A stretch of DNA of 48,168 nucleotides from Umezawaea endophytica (lineage in GTDB: Bacteria > Actinomycetota > Actinomycetes > Mycobacteriales > Pseudonocardiaceae): positions 363,399 to 411,566 of the forward strand of contig NZ_JANYMP010000002.1 in NCBI RefSeq assembly GCF_025061645.1, read 5' to 3'. The notes under the pieces are model-generated. The model was not told the origin of the DNA and searched no databases. It was given only the letters and a program-made list of their open reading frames with translations. The stretch's first letter is position 1, and each line of letters begins with the position of its first letter. Of the stretch, positions 1-48,168 are shown piece after piece. A program made the position numbers and the translations under genes.

Positions 1-1
1 C

Positions 2-208
2 GGGCTGCCGCGCGGCAACATCTTCCACGGCGACCTCGCGTGGCCGTTCGCGGAGGATGGCGAGGCGGGTGGCTGGGGCGTGGAGACCGACGTGGCCAAC
101 GTGTTCGTCTGCGGCGCGGGTGCGCGGCGCGGCGGTGGGGTCAGCGGCATCGGCGGTCACAACGCGGCTATGGCGGTGCTGGACGCGCGACGAGCAGCGA
201 TCCGCTGA
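2..208 (+). CDS. FAD-dependent oxidoreductase (phytoene desaturase family), C-terminal fragment
   Basis: The window opens inside this gene; only the last 68 codons are present, ending at TGA 206-208. The translation contains IFHGDLAWPF, then NVFVCGAGARRGGGVSGIGG followed by HNAAMAVL. This is the C-terminal FAD-binding signature of phytoene-desaturase-like NAD(P)/FAD oxidoreductases, with the Gly-rich stretch and an Asn-Ala-Ala helix that close over the flavin. The substrate cannot be told from this piece; such proteins act on carotenoids but many actinobacterial members are uncharacterised. The final 23 or so codons lie inside a 101-bp tandem repeat, so alternative C-termini are encoded just downstream in other frames. 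The family call is fairly secure; the specific reaction is unknown. Confidence 0.75.
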   Translation, partial: GLPRGNIFHGDLAWPFAEDGEAGGWGVETDVANVFVCGAGARRGGGVSGIGGHNAAMAVLDARRAAIR

Positions 209-439
209 CGGCCTGCCTCGCCTTGTGGCGGGGTGGTGGGGTCAGCGGGATCGGTGGTCGCAACGCGGCTATGGCGCTGCTCGGCGCGCGACGAGCGGCG
301 ACTCGCTGACGGCCTGCCTCGCCTTGTGGCGGGGTGGTGGGGTCAGCGGGATCGGTGGTCACAACGCGGCTATGGCGCTGCTCGGCGCGCGACGAGCGGC
401 GACTCGCTGACGACCTGCCCCGTCTCGTGGCGCGGTGGC
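137..439 (+). repeat. Three tandem 101-bp copies of the oxidoreductase gene tail
   Basis: Units start at 137, 238 and 339. Each begins GGGGTCAGCGG and carries the last coding stretch of the upstream gene, its TGA stop (206-208, 307-309, 408-410) and about 30 bp of downstream DNA. By eye copies 1 and 2 differ at 9 positions and copies 2 and 3 at 7, with most of the latter in the non-coding part. Because 101 is not a multiple of three, each copy lies in a different frame, yet each still encodes GIGG(H/R)NAAMA(V/L)L plus a stop. No fourth copy follows. Confidence 0.9.
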
Positions 440-621
440 GAGCTGCCCCGGCTCGCTCCTCGGCACCTGTCCCGGCTTGCTCAGCAGCTCGTTCCTCGGT
501 GCGGGCCGAGATCGACGCGGTTCGCGCGCACGGCCGAGCGGCGGGAGACGCCCGAGCTGCGGCCCGAAGACGCGGGCCGGTCCGGATCATGGGTCGCCGT
601 GTCGCCCGTGTCGCCCGTGTC

Positions 622-658
622 GCCGGGTCGTCCGCGGTGTGCGGGCGGACGACCCGGC
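622..658. terminator. Perfect 14-bp hairpin, likely bidirectional terminator
   Basis: The arms GCCGGGTCGTCCGC (622-635) and its exact complement (645-658) flank a 9-nt loop. The hairpin lies 12 bp beyond the stop of the minus-strand gene at 670-1776 and downstream of the plus-strand oxidoreductase tail. It has no T-run on either side, as is common in GC-rich actinobacteria. Just upstream (about 597-621) the 9-mer CGTGTCGCC is repeated three times. I see no gene between 440 and 669. Confidence 0.6.
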
Positions 659-669
659 GGCACGAGGGT

Positions 670-1776
670 TCAGTCGTGCTCGCCCACGTAGGCGATGTCG
701 AACGGGGCGTTCACCGGGGCGCCTGCCGCGGTGTAGCACTGGACGGTGGCGGTCACGCCGGTCCAGTAGGCGATGGCGCACGAGTCGGAAGTCGTGTCGT
801 AGGCCGTGACCTGGAAGTCGCCGCCGGTCAGCAGCAGCGACGGGGTCAGGGCGCGGGTGCCCGGCATCGGGGTGGTGATGGTCCACGTCGGTAGCGGGTA
901 GGCCCAGGTGGTGGGGGCGCTGGGGACGGTGCTGATCCAGCCGTAGGCGGAGACGAGGCCGGGTGAGGGGTTCTTGTCGCCGACGACGTTGCCCTTGTCG
1001 ACGAAGGTGACGTTGAAGTCGCCGTCGGCAGGCGCCCCGGTCGGGGTGAAGCAGCGGACAAGCACGTGGTGGTAGATCGTGTCGGGGTACCAGTCGGCGG
1101 TCTTGCACCACGTGTTCGTCTGCCCGGTGGCGGTGACCAGGACGGTGCCGCCCGCGTTGCCGCCCAGCGCCTTGAAGGAGACCTTGTACTGCCCGAGGAC
1201 CTCCCGCGCGTGCACGACGGCGTTGGTGGTGGAGTTGTGCGCGGTGACCGTGCCGTTGTTGGTCGCGCGGTAGCCGAACCCGTAGTAGCTGCTCCGCAGG
1301 TTGGTGAACGAGGCCGTGAACGTGCTGTCGACCAGCGCGCCGCCGAAGGTGTAGCAGCGGACGGTCAGGTACTGCCCGTCGACGGTCGGGGTGGTGACGG
1401 TGTTCTTGCAGCGCGTCCGGTTGTCGTAGCCGTAGGCGGTCACGTGCGTGATGCCCGCGGTGGCGGACATCCCTTCGACGAACACGGTGTACGTGCCCAC
1501 CCCGACGTGCCGGACCAGGTTGGCCGGGCCGCCGGTGGCGGAGCTGTACTGGTACGGGGCACTGGGCGAGTACCACTCGCCGACGACGTGGGCCGGGTCG
1601 TTCGCCCACACCCAGCCGTAGCCCTCGGTCGTCGCCGCTGCCGCGTCGGCGCAGGTCACGGCTTTCATCCGGCCATCGGTCACGCACGTGGCCGGTGCCG
1701 CGGCGGCCTGTGGCGCGACTGTCGCCACGAGGCTCAGCACGAGGCCTGCCAGCAGGATGGATCTGTTCGCTCTCAC
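670..1776 (-). CDS. Secreted protein with three cysteine-containing repeats
   Basis: A 368-residue protein with a clear Sec signal peptide: MRANR, a hydrophobic core rich in Leu/Val, then Ala-Ala-Ala-Ala near residue 27. The mature part holds about three degenerate repeats of roughly 95 residues. Each has a Tyr/Val strand pattern, a motif like HVTAYG, a CK pair, and a closing (V)RC(Y/F)T.xGAPxD motif ending in an aromatic strand. The paired cysteines suggest one disulfide per repeat. The GTG start at 1776 is preceded by GGAGGGG on the minus strand. The gene is divergent from the SARP-like regulator with 93 bp between starts, so the regulator may control it. I do not recognise a named family; the repeats suggest an extracellular beta-sandwich binding protein, which is inference. 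Confidence 0.7.
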   Translation of the reverse strand: MRANRSILLAGLVLSLVATVAPQAAAAPATCVTDGRMKAVTCADAAAATTEGYGWVWANDPAHVVGEWYSPSAPYQYSSATGGPANLVRHVGVGTYTVFVEGMSATAGITHVTAYGYDNRTRCKNTVTTPTVDGQYLTVRCYTFGGALVDSTFTASFTNLRSSYYGFGYRATNNGTVTAHNSTTNAVVHAREVLGQYKVSFKALGGNAGGTVLVTATGQTNTWCKTADWYPDTIYHHVLVRCFTPTGAPADGDFNVTFVDKGNVVGDKNPSPGLVSAYGWISTVPSAPTTWAYPLPTWTITTPMPGTRALTPSLLLTGGDFQVTAYDTTSDSCAIAYWTGVTATVQCYTAAGAPVNAPFDIAYVGEHD

Positions 1777-1869
1777 GGTTCCCCTCCAGCGCGGTATTTC
1801 CGGTCGGCCACCAGACTCCGCACGGGTGTCAGGGTTGGATCAGCGTGCGCTCAAGATCACGGGGGTCCG

Positions 1870-3843
1870 GTGGAGTCGGAGGGCAGGCGGCTGCTGGCGC
1901 GTCGCGGTGTGCGGGCCGCGCTGGACTGGATCGAACGAGTGCCCGTGGCCGAGCGCTCGACGGAGGTGCACTGCCTGCACGCGGAGGTGTTGGCGCTGGC
2001 GGGTGACCTTGACGCGGCGGCCGCGATCTGCCTGCCGCTGGCGGACGGGGGCGCTCCCGACGTGGCGCGGCTGCTGGGGCACCTGGAGTACCGGCGGGGC
2101 AGGCCGCGGCAGGCGTTGGAGTGGTACGCGAAGGGGCCGCCGGACGCGCTGCTGCTGGCGTGGACGGCGACGGCGCACTGGGCGATCGGCGACGAGGCGA
2201 AGTGCCGCGAGCACGCGGACCGGGCGTGGCTGGCCGCGACGGAGTCGGGCGACCGGCGGGCCATGGTGGCCAGTCACGTGGCGCTCGGGTTCGCGGCGGA
2301 GATGGTCGGGGACTGCGCGGCGGAGCAGCACCACTACGAGAAGGCGTTGGCACTGGCGGAGGCCGCGGGGGACCGGGTCGAGTCGGCGCGGATGCGGACC
2401 AACCTGTCGTCGCGGCTGCTCGGCGAGGCGCGGTACGCCGAAGCCGCCGCGATGGCGGACCTGGCGGTGGCGCAGGCCGAGGAGGTCGGCTACCTGACCG
2501 TGCTCGGCATCGCGCTCTGCAACGGCGGGGACGCGCTCCTGCGGCTGGGCGACCTGGACGCGGCGTGCGACCGGTTCGACCGCGCGCTGGCCGTGGAGCA
2601 CACGGTCGGGTCGCAGCGGTTGGCGTACCCGCTGGCGGGCTTGGGCGACGTGCACCGGGTGCGCGGTCGGACGAGCCTGGCCATGGCGTCCTACGAGGAG
2701 GCGATCCGGGTCTGCGGCGCCGAGGGCGACCGTCAGGGGTTGGTGCCCGCGCTCGTCGGGCTGGCGCTGCTGGTGGCGTCGCAGGACCCGAGCACAGCGG
2801 CTGACCTGGCTGAACGGGCGCACAGCTCCGCCGTGGGGCCCGCCGTGATCCGCACCCTGTTGGCGCTGGGCTGGGCGGCCGAGCGGGGCGGCGACCACCA
2901 GCGGGCCGCCGACCTCGCCACGCGGACCGCGGAGAAGGCACGCCTGCACCGGGACCGCGCCCGGCTGGCGGAAGCCCTGGAACTGCTGGCCACCGCCCGG
3001 CCCGCGAAGGCGAGGACCGCGCTCGTGGAGGCGAAGGCGATCTGGCGCGAGACCGGCGCCGTGGTGGACGGTCTGCGGATCACCGTGCTGCTGGGCGCGG
3101 TGCCGCACGCGTCCGCGGCCGAGCGCGCGGACGCCAGGGCGGCTGGGGAATCCCTCGCGGCTCGGGGGATCCCGTCACCGGTCGACCCCGTGGTGATCCG
3201 CACGCTCGGCCGGTTCGAGGTCCGGGTCGCGGGGGAGCCGCTGCCGAGGTCCGTGTGGCAGTCGCGCAAGGCGAGGGACCTGCTGCGGATACTGGTGGTC
3301 CGCCGCGGCCGCGGGATCGCCCGCGACGAGTTGGCCCGCCTGCTGTGGGCCGACGACTCCGACCGGGTCGGCCACCGGCTCTCCGTCGCCCTGTCGACGG
3401 TCCGCTCCGTCCTGGACCCGGCGGGCGACCTCGTGCTGGCGGACCAGCACACCGTGGCGCTGGACACGGGTCGGGCCGCGATCGACCTGGAGGACTTCCT
3501 GGCGGACGCCCAGGAGGGGCTGCGGACGGGCGACAAGGCGACCCTGGTCGCCGCCGAGGCGGCGTACACGGGCGACCTGTTCGAGGACGAGCCGTACGAC
3601 GACTGGGCCGTGGCCCTGCGCGAGGAGGCGCGCGCGGTGTACCTGCGGGTGGCCCGCACGCTGGCGACCCGAGCGTCCGACGTCGACGAGGCCGGGTACT
3701 ACCTGCAACGCCTGCTGGCCAAGGACCCCTACGACGAGCAGGCCCACCTCGCCCTGGTCGAGGCCCTGACCGCGGCGGGCAGGCACGGTGCCGCGATCAG
3801 GGCGAGGACGCGCTTCACCGAGGCGATGGGCTCCCTGTCCTAG
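1870..3843 (+). CDS. SARP/BTAD-type transcriptional regulator with N-terminal TPR region
   Basis: A 657-residue protein. Residues 1 to about 430 are helical tetratricopeptide-like repeats, for example ALEWYAKGP, HHYEKALALAEAAGD and ACDRFDRALAVE. An OmpR-like winged-helix domain starts near residue 441 (IRTLGRFEVRVAGE, WQSRKARDLLRILVVRRGR, IARDELARLLW). A bacterial transcriptional activation domain (BTAD) runs from about 538 to the end (LEDFLADAQEGL, YYLQRLLAKDPYDEQAHLAL). The GTG at 1870 is chosen because a GGGGG tract lies 5-8 bp upstream and because longer in-frame readings lack homologous character. Canonical SARPs carry the DNA-binding and BTAD part at the N-terminus, so the order here is inverted. 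No biosynthetic cluster is visible nearby; the divergent secreted protein is the obvious candidate target. Confidence 0.8.
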   Translation: MESEGRRLLARRGVRAALDWIERVPVAERSTEVHCLHAEVLALAGDLDAAAAICLPLADGGAPDVARLLGHLEYRRGRPRQALEWYAKGPPDALLLAWTATAHWAIGDEAKCREHADRAWLAATESGDRRAMVASHVALGFAAEMVGDCAAEQHHYEKALALAEAAGDRVESARMRTNLSSRLLGEARYAEAAAMADLAVAQAEEVGYLTVLGIALCNGGDALLRLGDLDAACDRFDRALAVEHTVGSQRLAYPLAGLGDVHRVRGRTSLAMASYEEAIRVCGAEGDRQGLVPALVGLALLVASQDPSTAADLAERAHSSAVGPAVIRTLLALGWAAERGGDHQRAADLATRTAEKARLHRDRARLAEALELLATARPAKARTALVEAKAIWRETGAVVDGLRITVLLGAVPHASAAERADARAAGESLAARGIPSPVDPVVIRTLGRFEVRVAGEPLPRSVWQSRKARDLLRILVVRRGRGIARDELARLLWADDSDRVGHRLSVALSTVRSVLDPAGDLVLADQHTVALDTGRAAIDLEDFLADAQEGLRTGDKATLVAAEAAYTGDLFEDEPYDDWAVALREEARAVYLRVARTLATRASDVDEAGYYLQRLLAKDPYDEQAHLALVEALTAAGRHGAAIRARTRFTEAMGSLS

Positions 3844-3846
3844 TGG

Positions 3847-3929
3847 CCACGCCGTCCTGGGGGCCACGCTGTCGGAGAGACCACGCCGTCGGAGAGCCAT
3901 GCCGTCCTGGAGCCACGCTGTTCTGCCCA
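3847..3929 (+). repeat. Five tandem 16-17 bp units after the regulator stop codon
   Basis: Units beginning CCAYGCYGT start at 3847, 3864, 3881, 3897 and 3913, giving periods of 17, 17, 16 and 16. The consensus is CCACGCCGTCSTGGAG or close variants with GGAGAG tails. The array starts 3 bp past the TAG of the regulator and fills much of the 162-bp gap before the convergent oxidoreductase. No clear hairpin with a T-run is seen. Confidence 0.8.
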
Positions 3930-4005
3930 GAGGGCGAGCTTGGCGACGTTTCGGTTCCGCGGCTCCCTCGTTCCCGCAAGTGCGGCCTTCGACCGAGGGA
4001 CAGGT

Positions 4006-6297
4006 CTAGCCCCGGTGCTCCAGCCGCACGACGATCGACTTGGACGTCGGCGTGCCGGACGTCGTGGCCGTGGAGTCCAGCGGTACCAGCGAGTTCGCCT
4101 CCGGGAAGTACGCGGCGGCGCAGCCGACGGCCGTCGGGTACGAGACGATCCGGAACGACTCGGCGCGCCGTTCGGTGACGCCGGTCGGGTCTTCCGGCCA
4201 CTCGCTGACGATGTCGACGACCTCGCCGTCGGCGAAGCCGAGCGACGTCAGGTCGTCCGGTGCGACGAACACGACCCGCCGTCCGTCCTTCACACCGCGG
4301 TAGCGGTCGTCCAAGCCGTAGATCGTGGTGTTGTACTGGTCGTGGCTGCGCATGGTCTGGAGCAGCAACCGGCTTTCCGGCACGTGCAGCACGGTCAGCT
4401 CGTTCGCGGTGAAGTTCGCCTTGCCGGACTTGGTGGCGTTGAACTCCCGCGCGTCACGGGGGGCGTGGGGCAGGACGAACCCGTCCGGCTGCCGGACCCG
4501 CGCGTTGTAGTCGGAGCAGCCGGGCACGACGTTGGCGATGCGGTCGCGGATGGCGTCGTAGTCCTTCTCGAACTCCTCCCACGGCACGGGGTGTTCGCCG
4601 CCGAGGACCTCGCGGGCCAGGCGGCAGACGATCGACACCTCGGACAGCAGGTGGTCGCTCGCGGGCGCGAGCCTGCCGCGGGAGCGGTGCACGACGGACA
4701 TCGAGTCCTCGACGGTGACGAACTGCTCGCCGGAGTGCTGGAGGTCGCTCTCGGTGCGCCCCAGCGTCGGCAGGATCAGCGCCACCTTGCCGGTGACGAA
4801 GTGCGACCGGTTGAGCTTGGTCGACACGTGCACGGTCAGGTCGCAGCCGCGCAGGGCCTTCTCGGTCACGGGCGTGTCCGGCGAGGCGGAGGCGAAGTTG
4901 CCGCCCACGGCGAAGAAGACGCGGGCGTCGCCGTCGCGCATGGCGCGGATCGCCGCCACGGTGTCGAACCCGTGCTTGCGCGGCACCCGGATGGAGAACT
5001 CCTGCTCCAGCGCGGACATGAACTTCTCCGGCATCTTCTCCCAGATGCCCATGGTCCGGTCGCCCTGCACGTTGGAGTGCCCGCGCACCGGGCACAGGCC
5101 CGCGCCGGGCTTGCCGATCATGCCGCGCAGCAGCACCACGTTGGTGATCTCCTGGATGGAGGGCACCGAGTGCTTGTGCTGCGTCAGGCCCATCGCCCAG
5201 CAGACGATCGTCCGCTCCGAGTCCGCGAACATCCGCGCGACCTTGGTGATCTGCTCGCGCGACAGCCCGGTCGCGGTGTCGACCGACGCCCAGTCGACCT
5301 CGGTGACGTGCGCCTTGTAGTCCTCGAAGCCGTGGGTGTACTTCGCGATGAAGTCGCGGTCCTCCGCGCCCCACGACAGCAGCAGGCTGCCGATCGCCTG
5401 GAACAGCGCCTGGTCGCCACCGAGCTTGATCTGCACGAACTCGTCGGCCAGCGGCGTGCCCTTGCCGACCAGGCCGCGCACGTTCTGCGGGTTCTTGAAC
5501 CGCATCAGCCCGGCCTCGGGCAGCGGGTTGATCGCGATGATCTTCGCGCCGTTGCCCTTCGCCTCCTCCAGCGCGGACAGCATCCGCGGGTGGTTCGTGC
5601 CGGGGTTCTGGCCCATGACGACGATCAGGTCGGCACCGTGGACGTCGTTGATGCTGACCGAGCCCTTGCCGATGCCGGTGGTCGCGCTGAGCGCGGCGCC
5701 GGAGGACTCGTGGCACATGTTCGAGCAGTCCGGCAGGTTGTTCGTGCCGTAGGACCGGACCAGGAGCTGGTAGAGGAACGCGGCCTCGTTGCTGGTGCGG
5801 CCGGACGTGTAGAACACGGCCTGGTCCGGGCTCGCCAGCCCGTTGAGCTGCTCGGCGACCAGCCGGAGCGCCGCGTCCCAGGCGATCGGCTCGTAGTGCG
5901 TGGCGCCTTCGCGCAGCACGAACGGCTCGGTGATCCGACCCTGCTGGCCGAGCCAGTAGTCGGTCTTCTCGCCCAGGTCGGTGATGGTGTGCTCGGCGAA
6001 AAACTCACGCCCGACGCGCCGCCTGGTCGCTTCCTCGGCGACGGCCTTGGCCCCGTTCTCGCAGAACTCCGCCAGCTTGCGGTGCCCCTGCGGCTCCGGC
6101 CACGCGCAGCCGGGGCAGTCGAAGCCCTCGCGCTGGTTCAGCAGCCGCAGCGTGCTGGCCGTCCGCGTCACGCCCATCTGCTCGACACCGCGTTTCAGCG
6201 AGACCGCGACACCGGGGATGCCCGCGGCCCACCCCTTCGGCTTCGTCACGTCGAGTTGCGACTCGTCGACATCCTGCTGCGGTGGCTTCCGGGTCAT
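4006..6297 (-). CDS. FdhF/YdeP family molybdopterin oxidoreductase
   Basis: A 763-residue protein, close to E. coli YdeP in length. The N-terminus carries FDCPGCAWPEP (C61, C64), typical of the FdhF/YdeP subfamily. It is followed by the molybdopterin oxidoreductase fold: GRTSNEAAFLYQL, CSNMCHESSGAAL, VVMGQNPGTNHPRML, AMGLTQHKHSV and a C-terminal molydopterin-dinucleotide-binding domain (GKANFTANEL, RSHDQYNTTIYG). Cys195 in MCHESSG sits where formate dehydrogenase H carries selenocysteine, so it is the likely Mo ligand. The start at 6297 follows TTGGAGG on the minus strand; a longer reading would cross the terminator at 6369-6424. Relatives are usually called formate-dehydrogenase-like, and YdeP is linked to acid resistance; the substrate here is unknown. 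No fdhD or Moco gene is adjacent. Confidence 0.88.
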   Translation of the reverse strand: MTRKPPQQDVDESQLDVTKPKGWAAGIPGVAVSLKRGVEQMGVTRTASTLRLLNQREGFDCPGCAWPEPQGHRKLAEFCENGAKAVAEEATRRRVGREFFAEHTITDLGEKTDYWLGQQGRITEPFVLREGATHYEPIAWDAALRLVAEQLNGLASPDQAVFYTSGRTSNEAAFLYQLLVRSYGTNNLPDCSNMCHESSGAALSATTGIGKGSVSINDVHGADLIVVMGQNPGTNHPRMLSALEEAKGNGAKIIAINPLPEAGLMRFKNPQNVRGLVGKGTPLADEFVQIKLGGDQALFQAIGSLLLSWGAEDRDFIAKYTHGFEDYKAHVTEVDWASVDTATGLSREQITKVARMFADSERTIVCWAMGLTQHKHSVPSIQEITNVVLLRGMIGKPGAGLCPVRGHSNVQGDRTMGIWEKMPEKFMSALEQEFSIRVPRKHGFDTVAAIRAMRDGDARVFFAVGGNFASASPDTPVTEKALRGCDLTVHVSTKLNRSHFVTGKVALILPTLGRTESDLQHSGEQFVTVEDSMSVVHRSRGRLAPASDHLLSEVSIVCRLAREVLGGEHPVPWEEFEKDYDAIRDRIANVVPGCSDYNARVRQPDGFVLPHAPRDAREFNATKSGKANFTANELTVLHVPESRLLLQTMRSHDQYNTTIYGLDDRYRGVKDGRRVVFVAPDDLTSLGFADGEVVDIVSEWPEDPTGVTERRAESFRIVSYPTAVGCAAAYFPEANSLVPLDSTATTSGTPTSKSIVVRLEHRG

Positions 6298-6368
6298 GCC
6301 TCCAAGTATGTATCCGCTGAAATCGCGGGGCAGGTCGTGTCGCTGTGATGTTGGTTGACGTGTCGACC

Positions 6369-6424
6369 AAAAACCAGCGGTCCCCTCACCGCCGCGTGCC
6401 GGGAGAGCGCGGCGATGGGGGACC
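6369..6424 (-). terminator. Rho-independent terminator after the 6582-7523 gene
   Basis: On the minus strand a two-part stem pairs GGTCCCC with GGGGACC and CGCCGCG with CGCGGCG, separated by 3-nt internal loops and a GC-rich apical loop. It is followed by GCTGGTTTTTGG. It lies in the 284-bp gap between the membrane-protein gene and the oxidoreductase, so the latter needs its own promoter within about 6298-6368. I see no gene in the rest of the gap (6425-6581). Confidence 0.8.
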
Positions 6425-6581
6425 GCGACTGGCTCGCCGAGAGAGGCGGAGCGGACCGCTGCCACGGGCTCCAAGGGGTTCGGTTGAGTCCGTGAATCCG
6501 ACTTCTACGCCTTCTGAGCTGGCCAATCCTGTTGAGTGTGAACTGAGTCATATGGCAACGACAGCATCCGTTCGGGTGACC

Positions 6582-7523
6582 TCAGCCGGGGCAGGTGTTG
6601 ATGGTCGGCATCGGCTTGGACGGGTCGAAGTAGTCGTCCGGCTTGCCGTCCACCAGCGTCGAGACGTGCGTCGACCGCGGCTCGGTGAACGACGGCGCGA
6701 GGAAGCCCTCGCGCGAGGCCGCGCAGCCGATCGAGTAGCTGTGCTCGGTCGAGGGGCCGGACCACATGCCCTGGCTCTCGGCGCGGAACGTCGGCCCCGA
6801 CCGCATGATGTAGTCGTACTGGATCCGGGTCACCGCGACGATGTCCATCGGACCGTTCAGCTTCCCGACGTCGTCGGTCGAGAACGCGTAGGCGAACACG
6901 TAGTCGGTGTGCACCACCAGTTCGCCCGCGCTCTTCGCCTCGATCGTCATCTTGCCGCTCACCTTCGGCTGGACGGGCAGCAGCGCCGTTCCCGGAGCGA
7001 TCCTGGTCGCGACCAGGCCCGCCTCGTCGTCGCGGCCGCCCGCGAACAGCGGGCGCAGCCCCTCCTGGTCGTCCAGCGCGAACAGGCCGAGCAGCGGTTC
7101 CACGTCGTGGCCCTCCACCACCCTGCGGTCGAGCCGGGCGGCGACCACGGCGGTGCGGGCCTTCGCGTACGCCTCGGCGACCTGCTCCGCGCTGAACGTC
7201 CCGATCGCCGCGGCCGGGGGGACGACCAGGCCCGCCTCGCCGTCGGGCCAGTAGGTGGCGGGCGTGCCGCGGAACGGGTCGGTCAGGTCCACCTTCGTGA
7301 TCGCCGTCGGCGACGCCGCGGGAGCCGGTTCGGTCGTGGGTCCCAGCGTGGCGCGGAGCCCGACCCCCAGCGCGACGACGGCCAGCAGCGCGAGGCCCGT
7401 GACGACCTTGTTGCCGTGCCGGACCAGCCAGGTTCTTCGGCGGACCCGGCGGACCTCGCTCGCGAGGCGGCCGATCACCGCCCGCGGCCACCCTGGGTGG
7501 CTCTCCACGCACTGCGCTCTCAC
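6582..7523 (-). CDS. Single-pass membrane protein of unknown function
   Basis: A 313-residue protein starting at GTG 7523, chosen because GGGGGAG lies 5 bp upstream; an ATG at 7550 is possible but lacks such a site. The N-terminal ~38 residues are basic (RRVRRRTWLVRHGNK). A single hydrophobic segment follows (VVTGLALLAVVALGVGL), and about 255 residues then lie outside the membrane. The outer part includes Pro/Ala-rich linker sequence and a mixed domain with TYWPDGEAGLVVPP, AYAKARTAVVAARLD and a C-terminal Cys pair (IGCAAS ... INTCPG). The topology (inside N-terminus) follows the positive-inside rule. The gene is divergent from valS (107 bp between starts) and is followed by a strong terminator. 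I do not recognise the family; similar one-pass proteins near valS are annotated hypothetical. Confidence 0.7.
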   Translation of the reverse strand: MRAQCVESHPGWPRAVIGRLASEVRRVRRRTWLVRHGNKVVTGLALLAVVALGVGLRATLGPTTEPAPAASPTAITKVDLTDPFRGTPATYWPDGEAGLVVPPAAAIGTFSAEQVAEAYAKARTAVVAARLDRRVVEGHDVEPLLGLFALDDQEGLRPLFAGGRDDEAGLVATRIAPGTALLPVQPKVSGKMTIEAKSAGELVVHTDYVFAYAFSTDDVGKLNGPMDIVAVTRIQYDYIMRSGPTFRAESQGMWSGPSTEHSYSIGCAASREGFLAPSFTEPRSTHVSTLVDGKPDDYFDPSKPMPTINTCPG

Positions 7524-7618
7524 GTCAACTCCCCCGTAGCCACCCGTCATTGGACGATCGGACGACGGGGCACGGGCGTTAGCAGGTATGTGGGAGTAAG
7601 TCGATAGCGAAGGGTTCG

Positions 7619-7624
7619 TAGACT
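7619..7624 (+). promoter_or_regulatory. Candidate -10 element of valS (leaderless start)
   Basis: TAGACT fits the actinobacterial TANNNT -10 consensus and ends 6 bp before the valS GTG. Transcription would then begin at or next to the start codon. No good ribosome binding site precedes the GTG, consistent with a leaderless message. No convincing -35 is visible. Confidence 0.45.
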
Positions 7625-7630
7625 CATGGT

Positions 7631-10267
7631 GTGACCGAATCCAGCACCACTCCACAGCGTCCCGAACTCCCCGCGGCGTGGCAGCCGTCCGAGGTAGAGG
7701 CGGAGCTGTACCAGGGCTGGGTCGACCACGGCTACTTCACCGCCGACGTGACCAGCGACAAGCCGCCGTTCACGATCGTGCTGCCCCCGCCGAACGTCAC
7801 CGGCAGCCTCCACATGGGCCACGCGCTCAACCACAGCGTCATGGACGCCCTCACCCGCAGGCGCCGGATGCAGGGGTACGAGGTCCTGTGGCTGCCCGGC
7901 ATGGACCACGCGGGCATCGCGACGCAGAACGCCGTGGAGCGCGACCTGGCCAACAACGGGCTCTCCCGCAACGACCTCGGCCGGGAGAAGTTCGTCGAGC
8001 GCGTGTGGGAGTGGAAGGACGAGTACGGCGGCAAGATCCTCGACCAGATGCGCCGCCTCGGCGACGGCATCGACTGGACCCGCGAGCGGTTCACCATGGA
8101 CGAGGGCCTGTCCCGCGCCGTCCAGACGATCTTCAAGAAGATGTTCGACGACGACCTGATCTACCGCGCCGAGCGCATCATCAACTGGTGTCCGCGCTGC
8201 CAGACCGCACTGTCGGACATCGAGGTCGAGCACTCCGACGACGACGGCGAACTCGTGTCCATCCGCTACGGCGAGGGCGCGGACTCGATCGTCGTCGCGA
8301 CCACCCGCGCGGAGACGATGCTCGGCGACACGGCCGTCGCCGTGCACCCCGATGACGAGCGGTACGCGCACCTGATCGGCACCGAGGTCGAGGTGCCGCT
8401 GACCGGCCGCCGCGTGCCGATCGTGGCCGACGAGCACGTCGACCCGAAGTTCGGCACCGGCGCGGTCAAGGTGACGCCCGCCCACGACCCGAACGACTTC
8501 GAGATCGGCCAGCGCCACGGCCTGCCGAACCTGACCGTCATGGACGGCCGGGGCGTCATCACCGTGCGCGGCCCGTTCGAGGGCCTCGACCGCTTCGAGG
8601 CGCGTCCCGCCGTGGTCGCCGCGCTGCGCGACCAGGGCCGGATCGTCGCCGAGAAGCGCCCGTACGTGCACTCGGTCGGCCACTGCGAGCGCTGCGGCAC
8701 GGTCGTCGAGCCGCGCCTGTCGCTCCAGTGGTGGGTCAAGGTCGAGGGCATCGCCAAGGCCGCGGGTGACGCCGTCCGCGACGGCCGCACCACCGTGCAC
8801 CCCGCCGAGCTGGGCAAGCGCTACTTCGACTGGGTCGACAACCTGCACGACTGGTGCATCTCGCGCCAGCTCTGGTGGGGCCACCGCATCCCGGTCTGGT
8901 ACGGCCCGGCGGGCGAGGTCGTCTGCGTCGGACCGGACGAGCAGCCGCCGTCCGGCGACGGCTGGCGCCAGGACGAGGACGTGCTCGACACGTGGTTCTC
9001 GTCCGGCCTCTGGCCGTTCTCGACGCTGGGCTGGCCGGACAAGACGGCCGACCTGGCCAAGTTCTACCCGACCTCCGTGCTGTCGACGGGCTACGACATC
9101 CTCTTCTTCTGGGTCACCAGGATGATGATGTTCGGCCTGTACGCGATGGACGAGGTCCAGCCGTTCGACCACGTGTACCTGCACGGCCTGATCCGCGACG
9201 CCAACGGCAAGAAGATGTCGAAGTCGCGCGGCAACGGCATCGACCCGCTCGCCTGGATCGACAGCTACGGCGCCGACGCCACCCGGTTCACGCTGCTGCG
9301 CGGCGCGAACCCCGGCTCGGACCTCGCCGTCGCCGAGGAGTGGGCGGCGGGCGCCCGCAACTTCACCACGAAGCTGTGGAACGCCACCAGGTTCGCGCTC
9401 TCCAACGGCGCCACGGTCGACCGGCCGCTGCCCGCCCGCGACGCGCTGACCGACGCGGACCGCTGGATCCTGGACCTGCTCGACCAACTGGTGTCCGATG
9501 TGGACGGCCAGTTCGAGGGCTTCCAGTTCGCCAAGCTGTCCGAGGCGCTCTACCACTTCACCTGGGACGAGTTCTGCGACTGGTACCTGGAGCTGGCGAA
9601 GGTCCAGATCGCCGAGGGCGGCGAGCGGGCCGAGGCGACCCAGTCGGTGCTCGGGCACGTGCTCGACGTCGTGCTGCGGCTGCTGCACCCGTTGACCCCG
9701 TTCATCACCGAGACGCTGTGGAAGACGCTGACCGGTGGTGAGTCGCTCGTCATCAGCGAGTGGCCGAAGCCGTCCGGTGTCGAGCGCGACGCCGTGGCCG
9801 CCGAGCGGGTCGAGGGGCTGAAGAAGCTCGTCACGGAGATCCGCCGCTTCCGCTCCGACCAGGGCCTGCGGCCGACGCAGAAGGTGGCGGGCAAGGTGCG
9901 CGGCGCGTGCTGCGTCGACCTGCTCGACCAGGTGTCGTCGGTGAAGGCGCTGACCAGGATGACCGAGCCCGGCGACGACTTCGCCGTGTCCGCGTCGCTG
10001 GAGGTCGGCCTGCCCAAGGGCACCGTGAAGGTCGAGCTGGACACGTCCGGCACGATCGACGTGGTCGCCGAGCGCAAGCGGATGACCAAGGACCTCGCGG
10101 TCGCGGAGAAGGAACGCGCGCAGTGCGAGGGGAAGCTGAACAACCCCGCGTTCACCGACAAGGCGCCCGCGGACGTCGTGGCCAAGATCCAGGCCCGCCT
10201 GGCGGCCGCGAACGCCGACATCGACCGACTGAACGCGCGCATCGCCGCTCTGCCGGAGGCGAAGTGA
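7631..10267 (+). CDS. valS: Valine--tRNA ligase
   Basis: An 878-residue class I aminoacyl-tRNA synthetase that charges tRNA-Val in the cytoplasm. The HIGH motif reads HMGH at residues 61-64 within [18 protein letters not shown], and the KMSKS motif is at 528-532 ([16 protein letters not shown]). The editing domain (CP1) contains [19 protein letters not shown] and [19 protein letters not shown]. The C-terminus has the valine-specific coiled coil (about 810-878). The length matches bacterial ValRS. The GTG start is the first in frame; the upstream ATG at 7626 runs into a stop after two codons. The gene overlaps folC by 4 bp (GTGA), indicating translational coupling. Confidence 0.97.
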
Positions 10268-11625
10268 GCTCGGACCCGGCGGCGCTGGAAGCACTCGGCG
10301 CCGTCGAGTCGGAGCTGGACAAGCGCTGGCCCGAGACGAAGATCGCGCCGTCGCTCGACCGCATCAGGGCGTTGACGCACGTGCTGGGCGACCCCCAGCA
10401 CTCCTACCCGGTCATCCACATCACCGGGACCAACGGGAAGACGTCGACCTCGCGGATGATCGACGCGCTGCTGTCCCGCATCGGGCTGCGCACGGGCCGC
10501 TACACGAGCCCGCACCTCCAGCTCGCGACCGAGCGGATCAGCGTCGACGGCGAGCCGATCTCGCCGGAGCGGTACGTCGAGGTGTACCGGGACATCGAGC
10601 CCTACCTGTCCATGGTGGACGGTCAGCACGACGTGCCGATGTCGAAGTTCGAGGTCCTCACCGGGATGGCGTTCGCGGCGTTCGCGGACGCCCCGGTTGA
10701 GGCCGCGATCGTCGAGGTCGGGATGGGCGGGAGCTGGGACGCGACCAACGTCGCGGACGGCAGGATCGCCGTCGTCACGCCGATCGGCGTCGACCACGTC
10801 GAGTACCTGGGGCCGGACGTCGAGGGCATCGCGCGGGAGAAGGCCGGGATCATCAAGGCGGGCTCCGTCGCGATCCTCGCCGAGCAGACCAACGAGGTGG
10901 CCCGGATCCTGATCGAACGGGCGACCGAGGTGGACGCCATGGTCGCCCGCCAGGGCCTGGAGTTCGGCGTGCTGGACCAGGCCGTGGCCGTCGGCGGGCA
11001 GGTGCTGAAGCTCCAGGGCCTCGGCGGCGTCTACGACGACGTGTTCCTGCCGCTGCACGGCGCGCACCAGGCGTCCAACGCCTCGCTCGCGCTCGCGGCC
11101 GTCGAGGCGTTCTTCGGCGCGGGCAAGGAACAGCCGCTCGACGTCGAGGCCGTCCGCGAGGCGTTCGCCTCCGTGACCTCGCCCGGCAGGCTGGAACGGG
11201 TGCGCTCCGCGCCGACCGTCCTGGTCGACGCCGCGCACAACCCGCACGGCGCCACGGCTCTGGCCACCGCGCTGCGCGACGAGTTCGGCTTCCGCAAGCT
11301 CATCGCCGTCGTCGGCGTGATGGACGACAAGGACGCGGCGGGCATGCTCGCCGCGTTGGAGCCGGTCGTCCACGAGATCGTGGTGACCAGCAACTCCTCG
11401 CCGCGCGCGATGGACGCGGACACGTTGGGCGACCTCGCGATGGAGGTGTTCGGCGAGGAGCGGGTGTTCGTGCAGCCGTCGCTGGCCGACGCCATCGAGG
11501 AGGCCGTCCTGCGCACCGAGGAGGACGACGAGGAGGGCGTGGTGTCCGGCGGCGGCGTGATCGTCACCGGCTCCGTCGTCACGGCAGGCGAGGCCCGCGC
11601 GCTGTTCGGCAAGGAGCCGTCATGA
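10264..11625 (+). CDS. folC: Bifunctional dihydrofolate synthase / folylpolyglutamate synthase
   Basis: A 453-residue cytoplasmic Mur-ligase-type enzyme. It joins glutamate to dihydropteroate and extends the polyglutamate tail of folates. The ATP-binding loop is [15 protein letters not shown] near residue 57, followed by [15 protein letters not shown] and [14 protein letters not shown]. The C-terminal ligase domain contains [18 protein letters not shown]. The GTG start overlaps the valS stop (GTGA), and its own stop overlaps the next gene (ATGA), so three genes form a tightly coupled operon. Length and motif order are normal for actinobacterial FolC. Confidence 0.95.
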
Positions 11626-12011
11626 CCACCCCACCGGTGAAGCCGCCGCCCAAGGACCCGATGAAGGCGTTCCGCGGCATCACCGCGGGCACGCTGATCA
11701 TCGAGGTGATCGTGGTGGCGCTCGCCCTTCCGGTGATCGCCAAGCTCGGCGGCGGCTTCAGCACCGCCGCGGGCGCGCTGGCCTTCGCCCTGATCGTGGG
11801 CCTCATCGCCACGTGCGCGCTGCTCAAGCACAAGTGGAGCTTCTGGCTCATCGTCGGCCTGCACGTGGTCATGGTCGCGTCGTGGTTCGCCCTCACCGCG
11901 CTCGGCGCGGTCGGCGTGGTGTTCAGCCTCGTGTGGGCGTGCGTCTTCTGGATGCGCCGCGACCTCGCCAAGCGCATGGCCGAAGGCCGCCTGCCCAGCC
12001 AACAGGTCTGA
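11622..12011 (+). CDS. DUF4233 family membrane protein
   Basis: A 129-residue protein with four hydrophobic helices: GTLIIEVIVVALALPVIA, ALAFALIVGLIATCALL, FWLIVGLHVVMVASWFAL and AVGVVFSLVWACVFW. Basic residues follow at the C-terminus. The position directly behind folC and the pattern match DUF4233 proteins, which sit between folC and ndk in many actinobacteria. The ATG overlaps the folC stop by 4 bp. The function is unknown; conserved coupling to folC suggests a housekeeping envelope role, which is inference. Here ndk does not follow but lies 12 kb away. Confidence 0.85.
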   Translation: MTTPPVKPPPKDPMKAFRGITAGTLIIEVIVVALALPVIAKLGGGFSTAAGALAFALIVGLIATCALLKHKWSFWLIVGLHVVMVASWFALTALGAVGVVFSLVWACVFWMRRDLAKRMAEGRLPSQQV

Positions 12012-12020
12012 GGGTTCACC

Positions 12021-12053
12021 CGCCGGTGTTCGACAAGCGGTCGGACACCGGCG
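12021..12053. terminator. Hairpin between convergent genes
   Basis: Arms 12021-12034 (CGCCGGTGTTCGAC) and 12040-12053 pair over 14 positions with one U-G pair and a 5-nt loop. The hairpin ends the valS-folC-DUF4233 operon and also lies 6 bp beyond the stop of the minus-strand gene at 12060, so it can serve both. Confidence 0.75.
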
Positions 12054-12059
12054 CGGATC

Positions 12060-12578
12060 TCAGCCCAGGGTGAGTGACACGTCGCCCTTTCGGGCCGCTT
12101 CATCGCTGAACGAGATCTTGCCGCGATGCGTCACCTCGACCTGGTAGATCTCGTCCCCGGCGGGAACCTCGGGCACGGCAAACCGGAAACTGCACACGCC
12201 GCCCACGTAGTCCGAATCCTTCAGGACACCCAGCGCCACGGCTTTGCCCGAGGCGTTGTACACCGTCACTTGTGAGCCTTCGGCGATGTCGTCGTAGCCG
12301 CGGTATCCCTCGCACTCGCCCTTGACGGCCGCGCCCGTCGCGCTCTTCATCAGGGCGAAGTGGCCTTTCAGTTCGAACGCCTGAGGTTCACTCGGCAACG
12401 GCGGTTCATCCTTCCCGCCGAAGATCAGGATCGCGCCGACCGCGAGGACCAGTGCCAACGCCGTCCCGCCGATGAACAAACCGAAGGTTCCGCGCTGGGA
12501 TGGGGCCGCTGCCTGGACGTGTTCGTCGTCCAGAGCCGCCTGCGGAGCGTCGTTTGGCGGTGTGGCGGGGGTGCTCAT
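12060..12578 (-). CDS. Membrane-anchored protein with conserved extracytoplasmic domain
   Basis: A 172-residue protein with a short cytoplasmic Pro/Ala-rich N-terminus. One membrane segment follows at about residues 30-53 (GTFGLFIGGTALALVLAVGA), with an outer domain after it. The domain reads GYDDIAEGSQVTVYNASGKA, then VGGVCSFRFAVPEVP and IYQVEVTHRGKISF, with two Cys (in GECEGYRG and GVCSFRF) that may bridge. This pattern recurs in many actinobacterial membrane or lipoproteins without known role. The start at 12578 gives MSTPATPP; an AAGGA lies upstream on the minus strand. It stands alone, divergent from the 12835 gene across 256 bp in which I see no further gene. Confidence 0.75.
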   Translation of the reverse strand: MSTPATPPNDAPQAALDDEHVQAAAPSQRGTFGLFIGGTALALVLAVGAILIFGGKDEPPLPSEPQAFELKGHFALMKSATGAAVKGECEGYRGYDDIAEGSQVTVYNASGKAVALGVLKDSDYVGGVCSFRFAVPEVPAGDEIYQVEVTHRGKISFSDEAARKGDVSLTLG

Positions 12579-12822
12579 GCTGTTCTCCGAAGGAAGCCGG
12601 GCTGGTAACTGTCGTAGTCGAACCGAGCCCGAAGTCCGTTACGCACCGCATCCGTCCCCGGATCTGAGGGGCCGACCATGTCCACCGCGCGATCCGGGGA
12701 ATTCCCACCGGTTGCGCGGCGCATCGGTGTGCTGTTCACGAAAACCGTTCTGCTAAAAGGGAATGAGGGCCTACGAAAGATCCTTGTGCGCTGAACCCCT
12801 GCCCCTTCGCTGACGGGGCACA

Positions 12823-12828
12823 TAGGGT
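12823..12828 (+). promoter_or_regulatory. Candidate -10 element for a leaderless gene
   Basis: TAGGGT (TANNNT) ends 6 bp before the GTG at 12835, where no ribosome binding site is visible. Immediately upstream, TGCCCC and GGGGCA form an inverted repeat (about 12800-12820) over the -35 region, a possible operator. Confidence 0.45.
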
Positions 12829-12834
12829 GTTCCG

Positions 12835-14097
12835 GTGCCCATCGCGTTCGACACCGCCGGTTTTCAGCAGCACGACCAGACCACCTGGTTCAACCCCTCG
12901 ACGAACGACCAGGTGAGCCTGAACTACTTCGAGCAGGTGCCCGACCTGCCCGCAGCGCTGGACGACATCGCGTCGTTGCGGCACGGGCTCGCGCACCTGA
13001 CGAGCGAGGTCGGCTGTCTGGTCGAGGCGCACGTCGTCCACCTGGGGCAGGTTCCCTCGCTGCTCCAGATAGTCAAGCTGCCGATACCGAACCAGCCGAG
13101 CGGGCAGGCGTTCCTGGCGTCGTTCACGGTGCCGAAGGCGAACGCGAGCGCGGTGCTGAAGTTCCAGGCGGTCGAGCAGGGCATGACCGGGATGCGCGAA
13201 GCCGTGCTGATGGCACAGGTCGGGTTCGACAACTGGTTCCAGCCGCACCCGTACGCCCCCGAGGTGCAGGGGAAGCTGCCGTTCCACGTCGGCGACGACC
13301 CGCGCTTCGACGCGCAGTTCCCGCAGCACCCGCTGTCGCGGGCCCGTGCCTGGGCGCACCACGTGGCGCGGACCGGCCAGGTCGACCCGCGGTTCGCCGC
13401 GCTGCCCGCCTTCGAGTCCGCGCCCGAGGTCGGCGCCGCGCTGACGACCGTCGTGCCCGGCCTGCCGATCGGTGGCTACCTGCCGCTGTGGATGGATGAC
13501 GACGACGTCAGCTACTGGCGGATGAGCGACCCGGACACGGTGCTGAGCACGCTCGGCAAGGGCGCGCTGGCCCGCACCCCGGTGCTGGAGAACAGGTTCC
13601 GCGACCTCGTCGCGCTCGACCAGACCAGTTCGACGATCATGCTCACCAACCGCTACCGCGACGAGCACGGCGGCGTGTCCGGTCCGGCCACCCCGCTGGT
13701 GCGGGTCCCCGAGGGCGAGGCCCGTGCCGCGGTGACGGCCGAGACGGTGCTGGAGGCGTTCCGCTGGGTCGGTCTCGCGTCCGAGGCGGCGGCGGACCGC
13801 GGCGAGTACGTCGCCGTCGAGGCGGGCGGCATCACCCACCGCGAGAAGCCGTACGTGCTGATGGTCGTGAAGCAGCACAACGGCCAGCGGATCTCGGTCG
13901 TGGAGACGTCCCCGGTGCCCGACGACGCGCCGATCTGGCACGACCAACTGGTCCACGAGGCCGCGACCGGCCAGACCATGAGCGGCCCGGCGACGCCCGA
14001 GACCATTCGCGGCGGTGGTCTGCTCGCCATGTACGCCACGACCACCTGGGACGTCCACCCGTCGCGACTGGCCCTCTCGTTCGGCCCGATCCCGTAG
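12835..14097 (+). CDS. Conserved hypothetical protein
   Basis: A 420-residue soluble-looking protein without signal peptide or membrane segment. Visible conserved stretches are FQQHDQTTWFNP, FTVPKANASAVLKFQAVEQG, MTGMREAVLMAQVG, LPLWMDDDDVSYWRMSDPD and IWHDQLVHEAATGQTMSGP. Similar proteins occur as single-copy hypotheticals in actinomycetes; I cannot assign a reaction. The GTG start follows a likely -10 element with no ribosome binding site, suggesting a leaderless transcript. It reads toward the amylase-pullulanase gene, but 112 bp and separate control signals lie between them, so they are probably not one operon. Confidence 0.75.
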   Translation: MPIAFDTAGFQQHDQTTWFNPSTNDQVSLNYFEQVPDLPAALDDIASLRHGLAHLTSEVGCLVEAHVVHLGQVPSLLQIVKLPIPNQPSGQAFLASFTVPKANASAVLKFQAVEQGMTGMREAVLMAQVGFDNWFQPHPYAPEVQGKLPFHVGDDPRFDAQFPQHPLSRARAWAHHVARTGQVDPRFAALPAFESAPEVGAALTTVVPGLPIGGYLPLWMDDDDVSYWRMSDPDTVLSTLGKGALARTPVLENRFRDLVALDQTSSTIMLTNRYRDEHGGVSGPATPLVRVPEGEARAAVTAETVLEAFRWVGLASEAAADRGEYVAVEAGGITHREKPYVLMVVKQHNGQRISVVETSPVPDDAPIWHDQLVHEAATGQTMSGPATPETIRGGGLLAMYATTTWDVHPSRLALSFGPIP

Positions 14098-14180
14098 TCG
14101 CAAGTATTTTCAGCTCATCGGCGCTTGTTGGACCAATCCTGTCGTGGTGAGGTGCAAGCGCTCGGACTGAGTCCGGGTGA

Positions 14181-14196
14181 TTGCAAGTTCTTGCGA
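14181..14196 (+). promoter_or_regulatory. Candidate operator before the amylase-pullulanase gene
   Basis: TTGCAAGTTCTTGCGA contains the inverted repeat GCAAG-TT-CTTGC just ahead of the ribosome binding site. Two more GCAAG half-sites occur upstream at 14100-14104 and 14154-14158. Streptomyces amylase and maltose promoters are controlled through TTGCA/CTTGC repeats bound by the LacI-family regulator MalR, so a MalR-like repressor is the natural candidate. That link is inference. Confidence 0.5.
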
Positions 14197-14209
14197 CAAG
14201 GAGGTCGCC

Positions 14210-19756
<5,547 letters not shown>

Positions 19757-19763
19757 GTCCGCG

Positions 19764-19790
19764 CGGGGGGTCGCGGCGGGCGGCCCCCCG
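19764..19790. terminator. GC-rich hairpin between convergent genes
   Basis: CGGGGGGTCGC (19764-19774) pairs with GCGGCCCCCCG (19780-19790) with one U-G pair and a 5-nt loop. It lies 8 bp past the pullulanase stop and 7 bp beyond the stop of the convergent M14 peptidase gene. Confidence 0.7.
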
Positions 19791-19796
19791 TTCCGG

Positions 19797-21320
19797 CTAC
19801 ATCGTCAGGCTCCAGCGGTCGAGGTCACCGGTGCCCAGCCACATGACGTTGTACACCTGGAGCTTCCAGGTGCCCGCGCGGCTTTCGCGGGACAGGTCGA
19901 GGGTGAACGAGTAGGTGTTGTCCGGCACCGTGCCCACCACCCGTTCCTGGAGGTGGTAGGACGTGCCGTCCGGGGCGACCAGGTCCAGGGTGATGATCGG
20001 GGTGACGGTCATGTTCTTGAACCGCACGTCGACGACCGACGCGGACCGGGCGTTCCCCTGGCAGGCGGTGACCGTGATGCCCACCGTCACCGTCACCGGG
20101 ACGCGGCTGACCACGGGGGTGTCGGTGTCGTTGACCTGCGTGGCGCACGGGGTCGTCGGCTCGGGCACCGGCGAGTAGGGGGCTGCGGTGTTGCGCGCGG
20201 CGTGCATCAGCATCGGCAGCGCCTTGGGCCAGAAGGTCCCGCTCTGGCACGAGTAGGCGGGGAAGAACCCGCCGCACGTCTCCTCGGGCGCCGACCCCAT
20301 CTCCCACACGAAGGACGCGACGCCGAGTTCGTCGTAGACCCAGTCCTCGGTGGTGCCGGACGCGGAGTAGAGCACCTGCCCGGCCTGCCCGTACTTCCAC
20401 CCTGGGCCCGCCAGTTCGGCGAAGTCCTGGGCGAGGTCCCGCAGTGCCGCGTCGTTGCCGACGCGCCGGGTGGTCGCGCCGCCGCTCCACGGGAACAGCG
20501 AGTAGTTGCCGTAGCTGTGCAGGGACAGCACCACGCCCGCGGTGTCGGTGGGCGCGGGTTGGGCGGGGTCGGTGGCGCGGCGGTCGCGGTACAGGGAGCG
20601 CCACAGCCCTTCCAACGCCCGCGTCTCCGGTTCGGAGTCGGCCGCGGGGCCCCGGTAGTCCTGGTCGCACTGCCGTTCGGAGGCGTTCTGGAGGCCCCAG
20701 TTCGAGCTGGTGTTGCGGTTGAGGTCGACCCCGTGGTGGTCGTAGGACAGCGCGCCGCAGGTGGTGCCCTGGAGGTTGGTGTCGTTGCCGTTCTTGCGGT
20801 GCGGGATCGGGGTGTCACCGCCGCGCTGGACGTTGTCCACGCCGTCGGGGTTCGCGATGGGCACGATCCAGAACTCGGTGGTGTCCAACAGGGTGGCGAT
20901 CTCCGGGGCCGTGCTGCCGACGAGGTGGTCGATCCAGCGCCAGGCGATCTCGCCGGTCGTCAGCTCGCGGGAGTGGAGCTGGCCCATGACGAAGAAGCGG
21001 GGTTTGGTGGTGTTGGGGGAGAGGGCGCAGTCACCGGGTTGCCTGCGGGTGACGCAGAGGGCGCGCAGGTCGTGCCCGCCCCGGTTCTGGGTCTTCAACC
21101 AGGAATCGCCGTAGTCGACGACGGTGGCGAGGTCGGGGTGCTCGCGGGCGACCTGGTCCAAGTGCTGTTCGTGGGCGCTGACGGTGCGGTACCCGCCGTA
21201 GTAGGTGTCGGCGGTGGTGGTGAACCCGGTCCGGTCGTCCGGGGCTGCCGTTGCGGTGCCGGTGGTCACGAGCACGGCCGCGGCGCACAGCAGGGCGAGC
21301 CGTGATCTTGTGCCTTTCAT
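19797..21320 (-). CDS. Secreted M14 family zinc carboxypeptidase with C-terminal P-domain
   Basis: A 507-residue exported protein starting at ATG 21320 (MKGTRSRLALLCAAAVLVTT, cleavage after ATA around residue 26). A purine-rich site lies just upstream. The M14 domain (about 40-400) shows zinc ligands H116 and E119 in GQLHSRELTTGE and distal H268 in LSLHSYGNY. The substrate-binding elements IANPDG, HRKN and GVDLNRN and the catalytic E340 in SFVWEMGS are also present. Residues about 415-507 resemble a proprotein-convertase P domain, a beta-sandwich ending DRWSLTM (VRFKNMTVTPIITLDLVAP, TYSFTLDLS, GTWKLQVYN). The enzyme should trim C-terminal residues from extracellular peptides. It stands alone, convergent with the pullulanase gene. 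Confidence 0.9.
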   Translation of the reverse strand: MKGTRSRLALLCAAAVLVTTGTATAAPDDRTGFTTTADTYYGGYRTVSAHEQHLDQVAREHPDLATVVDYGDSWLKTQNRGGHDLRALCVTRRQPGDCALSPNTTKPRFFVMGQLHSRELTTGEIAWRWIDHLVGSTAPEIATLLDTTEFWIVPIANPDGVDNVQRGGDTPIPHRKNGNDTNLQGTTCGALSYDHHGVDLNRNTSSNWGLQNASERQCDQDYRGPAADSEPETRALEGLWRSLYRDRRATDPAQPAPTDTAGVVLSLHSYGNYSLFPWSGGATTRRVGNDAALRDLAQDFAELAGPGWKYGQAGQVLYSASGTTEDWVYDELGVASFVWEMGSAPEETCGGFFPAYSCQSGTFWPKALPMLMHAARNTAAPYSPVPEPTTPCATQVNDTDTPVVSRVPVTVTVGITVTACQGNARSASVVDVRFKNMTVTPIITLDLVAPDGTSYHLQERVVGTVPDNTYSFTLDLSRESRAGTWKLQVYNVMWLGTGDLDRWSLTM

Positions 21321-21389
21321 CTGTCCTCTTCCTCGACGAGGGGAAGCGGCGGCGTCGAACCACTTTCCCAACATCCGCCGCCGCGGGAG

Positions 21390-21405
21390 CTGTCGATGTC
21401 GACAG
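21390..21405. promoter_or_regulatory. 16-bp palindrome upstream of the M14 peptidase
   Basis: CTGTCGATGTCGACAG has perfect 7-bp arms around a TG centre. It lies 69 bp upstream of the peptidase start and 82 bp from the divergent marR start. It could be an operator for the peptidase gene; no known regulator motif is recognised. Confidence 0.4.
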
Positions 21406-21449
21406 GAAGGTCACTGAAACCGATGGTCATCAGAACGTTCCGCGCGCGA

Positions 21450-21481
21450 ATAGTTCCGCTCCGGACGATTCGGTCTATGCT
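21450..21481 (+). promoter_or_regulatory. marR promoter and operator
   Basis: ATAGTTCCGCTCCGGACGAT (21450-21469) matches the palindrome before the efflux gene at 15 of 20 positions and is the likely autoregulatory site. It is followed by TATGCT (21476-21481), a TANNNT -10 element ending 6 bp before the marR ATG. No ribosome binding site is seen, so the message is probably leaderless. The operator covers the -35 and spacer region. Confidence 0.65.
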
Positions 21482-21487
21482 GGGCGC

Positions 21488-21967
21488 ATGACCTCGAAGA
21501 ACGTCGACCTCCTGATGCTGCTGAAGGTGACCGGCCACGCGTTGGAGACCGAGCTGGCGGCCCGGCTCGCGGCGGTCGGTGTCACGCCGCGCGCGCAGTG
21601 CGTGCTGACCAACGCGCTCGCGGGCGAGCGGACGCAGAGCGAGTTGGCCGAGCTGTCGAACCTCGACAAGACCACCATGGTCGTGACGATGGACGCCCTG
21701 GAGAAGGCCGGGCTGGCCGAGCGACGGCTGTCGAGCACGGACCGGCGTGCGCGGATCATCGTGGTGACCGACGACGGGCGCGAGGTCGTGGCGAAGGCTC
21801 GTCAGGTGGTCGAGGAGCTGTACGACGACGTGCTGGGGTCGTTGCCCGAGCAGCAGAGCGCGGCGCTGGTGGACGGGCTGTCCGGGCTGCTCGAAGGCAG
21901 GCTGGCGGAGAAGGTGGAGTGCGAGAACCCGCCGCGGCGACGGGCCGTGAAGTCGGTAGTTCATTAA
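21488..21967 (+). CDS. MarR family transcriptional regulator
   Basis: A 159-residue winged-helix repressor with the MarR pattern: an N-terminal dimerisation helix, then RTQSELAELSNLDKTTMVVT (recognition helix), DALEKAGLAERRLSSTDRRA (wing, with the conserved DRRA) and a C-terminal helix (VVEELYDDVLGSLPEQ). The ATG at 21488 follows a -10 element without a ribosome binding site. It lies 64 bp upstream of a DHA2 efflux gene on the same strand. Near-identical palindromes precede both genes, so it most likely represses itself and the transporter until a ligand binds. The ligand is not predictable from sequence. Confidence 0.9.
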   Translation: MTSKNVDLLMLLKVTGHALETELAARLAAVGVTPRAQCVLTNALAGERTQSELAELSNLDKTTMVVTMDALEKAGLAERRLSSTDRRARIIVVTDDGREVVAKARQVVEELYDDVLGSLPEQQSAALVDGLSGLLEGRLAEKVECENPPRRRAVKSVVH

Positions 21968-21969
21968 TA

Positions 21970-21991
21970 GATAGTCCCGTTCGGAACTATC
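21970..21991. promoter_or_regulatory. MarR operator before the efflux gene
   Basis: The site pairs GATAGT with ACTATC and CCG with CGG around a TT centre, with a single mismatched pair in 22 bp. Its core is ATAGTCCCGTTCGGAACTAT. It starts 3 bp past the marR stop and 41 bp upstream of the transporter ATG, overlapping the expected promoter. Confidence 0.7.
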
Positions 21992-22031
21992 TGCTACGGT
22001 CGCTTCTGGTATCGACGAACCAGGGGGACCG

Positions 22032-23471
22032 ATGACTGACACCGCACGACGGCCCGTGGACTCGAGATGGCTCGCCCTCGTGGTCCTGTGCGCCGGAATG
22101 CTGATGATCGTGCTCGACCAGACGATCGTGAACGTGGCGCTGCCCGCGATCCAGGCCGACCTCGGCTTCACCCAGGGCGGCCTCGCGTGGATCGTGAACG
22201 CCTACCTCATCGCCTTCGGCGGTCTGCTGCTGCTCGCGGGCCGCCTCGGCGACCTGATCGGCCACAAGCGCGTGTTCGTGCTCGGACTGGTCGTGTTCAC
22301 CGTCGCGTCGCTGCTCTGCGGCCTGTCGACGACGCCGGAGATGTTGATCGGCGCCCGCTTCGTCCAGGGCGTCGGCGGCGCGCTGTCCACCGCCGTGACG
22401 CTGGGCATGATCGTCAAGATGTTCCCCCAGCCCAAGGAGCAGGCGAAGGCGATCGGGGTGTTCAGCTTCGTCGCCGCCGCGGGCGCCTCGATCGGCCTGC
22501 TGCTGGGCGGTGTGCTCACCCAGGGTCTGAACTGGCACTGGATCTTCTTCGTCAACGTGCCGATCGGCGTCGCCGCGGTGGTGCTGGCGTCCCGGCTCAT
22601 CCGCACCGAAGCGGGCATCGGTCTCGGCGAAGGCGCCGACATCCTGGGCGCGGTGCTGGTCACGGGCGCGGTGATGCTCGGCGTGTACACGATCGTCCAG
22701 GCCGGACCGGACGCCCGCACCCTCGTGCTCGGCGCGGTGGCCGTCGCGCTGCTGGTCGGGTTCGTGGTGCGCCAGGCGAAAGCGGCGAACCCGTTGCTGC
22801 CGCTCAGGGTGTTCCGCTCGCGCAACGTCGCGGGCGCGAACGCCGTGCAGGTCTTGATGGTCGCGGGCATGTTCGGCATGTTCTTCCTCGGCACGCTCTA
22901 CATGCAGTTCGTGCTGGACTACGACGCCCTGCGGATCGGGTTGGCGTTCCTGCCGGTCGCGGTCTCCATCGGCACGCTGTCCGTCGGCTTCTCGGCCCGC
23001 CTGAACGCCCGCTTCGGCGAGCGGAACGTGCTGGTGCTCGGCCTGGTCCTGGTGTTCGTCGGCCTGCTGCTGTTCGTGCGCGCGCCCGTGGACGGCACCT
23101 ACCTGGAGCACCTGCTGCCGGTGATGCTGCCGCTGGGCATCGGTGTCGGCCTGTCGTTCCCGGCGCTGATGACGCTCGCCATGTCCGGCGCGACGCCGGA
23201 CGACGCGGGCCTGGCGTCCGGGCTGGTCAACACCACCGCGCAGGTCGGCGGCGCGCTGGGCCTCGCGATCCTGGCGACCACGTCCACCTCGCGCACGGCG
23301 ACCCTGCTCGCCGAGGGCGTGCCCACCGCGCAAGCGCTGACCAGCGGGTTCCACCTGGCGTTCGGCATCAGCGCCGGGCTCGTCGCGCTCGCGCTGGTCG
23401 TCGCCGTCACGGTCGTCCGGCCGATCGCGGTCACCGCCACCGACGCGCCCCGGCCGATGGCGTTCCACTAG
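22032..23471 (+). CDS. DHA2 family (EmrB/QacA-type) MFS efflux transporter
   Basis: A 479-residue membrane protein with about 14 hydrophobic segments. Motif D1 is LDQTIVNVALPAIQADLGF in the first helix; motif A is GRLGDLIGHKRVF between helices 2 and 3. Motif C-like sequence is in helix 5 (GPxxGG equivalent: GASIGLLLGGVLTQGLNWHW). Family members use proton motive force to expel drugs or toxic metabolites. AGGGGG lies 5 bp before the ATG. Its position behind a MarR gene and a shared operator marks it as the regulated partner. It ends in a palindromic junction that also holds the stop of the convergent gene. Confidence 0.92.
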   Translation: MTDTARRPVDSRWLALVVLCAGMLMIVLDQTIVNVALPAIQADLGFTQGGLAWIVNAYLIAFGGLLLLAGRLGDLIGHKRVFVLGLVVFTVASLLCGLSTTPEMLIGARFVQGVGGALSTAVTLGMIVKMFPQPKEQAKAIGVFSFVAAAGASIGLLLGGVLTQGLNWHWIFFVNVPIGVAAVVLASRLIRTEAGIGLGEGADILGAVLVTGAVMLGVYTIVQAGPDARTLVLGAVAVALLVGFVVRQAKAANPLLPLRVFRSRNVAGANAVQVLMVAGMFGMFFLGTLYMQFVLDYDALRIGLAFLPVAVSIGTLSVGFSARLNARFGERNVLVLGLVLVFVGLLLFVRAPVDGTYLEHLLPVMLPLGIGVGLSFPALMTLAMSGATPDDAGLASGLVNTTAQVGGALGLAILATTSTSRTATLLAEGVPTAQALTSGFHLAFGISAGLVALALVVAVTVVRPIAVTATDAPRPMAFH

Positions 23472-24147
23472 CTAGTGGTCGGTCAGCTCCGTGCGCGACA
23501 GGACCTCGTCGGAGCGGAGGATCTCGAACTTCCGGTCGTCGGCGCCGATCACCTTCAAGAAGCCGGGAGGCGTGTCCACGACGTAGTACTCGTGGGTGCC
23601 GCTGGTCGTCTCCACGCGTTCCAGCGGCACCCACGGCGGCGACGACCAGCGCCGCGACCACCACCGAGACGCGGGACCGCCGCAGCAGGAACGTGATCGG
23701 GTCGCGCAGCCGAGGGTGCCGGTGCGCCCGTTCCAGCAGCACCAGCACGACGGCCAGCACCGCGGCACCGATCGGCACCCACCAGCGGTGGTAGGTCTTC
23801 ACGTGCGAGATCAGCAGCGCCACCAGCACGACCAGCACCAGCGTCCCGCCGAAGCGCACCCGCTTGCCGTCGACGCGGGTCGCGGCCAGGTACAGGAACG
23901 CGAACGGCAGCGCCACGATCAGCAGCACGCTGCTGATCCGCGAGTCCGCCATGAACGTGCCGAGGAACAGGCCGGGCGCGTCGTCCAGGTCCAGGGTGTG
24001 CAGGAGCGCGAACGCCGTGTGCCAGTCGTAGTGCGACACGGCCAGCAGCCTCAGCAGCACGAACAGCACGGCGGCACTGGTCAGCATCGAACCCGCGTGG
24101 CTCTTGGCGGGCTCGGTCGTCTCCGGCTCGGTCGTCACGGCGAGCAC
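23472..24147 (-). pseudogene. Polytopic membrane protein gene with a frameshift near its 3' end
   Basis: The minus strand encodes about five to six hydrophobic helices ([80 protein letters not shown]). It then enters out-of-family sequence and runs past the convergent gene to 23431. One base away the sensible continuation appears: [20 protein letters not shown], then GADDRKFEILRSDEVLSRTE and a stop at 23472. This C-terminus has the ERxxT...YVxxT...R.xEVxSRT character of actinobacterial hypothetical membrane proteins. The frames meet near 23628-23634 (minus strand GTGGGTG, one extra G). It is either a recent inactivating indel or a sequencing error. The start is GTG 24147 or GTG 24138. Function unknown. 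Confidence 0.65.
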
Positions 24148-24243
24148 TATCCCATCGGGGCGCGCGCCGAGCGGTCGCTACCCTGTGCGTGGCCCCCGTG
24201 TCACGGGTTCGGCCATTCCCCGTACGAAGGAGTACAGACGGCC

Positions 24244-24654
24244 GTGTCTGAGCGCACCCTGGTCCTGGTCAAGCCCGATGGCGTCAGCCGTGGTCTCGTC
24301 GGCGAGGTGATCGCCCGCATCGAGCGCAAGGGCCTCACCCTGGCCGCACTCGAACTGCGGACCGTCGACCGCGCCACCGCCGAGCAGCACTACGCCGAGC
24401 ACGATGGCAAGCCGTTCTTCGGCGACCTCGTCGAGTTCATCACCGGCGGCCCGCTCGTCGCGATCGTCGTCGAGGGCACCCGCGCGATCCCGGCGTTCCG
24501 CCAGCTCGCGGGCGGCACCGACCCGGTCGAGAAGGCCACGCCCGGCACGATCCGCGGCGACTTCGGCCTGGAGGTCCAGTTCAACCTCGTCCACGGCTCC
24601 GACTCGCCCGAGTCGGCCGAGCGCGAGATCAAGCTCTGGTTCCCGGCTCTCTGA
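24244..24654 (+). CDS. ndk: Nucleoside-diphosphate kinase
   Basis: A 136-residue cytoplasmic enzyme that transfers the gamma-phosphate of ATP to nucleoside diphosphates through a phosphohistidine. The family signature [16 protein letters not shown] contains catalytic H117. The N-terminus [19 protein letters not shown] and the nucleotide-binding [10 protein letters not shown] are intact. The GTG at 24244 is preceded by GAAGGAG 9-10 bp upstream. In many actinobacteria ndk follows folC and a DUF4233 gene directly; here it has been separated from them by the 12060-24147 block. Confidence 0.97.
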
Positions 24655-24662
24655 CACCCCAC

Positions 24663-24695
24663 CGCACGCCGTGGGGGTCTCCCTCACGGCGTGCG
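24663..24695. terminator. 11-bp stem terminator shared by ndk and the GNAT gene
   Basis: CGCACGCCGTG (24663-24673) pairs perfectly with CACGGCGTGCG (24685-24695) around an 11-nt loop, 8 bp past the ndk stop. The right arm overlaps the last codons of the convergent acetyltransferase gene (stop at 24684-24686), so one hairpin ends both transcripts. Confidence 0.8.
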
Positions 24696-25274
24696 CCTGC
24701 GGGGTGAGGAGCCGTTGCCGCCCGGTGTCGAGCCGCGCAGTTCGACGTGCGGGGCGTGGCCCAGCGGCAGGTGCATGCGGACCGAGTCGAAGCGCTGGTC
24801 GCCGACCGCGATGGAGTTCGGGAGTCGTCCCCACTCGCGGAAGCCCAGTTCCTCGTACAGCCCGATCGCGCCGAGGTTGTTGCCGCGCACGCCGAGGTAC
24901 AGCACCTCCAGGCCCGCGGACCGGGCGTCCTCGACGACCGCCTCCACCACGACCCGCCCCAGGCCAAGGCCGCGGGCGGACGGGTGGGCGGTGACCTTGC
25001 CCAGTTCGGCGCAGTTCTCGAAGACCTTGGCTGGGTCGCGCTGCCACGTCGCCGTCGCGCGCACGACGCCGTCGACGCGTGCCACCACGAGCGCCGCGTC
25101 GCCCGCGCGGACGCGGGTCAGCACGCCGTCCAGCCACGTGTCGGTGGCGGTCCGGTCCGGGGGCGTCTGCCAGCCGATCGCGCCACCCGCGGCCACGACC
25201 GCGTGCAGCACCTCGTGCACTTCGCGTCGCAGCCGGTCGTCGGCGTCCTTCGGCCGGTCGAGGTCGATTTCCAC
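24684..25274 (-). CDS. GNAT family N-acetyltransferase
   Basis: A 196-residue cytoplasmic protein. The acetyl-CoA-binding motif is GKVTAHPSARGLGLGRVVVE near residues 91-110, containing the R/Q-x-x-G-x-G/A loop as RGLGLG. It is followed by LEVLYLGVRGNNLGAIGLYE and ELGFREWGRLPN, typical of the GNAT fold. The N-terminal third (LHAVVAAGGAIGWQTPPD, TWLDGVL) is a substrate-side region seen in uncharacterised actinobacterial acetyltransferases. The acceptor is unknown. The GTG start has a TAGCCT -10 six bases upstream on the minus strand. The gene is divergent from the ABC transporter genes (56 bp between starts). Confidence 0.85.
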   Translation of the reverse strand: MEIDLDRPKDADDRLRREVHEVLHAVVAAGGAIGWQTPPDRTATDTWLDGVLTRVRAGDAALVVARVDGVVRATATWQRDPAKVFENCAELGKVTAHPSARGLGLGRVVVEAVVEDARSAGLEVLYLGVRGNNLGAIGLYEELGFREWGRLPNSIAVGDQRFDSVRMHLPLGHAPHVELRGSTPGGNGSSPRRRTP

Positions 25275-25280
25275 GTGACG

Positions 25281-25286
25281 AGGCTA
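25281..25286 (-). promoter_or_regulatory. Candidate -10 element of the GNAT gene (leaderless)
   Basis: On the minus strand TAGCCT (TANNNT) ends 6 bp before the GTG start at 25274. There is no ribosome binding site between them. Confidence 0.45.
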
Positions 25287-25317
25287 AAACCCGGCAGGAA
25301 TTGTCGGTGCACCCGGT

Positions 25318-25323
25318 TAGGGT
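25318..25323 (+). promoter_or_regulatory. Candidate -10 element of the ABC operon (leaderless)
   Basis: TAGGGT ends 7 bp before the GTG at 25331, with no ribosome binding site. It lies only 32 bp from the opposing -10 element of the GNAT gene, so the two promoters are back to back. Confidence 0.45.
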
Positions 25324-25330
25324 CGATCAC

Positions 25331-26266
25331 GTGACCACTGCCGAACCGGTCCTCGTCCGGGCCAACGGGTTGACCAAGCACTTCGGCGACTTCGAAGCGG
25401 TGCGGGGCATCGACGTCGAGGTGCGCAGGGGGGAGGCGTTCGGCTTCCTGGGGCCGAACGGCGCGGGCAAGTCGTCGACCATGCGGATGATCTCCTGCAC
25501 GTCGCCGCGCACGGGCGGTGAGCTGTCGGTGCTCGGCCTCGACCCGAACACCCAGGGGCCGACGATCCGCGCGCGCCTCGGGGTGGTGCCGCAGACGGAC
25601 AACCTCGACACCGAGCTGACGGTGCGGCAGAACCTCCAGACGTACGGCCGGTACTTCGGCCTGTCCCGCGCGCAGGTCCGGGAGAAGGCGATCGAGCTGC
25701 TGGAGTTCGCGCAGCTCGCCGACCGGGCCGACCACGAGGTCGAGCCGCTGTCCGGCGGCATGAAGCGCAGGCTGACGATCGCCCGCTCGCTGATCAACGA
25801 CCCCGACCTGCTGCTGCTCGACGAGCCCACGACGGGCCTCGACCCGCAGGCCCGCCACCTCCTGTGGGACCGGCTGTTCCGGCTCAAGCAGTCCGGCGTC
25901 ACGCTCATCATCACCACGCACTACATGGACGAGGCGGAGCAGTTGTGCGACCGGCTCGTCGTCATGGACGGCGGCAAGATCGCGGCCGAGGGGTCGCCGA
26001 GCGAGCTGATCAGCCGCTACTCGACCCGTGAGGTGCTCGAACTGCGGTTCGCGCCCGGCACGCAGGAGGCCGTCGTGCCGTCGGTGGTCGACCTGGCCGA
26101 GCGGGTCGAGGTGCTGCCGGACCGGCTGCTCCTCTACACGAAGGACGGCGAGGGCGCGTTGGGCGCCGTGCACGGGCGGGGCGTGCGCCCGCTGTCGAGC
26201 CTGGTGCGCCGCAGCACGCTGGAGGACGTCTTCCTCCACCTCACCGGCCGCACGTTGGTGGACTGA
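25331..26266 (+). CDS. ABC transporter ATP-binding protein (DrrA/NodI-like)
   Basis: A 311-residue ATPase. Walker A is GPNGAGKSS near residue 43, with Q-loop VVPQTDNLD. The ABC signature is LSGGMKRRLTIARSL, Walker B LLLLDEPTTGLD and the switch His in ITTHYMDEAEQL. The C-terminal ~80 residues form the extension typical of ABC-2 exporters of the DrrA/NodI type (LRRSTLEDVFLHLTGR-like ending). It energises the two membrane proteins encoded next. Its stop overlaps the next start (TGATG), showing translational coupling. The substrate is unknown; relatives export drugs, lipids or oligosaccharides. Confidence 0.93.
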   Translation: MTTAEPVLVRANGLTKHFGDFEAVRGIDVEVRRGEAFGFLGPNGAGKSSTMRMISCTSPRTGGELSVLGLDPNTQGPTIRARLGVVPQTDNLDTELTVRQNLQTYGRYFGLSRAQVREKAIELLEFAQLADRADHEVEPLSGGMKRRLTIARSLINDPDLLLLDEPTTGLDPQARHLLWDRLFRLKQSGVTLIITTHYMDEAEQLCDRLVVMDGGKIAAEGSPSELISRYSTREVLELRFAPGTQEAVVPSVVDLAERVEVLPDRLLLYTKDGEGALGAVHGRGVRPLSSLVRRSTLEDVFLHLTGRTLVD

Positions 26267-27081
26267 TGGTGGAGACGACGATCCCCAGCCGGTCCACCGG
26301 TGTGGTGCTGAGCCCGGTGCGCGCGACCCTGATCGGCGTCGAGAAGCACTGGACGTGGTACCGGCGCAACTGGCGGGCGACGGCCATCTCCAGCTTCCTC
26401 CAGCCGGTGCTGTTCCTGGTGGCCATGGGCTTCGGCTTCGGCTCGCAGGTCCAGCCCGGCGAGGCGACCGGCGGCCAGACGTACCTCGTGTACCTCGCGC
26501 CCGCGCTGGTGGTCGTGACGGCGGTGCAGAACGCGACCTGGGAGTCGACGTACGCGGTGCTGTCCGCGTTCATCTGGCAGAAGTCGTACTGGGGCGCGGT
26601 CGTGACCCCGGTGACGCCCGCGCAGATCTTCTCCTCGCAGCTCACCTGGATCGCGTTCCGCCTGGTCAGCAGCGCGGCGGTGTTCCTGCTGGTCGCGGCG
26701 GCGCTGGGCGCGGTCAGCGGGCCGGGCGTGGTGCTGGCGCTGCCGTTCGCGGTGCTCGCGGGCCTCGCGTTCGCCGCGCCCGTGGTCGCGTTCTCGGCCA
26801 CCCGCGAGACCGCGGAGGGCTTCAGCGGCCTGTTCCGGTTCGTGGTCATCCCGATGACCCTGTTCACCGGCGCGTTCTTCCCGATCTCGCAGCTTCCCGA
26901 GTGGCTGCGGCCGATCGCGTGGGTCACCCCGGTGTGGCACGGCGTCGAACTGGCGCGCGGCGCGACGTTCGGCACGCTGCGGCTGCTCCCGGCCCTCGGC
27001 CACGTCGGGTACCTGGTGGCGATGGTGGCCGTCGGGGTCGTGCTGGGTCGCAGGTACTACCAACGCAGGCTGGCGGTGTAG
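26266..27081 (+). CDS. ABC-2 type transporter permease (first subunit)
   Basis: A 271-residue membrane protein with about six helices. A cytoplasmic N-terminus carries YRRNWRATAISSFLQPVLFL, the typical entry into the ABC-2/NodJ domain. GLFRFVVIPMTLFTGAFFPI and WVTPVWHGVELARG are the conserved late helices with the PxWH-like element. The start ATG overlaps the ATPase stop, and the next permease begins 3 bp after its stop. Together the three genes make a heteromeric exporter of the NodIJ/Drr type. Confidence 0.9.
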   Translation: MVETTIPSRSTGVVLSPVRATLIGVEKHWTWYRRNWRATAISSFLQPVLFLVAMGFGFGSQVQPGEATGGQTYLVYLAPALVVVTAVQNATWESTYAVLSAFIWQKSYWGAVVTPVTPAQIFSSQLTWIAFRLVSSAAVFLLVAAALGAVSGPGVVLALPFAVLAGLAFAAPVVAFSATRETAEGFSGLFRFVVIPMTLFTGAFFPISQLPEWLRPIAWVTPVWHGVELARGATFGTLRLLPALGHVGYLVAMVAVGVVLGRRYYQRRLAV

Positions 27082-27084
27082 ACG

Positions 27085-27930
27085 GTGACCCAGACGGTCG
27101 ACCAGAAGAGCGCGGACCCCCGTCCCGGCGCGGGCCTGTCGTTCCGCATCGTGCCGCCCGGCCTGTACGCGGGGCGCGCGAGCGTGCTCGTGGAGCGCTC
27201 GTTCCTCGTGTACCGGCGCCTGTGGCTGTCGTTCGTGTCCGGCTTCTTCGAGCCGCTGTTCTTCCTGCTGTCGCTGGGGTACGGCTTCGGCAGGCTGGTG
27301 TCGGAGGTCGAGGGCCCCGGCGGCCACCTGATCAGCTACCCGCTGTTCGTCGCCCCCGCGCTGCTCGCCGCGTCCGCGATGAACGGCGCCGTGTTCGACT
27401 CGACCTACAACGTGTTCTTCAAGTTCAAGTACGGCAAGCTCTACGACGCCATGCTCGCCACCCCGATGGGCCCGCTGGACATCGCGATCGGCGAGATCTC
27501 CTGGGCGCTGCTGCGCGGCGGCATGTACTCGGGGGCGTTCCTGGCGGTCATGCTCGGCATGGGGCTGATCACCTCGCCGTGGGCGCTGCTCGCCCTGCCC
27601 GCGTGCCTCCTGGTCGCCTTCGCGTTCGCCGCCGTCGGCATGGCCGCGACGACGTTCATGCGCTCGTGGCAGGACTTCGACCTGGTCCAGCTCGCCGTGC
27701 TGCCGCTGTTCCTCTTCTCCACCACCTTCTTCCCGCTGTCGGTCTACCCGCCGCTGCTCGGGACCGTCGTCACGTGGACCCCGCTCTACCACGCGATCGA
27801 ACTGCTCCGCGGCCTCACGACCGGGGTCGTCGGCTGGGGCATGCTCGGCAACGTCGCCTACTTCGCCGTCATGGCCGCCGTGGGCCTGGTCATCGCCGCC
27901 AGGAGGTTGGGAACGCTGCTGCTGAAGTGA
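27085..27930 (+). CDS. ABC-2 type transporter permease (second subunit)
   Basis: A 281-residue membrane protein of the same family as its upstream neighbour. It has YRRLWLSFVSGFFEPLFFLL at the N-terminus and about six helices. LAVLPLFLFSTTFFPLSVYP and TPLYHAIELLRGL are the conserved C-terminal elements. The GTG lies 3 bp after the preceding stop. The two permeases share the fold but differ widely in sequence, so they are best read as a heterodimer rather than a recent duplication. The 67-bp gap to the radical SAM gene contains a new promoter, so the operon probably ends here. Confidence 0.9.
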   Translation: MTQTVDQKSADPRPGAGLSFRIVPPGLYAGRASVLVERSFLVYRRLWLSFVSGFFEPLFFLLSLGYGFGRLVSEVEGPGGHLISYPLFVAPALLAASAMNGAVFDSTYNVFFKFKYGKLYDAMLATPMGPLDIAIGEISWALLRGGMYSGAFLAVMLGMGLITSPWALLALPACLLVAFAFAAVGMAATTFMRSWQDFDLVQLAVLPLFLFSTTFFPLSVYPPLLGTVVTWTPLYHAIELLRGLTTGVVGWGMLGNVAYFAVMAAVGLVIAARRLGTLLLK

Positions 27931-27983
27931 GGTGGAGGGGGCCACGGGCGGCTCTCCGGTTCGTCCACCCGGAAGGATGCCGT

Positions 27984-27989
27984 TACCCT
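27984..27989 (+). promoter_or_regulatory. Candidate -10 element of the radical SAM gene (leaderless)
   Basis: TACCCT (TANNNT) ends 8 bp before the GTG at 27998, with no ribosome binding site. The placement favours a transcript beginning at the start codon and supports choosing this GTG. Confidence 0.45.
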
Positions 27990-27997
27990 GGTTCTCC

Positions 27998-29968
27998 GTG
28001 ACGGTCGAGTCGGTCTTCCCCATGTTGGAACCCCTGCTGCCCAGGGTCTCGAAGCCCGTGCAGTACGTCGGGGGCGAGCTGAACGCGACCGTCAAGGACT
28101 GGGACGCCGCGGCCGTCCGCTGGGCGCTCATGTACCCGGACGCGTACGAGGTCGGGGTGCCGAACCAGGGCGTCATGATCCTGTACGAGATCCTCAACGA
28201 GCTGCCGGACGTGCTCGCCGAGCGCACCTACGCGGTGTGGCCGGACCTCGAAGCCCTGATGCGCGAGCACGGCGTCCCGCAGTTCACCGTCGACGGGCAC
28301 CGCCCGCTCGCCGCGTTCGACCTGATGGGCATCAGCTTCGCCACGGAGCTGGGTTACACGAACATGCTCACCGCGCTCGACCTCGGCGGCATCCCGCTGC
28401 ACTCGGTGGACCGCACCGACGAGCACCCGATCGTCGTCTCGGGCGGGCACGCGGCGTTCAACCCGGAGCCCATCGCGGACTTCATCGACTGCGCGGTGCT
28501 CGGCGACGGCGAGGAAGCCGTCCTGGAGATCACGGACATCGTTCGCGCGTGGAAGGCCGAGGGCTGTCCCGGAGGCCGCGACGAGGTGCTGACCAGGCTC
28601 GCGGAGACCGGCGGCGTGTACGTGCCGCGCTTCTACGACGTCGAGTACCTCCCCGACGGCCGCATCCAGCGCGTGGTGCCGAACCGCGAGCGCGTGCCGT
28701 ACCGGGTGTTCAAGCGGACCACGATGGACCTCGACGCGTGGCCGTACCCGAAGCAGCCCCTCGTGCCGCTCGCCGAGAGCGTCCACGAGCGGATGAGCGT
28801 CGAGATCTTCCGCGGCTGCACCCGCGGCTGCCGGTTCTGCCAGGCGGGCATGATCACCCGCCCGGTGCGCGAGCGCTCCATCGAGGGCATCGGCGCGATG
28901 GTCCAGCGCGGACTGGAGGCGACCGGGTTCGAGGAGGTCGGCCTGCTGTCGCTGTCCAGCGCGGACCACTCGGAGATCGCCGAGATCACCAAGGGCCTCG
29001 CGGACCGCTACGAGGGCACCAACACGGGCCTGTCGCTGCCGAGCACCCGCGTGGACGCGTTCAACGTCGACCTGGCGAACGAGCTGTCGCGCGGCGGCCG
29101 TCGGTCCGGCCTCACGTTCGCGCCGGAGGGCGGCAGCGAGCGGCTGCGCCGGGTGATCAACAAGATGGTGTCCGAGGAGGACCTCATCCGGACGGTCAGC
29201 ACGGCGTTCGCGAACGGCTGGCGGCAGGTGAAGCTGTACTTCATGTGCGGCCTGCCGACCGAGACGGACGAGGACGTGCTCCAGATCGCCGAGATGGCGA
29301 AGAACGTGATCCGCGCGGGCCGCGAGGTCAGCGGCCGCAAGGACATCCGCTGCACCATCTCCATCGGCGGATTCGTGCCCAAGCCGCACACGCCGTTCCA
29401 GTGGGCGTCGCAGTGCGACCCGGACACCGTGGACAGCAGGCTGGCCAAGCTCCGGGCCGCGATCAACTCCGACCGCAGCCTGGGCCGCAACATCGGCATG
29501 CGCTACCACGACGGCAAGCCGTCGCTGATCGAAGGACTGCTGTCGCGCGGCGACCGCCGCATCGGCAAGGTCATCGAGCGCGTGTGGCGCGAGGGCGGCC
29601 GGTTCGACGGCTGGTCCGAGCACTTCTCCTACTACCGCTGGGTCAACGCGGCCGAGGCGGAACTGCCCGCGTTCGGCGTCGACCTCGCCTGGTTCACCAC
29701 GCGTGAGCGCGAGGAGCTGGAAGTCCTGCCCTGGGAGCACCTGGACTCGGGCCTGGACAAGGAGTGGCTCTGGGCGGACTGGCAGGACGCGCTGGACGAG
29801 CGGGAGCAGGACGACTGCCGCTGGACCCCGTGCTTCGACTGCGGCGTCTGCCCGGCGATGGGCACCGACATCGAGGTCGGGCCGACCGGTCGCACCCTGT
29901 TGCCGTTGACGCCCGTCGGCGGCGGTTCCCCGGTCCGCAACCCGTCCCTCAGCACGCTGACCAATTAG
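27998..29968 (+). CDS. B12-binding-domain radical SAM protein (TIGR03960 family)
   Basis: A 656-residue protein. The N-terminal ~200 residues form a degenerate cobalamin-binding-like Rossmann domain (ALMYPDAYEVGVPNQGVMIL, LMGISFATELGYTNMLTALD, VSGGHAAFNPEPIADFID). The radical SAM core has RGCTRGCRFCQAG (Cx3Cx2C cluster site), LSLPSTRVDAF and FAPEGGSERLRRVINK. The C-terminus has further cysteines (TPCFDCGVCPAMG) that may bind metal. The start at 27998 gives MTVESVFP, as in homologues; a longer reading begins at 27932. Family members usually sit beside a DUF2344 protein; here that partner is at 37096. The reaction is unknown; tRNA or ribosome-related roles are suggested by neighbourhood only. 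Confidence 0.88.
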   Translation: MTVESVFPMLEPLLPRVSKPVQYVGGELNATVKDWDAAAVRWALMYPDAYEVGVPNQGVMILYEILNELPDVLAERTYAVWPDLEALMREHGVPQFTVDGHRPLAAFDLMGISFATELGYTNMLTALDLGGIPLHSVDRTDEHPIVVSGGHAAFNPEPIADFIDCAVLGDGEEAVLEITDIVRAWKAEGCPGGRDEVLTRLAETGGVYVPRFYDVEYLPDGRIQRVVPNRERVPYRVFKRTTMDLDAWPYPKQPLVPLAESVHERMSVEIFRGCTRGCRFCQAGMITRPVRERSIEGIGAMVQRGLEATGFEEVGLLSLSSADHSEIAEITKGLADRYEGTNTGLSLPSTRVDAFNVDLANELSRGGRRSGLTFAPEGGSERLRRVINKMVSEEDLIRTVSTAFANGWRQVKLYFMCGLPTETDEDVLQIAEMAKNVIRAGREVSGRKDIRCTISIGGFVPKPHTPFQWASQCDPDTVDSRLAKLRAAINSDRSLGRNIGMRYHDGKPSLIEGLLSRGDRRIGKVIERVWREGGRFDGWSEHFSYYRWVNAAEAELPAFGVDLAWFTTREREELEVLPWEHLDSGLDKEWLWADWQDALDEREQDDCRWTPCFDCGVCPAMGTDIEVGPTGRTLLPLTPVGGGSPVRNPSLSTLTN

Positions 29969-29971
29969 GAC

Positions 29972-29989
29972 ACCGGGAGCGTTCCCGGT
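29972..29989 (+). terminator. Short hairpin after the radical SAM gene
   Basis: ACCGGGA and TCCCGGT form a 7-bp stem with a 4-nt loop, 4 bp past the stop, followed by TTCC. The stretch 29990-30113 up to the convergent ferredoxin-fusion gene holds nothing else I can identify. Confidence 0.5.
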
Positions 29990-30113
29990 TTCCTGATGGC
30001 GACGCGGTTCGCGAGAGCCGCCGAAGAAAACCCGTTGTCGCCTGCGGAACTCGGGGCCACTGTGGACGAACGCAAAAGAACTACTGAAAGAACGCAATTC
30101 CCGCGAACTCGGG

Positions 30114-31007
30114 TCACTCGACGACGCGGTTCATCTTGATGGCGCGCATCGGGCACGCGTGCGCCGCGGCCTCGACCAGTGGTGTCTGGGAGGCCTCGGG
30201 GTTCTTCGCGTACCGCAGCCGACCGTCCTCCAGTAGCCGGAACACCTTCGGCGCCTGGGACGCGCAGATCCCGTAGTGGTGGCACCGCTGGTGGTCCACG
30301 CTGACGGCGATCTTGTCCTTCACCTCGGTGCGCACGGTCGCGGACTGGGGGTTCCGCGGGTCCACGACGGGCGTGGGCTCCTCGGGCGCGGGGGAGTTGT
30401 CCACGACCACGTGGGGTGTGTCCACCAGGCCGATGCGCGCGAGGTGCTCGGGGGGCAGGAACCGCAGGATCGTCAACGTGATCGCGGGCGCGAGCAGCGT
30501 GATGCCGCCCAGCCACAGCGTGGACACCGATCCGTTGGCCGCCGCGCCCAGCCAGGAGTGCATCGCGACGAGCCACACGCCCACGTAGGAGAAGCGGTGG
30601 AAGTTGACCCACTGCGAGGTCTCCAGGACGCGGTGCAGCCCCGCGGTGATCGCCACGGCGATCATGAGTTCCAGGCCGACGATCCCCAGCGCGTGCCTGG
30701 CCAGGCCGCCGTCGACGAACGGCAGGACCACCTGGAGGAAACCGAGGCCGCCCGAGTCGAGCAGCAGGAACGCCAGTCCGTGCGTCAGGCCGGTCGCGAG
30801 CGTGAAGGTCGCCAGCACGATGTGCCCGCCGCGCAGGGCCTGTCTGCCCGTCAACCGGTGGACCCAGCCGGTGGCCGTCAGCACGCCCCAGCACAGCGTC
30901 AGGCACATCGCGACGTAGGCCATGCGCGCCGACAGCGCGGAGACCGCGCGGACGCCCGCGTCGTATGAGGTGGCCGCTACAACCGTTTGCACGATGTGAG
31001 CGTTCAT
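30114..31007 (-). CDS. Ferric-reductase-like transmembrane protein fused to a [3Fe-4S]-type ferredoxin
   Basis: A 297-residue fusion. Residues about 25-185 form a six-helix ferric-reductase-like domain. H62 and H76 lie in one helix (GHIVLATFTLATGLTHGLAF), and H137 and H150 lie in another (NFHRFSYVGVWLVAMHSWLG). This is the paired-histidine pattern that binds two b hemes across the membrane. After a Pro-rich linker (about 205-222) comes a ferredoxin domain. C242-x5-C248 (RCHHYGICASQAPKVF) and C285 followed by Pro (HACPMRAI) give the three-cysteine pattern of [3Fe-4S] ferredoxins, with Tyr245 at the position of the missing fourth cysteine. No FAD/NAD reductase domain is present. The ATG at 31007 has GGGGA upstream. 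It is divergent from an ECF sigma gene. The likely role is electron transfer between a cytosolic donor and the membrane or outside; direction and partner are unknown. Confidence 0.82.
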   Translation of the reverse strand: MNAHIVQTVVAATSYDAGVRAVSALSARMAYVAMCLTLCWGVLTATGWVHRLTGRQALRGGHIVLATFTLATGLTHGLAFLLLDSGGLGFLQVVLPFVDGGLARHALGIVGLELMIAVAITAGLHRVLETSQWVNFHRFSYVGVWLVAMHSWLGAAANGSVSTLWLGGITLLAPAITLTILRFLPPEHLARIGLVDTPHVVVDNSPAPEEPTPVVDPRNPQSATVRTEVKDKIAVSVDHQRCHHYGICASQAPKVFRLLEDGRLRYAKNPEASQTPLVEAAAHACPMRAIKMNRVVE

Positions 31008-31115
31008 AACATTTCCCCCGACAAGGTCTAGATCGTTTTAGTGTGCGGCCCGATAAGTACTACGAACCGCCGTCGGAGTGGTTCGATCAAGTAGTCTATC
31101 CTGCCCGTGATCTGC

Positions 31116-31131
31116 ATCACAGTACTCTTGC
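31116..31131. promoter_or_regulatory. CRP/FNR-type binding site between the ferredoxin fusion and the ECF sigma gene
   Basis: CGTGATCTGCATCACA matches the CRP-family consensus TGTGA-N6-TCACA at 9 of the 10 defined positions and has perfect GTGAT/ATCAC arms. It lies 109 bp upstream of the fusion-gene ATG and 173 bp upstream of the sigma-factor GTG. The whole 296-bp gap (31008-31303) is far more AT-rich than its surroundings and contains repeated GAACT elements (31144, 31164) that resemble ECF -35 elements. No gene is seen in it. Confidence 0.6.
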
Positions 31132-31303
31132 GTAACTCCCTTCGAACTATGGCGTCAGCTTGCGGAACTCTGTCGATGTCTTTCCGAAAGATACTGTACC
31201 GAAGTTTTTATCAGAGATTTGGATTGCCATCTAGCGTGCCGTACGATCCTGTTGTATCAATTAGATCGCAGGCGCACTTCCGGTCGCCGATAAGGAGGTC
31301 GGG

Positions 31304-31906
31304 GTGCCCCATCCGCCGCTGGGACTCCGGGAGGTTGGTTTCTCCATGAATGCGCTGGGCGGAGCCTTGGCGGATCCTCGCAAGCAGGTCGAGAACGGCA
31401 CCTCCAAGCGTCAGGCCGAGGAGCTGGTCACCGAGCTCTACGGACAGTTCAGAGGAGCGTTGTTCGCACACGTCCTCGGCCTCACGGGTCATGATCGTCA
31501 ATGGACCGAGGACGTCGTGCAGGAGACGTTGATCAGGGCGTGGCAGAACTCCGAGAACCTCGTCCGCGATCCTCGCATGTTGCGCGGATGGCTACTGACA
31601 GTGGCCCGCCGGATCGTGATCGACGGGTGGCGCACGCGTCAGGCCAGGCCGCAGGAGGTGGAGTTGACCTCGCCGGACAGCATGGAAGCGCCGGATGAAA
31701 CGGATCAGGCCCTCTCACTCATGGTAATCACGCAGGTGATCGGCAGGCTGGGCGAGGAACACCGGGCGGCGATCTACGAAACGTACGTCCGCGGCCGGAC
31801 GATCAAAGAGGCGGCCCTCGTGCTCGGGATTCCCGAGGGCACGGTGAAGTCGAGGCTGTACAAGGCCATGCAGATTCTTCGAGGCGCACTGCGCGAGCGA
31901 AGCTGA
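31304..31906 (+). CDS. ECF-type RNA polymerase sigma factor
   Basis: A 200-residue sigma-70 family factor. Region 2 reads LYGQFRGALFAHVLGLTGHD, then WTEDVVQETLIRAWQ and GWLLTVARRIVIDGWR. Region 4 reads LGEEHRAAIYETYVRGRTIK and EAALVLGIPEGTVKSRLYKA, the promoter -35 recognition helix. The two regions are joined by a short acidic linker (DSMEAPDETD), with no region 1.1 or 3, as in ECF factors of the SigK/SigL kind. The GTG at 31304 has AAGGAGG at 31292-31298 with 5 bp spacing. It is followed after 21 bp by a zinc-binding anti-sigma gene, so it is presumably held inactive at the membrane. Its regulon likely includes its own promoter and perhaps the divergent ferredoxin fusion; that is inference. 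Confidence 0.92.
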   Translation: MPHPPLGLREVGFSMNALGGALADPRKQVENGTSKRQAEELVTELYGQFRGALFAHVLGLTGHDRQWTEDVVQETLIRAWQNSENLVRDPRMLRGWLLTVARRIVIDGWRTRQARPQEVELTSPDSMEAPDETDQALSLMVITQVIGRLGEEHRAAIYETYVRGRTIKEAALVLGIPEGTVKSRLYKAMQILRGALRERS

Positions 31907-31927
31907 CACCGCAGAGGGGCGAGGCCG

Positions 31928-32296
31928 ATGTCGTCACATTCCGACGTCGCCGCGTACGTGCTCGGCGTCCTCGATGAGGGCGCCGAGCTCGCATTTAATG
32001 ACCATCTGGTGCTCTGCGTTCGCTGTCAGCGGGAACTCGACGAATTCCGGACGATTCCGCAGGTGCTCACGCAGGCCGAGCAATTCGGGCTATTGGCACG
32101 TCGAATTCCCACTTCGCCCCATTCGGACAAGCGGCGGTTCGAGGACTGCGGTGCACCGGTTCGGGGACTGCTGTTCATCGCGGCCGGTGTGCTGCTCGTG
32201 GCCGTGGTGGCGGCGCTGGTCATCTCCCTGCCCGTCGGCCACGGGGCGCTCCAGGCCGACGACCACCTCTCGTCGGTGTTGCGATCGTGGGGCTGA
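31928..32296 (+). CDS. Zinc-binding membrane anti-sigma factor
   Basis: A 122-residue protein. The N-terminal anti-sigma domain has H4 and the zinc motif HLVLCVRC (H-x3-C-x2-C) in FNDHLVLCVRCQRELDEF. One transmembrane helix follows (LLFIAAGVLLVAVVAALVIS), then a very short outer tail of about 20 residues. The H-x3-C-x2-C zinc site marks it as a ZAS protein, some of which release sigma when thiols oxidise. The tiny outer part leaves little room for an external sensor, so the signal may come from the membrane or cytosol. It lies directly behind its cognate sigma gene. Confidence 0.88.
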   Translation: MSSHSDVAAYVLGVLDEGAELAFNDHLVLCVRCQRELDEFRTIPQVLTQAEQFGLLARRIPTSPHSDKRRFEDCGAPVRGLLFIAAGVLLVAVVAALVISLPVGHGALQADDHLSSVLRSWG

Positions 32297-32385
32297 CCCA
32301 CCGTCCGATCGCGCCGTACCGCCGATCGGCCTACGACTTCCTGGGGTCAAGTCTCGCTCAACGGGACGGCCACGTCTCTACGGTG

Positions 32386-32437
32386 GGTACCGAAGGAAAT
32401 CCGGGTCCGACCCGGAGCGGGCTCTCGGTACCGAAGG
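32386..32437 (+). repeat. Direct repeat GGTACCGAAGG flanking a small hairpin
   Basis: GGTACCGAAGG occurs at 32386-32396 and 32427-32437. Between them CCGGGT-CCG-ACCCGG (32401-32415) forms a 6-bp stem. The repeats lie 101-152 bp upstream of the LuxR-family gene in an otherwise featureless 241-bp gap, and may be regulator sites. Confidence 0.45.
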
Positions 32438-32537
32438 CCGAGCGGAACGCCCGGTCTGGACACATGCCATACGGTGGTGCTCCCCGCTCCCACGGCCTCG
32501 CGTGCACCGTGCCAGGCGCCGCAGATCGGAGCCACGA

Positions 32538-35348
32538 GTGACATCCCCAGTGCCCGCGTGGGTGGTCCACAGACCCGTGCTCGTGCCCGCGGCGCAGACG
32601 GCCTGCCTCGGTCGCGAGGCCGAGCTGCGGACCATGCGGTCCATGCTGGCGAAGGTGGCCGTCGGCCGGTCGGCGATCGTCACGATGACCGGTGAGCTCG
32701 GCGTCGGGAAGTCCGTGCTGTTCGACGCCACCGCGGAACTCGCCAGGAGCATGGGTTTCGCCGTCGCCGTCGGCCACGGGGCCCGGCTGGAGACGCACCT
32801 CGACGGCGGGGTCATCCGCCAGCTCGCCGACGACCTGGACGGCGCGGACGTCGACCTGCGCCCCGACCGCGTCTCGTCGCTGGAGTCGTTCTACCGGCTC
32901 GTCCGCCAGGCCGCGGAGAAGCGGCCGCTCCTCATCATCGTGGACGACATCCACGTCACCGACATCTGGTCGATGCGGTCCATGGCCTACATCCGCCGCC
33001 GGACCACCGACCAGCCCGTCCTCATCATGCTCGGCTCCACCACCGGCCACCCGCCCGCGGGCGAGGTGTCGCTCCAGGAGCTGACCGGGTGCAGCGCCGA
33101 GACCGTCGTCCTCGAAGGACTCGACCTCCGCGGCGTCACCGAACTGCTCAAGGCCAACATCGCCGCCCCGGTCCACGCCGACCTCGCCGCCGCGTGCTTC
33201 GACGTCACCAAGGGCAACCCGTACCTGCTGCACTCCATGCTCGGCGCGCTGCGGGCCCGGTTCGGCGGCGAGATCGGCGCGGTCACCCCCACCGAGGTCC
33301 ACGAGCTGGCGGGCACCGACATCGGCGAGCAGCTCCGGGTCCGCCTGCGTCCGCTGCCGGGCTGCGCCGAGATCGTGCGCGCCGTGGCGGTCCTGGGCGA
33401 CGAGGCCACCGTGGACATGGTCGCCGCGATGTCCGGAGTGGACCACACCCAGGCGCTGCGCGGCATGGACGCGTTGGTGCGCCTGCGAATCCTCCGCAAC
33501 AGCCATACGGTGTCCTTTCGACACCCGTTCGTCCGCAACGCCGTCCTGCACGACCTCCCGGTCGCGACCCGCGCCGCCGACCACGCCCGCGCGGCCCGGC
33601 TCCTCGCCGACGCCGACGCGCCGGACGTGCAGATCGCCGCGCACCTCCTCCAGGCGCGCGGCATCCACGTCGCCTGGGGCCTGGACGTGCTCCGCCGCGC
33701 CGCCCGCGCCGCCGCCCACAACGGCGATCTCGACCTGGCGGTGGCGCTCCTCGAACGCGCGCTCGACGAACCGCTCACCCCCGACGACCGCTTGGCCGTG
33801 CAGCTCGAACTGGTCCACGTCGAGTTCCTCGGTGACTCGGCCAAGGGCATGGCCCGGTTGCGCGAAGCGCTGGCGCACGCCGACGACGTCCGCTCCGCGG
33901 TCGGCCAGGCCGTGACGATGCTGCTGCGGGCGTGCACGGCCCACGAGGCCCGGCTGGCCCTCTCGATCGGCCTCCAGGTGCAGTCCCGGCTCAGCTCCCA
34001 GGAGAAGGACGAGCACTGGGAGCTGCGAGCGATCTGCTACCTCGCCGCGGCGGGCAACGACCTCGGTCTGGCACTGCGCGCCAGCCTGTTCACCGAGGAG
34101 CTCGAAGCGGAGGTGCCGGACGACCCGAGGCTCCGCCAGCTCCACTCGGTGATCATGTCGCTCGGCCACGCGCTGCGCGGCGACTCCGCACTCGAAGCCG
34201 TCCGGTACGCCGACGAGGCGCTCGCGGGCGACCGCATGGACGTGTTCGTCCAGCCGTTCGTGTTCACCCTCTCGACGTGCTTCCTGGTCGACGCGCCCGA
34301 GCTGTCGGACAAGTTCCGCCGGATGATCGGCAGCACGTCCGAGCCCCACGACTTCCACCTGCGCAAGGGCACCGTCGTGTCGCTGGCGCACGGCATGGAC
34401 TTCCTCGCGGCGGGTGAGTTGATCAGGGCGAAGACGCTGCTCAAGTGGCAGATGCGCCTCTTCGACGAACTGGGCGCCGTCCAGGACTGCCCGATGGCCA
34501 TCCTCTGCGCCGCCCGCCTCACCGAGGTGCTGGTCGACCTCGGCCGCGTCGACGAGGCCCGCGACCTGCTCGTCCGCAGTGGGTTCGCGGGGGAGCTGCC
34601 TGAGCTGTTCCAGCACAACCTGGTGCTCTACTCGCGCGGCAAGCTCAAGCTGGCCACCGGGGACGACGACGGAGCGCTCGCCGACCTGCTGGAGTGCGGG
34701 CGTCGGCTGGAGGCCTCGGCCGTCGACAGCCCCGCGGTCATCCCGTGGCGCGCGCTGGCCGTTCGCGCGTACCTGGCGCTGGGGCAGCGGGAGTCCGCCG
34801 CGACGCTGGCCAAGGAGGACCACGAGATGGCCCGGCAGTGGGGGTCGCCGAGGTCGTTGGGCACCGCGCTGCTGTCCATCGGCCTGAGCGCCGACGACGA
34901 GGAAGCGGCCACCAGGGCGCTGCTGAAGGCGACCGAGTACCTGGCGGAGTCCACCGGCAGGCTCCAGCTCGCCGAGGCGTTCTTCGAGCTGGGGGCCCAG
35001 CTCCGCAGGCGGGGCCAGCCGGAGCGGGCCATCCCGTACCTGCGCCGGGCCGTGGAGCTGAGCGCCAAGTGCGAGTCCCAGCCCCTCATCCGCCTGGCGG
35101 GCGACGAACTGCGCGCCTGCGAGCCCGTCACCGCCGAGGGCACGGTCCACGGCCTCACCAAGCAGGAGACCCGCGTGGCGGGCATGGCGGCCCAGGGGCT
35201 GACCAACCGCCAGATCGCCGAGGCCCTCTTCCTGACCCGCCGGACCGTGGAGCTGCACCTGTCCGGCGCCTACCGCAAGCTCGGCATCACCGGCCGCACG
35301 GACCTCGCCGAAGCCCTCAGCCAGCACCGCGCCCCCCAGTCGGGCTAG
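32538..35348 (+). CDS. LAL-type LuxR family transcriptional regulator with AAA ATPase domain
   Basis: A 936-residue regulator. The N-terminal ATPase starts LGREAELRTMRSML, with Walker A GELGVGKSV near residue 53 and Walker B LLIIVDDIH near 131. A long helical TPR-like middle follows (about 350-860). The C-terminal LuxR helix-turn-helix is at about 871-930 (LTKQETRVAGMAAQGLTNRQ, IAEALFLTRRTVELHLSGAY, RKLGITGRTDLAEAL). The GTG at 32538 (VTSPVPAW) is chosen over longer readings because upstream sequence is non-coding in character and CGGAG lies about 8 bp before it. Such proteins activate secondary-metabolism, maltose or morphological genes in actinomycetes. No target is evident; the sigma/anti-sigma pair is upstream but 241 bp away. 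Confidence 0.9.
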   Translation: MTSPVPAWVVHRPVLVPAAQTACLGREAELRTMRSMLAKVAVGRSAIVTMTGELGVGKSVLFDATAELARSMGFAVAVGHGARLETHLDGGVIRQLADDLDGADVDLRPDRVSSLESFYRLVRQAAEKRPLLIIVDDIHVTDIWSMRSMAYIRRRTTDQPVLIMLGSTTGHPPAGEVSLQELTGCSAETVVLEGLDLRGVTELLKANIAAPVHADLAAACFDVTKGNPYLLHSMLGALRARFGGEIGAVTPTEVHELAGTDIGEQLRVRLRPLPGCAEIVRAVAVLGDEATVDMVAAMSGVDHTQALRGMDALVRLRILRNSHTVSFRHPFVRNAVLHDLPVATRAADHARAARLLADADAPDVQIAAHLLQARGIHVAWGLDVLRRAARAAAHNGDLDLAVALLERALDEPLTPDDRLAVQLELVHVEFLGDSAKGMARLREALAHADDVRSAVGQAVTMLLRACTAHEARLALSIGLQVQSRLSSQEKDEHWELRAICYLAAAGNDLGLALRASLFTEELEAEVPDDPRLRQLHSVIMSLGHALRGDSALEAVRYADEALAGDRMDVFVQPFVFTLSTCFLVDAPELSDKFRRMIGSTSEPHDFHLRKGTVVSLAHGMDFLAAGELIRAKTLLKWQMRLFDELGAVQDCPMAILCAARLTEVLVDLGRVDEARDLLVRSGFAGELPELFQHNLVLYSRGKLKLATGDDDGALADLLECGRRLEASAVDSPAVIPWRALAVRAYLALGQRESAATLAKEDHEMARQWGSPRSLGTALLSIGLSADDEEAATRALLKATEYLAESTGRLQLAEAFFELGAQLRRRGQPERAIPYLRRAVELSAKCESQPLIRLAGDELRACEPVTAEGTVHGLTKQETRVAGMAAQGLTNRQIAEALFLTRRTVELHLSGAYRKLGITGRTDLAEALSQHRAPQSG

Positions 35349-35429
35349 GCGCCGCTGCTCACGAGGTGGGAGCGCTCTCGCCACTCGGCAGGGCAAAACT
35401 GTCGGACCCCACCCGTACCGTGTGCGTCG

Positions 35430-35456
35430 GGGGGTCCTCCACGACGGGCGACCCCC
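35430..35456. terminator. Hairpin between convergent LuxR and subtilase genes
   Basis: GGGGGTC (35430-35436) pairs with GACCCCC (35450-35456) around a 13-nt loop in the 117-bp gap between the two convergent stops. It has no T-run. Confidence 0.5.
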
Positions 35457-35465
35457 GCTCCGCGC

Positions 35466-36944
35466 TCACCTGGTGACGGCGGCGAGCGCGTCGACCAGCC
35501 CGTGGCCGTAGAAGCCGTTGTACTCGGAGTACCCCATGCAGTACGCGTCCTGCGCCCCGGTGCCGTTCAGGTCGTAGTCGGCCGGGCAGGGCAGGGTCTC
35601 CGACTGGTCGTTCAGCATCCGGCTCAACTGCGGTGCCGTGGCCTCCGGGTGCACCGACGCCAGCAGCGCCGCGACACCGGACACGTGCGGCGTCGCCATC
35701 GACGTCCCGCACGAGTAGTCGTACCCCGCCGGCACGGTCGACAGCACGCAGCCGTCCACGGCGTCATCCGGCACCTGCTTGCGGTCGCCGCCCGGCGCCG
35801 TCAGGTCCACCGCGCCGAGACCGTACGAGCTGTACCCGGTCTTCACCTTGTCCGCGCCGACGGACGACACCGCCACGACCGACCGCAACTGCGCGGGCAG
35901 CACCAGGCAGGTGTTGTCCAACGCGCGGGGCCGCAGCTCCTCCGCGTTGGTCGGGCTCTGCGAGTCGCGGCCGGGCTTGCTCAGGTCGGTCGCGCTGTTG
36001 CCCGCCGCGGCCACGGTCAGCACACCGCTGTCGGACGAGTAGTCGACCGCCCGGCGCACCGCCTCGTACACGACCCGCTGCCCGACCTGGTTCTGGCAGG
36101 TGAACACCCACGGGTCGATGAAGTAGCTGTTGTTCGTGATCGTCATGCCGTGCACGGCGGCCCACATGAACCCGCACACCGCGTACTCGGGGTAGATGTA
36201 CCCGTCGTCGTCCACGACCTTCACCGACGCGATCCGCACGCCCGGCGCCACACCGGTCGTGCCGCGCCCGTCGTCCGCCGCGGCGATCGTCCCGGCCACG
36301 TGCGTGCCGTGCGCCGAGGTCGTCGGCGACCACGCGGCGACCGAGCTGTCGGCCCTGCCGCTGGTCGCGCAGCCCGCCGACAGGCCGGGGTCCAGCGCTC
36401 CGACGAGGTCCGGGTGGCTCGGGTCGATGCCGGAATCCAGCACGCCGACGACCACGTCGCGGCTGCCGTTGTTGATCGCGTGGGCCTCGGCGGCCCTGAT
36501 CAGGTCCATGTCCCACTGCTCGACGGTCCGGTCGACGGCCCCGCCGCGCGACGCCTTGCCCATCCCGGTCTCGTCGACCTTCTTCCGCGTCACGGCGCCG
36601 TTCAGCTTGGAGATCGCCTCGGCCTGGGCGCTGTACGCGCGGTCCGCGCCCATCCGCCGCCCGAACGTCGGGTCGGGGGAGGTCGCGACGGCGACGGAGA
36701 TCTGCGGGTAGTACACGGTCGACGTGCCGCACGCGGCCGCGATCTGGGCCTCCGCGATCGGCTGGCTCGTGCCCTGGTCGAAGACGACGAGGTAGCGCAG
36801 CGTCGGGCCCGGTTGCACGCAGCTCGCGATCGGCGCCGTGAACGGGTCGGGTTGCGCGGCCGCGGTGGCGGACGCCACCGTGCTCCCGCTCGCGAGCAGC
36901 ACAACGCTGACCGCGACCGCTCGGGCGCGGCGGAGCAGAGGCAC
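35466..36944 (-). CDS. Secreted S8 family serine peptidase (subtilase)
   Basis: A 492-residue exported protease. The GTG at 36944 has GGAGG 7-8 bp upstream and opens a signal peptide (VPLLRRARAVAVSVVLLASG, cleavage near residue 30). A propeptide-like region follows (about 48-120, LRYLVVFDQGTSQPIAEAQI). The catalytic triad is D170 (GVLDSGIDPSHPDL), H212 (SAHGTHVAGTIAA) and S415 (CGTSMATPHVSGVAALL). Four or more cysteines in the mature part suggest disulfides. It should degrade extracellular proteins after self-processing. No inhibitor or cell-wall anchor is seen. It is convergent with the LuxR gene and divergent from the DUF2344 gene. Confidence 0.92.
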   Translation of the reverse strand: MPLLRRARAVAVSVVLLASGSTVASATAAAQPDPFTAPIASCVQPGPTLRYLVVFDQGTSQPIAEAQIAAACGTSTVYYPQISVAVATSPDPTFGRRMGADRAYSAQAEAISKLNGAVTRKKVDETGMGKASRGGAVDRTVEQWDMDLIRAAEAHAINNGSRDVVVGVLDSGIDPSHPDLVGALDPGLSAGCATSGRADSSVAAWSPTTSAHGTHVAGTIAAADDGRGTTGVAPGVRIASVKVVDDDGYIYPEYAVCGFMWAAVHGMTITNNSYFIDPWVFTCQNQVGQRVVYEAVRRAVDYSSDSGVLTVAAAGNSATDLSKPGRDSQSPTNAEELRPRALDNTCLVLPAQLRSVVAVSSVGADKVKTGYSSYGLGAVDLTAPGGDRKQVPDDAVDGCVLSTVPAGYDYSCGTSMATPHVSGVAALLASVHPEATAPQLSRMLNDQSETLPCPADYDLNGTGAQDAYCMGYSEYNGFYGHGLVDALAAVTR

Positions 36945-37095
36945 GGGGGACCTCCATCGCTGGGCGGACGGTGTTCGACGGCGCCGGGTGACCGTTGTAG
37001 GCGGACGGTAACGACGTGCGGCGAACCAGACAACCTCAACGGGTGGAACCCCTCCACGGTACCGTCCCCCTGGAGTAGCAGCCTGGGCCGTTGGG

Positions 37096-37953
37096 GTGCT
37101 GGTCACACCGACAGCCCGGCCGGAGGAGCCCGCCCGTGAGGAGCACACGCTGAGTCGCCAGAACCAGCCCAACAACCCGTCCGCCGCGGCGGTGCAGAAG
37201 CTCCGCCTGTGCTATGCGAAGCGTGGCAGGTTGCGCTTCACCTCGCACCGCGACGTGGCGCGCAGCTTCGAGCGCGCGCTGCGCCGGGCAGGCGTGCCGA
37301 TGGCGTACTCGCAGGGCTTCAGCCCCCGGCCGAAGGTGTCCTGGATCGGCGCGTCGCCGACCGGGGTGGCCAGCGAGGCCGAGTACGTCGAGGTCCAGGT
37401 CGTGGAGCTGCTGGACGTCGAGAGGCTGCGGGTCGCGCTGGACGAGGCGCTGCCGCCGGGCCTGGACGTGCTGGAGATCGTCGTCTCGTCCGGCGGGAAC
37501 CTCACCGAGCGCATCGAGGCGAGCGAGTGGCGGGTCGAACTGGACGGCGTGTCGCCCGCGGAACTGCGGACTGCCGTAGCCGCGCTGCTCGCCGCCGAAT
37601 CGGTCGAGGTGGAGCGCGCGACCAAGGACGGGAAGAGGATCATCGACGTCCGTCCGGCCGTGGTGTCGGCGCTGGTGGAGGACCAATCGAGCGACGCAGG
37701 CCACGATGGGCCTGATTTGTCACGACCGTGTGGGATACTCGTGACGGTCGTACGGCAGACAACACCTACCGTTCGACCCGATGACGTGCTGAGCGCGCTC
37801 CGCGTCGTCGCCGACCTGGTTCCGCCGGTGCCCGCGAAGGCGACCCGGATGGCACAGGGACGGCTCGACGACGATGGTGCACTGGTAGACCCGTTAGCCC
37901 AGGACAGGGTGGCGGAGTCCAAGCCGGTGACCGGGGAGCAGGGGCGCCGCTAA
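37096..37953 (+). CDS. DUF2344 / TIGR03936 family protein (radical SAM partner)
   Basis: A 285-residue protein if started at GTG 37096. The core is KLRLCYAKRGRLRFTSHRDV, ARSFERALRRAGVPMAYSQG and FSPRPKVSWIGASPTGVASE, the signature of TIGR03936 proteins that sit beside or fuse to TIGR03960 radical SAM proteins. The C-terminal part includes RPCGILVTVVRQTTPTVRPD and an acidic/polar tail. A start at CTG 37150 (giving LSRQNQP) would have GAGGAG exactly 6 bp upstream and would remove 18 residues that look unrelated to the family; the GTG at 37096 has no such site. I list the longer reading but think the CTG start plausible. The exact biochemical role is unknown. Confidence 0.8.
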   Translation: MLVTPTARPEEPAREEHTLSRQNQPNNPSAAAVQKLRLCYAKRGRLRFTSHRDVARSFERALRRAGVPMAYSQGFSPRPKVSWIGASPTGVASEAEYVEVQVVELLDVERLRVALDEALPPGLDVLEIVVSSGGNLTERIEASEWRVELDGVSPAELRTAVAALLAAESVEVERATKDGKRIIDVRPAVVSALVEDQSSDAGHDGPDLSRPCGILVTVVRQTTPTVRPDDVLSALRVVADLVPPVPAKATRMAQGRLDDDGALVDPLAQDRVAESKPVTGEQGRR

Positions 37954-38080
37954 GGGTGTCTTCGTTGAGGACCTGCCGGCTGTGCGCCCGTGCTCGAAGA
38001 GCGCGGATACCGGTCGGCGAAGGCAAGGATTCCCGCCGCCAGCCGCGGCGGAGAGTGGACTAGAGAGGCCCCTGCGCGGC

Positions 38081-38100
38081 CGCGTCTTCTGCTAGACGCG
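38081..38100 (+). promoter_or_regulatory. Stem-loop in the rne leader
   Basis: CGCGTCT-(TCTGCT)-AGACGCG forms a perfect 7-bp stem 20 bp upstream of the rne ATG, directly before the GGAGGAG binding site (38110-38116). RNase E autoregulates through 5'-UTR structure in enterobacteria; a similar role here is only a possibility. The 167-bp gap otherwise holds no gene. Confidence 0.35.
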
Positions 38101-38120
38101 CCCGGGGGCGGAGGAGCTGC

Positions 38121-40925
38121 ATGTCGAACACGGACAAGCCTGCCGGTAACCCCGGCGGGGATAACGTCACATCCGCACACCCGGAACTGGCCGATCTACC
38201 GGCCAAGCTCCGCGTGCACGCGCTGGCGAAGCTGCTGGGGGCCAGCAGCAAGGACGTCGTGGCCGCTCTCGCCGATCTGGGCGAGACGGTGCGCGGGGTC
38301 CAGTCCAGCGTGAGCCGGGACATCGCGCTGAAGGTGGCCGAGAGCCTGCTGAACTGGGACGACGTCGTCTCCGGTGAGGTCGACGTCGAGGTGCACGAGG
38401 AGCCCGCGATCCCGGCGAGGCAGGTCAGGGACCTGGCCGCGCTCACCCCGCTGTTCGCGCCGCCGTCCGCGGTGTTCATGGCGCCGACCGCGCCCGCCCC
38501 CCAGGCCGAGGAGCCCGCGCCCAAGCGGGGCCGCGGCCGGGCGAAGCCGGTCGTCGTCGAGGAGCCCGCCGAGCAGTACGACGAGGACGCCGAGCTGGAG
38601 GCGGACGCCGACCAGAACGACGCCGCCGACGACGAGTCCGGTGAGGACAGCGACAGCCGTCGCCGTCGTCGCCGCGGCCGCCGCGGCCGTGGTCGCGGCA
38701 AGGGCGCCGAGGACAGCGGCGAGGAGAACGAGGGCACCGAGGAGTCCGAGGAGGAGGACGCCGAGGCGTCCGCCGACCAGGACGACCAGGGCTCCGACGA
38801 GGGCACGGACGGCGGCAGCCGCCGTCGGCGTCGCCGTCGTCGCCGCAAGACCGGCGCCGAGGACGAGCCCGCGGTCACCGAGGACGACCCGCCGAACACG
38901 GTCGTGCACGTCCGCGAGGTGCGGGAATCCCGCGATGCGCGGGACGACAAGGCCGACTCCGAGGCGGCCCAGAGCGAGGTGCGCAGCATCCGGGGCTCGA
39001 CCCGCCTGGAGGCGAAGCGCCAGCGCCGCAGGGACGGCCGCGAGGCCGGGCGTCGCCGCGTGCCGGTGCTGTCCGAGGCCGAGTTCCTGGCCCGCCGCGA
39101 GGCCGTGGAGCGCACGATGGTCGTCCGCGAGCGCGGCGACCGAACCCAGATCGGAGTCCTGGAGGACGGTGTCCTCGTGGAGCACTTCGTGACCTCGTCC
39201 GGCACCGGTTCGCTGGTCGGCAACGTCTACCTCGGCCGGGTGCAGAACGTGCTCCCGAGCATGGAGGCCGCGTTCATCGACATCGGCCGCGGCCGCAACG
39301 CCGTGCTGTACGCCGGTGAGGTGGACTGGGACGCAGCCGGTCTCGAGGGCAAGTCCCGCAAGATCGAGCAGGCCCTCTCCAGCGGCGACAGCGTGCTGGT
39401 CCAGGTCACCAAGGACCCGGTCGGCCACAAGGGCGCCCGCCTGACCACCCAGATCAGCCTGCCCGGCCGCTTCCTGGTGTACGTGCCCGGCGGCGGCGCG
39501 ACCGGCATCAGCCGCAAGCTGCCGGACAACGAGCGCAAGCGCCTCAAGGACATCCTCAAGCGCGTGGTCCCGGAGGACGCGGGCGTCATCATCCGCACCG
39601 CGTCCGAGGGCATCGCCGAGGACGAGCTGGGCCGCGACGTCACGCGCCTCCAGGCGCAGTGGCAGGTCATCAAGGACAAGGCCGCCACGCCGAAGGCGCA
39701 GGCGCCGCAGCTCCTGTACGAAGAGCCGGACCTGCTGGTCAAGGTCGTCCGCGACCTGTTCACCGAGGACTTCTCCGCGCTGATCGTCCAGGGCGCGGAC
39801 GCCTGGGAGACGATCGACGGGTACGTCCGCCACGTGGCGCCGGACCTCCAGGACCGGCTGCGCAAGCACATCGGCCAGTCGGACGCGTTCGTCGAGCACC
39901 GCATCGACGAGCAGTTGCTCAAGGCGCTCGACCGCAAGGTCTGGCTGCCGTCGGGCGGCTACCTGGTGATCGACCGCACCGAGGCCATGACGGTCATCGA
40001 CGTCAACACGGGCAAGTTCACCGGATCGGGTGGCAACCTCGAGGAGACGGTGACGCGCAACAACCTGGAGTCGGCGGAGGAGATCGTCCGCCAGCTCCGG
40101 CTGCGCGACATCGGCGGCATCATCGTCATCGACTTCATCGACATGGTGCTGGAGTCGAACCGCGACCTGGTGCTGCGCCGCCTCACCGAGTGCCTCGGCC
40201 GCGACCGCACCCGCCACCAGGTCGCCGAGGTCACCTCGCTCGGCCTGGTGCAGATGACCCGCAAGCGGGTCGGCACCGGTCTGCTGGAGGCGTTCAGCAC
40301 CACGTGCGAGCACTGCCGCGGTCGTGGCGTCGTGGTGTCGACGGACCCCGTGCACGCGCACGGCGCCCCGGCGCAGGCTCCTGCCGCCCCGCAGCAGCAG
40401 CCGCAACAGCAGCAGCCGAGCCGCAAGTCCCGGCAGCGCAACCGCGGTGGCGGCGAGTCGGCGGAGCAGGTCGAGACCACGCCGGTCGAGGTCGAGCCCG
40501 CGGCGGTGGCCGAGGTCGTCGAGCAGGCGCCCGTCGCACCGTCCACTCCGGACGTCCCGGTGGTGGATCCCGTTGTGGACACGAGCGAAGCGGCCGTGCT
40601 GCTCGACCAGGACGCGCAGGCGGGCCAGGACGGTGCCAAGCGCGACCGCCGCGACCGCAACCGGGAGCGCCGCCGTGCGCGCCGGGACGCGGGTGCGGCG
40701 AAGCAGGTCCAGGAGCCCGTAGGTGATGCTCCTGAGACTGTCGTGGCGGCTGTTGTCGAGGCTCCGGCTGTGGTCGAACCGGTTGCGCCGCAAGCGCCCC
40801 TGAACGGTCACGTGCCCGAGCAGGCCGACCAGGAGCCGCCCACCGTGGTGGCCCCGCGCAGGCGGACGTCGCGTCGCGCGGCGACCCGTCCCGCGGGCCC
40901 GCCCGTCGGCGTGACCGAGGGCTGA
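38121..40925 (+). CDS. rne: Ribonuclease E/G
   Basis: A 934-residue endoribonuclease for mRNA decay and rRNA/tRNA processing. Unlike E. coli RNase E its extra regions flank both sides of the catalytic core. The N-terminal ~330 residues include an IF2N-like helix pair (LRVHALAKLLGASSKDVVAA) followed by acidic blocks alternating with Arg-rich runs (SRRRRRRGRRGRGRGK). The core runs from about 330 to 740: S1 domain (GNVYLGRVQNVLPSMEAAFI), DNase-I-like catalytic Asp residues in TVIDVNTGKF and IIVIDFIDM, and the zinc-link CEHCRGRG. The C-terminus (about 750-934) is again low-complexity with QQQPQQQQ and basic segments, suited to binding partners or RNA. GGAGGAG lies 4 bp before the ATG. It is followed by a strong terminator. 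Confidence 0.95.
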   Translation: MSNTDKPAGNPGGDNVTSAHPELADLPAKLRVHALAKLLGASSKDVVAALADLGETVRGVQSSVSRDIALKVAESLLNWDDVVSGEVDVEVHEEPAIPARQVRDLAALTPLFAPPSAVFMAPTAPAPQAEEPAPKRGRGRAKPVVVEEPAEQYDEDAELEADADQNDAADDESGEDSDSRRRRRRGRRGRGRGKGAEDSGEENEGTEESEEEDAEASADQDDQGSDEGTDGGSRRRRRRRRRKTGAEDEPAVTEDDPPNTVVHVREVRESRDARDDKADSEAAQSEVRSIRGSTRLEAKRQRRRDGREAGRRRVPVLSEAEFLARREAVERTMVVRERGDRTQIGVLEDGVLVEHFVTSSGTGSLVGNVYLGRVQNVLPSMEAAFIDIGRGRNAVLYAGEVDWDAAGLEGKSRKIEQALSSGDSVLVQVTKDPVGHKGARLTTQISLPGRFLVYVPGGGATGISRKLPDNERKRLKDILKRVVPEDAGVIIRTASEGIAEDELGRDVTRLQAQWQVIKDKAATPKAQAPQLLYEEPDLLVKVVRDLFTEDFSALIVQGADAWETIDGYVRHVAPDLQDRLRKHIGQSDAFVEHRIDEQLLKALDRKVWLPSGGYLVIDRTEAMTVIDVNTGKFTGSGGNLEETVTRNNLESAEEIVRQLRLRDIGGIIVIDFIDMVLESNRDLVLRRLTECLGRDRTRHQVAEVTSLGLVQMTRKRVGTGLLEAFSTTCEHCRGRGVVVSTDPVHAHGAPAQAPAAPQQQPQQQQPSRKSRQRNRGGGESAEQVETTPVEVEPAAVAEVVEQAPVAPSTPDVPVVDPVVDTSEAAVLLDQDAQAGQDGAKRDRRDRNRERRRARRDAGAAKQVQEPVGDAPETVVAAVVEAPAVVEPVAPQAPLNGHVPEQADQEPPTVVAPRRRTSRRAATRPAGPPVGVTEG

Positions 40926-40939
40926 CAGGGCTTCACGGC

Positions 40940-40980
40940 GAAGGGCCCGTACCGATCCGGTGCGGGCCCTTCGACTTTTT
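40940..40980 (+). terminator. Rho-independent terminator of rne
   Basis: Arms 40940-40954 and 40958-40972 pair over 15 positions (GAAGGGCCCG with CGGGCCCTTC, a U-G pair, then ACCG with CGGT) with a 3-nt loop. The stem is followed by CGAC and TTTTT (40976-40980). This is the clearest intrinsic terminator in the window and separates rne from rplU. Confidence 0.95.
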
Positions 40981-41097
40981 GTGGTGTCGGGCACAGCGGA
41001 CGGCGGGTCGAAGTGCCGCGAACACCCGTGGGCGCACCGTTTTCCGGGCCTCGAATCCTGCCGCTGACCAGCGGGTTCAGGGCTCGTGGACCCCAGT

Positions 41098-41127
41098 TTG
41101 ACCTCGCCGCACACGGCCACGTAACCT
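41098..41127 (+). promoter_or_regulatory. Sigma-70-type promoter of the rplU operon
   Basis: TTGACC (41098-41103) and TAACCT (41122-41127) are separated by 18 bp, a good housekeeping promoter. It gives an rplU leader of about 125 nt, in which ACACG...CGTGT and GGCCC...GGGCC arms (41131-41163) can form a long hairpin. Confidence 0.6.
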
Positions 41128-41179
41128 GGTACACGGCCCGCCGTCCGGTGGGCCCTGTCGTGTGTAGCCCGGCGACTCT

Positions 41180-41202
41180 GATTCACGTAATGGTGATTCA
41201 CG
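41180..41202 (+). repeat. Direct repeat GATTCACG in the rplU leader
   Basis: GATTCACG occurs at 41180-41187 and 41195-41202, 15 bp apart, within the transcribed leader. It may be part of a ribosomal-protein autoregulatory structure; this is not established. Confidence 0.35.
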
Positions 41203-41258
41203 AAAGCCTGGGCGCGCACGGCCCCGTCACCGTCGAGTAGCAGGAGACTTCCGTCCTG

Positions 41259-41570
41259 ATGTACGCGATCGTCAAGACTGGCGGCAAGCAGTACAAGGTG
41301 GCTGTCGGCGACGTCGTCGAGGTCGAGAAGCTCGAGGGCGCCCCGGGCACTGAGTTCACTTTCCCGGCGCTACTCGTCGTGGACGGCACTGACGTCACCG
41401 CAGACGCTGAGGCCCTCGGGAAGATCTCGGTGACCGGCAAGGTCGTCGAGCAGACCAAGGGTCCCAAGATCCGCATCCACAAGTTCAAGAACAAGACCGG
41501 CTACCACAAGCGGCAGGGTCACCGTCAGAAGCTGACCCGCGTCGAGGTTACCGGCATCACCGGTAAGTGA
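41259..41570 (+). CDS. rplU: 50S ribosomal protein L21
   Basis: A 103-residue ribosomal protein. [20 protein letters not shown] is the canonical start and [20 protein letters not shown] carries the L21 signature. It binds 23S rRNA in the large subunit. GGAGA lies upstream of the ATG. rpmA follows after 14 bp, the universal rplU-rpmA pair. Confidence 0.98.
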
Positions 41571-41584
41571 GGACCTGACTAGCC

Positions 41585-41854
41585 ATGGCACACAAAAAGG
41601 GTGCATCCAGCTCCCGTAACGGCCGCGACTCCAACGCTCAGTACCTGGGCGTCAAGCGGTTCGGTGGTCAGGTCGTCAAGGCCGGCGAAATCCTGATCCG
41701 CCAGCGCGGCACCAAGTTCCACCCCGGTGTGAACGTCGGTCGCGGCAAGGACGACACGCTGTTCGCCCTCGCCCCCGGCGCGGTCGAGTTCGGCACGAAG
41801 CGCGGTCGCAAGACTGTCAACATCGTGCCCGTCGAGGCCAAGGTCGCTGCGTAG
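41585..41854 (+). CDS. rpmA: 50S ribosomal protein L27
   Basis: An 89-residue protein beginning [20 protein letters not shown], the classic L27 N-terminus that reaches the peptidyl-transferase centre. There is no Firmicutes-type N-terminal prepeptide. GLKRFGGQ is replaced by [20 protein letters not shown], normal for actinobacteria. Cotranscribed with rplU, it ends before a long hairpin. Confidence 0.98.
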
Positions 41855-41870
41855 CTCTGACCTGAATCCA

Positions 41871-41912
41871 CCGAGCGCCGTGTGTCCGCCACCGCGGACC
41901 CACGGCGCTCGG
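41871..41912 (+). terminator. Long hairpin after rpmA
   Basis: CCGAGCGCCGTG (41871-41882) pairs with CACGGCGCTCGG (41901-41912), with an inner GTCCGC/GCGGAC stem and a 4-nt loop. CGTTTG and then CCCCGTTTTCG follow. It lies 16 bp past the rpmA stop and 42 bp before obg, so it probably reduces rather than blocks read-through or gives obg separate control. Confidence 0.8.
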
Positions 41913-41954
41913 CGTTTGTCCCCGTTTTCGTTGATCCTCTGGAAGTGAGTTCCC

Positions 41955-43406
41955 GTGTCCCGGTTCGTCGACCGAGTGGTTATCCACGTCGCCGCAGGCG
42001 AGGGTGGCAACGGCTGCGCGTCGGTGCACCGGGAGAAGTTCAAGCCGCTCGGCGGTCCTGACGGCGGCAACGGCGGCAAGGGCGGCGACGTCGTCCTGGT
42101 CGTCGACTCGAACGTGCACACGCTGCTGGACTTCCACTTCCGCCCGAACGCCTCCGCCACGAACGGCAAGCAGGGCCAGGGCGCCAACCGCGACGGCGCG
42201 AACGGCGAGAACCTCGAACTGCGCGTGCCGGACGGCACCGTGGTCCTCACCGAGGACGGCAAGGTCGTCGCCGACCTCGTCGGCGAGGGCACCCGGATGA
42301 TCGCCGCGCGCGGCGGCCGTGGTGGCCTCGGCAACGCGCAGCTCGCGTCCAGGGCCCGCAAGGCGCCCGGTTTCGCGCTGCTCGGCGAGCCCGGCGAGAA
42401 CGGCGACTTCGTCCTCGAACTGAAGTCCGTCGCCGACGTCGGCCTGCTGGGCTTCCCGTCGGCGGGCAAGTCGTCGCTGATCTCGGTCCTCTCCGAGGCC
42501 AAGCCGAAGATCGCCGACTACCCGTTCACCACCCTGGTCCCGAACCTGGGCGTGATCACCGCGGGCGCGACCGTCTTCACCATGGCGGACGTGCCCGGCC
42601 TGATCCCCGGCGCCAGCGAGGGCAAGGGCCTCGGCCTGGACTTCCTGCGCCACATCGAGCGCTGCGCGGTCCTCGTGCACGTCGTCGACTGCGCGACGTT
42701 CGAGGCGGGCCGCGACCCGCTGTCGGACATCGACGCGCTCGAGGAGGAACTGGCGAAGTACACGCCGTCCCTCGGTGGCGACCTGTCGGACCGGCCGCGC
42801 CTGGTCGTGCTGAACAAGATCGACGTGCCGGAGGCGCGTGAACTCGCGGAGCTGGTGCGCGAGGACATCGAGGCCCGCGGCTTGCAGGTGCTGGAGATCT
42901 CGACCGCGACCCGCGAAGGCCTGCGCGAGCTGACGTTCGCGCTCGGCGCGGTCGTCGAGGAGTACCGCGCGACCAAGCCTAAGCAGGAGTCGACCCGGAT
43001 CGTGCTGCGGCCGACCGCCGTGGACGACGAGGGCTTCACCGTCCACGACGACCCGGAGACCGAGGGCGGCTTCATCGTCAAGGGCGACCGCCCCGAGCGC
43101 TGGATCCGGCAGACGGACTTCTCCAACGACGAGGCCGTCGGCTACCTCGCGGACCGCCTCGCCCGCATGGGCGTGGAAGAGGTGCTGGTCAAGCGCGGTG
43201 CCGTGCCCGGCGCCCAGGTCACCATCGGAGACCTGGTGTTCGACTGGGAGCCGACGACGCCCGCGGGCATCGCGATGACCATGACCGGCCGCGGCACCGA
43301 CCTGCGGCTGGAGAGCAACGACCGGATCGGCGCGCACGAGCGCAAGGCGCTCAAGAAGGCGCGTCGGCTGCCCGGTGTGTACGACGAGGACGACTTCGAG
43401 GAGTGA
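41955..43406 (+). CDS. obg: GTPase Obg/CgtA
   Basis: A 483-residue GTPase tied to 50S assembly and growth control. The Gly-rich Obg fold is at 1-158 ([38 protein letters not shown]). The G domain has G1 GFPSAGKSS at 166-174, G3 DVPGLIPGA and G4 NKID. The C-terminal OCT domain has [20 protein letters not shown]. The GTG start has GGAAGTGAG upstream. Its stop overlaps the proB ATG by one base (TGATG), so the two are coupled. Confidence 0.97.
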
Positions 43407-44533
43407 TGATCGGCGGCGTGGAGGTCTCGTTGGCCCGCAAGGCGGTGGCCTCGGCCACCAGGGTTGTCGTGAAGGTCGGGTCCTCCTCGTTGACGACAGC
43501 CGAGGGCGGGCTCGACCCGTCCCGGCTGGACGCCCTGGTCGACGCGTTGGCCGCCCGCCGGGCCGCTGGTAGCCAGATCGTGCTCGTCTCGTCGGGTGCC
43601 ATCGCCGCGGGCTTGGCGCCGTTGGGCCTGTCCCGCCGTCCGAAGGACCTGGCGACCCAGCAGGCCGCCGCCAGCGTCGGCCAGCTCGCGCTGGCCCACG
43701 CGTACGGCAACTCGTTCGGCCGGTACTCGCTGACCGTCGGCCAGGTCCTGCTGACCGCTGACGACGTGGTCCGGCGCTCGCACTACCGCAACGCCCAGCG
43801 CACCCTCTCGCGCCTGCTGGCGCTCGGGGTCGTGCCCGTGGTGAACGAGAACGACACCGTCGCCACGGAGGAGATCCGCTTCGGCGACAACGACCGCCTC
43901 GCGGCGCTGGTGGCCCACCTCATCGGCGCCGACGCCCTGTTCCTGCTGTCCGACGTGGACGCCCTGTACGACGGCGACCCGCGCCTGGCCGACGCCCGCC
44001 GCATCACCGAGGTGGGCGGCCCGGACGACGTGGACGGCGTCCGGGCGGGCACCGGCGGCGCCCTGGGCACCGGCGGCATGGCCTCCAAGCTCGCCGCCGC
44101 CACCCTCGCCGCCTCCGCGGGCATCCCGGTCCTCCTCGCAGGCGCGGGAGACGCCGCCCGCGCCCTGGGCGACCCCGACGTGGGCACCGCGTTCGCCGCC
44201 ACCGGCACCCGCTTGACCGCCCGCCGCTTCTGGCTCGGCTACGCCGCCGACGCCAACGGCACCCTGGTGCTGGACGACGGCGCCGTAGCCGCCGTCGTGA
44301 ACCGCAGGCGTTCCCTGCTGGCGGCGGGCATCACCGCCGTGCAGGGCACGTTCGAGGCGGGCGACGTGGTCGAACTGGCGAACCTCACCGGCCAGGTCGT
44401 GGCCAGGGGAGTGGTCGCCTACGACGCCACCGAACTCCCAGCCCTCATCGGCCGCTCCACCCACGACCTCCCAGCCGAACACCGCCGCGAGGTCGTCCAC
44501 GCAGACGACCTGGTCTCCCTCCGCCGCCCCTGA
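43406..44533 (+). CDS. proB: Glutamate 5-kinase
   Basis: A 375-residue enzyme for the first step of proline synthesis, ATP-dependent phosphorylation of glutamate. The amino-acid-kinase domain has [56 protein letters not shown] and [24 protein letters not shown] domain is at the C-terminus (about 285-375, [20 protein letters not shown]). The ATG at 43406 overlaps the obg stop; GTG 43403 or GTG 43418 are alternatives. proA, often next, is not found here; instead degenerate repeats and an unrelated gene follow. Confidence 0.95.
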
Positions 44534-44690
44534 CCACCCGTGCCGGGCCAGCACCGCGGCACTCCGGATCACCTTGCGCCGGATGGCATCGCGTTGCCCC
44601 CCGACCACCCGGTGCCAGTGACACCGCGTCCCTGGTCACCTTGCCACCGCCCTCGACCACCTGGCGCCAGAGGACTCCGCGTCACCCCGG
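44532..44690 (+). repeat. Degenerate tandem units after proB
   Basis: Three imperfect units begin GACCACC at 44532, 44603 and 44655. Each continues with (G)TGCC or GCGCCAG, an ACNCCGCG(T) element and, in the first two, a TCACCTTGC element. Spacings are about 71 and 52 bp. They start at the proB stop codon and fill most of the 223-bp gap before the convergent gene. Nothing else is visible in the gap. Confidence 0.5.
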
Positions 44691-44756
44691 CCGTTAACCC
44701 TCACTGCCGCGCGGTTGCGTGGCCACCAGTGCCTTTGCTCGCTTGGCAGCCGTGGC

Positions 44757-45155
44757 TCAGCCGGCGAGTGCGGCGGTCACGGCCATCGTGTCCTGGTACT
44801 CGCGCCAGTGCGCGATTTTGCCGTCACGCGCCCGCAGCACCCCGACGAACGCCGCCGACCCCTGCTTCCCGGTGATCGTCGACCGTCCCACCAGCACGTA
44901 CTCCACCACGATCACGTCGGGATCGGCGGTGTCGTGGATGACGACGTCCCGGCAGTCCTCGATCCGCACCGGCAACACCTCGCGGCCCGCCTTGGCGAAC
45001 GCGACGAACGCTTCCCGCCCCTCGAACCGCTTGGGTCGGCCTGGTGCGGCGAACGGTGTCTCCACCACGACGTCGTCGGCCCACAGGTCGTCCACGGCCG
45101 CCGGGTCGTCGATCCAGGCTCGACGCATCGACTCGTACACCTCGCGTGCGGTCAT
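44757..45155 (-). CDS. SnoaL-like / NTF2-fold protein
   Basis: A 132-residue protein of the SnoaL-like NTF2 fold. The N-terminal helix is REVYESMRRAWIDDPAAVDD, then LWADDVVVETPFAAP (conserved pocket Asp/Glu), FEGREAFVAFAKAG, and a C-terminal sheet (VIVVEYVLVGRSTITGK, FVGVLRARDGKIAHWREYQD). Family members are small hydrolases, isomerases or binding proteins; the closing W-R-E-Y-x-D is the common ketosteroid-isomerase-like ending. The ATG at 45155 has GGAGGG 5 bp upstream. It is divergent from a TetR gene with two operators between them, so it is the probable repressed target. Confidence 0.85.
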   Translation of the reverse strand: MTAREVYESMRRAWIDDPAAVDDLWADDVVVETPFAAPGRPKRFEGREAFVAFAKAGREVLPVRIEDCRDVVIHDTADPDVIVVEYVLVGRSTITGKQGSAAFVGVLRARDGKIAHWREYQDTMAVTAALAG

Positions 45156-45173
45156 CGGAACCCTCCAGTAAGA

Positions 45174-45215
45174 TGAGCGAAGACTCAGCTTCGGACGATA
45201 ATGAGTCATGACTCA
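45174..45215. promoter_or_regulatory. Two TetR operators and a -10 element between divergent genes
   Basis: TGAGTCATGACTCA (45202-45215) is a perfect 14-bp palindrome. TGAGCGAAGACTCA (45174-45187) matches it at 11 of 14 positions, 28 bp away. GATAAT (45197-45202) lies between them, 5 bp before the ATG at 45208. The first site sits 19 bp from the SnoaL-like start, so binding can control both genes. Confidence 0.7.
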
Positions 45216-45777
45216 ACTTGTCAACGAAGGGAACGCGATGCGCGCGGACGCCCAGCGCAACCGGGCACGCATCCTGGCCGCCGCCGACGAGGTCTTCGCC
45301 GCCAAGGGGGCCGCCGCGTCGACCGAGGAGGTCGCCGCCAAGGCGGGGGTGGCCATCGGCACGGTCTTCCGGCACTTCCCGACCAAGAACGACCTGCTGA
45401 CCGCGCTGATGAAGGAACTCGTGCGCGAACTCGCCGCAGAGGTCGAATCCCTTGTCCGACAAGGAGATCCGGCCACGTCGCTGTTCACGTTCTTCGCCCA
45501 CCTGGTAGAGCGCGCGTCCTCGCGCAAGACCGTGGTCGACCTGCTCGGCGTCGACATCCGGGTGTCGGAACAGCTCCAACTGCTCCGCGAAGCGGTCGGC
45601 ATCCTGCTCGACCAGGCCCAGGCGGCCGGAGTCGTGCGGTCGAACGTGCTGCTGGACGAGGTGATGGCGCTGCTGGCGGCCACCAGTCAGGGCGCGCTGC
45701 ACTCCGGCTGGGACGCCGACCTCCGCGAGCGCACCCTGGCGATCATCTTCACCGGTTTGCGCTCAGCGCAACTCTGA
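45208..45777 (+). CDS. TetR family transcriptional regulator
   Basis: A 189-residue repressor. The N-terminal helix-turn-helix domain is RADAQRNRARILAAADEVFA, AKGAAASTEEVAAKAGVAIG and TVFRHFPTKNDLLTALMKEL. The C-terminal ligand domain is helical (LFTFFAHLVERASSRK, LREAVGILLDQAQAAGVV). Start choice: ATG 45208 lies 5 bp after a GATAAT box and would be leaderless; ATG 45238 has GAAGGG six bases upstream and gives 179 residues. The perfect operator palindrome is centred on the first ATG. The likely targets are itself and the divergent SnoaL-like gene. Its last 15 bp overlap the convergent transporter gene. Confidence 0.9.
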   Translation: MTQLVNEGNAMRADAQRNRARILAAADEVFAAKGAAASTEEVAAKAGVAIGTVFRHFPTKNDLLTALMKELVRELAAEVESLVRQGDPATSLFTFFAHLVERASSRKTVVDLLGVDIRVSEQLQLLREAVGILLDQAQAAGVVRSNVLLDEVMALLAATSQGALHSGWDADLRERTLAIIFTGLRSAQL

Positions 45778-47043
45778 CCCCTTGGTCTCCGGCAGGGTGA
45801 GGATCACCAGGAACGCGATCGTCGCGCCCGCCGCCACGTAGTAGAAGTACACGTCCGACAGCCCGCGGCCCGCGAGCCAGGCGATCACCAGCGGGGCGGT
45901 GCCGCCGAACAGCGCCACCGTGAGGTTGTACCAGGCGCCGATCCCCAGTCCGCGCAGCTCGGTCGGGAACAGCTCGCTCATCGCCGCGGGCGCGATCGAC
46001 GTCATCATCGTGTACAGCCCGAGCCCGACGCAGAACACGACCAGCGGACCGGTCAGCCCCGGCTTGAGCAACGACGACAGCGGCACCACCAGCACGGCCG
46101 TGGCCGCCGACCAGACCAGCAGTTGCGGCTTGCGCCCGAACCGGTCCGACAGCGCGCCCATGGGGTACTGGAGCGCGATGAACAGGACCGTCGCGATCGA
46201 CAGCGCCAGGAACACGTCCACGGCGTCGACCCCGCGGTTCTTCACCGCGAACGGCGTCAGCGCGGAGAAGAACGTGTAGTAGCAGAGCGTGGACAGCATG
46301 GTGAACCCGACGAGCCGCCCCACCGCCTTCGGGTGCTCCCGCAGCGTCGTCAGCAGCGGTCGGTGAAGGCGCTCGGCCTTCACCTTGTTCTGCTCGAACT
46401 GCTCCGTCTCCTCCAGGCTCCGGCGTAGCCACAGCCCCAGCAGCCCGAGCAGACCGCCGACCAGGAACGGGATCCGCCACCCGAACGATTCGAGCTGCGC
46501 CTTGCTCATGGTCCGCGCGAGCGTGAACCCGATGAGCGACGCGACGAGCACGGCCGTGCCCGTCGAGATGTAGAAGAACGACGAGTACCGCCCGCGCCGC
46601 GCCGGTGGCGCGATCTCCGCCAGGTACGCCGACGCGTTGGAGACCTCCCCGCCCAGCGACAGCCCCTGCGCGATCCGGGCGAGCAGCAGGAGAACGGGCG
46701 CCAGCCACCCCACCAGTTCGTAGGTGGGCAGCAGCGCTATCGCCGTGGACCCGCCCGCCATCAGCACGATGGTCAGGATCATCGCGGGCTTCCGGCCGCG
46801 CAGGTCGGCGAACCGCCCGAGCAGGTACCCGCCGAGCGGTCGGAAGAAGAACGCCAGCGCGTAGGTCGCGAACGTGTTCAGCAGCGCCAGTTCCGCGTTG
46901 CCGGACGGGAAGATCGCGGTCGCGAAGTAGATGCTGAACGTCGCGTAGATGGTCCAGTCGTACCACTCGATCGCGTTGCCGATGCTCGCCGCGATGAGCC
47001 TGCGAACCGGGAGTCGATGCCTCTGCCGCTCCACCTCCACCAT
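45763..47043 (-). CDS. MHS family MFS transporter
   Basis: A 426-residue, 12-helix symporter of the metabolite:H+ family (ProP, KgtP, ShiA type). Diagnostic stretches are AASIGNAIEWYDWTIYATFS in helix 1, GRFADLRGRKPAM in loop 2-3 with the long MHS form before it (FFFRPLGGYLLG), and RIAQGLSLGGEVSNASAYLA in helix 4. GALSDRFGRKPQL follows in loop 8-9. Substrates of relatives are dicarboxylates, shikimate, betaine or proline; none can be chosen here. The start at 47043 has GGGAAGG 7 bp upstream; ATG 47061 (GAGGA upstream) would add 6 residues. Its stop overlaps the TetR gene end by 15 bp. Confidence 0.9.
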   Translation of the reverse strand: MVEVERQRHRLPVRRLIAASIGNAIEWYDWTIYATFSIYFATAIFPSGNAELALLNTFATYALAFFFRPLGGYLLGRFADLRGRKPAMILTIVLMAGGSTAIALLPTYELVGWLAPVLLLLARIAQGLSLGGEVSNASAYLAEIAPPARRGRYSSFFYISTGTAVLVASLIGFTLARTMSKAQLESFGWRIPFLVGGLLGLLGLWLRRSLEETEQFEQNKVKAERLHRPLLTTLREHPKAVGRLVGFTMLSTLCYYTFFSALTPFAVKNRGVDAVDVFLALSIATVLFIALQYPMGALSDRFGRKPQLLVWSAATAVLVVPLSSLLKPGLTGPLVVFCVGLGLYTMMTSIAPAAMSELFPTELRGLGIGAWYNLTVALFGGTAPLVIAWLAGRGLSDVYFYYVAAGATIAFLVILTLPETKGSELR

Positions 47044-47081
47044 CTTCGGACCTTCCCACATCGGGTCCTCGTTGAGTAGGT

Positions 47082-47098
47082 GATCACGGCCTGTGATC
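47082..47098. promoter_or_regulatory. Inverted repeat upstream of the MHS transporter
   Basis: GATCAC-GGCCT-GTGATC has perfect 6-bp arms, 38 bp upstream of the transporter start at 47043, a likely operator. A second inverted repeat, GATCGGC (47191-47197) with GCCGATC (47210-47216), lies before the cell-wall protein gene. Nothing else is seen in the 202-bp divergent gap. Confidence 0.45.
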
Positions 47099-47245
47099 GG
47101 CACGGCGGGTCGAACCGCTCCGATTTTCACGAAGGCGTGACGGCGTTGAGGGGATTTGTAGGTCCAAATGGCCCAGTGGCATAGTGGTCCGATCGGCGGC
47201 ACGGGTTCTGCCGATCATCCCCTCACGACATGGCTGGAGTCACGC

Positions 47246-48001
47246 ATGCGCACCACCTCCGAGACGGTCCGCCACCTGGTCCGAGCCGCGGGAGCGTTCG
47301 CGCTGGCGGCGTCCACCGTCTTGGTGCTCGCCGGCGGCGCCCCGGCGGCGGCCAAGGGCGGCGAGACGTACGGGGACAACAACGCCACCACGTGCCCGCA
47401 GGCGCAGCGGACGGGCGACACGATCGCTTCCGACCAGGTCGAGTACTCGATCGACAGCAAGCGGTACCTCACCGTCACCGGTATCGGCGACTACGACATC
47501 ACCGCCATCGTGGTCAAGGGCGGCGCCTCGTACCACACGTACTCCGTGTCCGACCTCGGCGAACTGCCGTGGACGCGGCTGCACGCCCCGCAGAACGAGA
47601 GCGGCAAGCCCGCCGAGATCAGCCACTGGTTCCTGTGTGGCACCAGGGGTGCGCCGTCGAGCAGCGCGGTCACCACGACGACGACGCCCAGCGTGACGAC
47701 GACGACCACGTCCGGCTCGGCGACGGCCACGTCCAGCGGTTCGACGACCACGACCACCACGTCCGGTTCAACGGCGTCCACGTCGACCGGTGCTTCGACG
47801 CCGGACACGACGTGGACGACGACCCCGGCCACGAAGGTGACCACGACGACCATCCCGGCCGCCGCGGCGGGCGCGGGCAAGGACGACCTGGCGAGCACCG
47901 GCTTCGGCTCGATGTGGCTGCTGATCCTCGGCGGCGGCCTCGTCGCGCTGGGCATCGCGTTCGTGGCGTCGCCGAAGCTGCGCGGTCTCCTGCGCCGCTG
48001 A
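47246..48001 (+). CDS. Cell-wall-anchored protein with LAxTG-like sorting signal
   Basis: A 251-residue exported protein. The signal peptide follows MRTTSETVRHLVRAAGAFAL and ends near AAAKGG (about residue 37). The folded part (about 38-137) includes YGDNNATTCPQAQRTGD and YSIDSKRYLTVTGIGDYDIT, with two cysteines likely bridged (TTCPQ ... WFLCGTRG). A stalk of about 75 residues is nearly all Thr/Ser/Ala, wall-spanning in type. The C-terminus has LASTG, a hydrophobic helix (MWLLILGGGLVALGIAFVA) and Arg-Arg. LAxTG is the sorting pattern of actinobacterial class E sortases; a sortase gene is not in the window. The ATG at 47246 has CTGGAG upstream. The last 27 codons are duplicated downstream. Confidence 0.85.
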   Translation: MRTTSETVRHLVRAAGAFALAASTVLVLAGGAPAAAKGGETYGDNNATTCPQAQRTGDTIASDQVEYSIDSKRYLTVTGIGDYDITAIVVKGGASYHTYSVSDLGELPWTRLHAPQNESGKPAEISHWFLCGTRGAPSSSAVTTTTTPSVTTTTTSGSATATSSGSTTTTTTSGSTASTSTGASTPDTTWTTTPATKVTTTTIPAAAAGAGKDDLASTGFGSMWLLILGGGLVALGIAFVASPKLRGLLRR

Positions 48002-48114
48002 TCGTCGGAGAGCGCCGCTGATCCTCGGTGGCGGCCTTGTCGTGCTGGTCGTCGCGTTCGTGGCGTCGTCGAAGTTGCGCGGCCTTCTGCGCCGCTGCTC
48101 CCTGGTGAGCGCCA
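47921..48114 (+). repeat. Two tandem 97-bp copies of the cell-wall protein gene tail
   Basis: Unit 1 (47921-48017) holds the codons for the C-terminal helix and Arg tail, the TGA, and 16 bp beyond. Unit 2 (48018-48114) repeats it. Over the first 80 bp there are 9 differences, five of them synonymous. The copy still reads LILGGGLVVLVVAFVASSKL, then RGLLRR, in a +1 frame that stays open to TGA 48156-48158. A third partial unit (CTGATCGTC) may start at 48115. No further gene is seen to the window end. Confidence 0.88.
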
Positions 48115-48168
48115 CTGATCGTCAGCAAGTGTCGGTGAGCGGAGGAGAGGGCCTGTGATCCCTCTCCT

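Follow-up and report, generated by a model that had tools for sequence, protein, structure and literature searches.

A membrane heme-ferredoxin fusion facing a SigL-like sigma factor is a candidate sigma-controlled electron exporter in Pseudonocardiaceae

A gene within 48,168 nucleotides of Umezawaea endophytica DNA (the window, by which we mean the whole stretch analysed) encodes a fusion of a ferric reductase domain (FRD) with a three-cysteine ferredoxin, and faces the divergently transcribed gene of a SigL-like ECF sigma factor. We propose that the fusion probably serves sigma-controlled electron export, in which electrons would pass from NAD(P)H through a ferredoxin reductase (FdR), the ferredoxin domain and two hemes to an acceptor outside the cell. 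An earlier reading of this DNA, made from the sequence alone (the sequence-only reading), had not recognised the arrangement as described, and we likewise found no account of the fusion with its sigma factor among the top papers listed by searches of open-licence PMC.

Results

The reading frame of the fusion (30114..31007, minus strand) spans 297 codons with no interruption, and its product is 95 and 97% identical to its counterparts in two genomes of the same genus. The membrane half, the FRD (30438..30944, minus strand; approximately residues 22-190), carries H62, H76, H137 and H150, whilst the C-terminal ferredoxin domain (30132..30305, minus strand; residues 235-292) carries the motif C242-x5-C248-x36-C285-P. 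In an alignment of 46 fusion sequences, the window protein included, the four histidines, the three cysteines and P286 are invariant and Y245 is nearly so. The four heme histidines on two helices expected of an FRD were therefore present in 46/46 sequences, with spacings of 14 (H62/H76) and 13 (H137/H150). Passages of PMC3591440 describe the hemes of FRD proteins as held between two helices. By this logic, the inner heme would be bound by H62 and H137 and the outer heme by H76 and H150. The pairs H62/H76 and H137/H150 named in the sequence-only reading are thus present, yet represent the two ligands of each helix and not those of one heme.

Searches with Pfam and curated HMMs revealed no FAD or NAD domain in the fusion chain, as had been noted from the sequence, and assignment to the NOX/FRE long form was rejected since no flavin domain was found. 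The Pfam FRD model PF01794 was matched by 29 of the 46 aligned members at E ≤ 0.001 (best 8.9e-10), and the window protein gave no match to it even with the threshold at E 1, so that membership of the FRD superfamily holds at the level of the family and not for the window protein alone. The AlphaFold model of the fusion is of moderate quality (pLDDT 74.9, pTM 0.58), and Foldseek returned no match to it with E < 0.001. The weak matches to the membrane half comprised SpNOX (probability 0.97, E 0.31), STEAP2 (0.97, 0.52), STEAP1 (0.96, 0.55) and the membrane domain of NOX5 (0.84, 2.1).

The ferredoxin half aligned with Fer4_13 (residues 237-291, E 2.1e-7) and Fer4_15 (residues 235-292) in Pfam. 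Ferredoxins of the [3Fe-4S] P450 type are defined by C-x5-C-xn-CP with a residue other than cysteine in the third position, and the fusion fits this definition. Its top sequence match among solved structures was the C-terminal part of a 551-residue CYP51 chain (6mcw), followed by single-cluster ferredoxins. Foldseek aligned it with 1siz, 8amp, 4ov1 and 4id8 (E 0.007-0.037), which are [3Fe-4S] and other single-cluster ferredoxins.

The ECF sigma factor (31346..31906, plus strand; 186 residues, preferred start ATG 31346) is followed by a short membrane ZAS anti-sigma factor (31928..32296, plus strand), and both genes diverge from the fusion as first described. Regions 2 and 4 of the sigma both score above their Pfam cut-offs, and its closest solved structure is SigL of M. 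tuberculosis (E 2.2e-29). Against NF007227, which we take to be the SigL subfamily model, the window sigma scored 179.9 bits, below the cut-off of 202; a paralogue on contig C16 of the same genome scored 204.7 bits. The anti-sigma possesses the ZAS motif (H26-x3-C30-x2-C33) and, judged by eye, only about 20 residues beyond its single long hydrophobic stretch, which agrees with the earlier description of an H-x3-C-x2-C protein with almost no external domain. It matched PF13490 below the cut-off (E 0.015) and scored 32.3 of 100 bits against NF052375. Its top solved match, also weak, was 3hug_B (E 0.009), presumably RslA, whose partner in that structure is a sigma fragment matching SigL.

Behind the anti-sigma lies a 936-residue AAA/LuxR (LAL-type) regulator (32538..35348, plus strand; start at 32538 or 32550), and the block is flanked by genes of the TIGR03960 (27977-29968) and TIGR03936 (37096-37953) families. 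This regulator and these flanks had not figured in the sequence-only reading. A LuxR gene lies within 6 kb at 9/9 loci of type A and 22/22 of type B (defined below), and the LuxR and subtilase genes of the window are as constant as the sigma among type A neighbours.

Amongst the best 80 of 160 fusion relatives, the nearest named relative of the source genome is Umezawaea tangerina. The fusion and its U. tangerina counterpart are approximately 96-96.9% identical with a dN/dS of about 0.05. The corresponding ratios are 0.10 for the sigma, 0.11 for the TIGR03960 gene and 0.17 for the LuxR gene. The anti-sigma (74% identity, dN/dS 0.35) is the fastest-changing of the five.

Conservation of the locus was assessed by seeking relatives with two peptide patterns in one genome per species. 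The best 80 of the 160 confirmed relatives, together with the window and a second copy from its own genome (L004), gave 82 loci. Genes were called at each locus by our own script, and most families are HMMs built from our own clusters, with a few typed using Pfam; since the loci are mutually related, the counts given here are not independent. A divergent upstream sigma of the same HMM family as that of the window was found at 68 of the 82 loci, and the conserved neighbourhood that had been set beforehand as a test was therefore observed. The fusion occurs without a divergent linked sigma at 14/82; at L082 the sigma gene lies on the same strand as the fusion, and L069 is cut by a contig end. 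The high identity to U. tangerina at a dN/dS of about 0.05, together with sigma linkage at 68/82 loci when the whole 11.0-Mb genome contains 78 matches to sigma-70 region 2, makes a chance origin of the locus highly unlikely. Conservation over 82 loci also led us to reject the notion of an oddity of one genome. The earlier suggestion of an electron conduit devoid of its own flavin domains and tied to a sigma/anti-sigma pair thus gains support from sequence across Pseudonocardiaceae.

The operons are fuller elsewhere than in the window. An FdR relative follows the fusion on the same strand at 71 of the 82 loci (two members were typed as PF07992 plus PF14759, Pyr_redox_2 and Reductase_C), and a DUF4142 relative lies near the fusion at 70. 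Three operon types were distinguished. Type A (9 loci, Umezawaea and Saccharothrix) comprises a lone fusion with the sigma and the LuxR gene, with an anti-sigma at 2/9. Type B (22 loci, mostly Amycolatopsis) has LuxR-anti-sigma-sigma facing DUF4142-fusion-FdR, and type C (37 loci) has anti-sigma-sigma facing PF03640-DUF4142-fusion-FdR. PF03640 relatives were found near none of the nine type A fusions and near 10 of the 22 of type B. The window copy is a reduced form without FdR, DUF4142 or PF03640. An FdR relative is encoded elsewhere in all nine type A genomes (E < 1e-100), and in the source genome it resides on contig C16 inside a second, full operon. This second copy, the FdR and secreted partners of the full operon, and the CRP-like site described below had not figured in the sequence-only reading.

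In midpoint-rooted trees, type A forms one clade (support 0.994 for the fusion and 0.966 for the sigma) and nests within the smallest clade holding all of type B (0.733 in the fusion tree, where this clade also holds six sigma-less loci, and 0.994 in the sigma tree). Given this nesting in both trees, type A is probably a reduced descendant of a fuller operon type. The mirror-tree correlation, calculated without a species-tree control, was r = 0.94.

Twenty further loci were picked by hand from more divergent matches; one of these (L135) repeats L061 and was excluded, leaving 19. A divergent sigma was present at 14/19, and at 18/19 the FRD and the ferredoxin are specified by adjacent genes in different frames; the fusion thus unites two proteins that elsewhere have neighbouring genes. 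Within the family, 112 of 150 genomes contained a match to the fusion at E 0.001, many of these on the ferredoxin part only. A class-wide draw, in which few candidates were scored per genome, yielded matches at E 1e-25 in 4 of 295 other genomes: three to the FRD half only and one to both halves with an internal stop.

Alignment of the divergent region from the nine type A loci revealed a conserved GAACC...CGTAGT preceded by TGTGA-N6-TCAC. On the strength of its conservation, we predict the window's GAACC-N15-CGTA (31061..31084, minus strand) to be the ECF promoter of the fusion. SigL itself has a -35 element of the GAACC type. A looser motif, GAAC-N15-18-CGT[AC], was drawn from type A and from background knowledge; it was found on the operon strand of 68/68 divergent regions, where first-order resampling predicts 4.5, and on the opposite strand of 17. 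A stricter motif, GAACC-N14-17-CGTA, was fixed after viewing these 68 regions and was then tested on the 14 unlinked loci, on 660 upstream regions of other genes and on the later loci. It is present at all 68 divergently sigma-linked loci, at 0/14 other fusion loci (the same-strand L082 included) and in 2/660 other upstream regions. Amongst the further loci, 13 of 14 with a linked sigma possess it, 12 of them in the standard region and one (L137) 415 nt before the first gene, where a wider scan detected it; it is absent from sigma-linked L138 and from all five unlinked further loci. The looser motif does occur at 6 of the 14 loci without a divergent sigma, namely five of Actinophytocola, in a GAACG form, and L104.

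The -10 element departs from that of SigL. When any base was allowed after CGT, A was found in 68/68 regions and G, C or T in none. Passages of PMC6372665 give the SigL -10 as T-G-N-C/A-A-G with CG preferred before it, the G being read by D60. No CGTG was found among the 68 regions, and the residue equivalent to D60 is arginine in 67 of the 68 sigmas.

Within the source genome, CGAACC-N15-17-CGTAGT occurs at five sites, compared with one for a reversed-pattern control. Besides the fusion promoter, these comprise one site inside a called gene, two antisense to tRNA-Arg genes (one of them identical across the three same-genus genomes searched) and one intergenic site on contig C37, some 200 nt ahead of an ORF of 172 residues. 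A wide regulon marked by the exact consensus was rejected on this count. The motif lies on the sigma strand at 10/68 loci; in the window no such promoter precedes the sigma, and so no autoregulation was seen. Taken together, these patterns most likely make the fusion a clear target of the sigma, if perhaps not the only one given the intergenic copy on C37. To this extent the sequence-only reading, which had offered the fusion as either the main target of the sigma or its sensor input, is upheld in its first part; the second is weakened by evidence considered below.

The inverted repeat TGTGA-N6-TCAC (31107..31121) starts 37 nt upstream of GAACC in the window. When a single mismatch to TGTGA-N6-TCACA, which we take to be the CRP/FNR consensus, was tolerated, such a site was found at 9/9 type A and 22/22 type B loci, beginning in each case 37 or 38 nt ahead of GAACC, at 2/37 type C loci (at 41 and 44 nt), and in 0.18% of shuffled sequence. 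The fixed register between repeat and GAACC suggests that an activator acts at the fusion promoter, and the consensus leads us to infer a protein of the CRP/FNR family as its binder.

Discussion

We envisage a system for electron export with the fusion as its membrane subunit, the cofactors, orientation and direction of electron flow being deduced from the features above. An FAD-containing FdR would take electrons from NAD(P)H and reduce the [3Fe-4S]-type ferredoxin domain, placed on the cytoplasmic side. The inner b heme (H62/H137) would be next to receive the electrons, followed by the outer b heme (H76/H150), which would deliver them to an extracytoplasmic acceptor. In the full operons, a protein of the PF03640, DUF4142 or DUF1996 family is probably this acceptor. 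The window copy would have lost its reductase and partners and, the reductase being gone, the FdR of the second, full operon of its own genome would have to serve. The divergent SigL-like sigma would switch on the fusion gene at GAACC-N15-CGTA, with an activator of the CRP/FNR type probably bound just upstream.

Parallels exist amongst short FRD proteins. In passages of PMC8238504 and PMC3591440, MsrQ/YedZ and MsrQ-like proteins likewise appear as short FRDs serving an extracytoplasmic partner from the cytoplasm, and MsrQ/YedZ likewise as having no flavin domain of their own. However, YedZ has arginine in place of the first heme histidine (PMC3591440, in part), whereas the fusion keeps all four histidines and adds a ferredoxin; with H62 invariant and all four present, identity with MsrQ was rejected. 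According to portions of the same two papers, MsrQ-like clusters contain PF00175 or NuoF-like donors and typically ApbE and FMN-binding partners, in contrast to the FdR, ferredoxin and PF03640/DUF4142 of the fusion operons. Sections of PMC3591440 report that few short bacterial FRD proteins keep four histidines, and name a Fer2 extension; the terms Fer4 and 4Fe-4S are absent from the text of that paper. The [3Fe-4S] and P450-type ferredoxins (8amp, 4id8, 4ov1, 1siz and part of 6mcw) have in common with the present system the ferredoxin domain and an FdR of the P450/dioxygenase family, but here the ferredoxin neither serves a P450 nor is fused to one; its fusion partner is a membrane heme domain.

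We are evenly divided as to whether these operons constitute an undescribed class of exporter, a transmembrane route whose two hemes would receive electrons from a P450-type reductase/ferredoxin chain and hand them to dedicated proteins outside the cytoplasm, with a SigL-like sigma for each operon and, in two of the three types, CRP/FNR co-activation at a fixed spacing from the ECF promoter. The proposal offers a concrete, testable transmembrane electron route in actinobacteria assembled from components familiar in P450 systems, and gives a hint of what PF03640 and DUF4142, both annotated as families of unknown function, might do.

A variant of export in which the outer heme would donate electrons to oxygen, yielding superoxide, or to ferric or cupric ions, with no protein acceptor, is possible if somewhat doubtful. 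SpNOX, NOX5 and STEAP share with the fusion the FRD fold, as a weak match, and transmembrane electron transfer; NOX proteins also possess four heme histidines, and the 14/13 spacing retained by the fusion is that of NOX2. Moreover, no acceptor or secreted-partner gene was recognised at the window locus, as would suit such a variant. NADPH oxidases and ferric reductases differ in carrying the FAD/NAD domain that is missing from the fusion, whose donor would be the ferredoxin domain. Against the variant stands the presence of a DUF4142 relative with 70 of 82 fusions, for which a simple oxidase would have no obvious need.

It is unlikely that the fusion acts instead as a redox sensor whose electrons, or an oxidation signal from it, reach the ZAS anti-sigma and cause release of the sigma. 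The tight sigma linkage and the intact H-x3-C-x2-C of the window anti-sigma would fit such a role, and excerpts of PMC13002591 call the SigL-RslA system sensitive to redox balance. However, portions of PMC7406223 hold that the zinc motif of membrane-bound anti-sigmas may be structural and doubt its sensory role. At the seven Saccharothrix loci of type A, no anti-sigma-like frame was found between the sigma and the LuxR gene; in the six of these genomes that were searched, the best match to the window anti-sigma is 37-40% identical and sits within 5 kb of the FdR of the other, full operon. The gene is thus dispensable in the type A branch, which weakens a thiol-responsive anti-sigma as the route of sensing, as do its rapid divergence and the 14 fusions that lack a divergent linked sigma.

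It is quite improbable that the membrane half serves mainly as an anchor and that electrons run inward, or to a P450 or some other partner in the cytoplasm: the ferredoxin half does find its best sequence match in the ferredoxin part of a CYP51 chain, but four heme histidines invariant in 46/46 sequences and the PF03640, DUF4142 and DUF1996 partners speak against this. Least probable by far is an incidental linkage with a sigma that controls genes other than the fusion, for although the LuxR and subtilase genes are equally constant in type A and the C37 site is a second intergenic match, the promoter motif tracks sigma linkage (68/68 against 0/14), and site and specificity residue depart from SigL in a matching way.

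Among solved structures, SigL-RslA of M. tuberculosis stands closest to the sigma and, by a weak match, to the anti-sigma, and the GAACC-type -35 is shared. The present pair differs in its CGTA in place of CG-T-G, its arginine for D60, its target gene and the LuxR gene behind it. It represents a compact unit of sigma and target whose promoter and specificity residue differ concordantly from SigL, and in which a CRP-like site stands in fixed register with the ECF promoter.

Candidate cis-elements near the fusion and LuxR genes and elsewhere in the genome

A CRP-like inverted repeat at 31107-31121 stands in constant register to the predicted ECF promoter of the fusion operon in both type A loci (fusion with sigma and LuxR genes) and type B loci (in which DUF4142 and FdR genes accompany the fusion), whereas it is nearly absent from type C loci, whose operons additionally carry PF03640. 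In the Actinophytocola operons L049, L051, L053, L054 and L082, the GAACC element of the promoter is replaced by GAACG, and in four of these five a CRP-like site lies 36-37 nt upstream of the variant.

Alignment of the nine type A loci revealed a conserved block 5' of the LuxR gene (32374-32437), centred on TCTACGGTGGGTACCGAAGGAAAT and accompanied by a second such sequence, TCGGTACC. This block is perhaps an operator for the LuxR protein.

The sigma consensus also matches a second intergenic position in the Umezawaea endophytica genome, L153:1912-1939 (contig G000:C37), approximately 200 nt before a 172-residue ORF; this site may represent a further sigma target.

Composition and genomic setting of the loci

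A TIGR03960-family gene and a TIGR03936-family gene usually lie side by side. The 29968-37096 block is inserted between them, and the same placement was observed in the remaining type A loci. In type A loci, the LuxR gene is adjoined by a subtilase (Peptidase_S8; 35466-37175), which is mycosin-like, with a score below the cut-off. The Saccharothrix type A loci (L036-L038, L040, L041, L043 and L094) carry both the sigma and LuxR genes, with no anti-sigma-like frame between the two.

DUF1996 proteins are encoded between DUF4142 and the fusion at L095:5461-7818 and L101:6472-7776 (Pfam; the second L095 copy was recognised by eye), and similar sequences were seen, also by eye, in L137 and L138. 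Downstream of the sigma-less fusion operons L055, L063, L070, L077, L097 and L104 lies a conserved group of genes, some small and others larger (gene clusters C21, C44, C40 and C41), which appears to resemble the conservons of Streptomyces.
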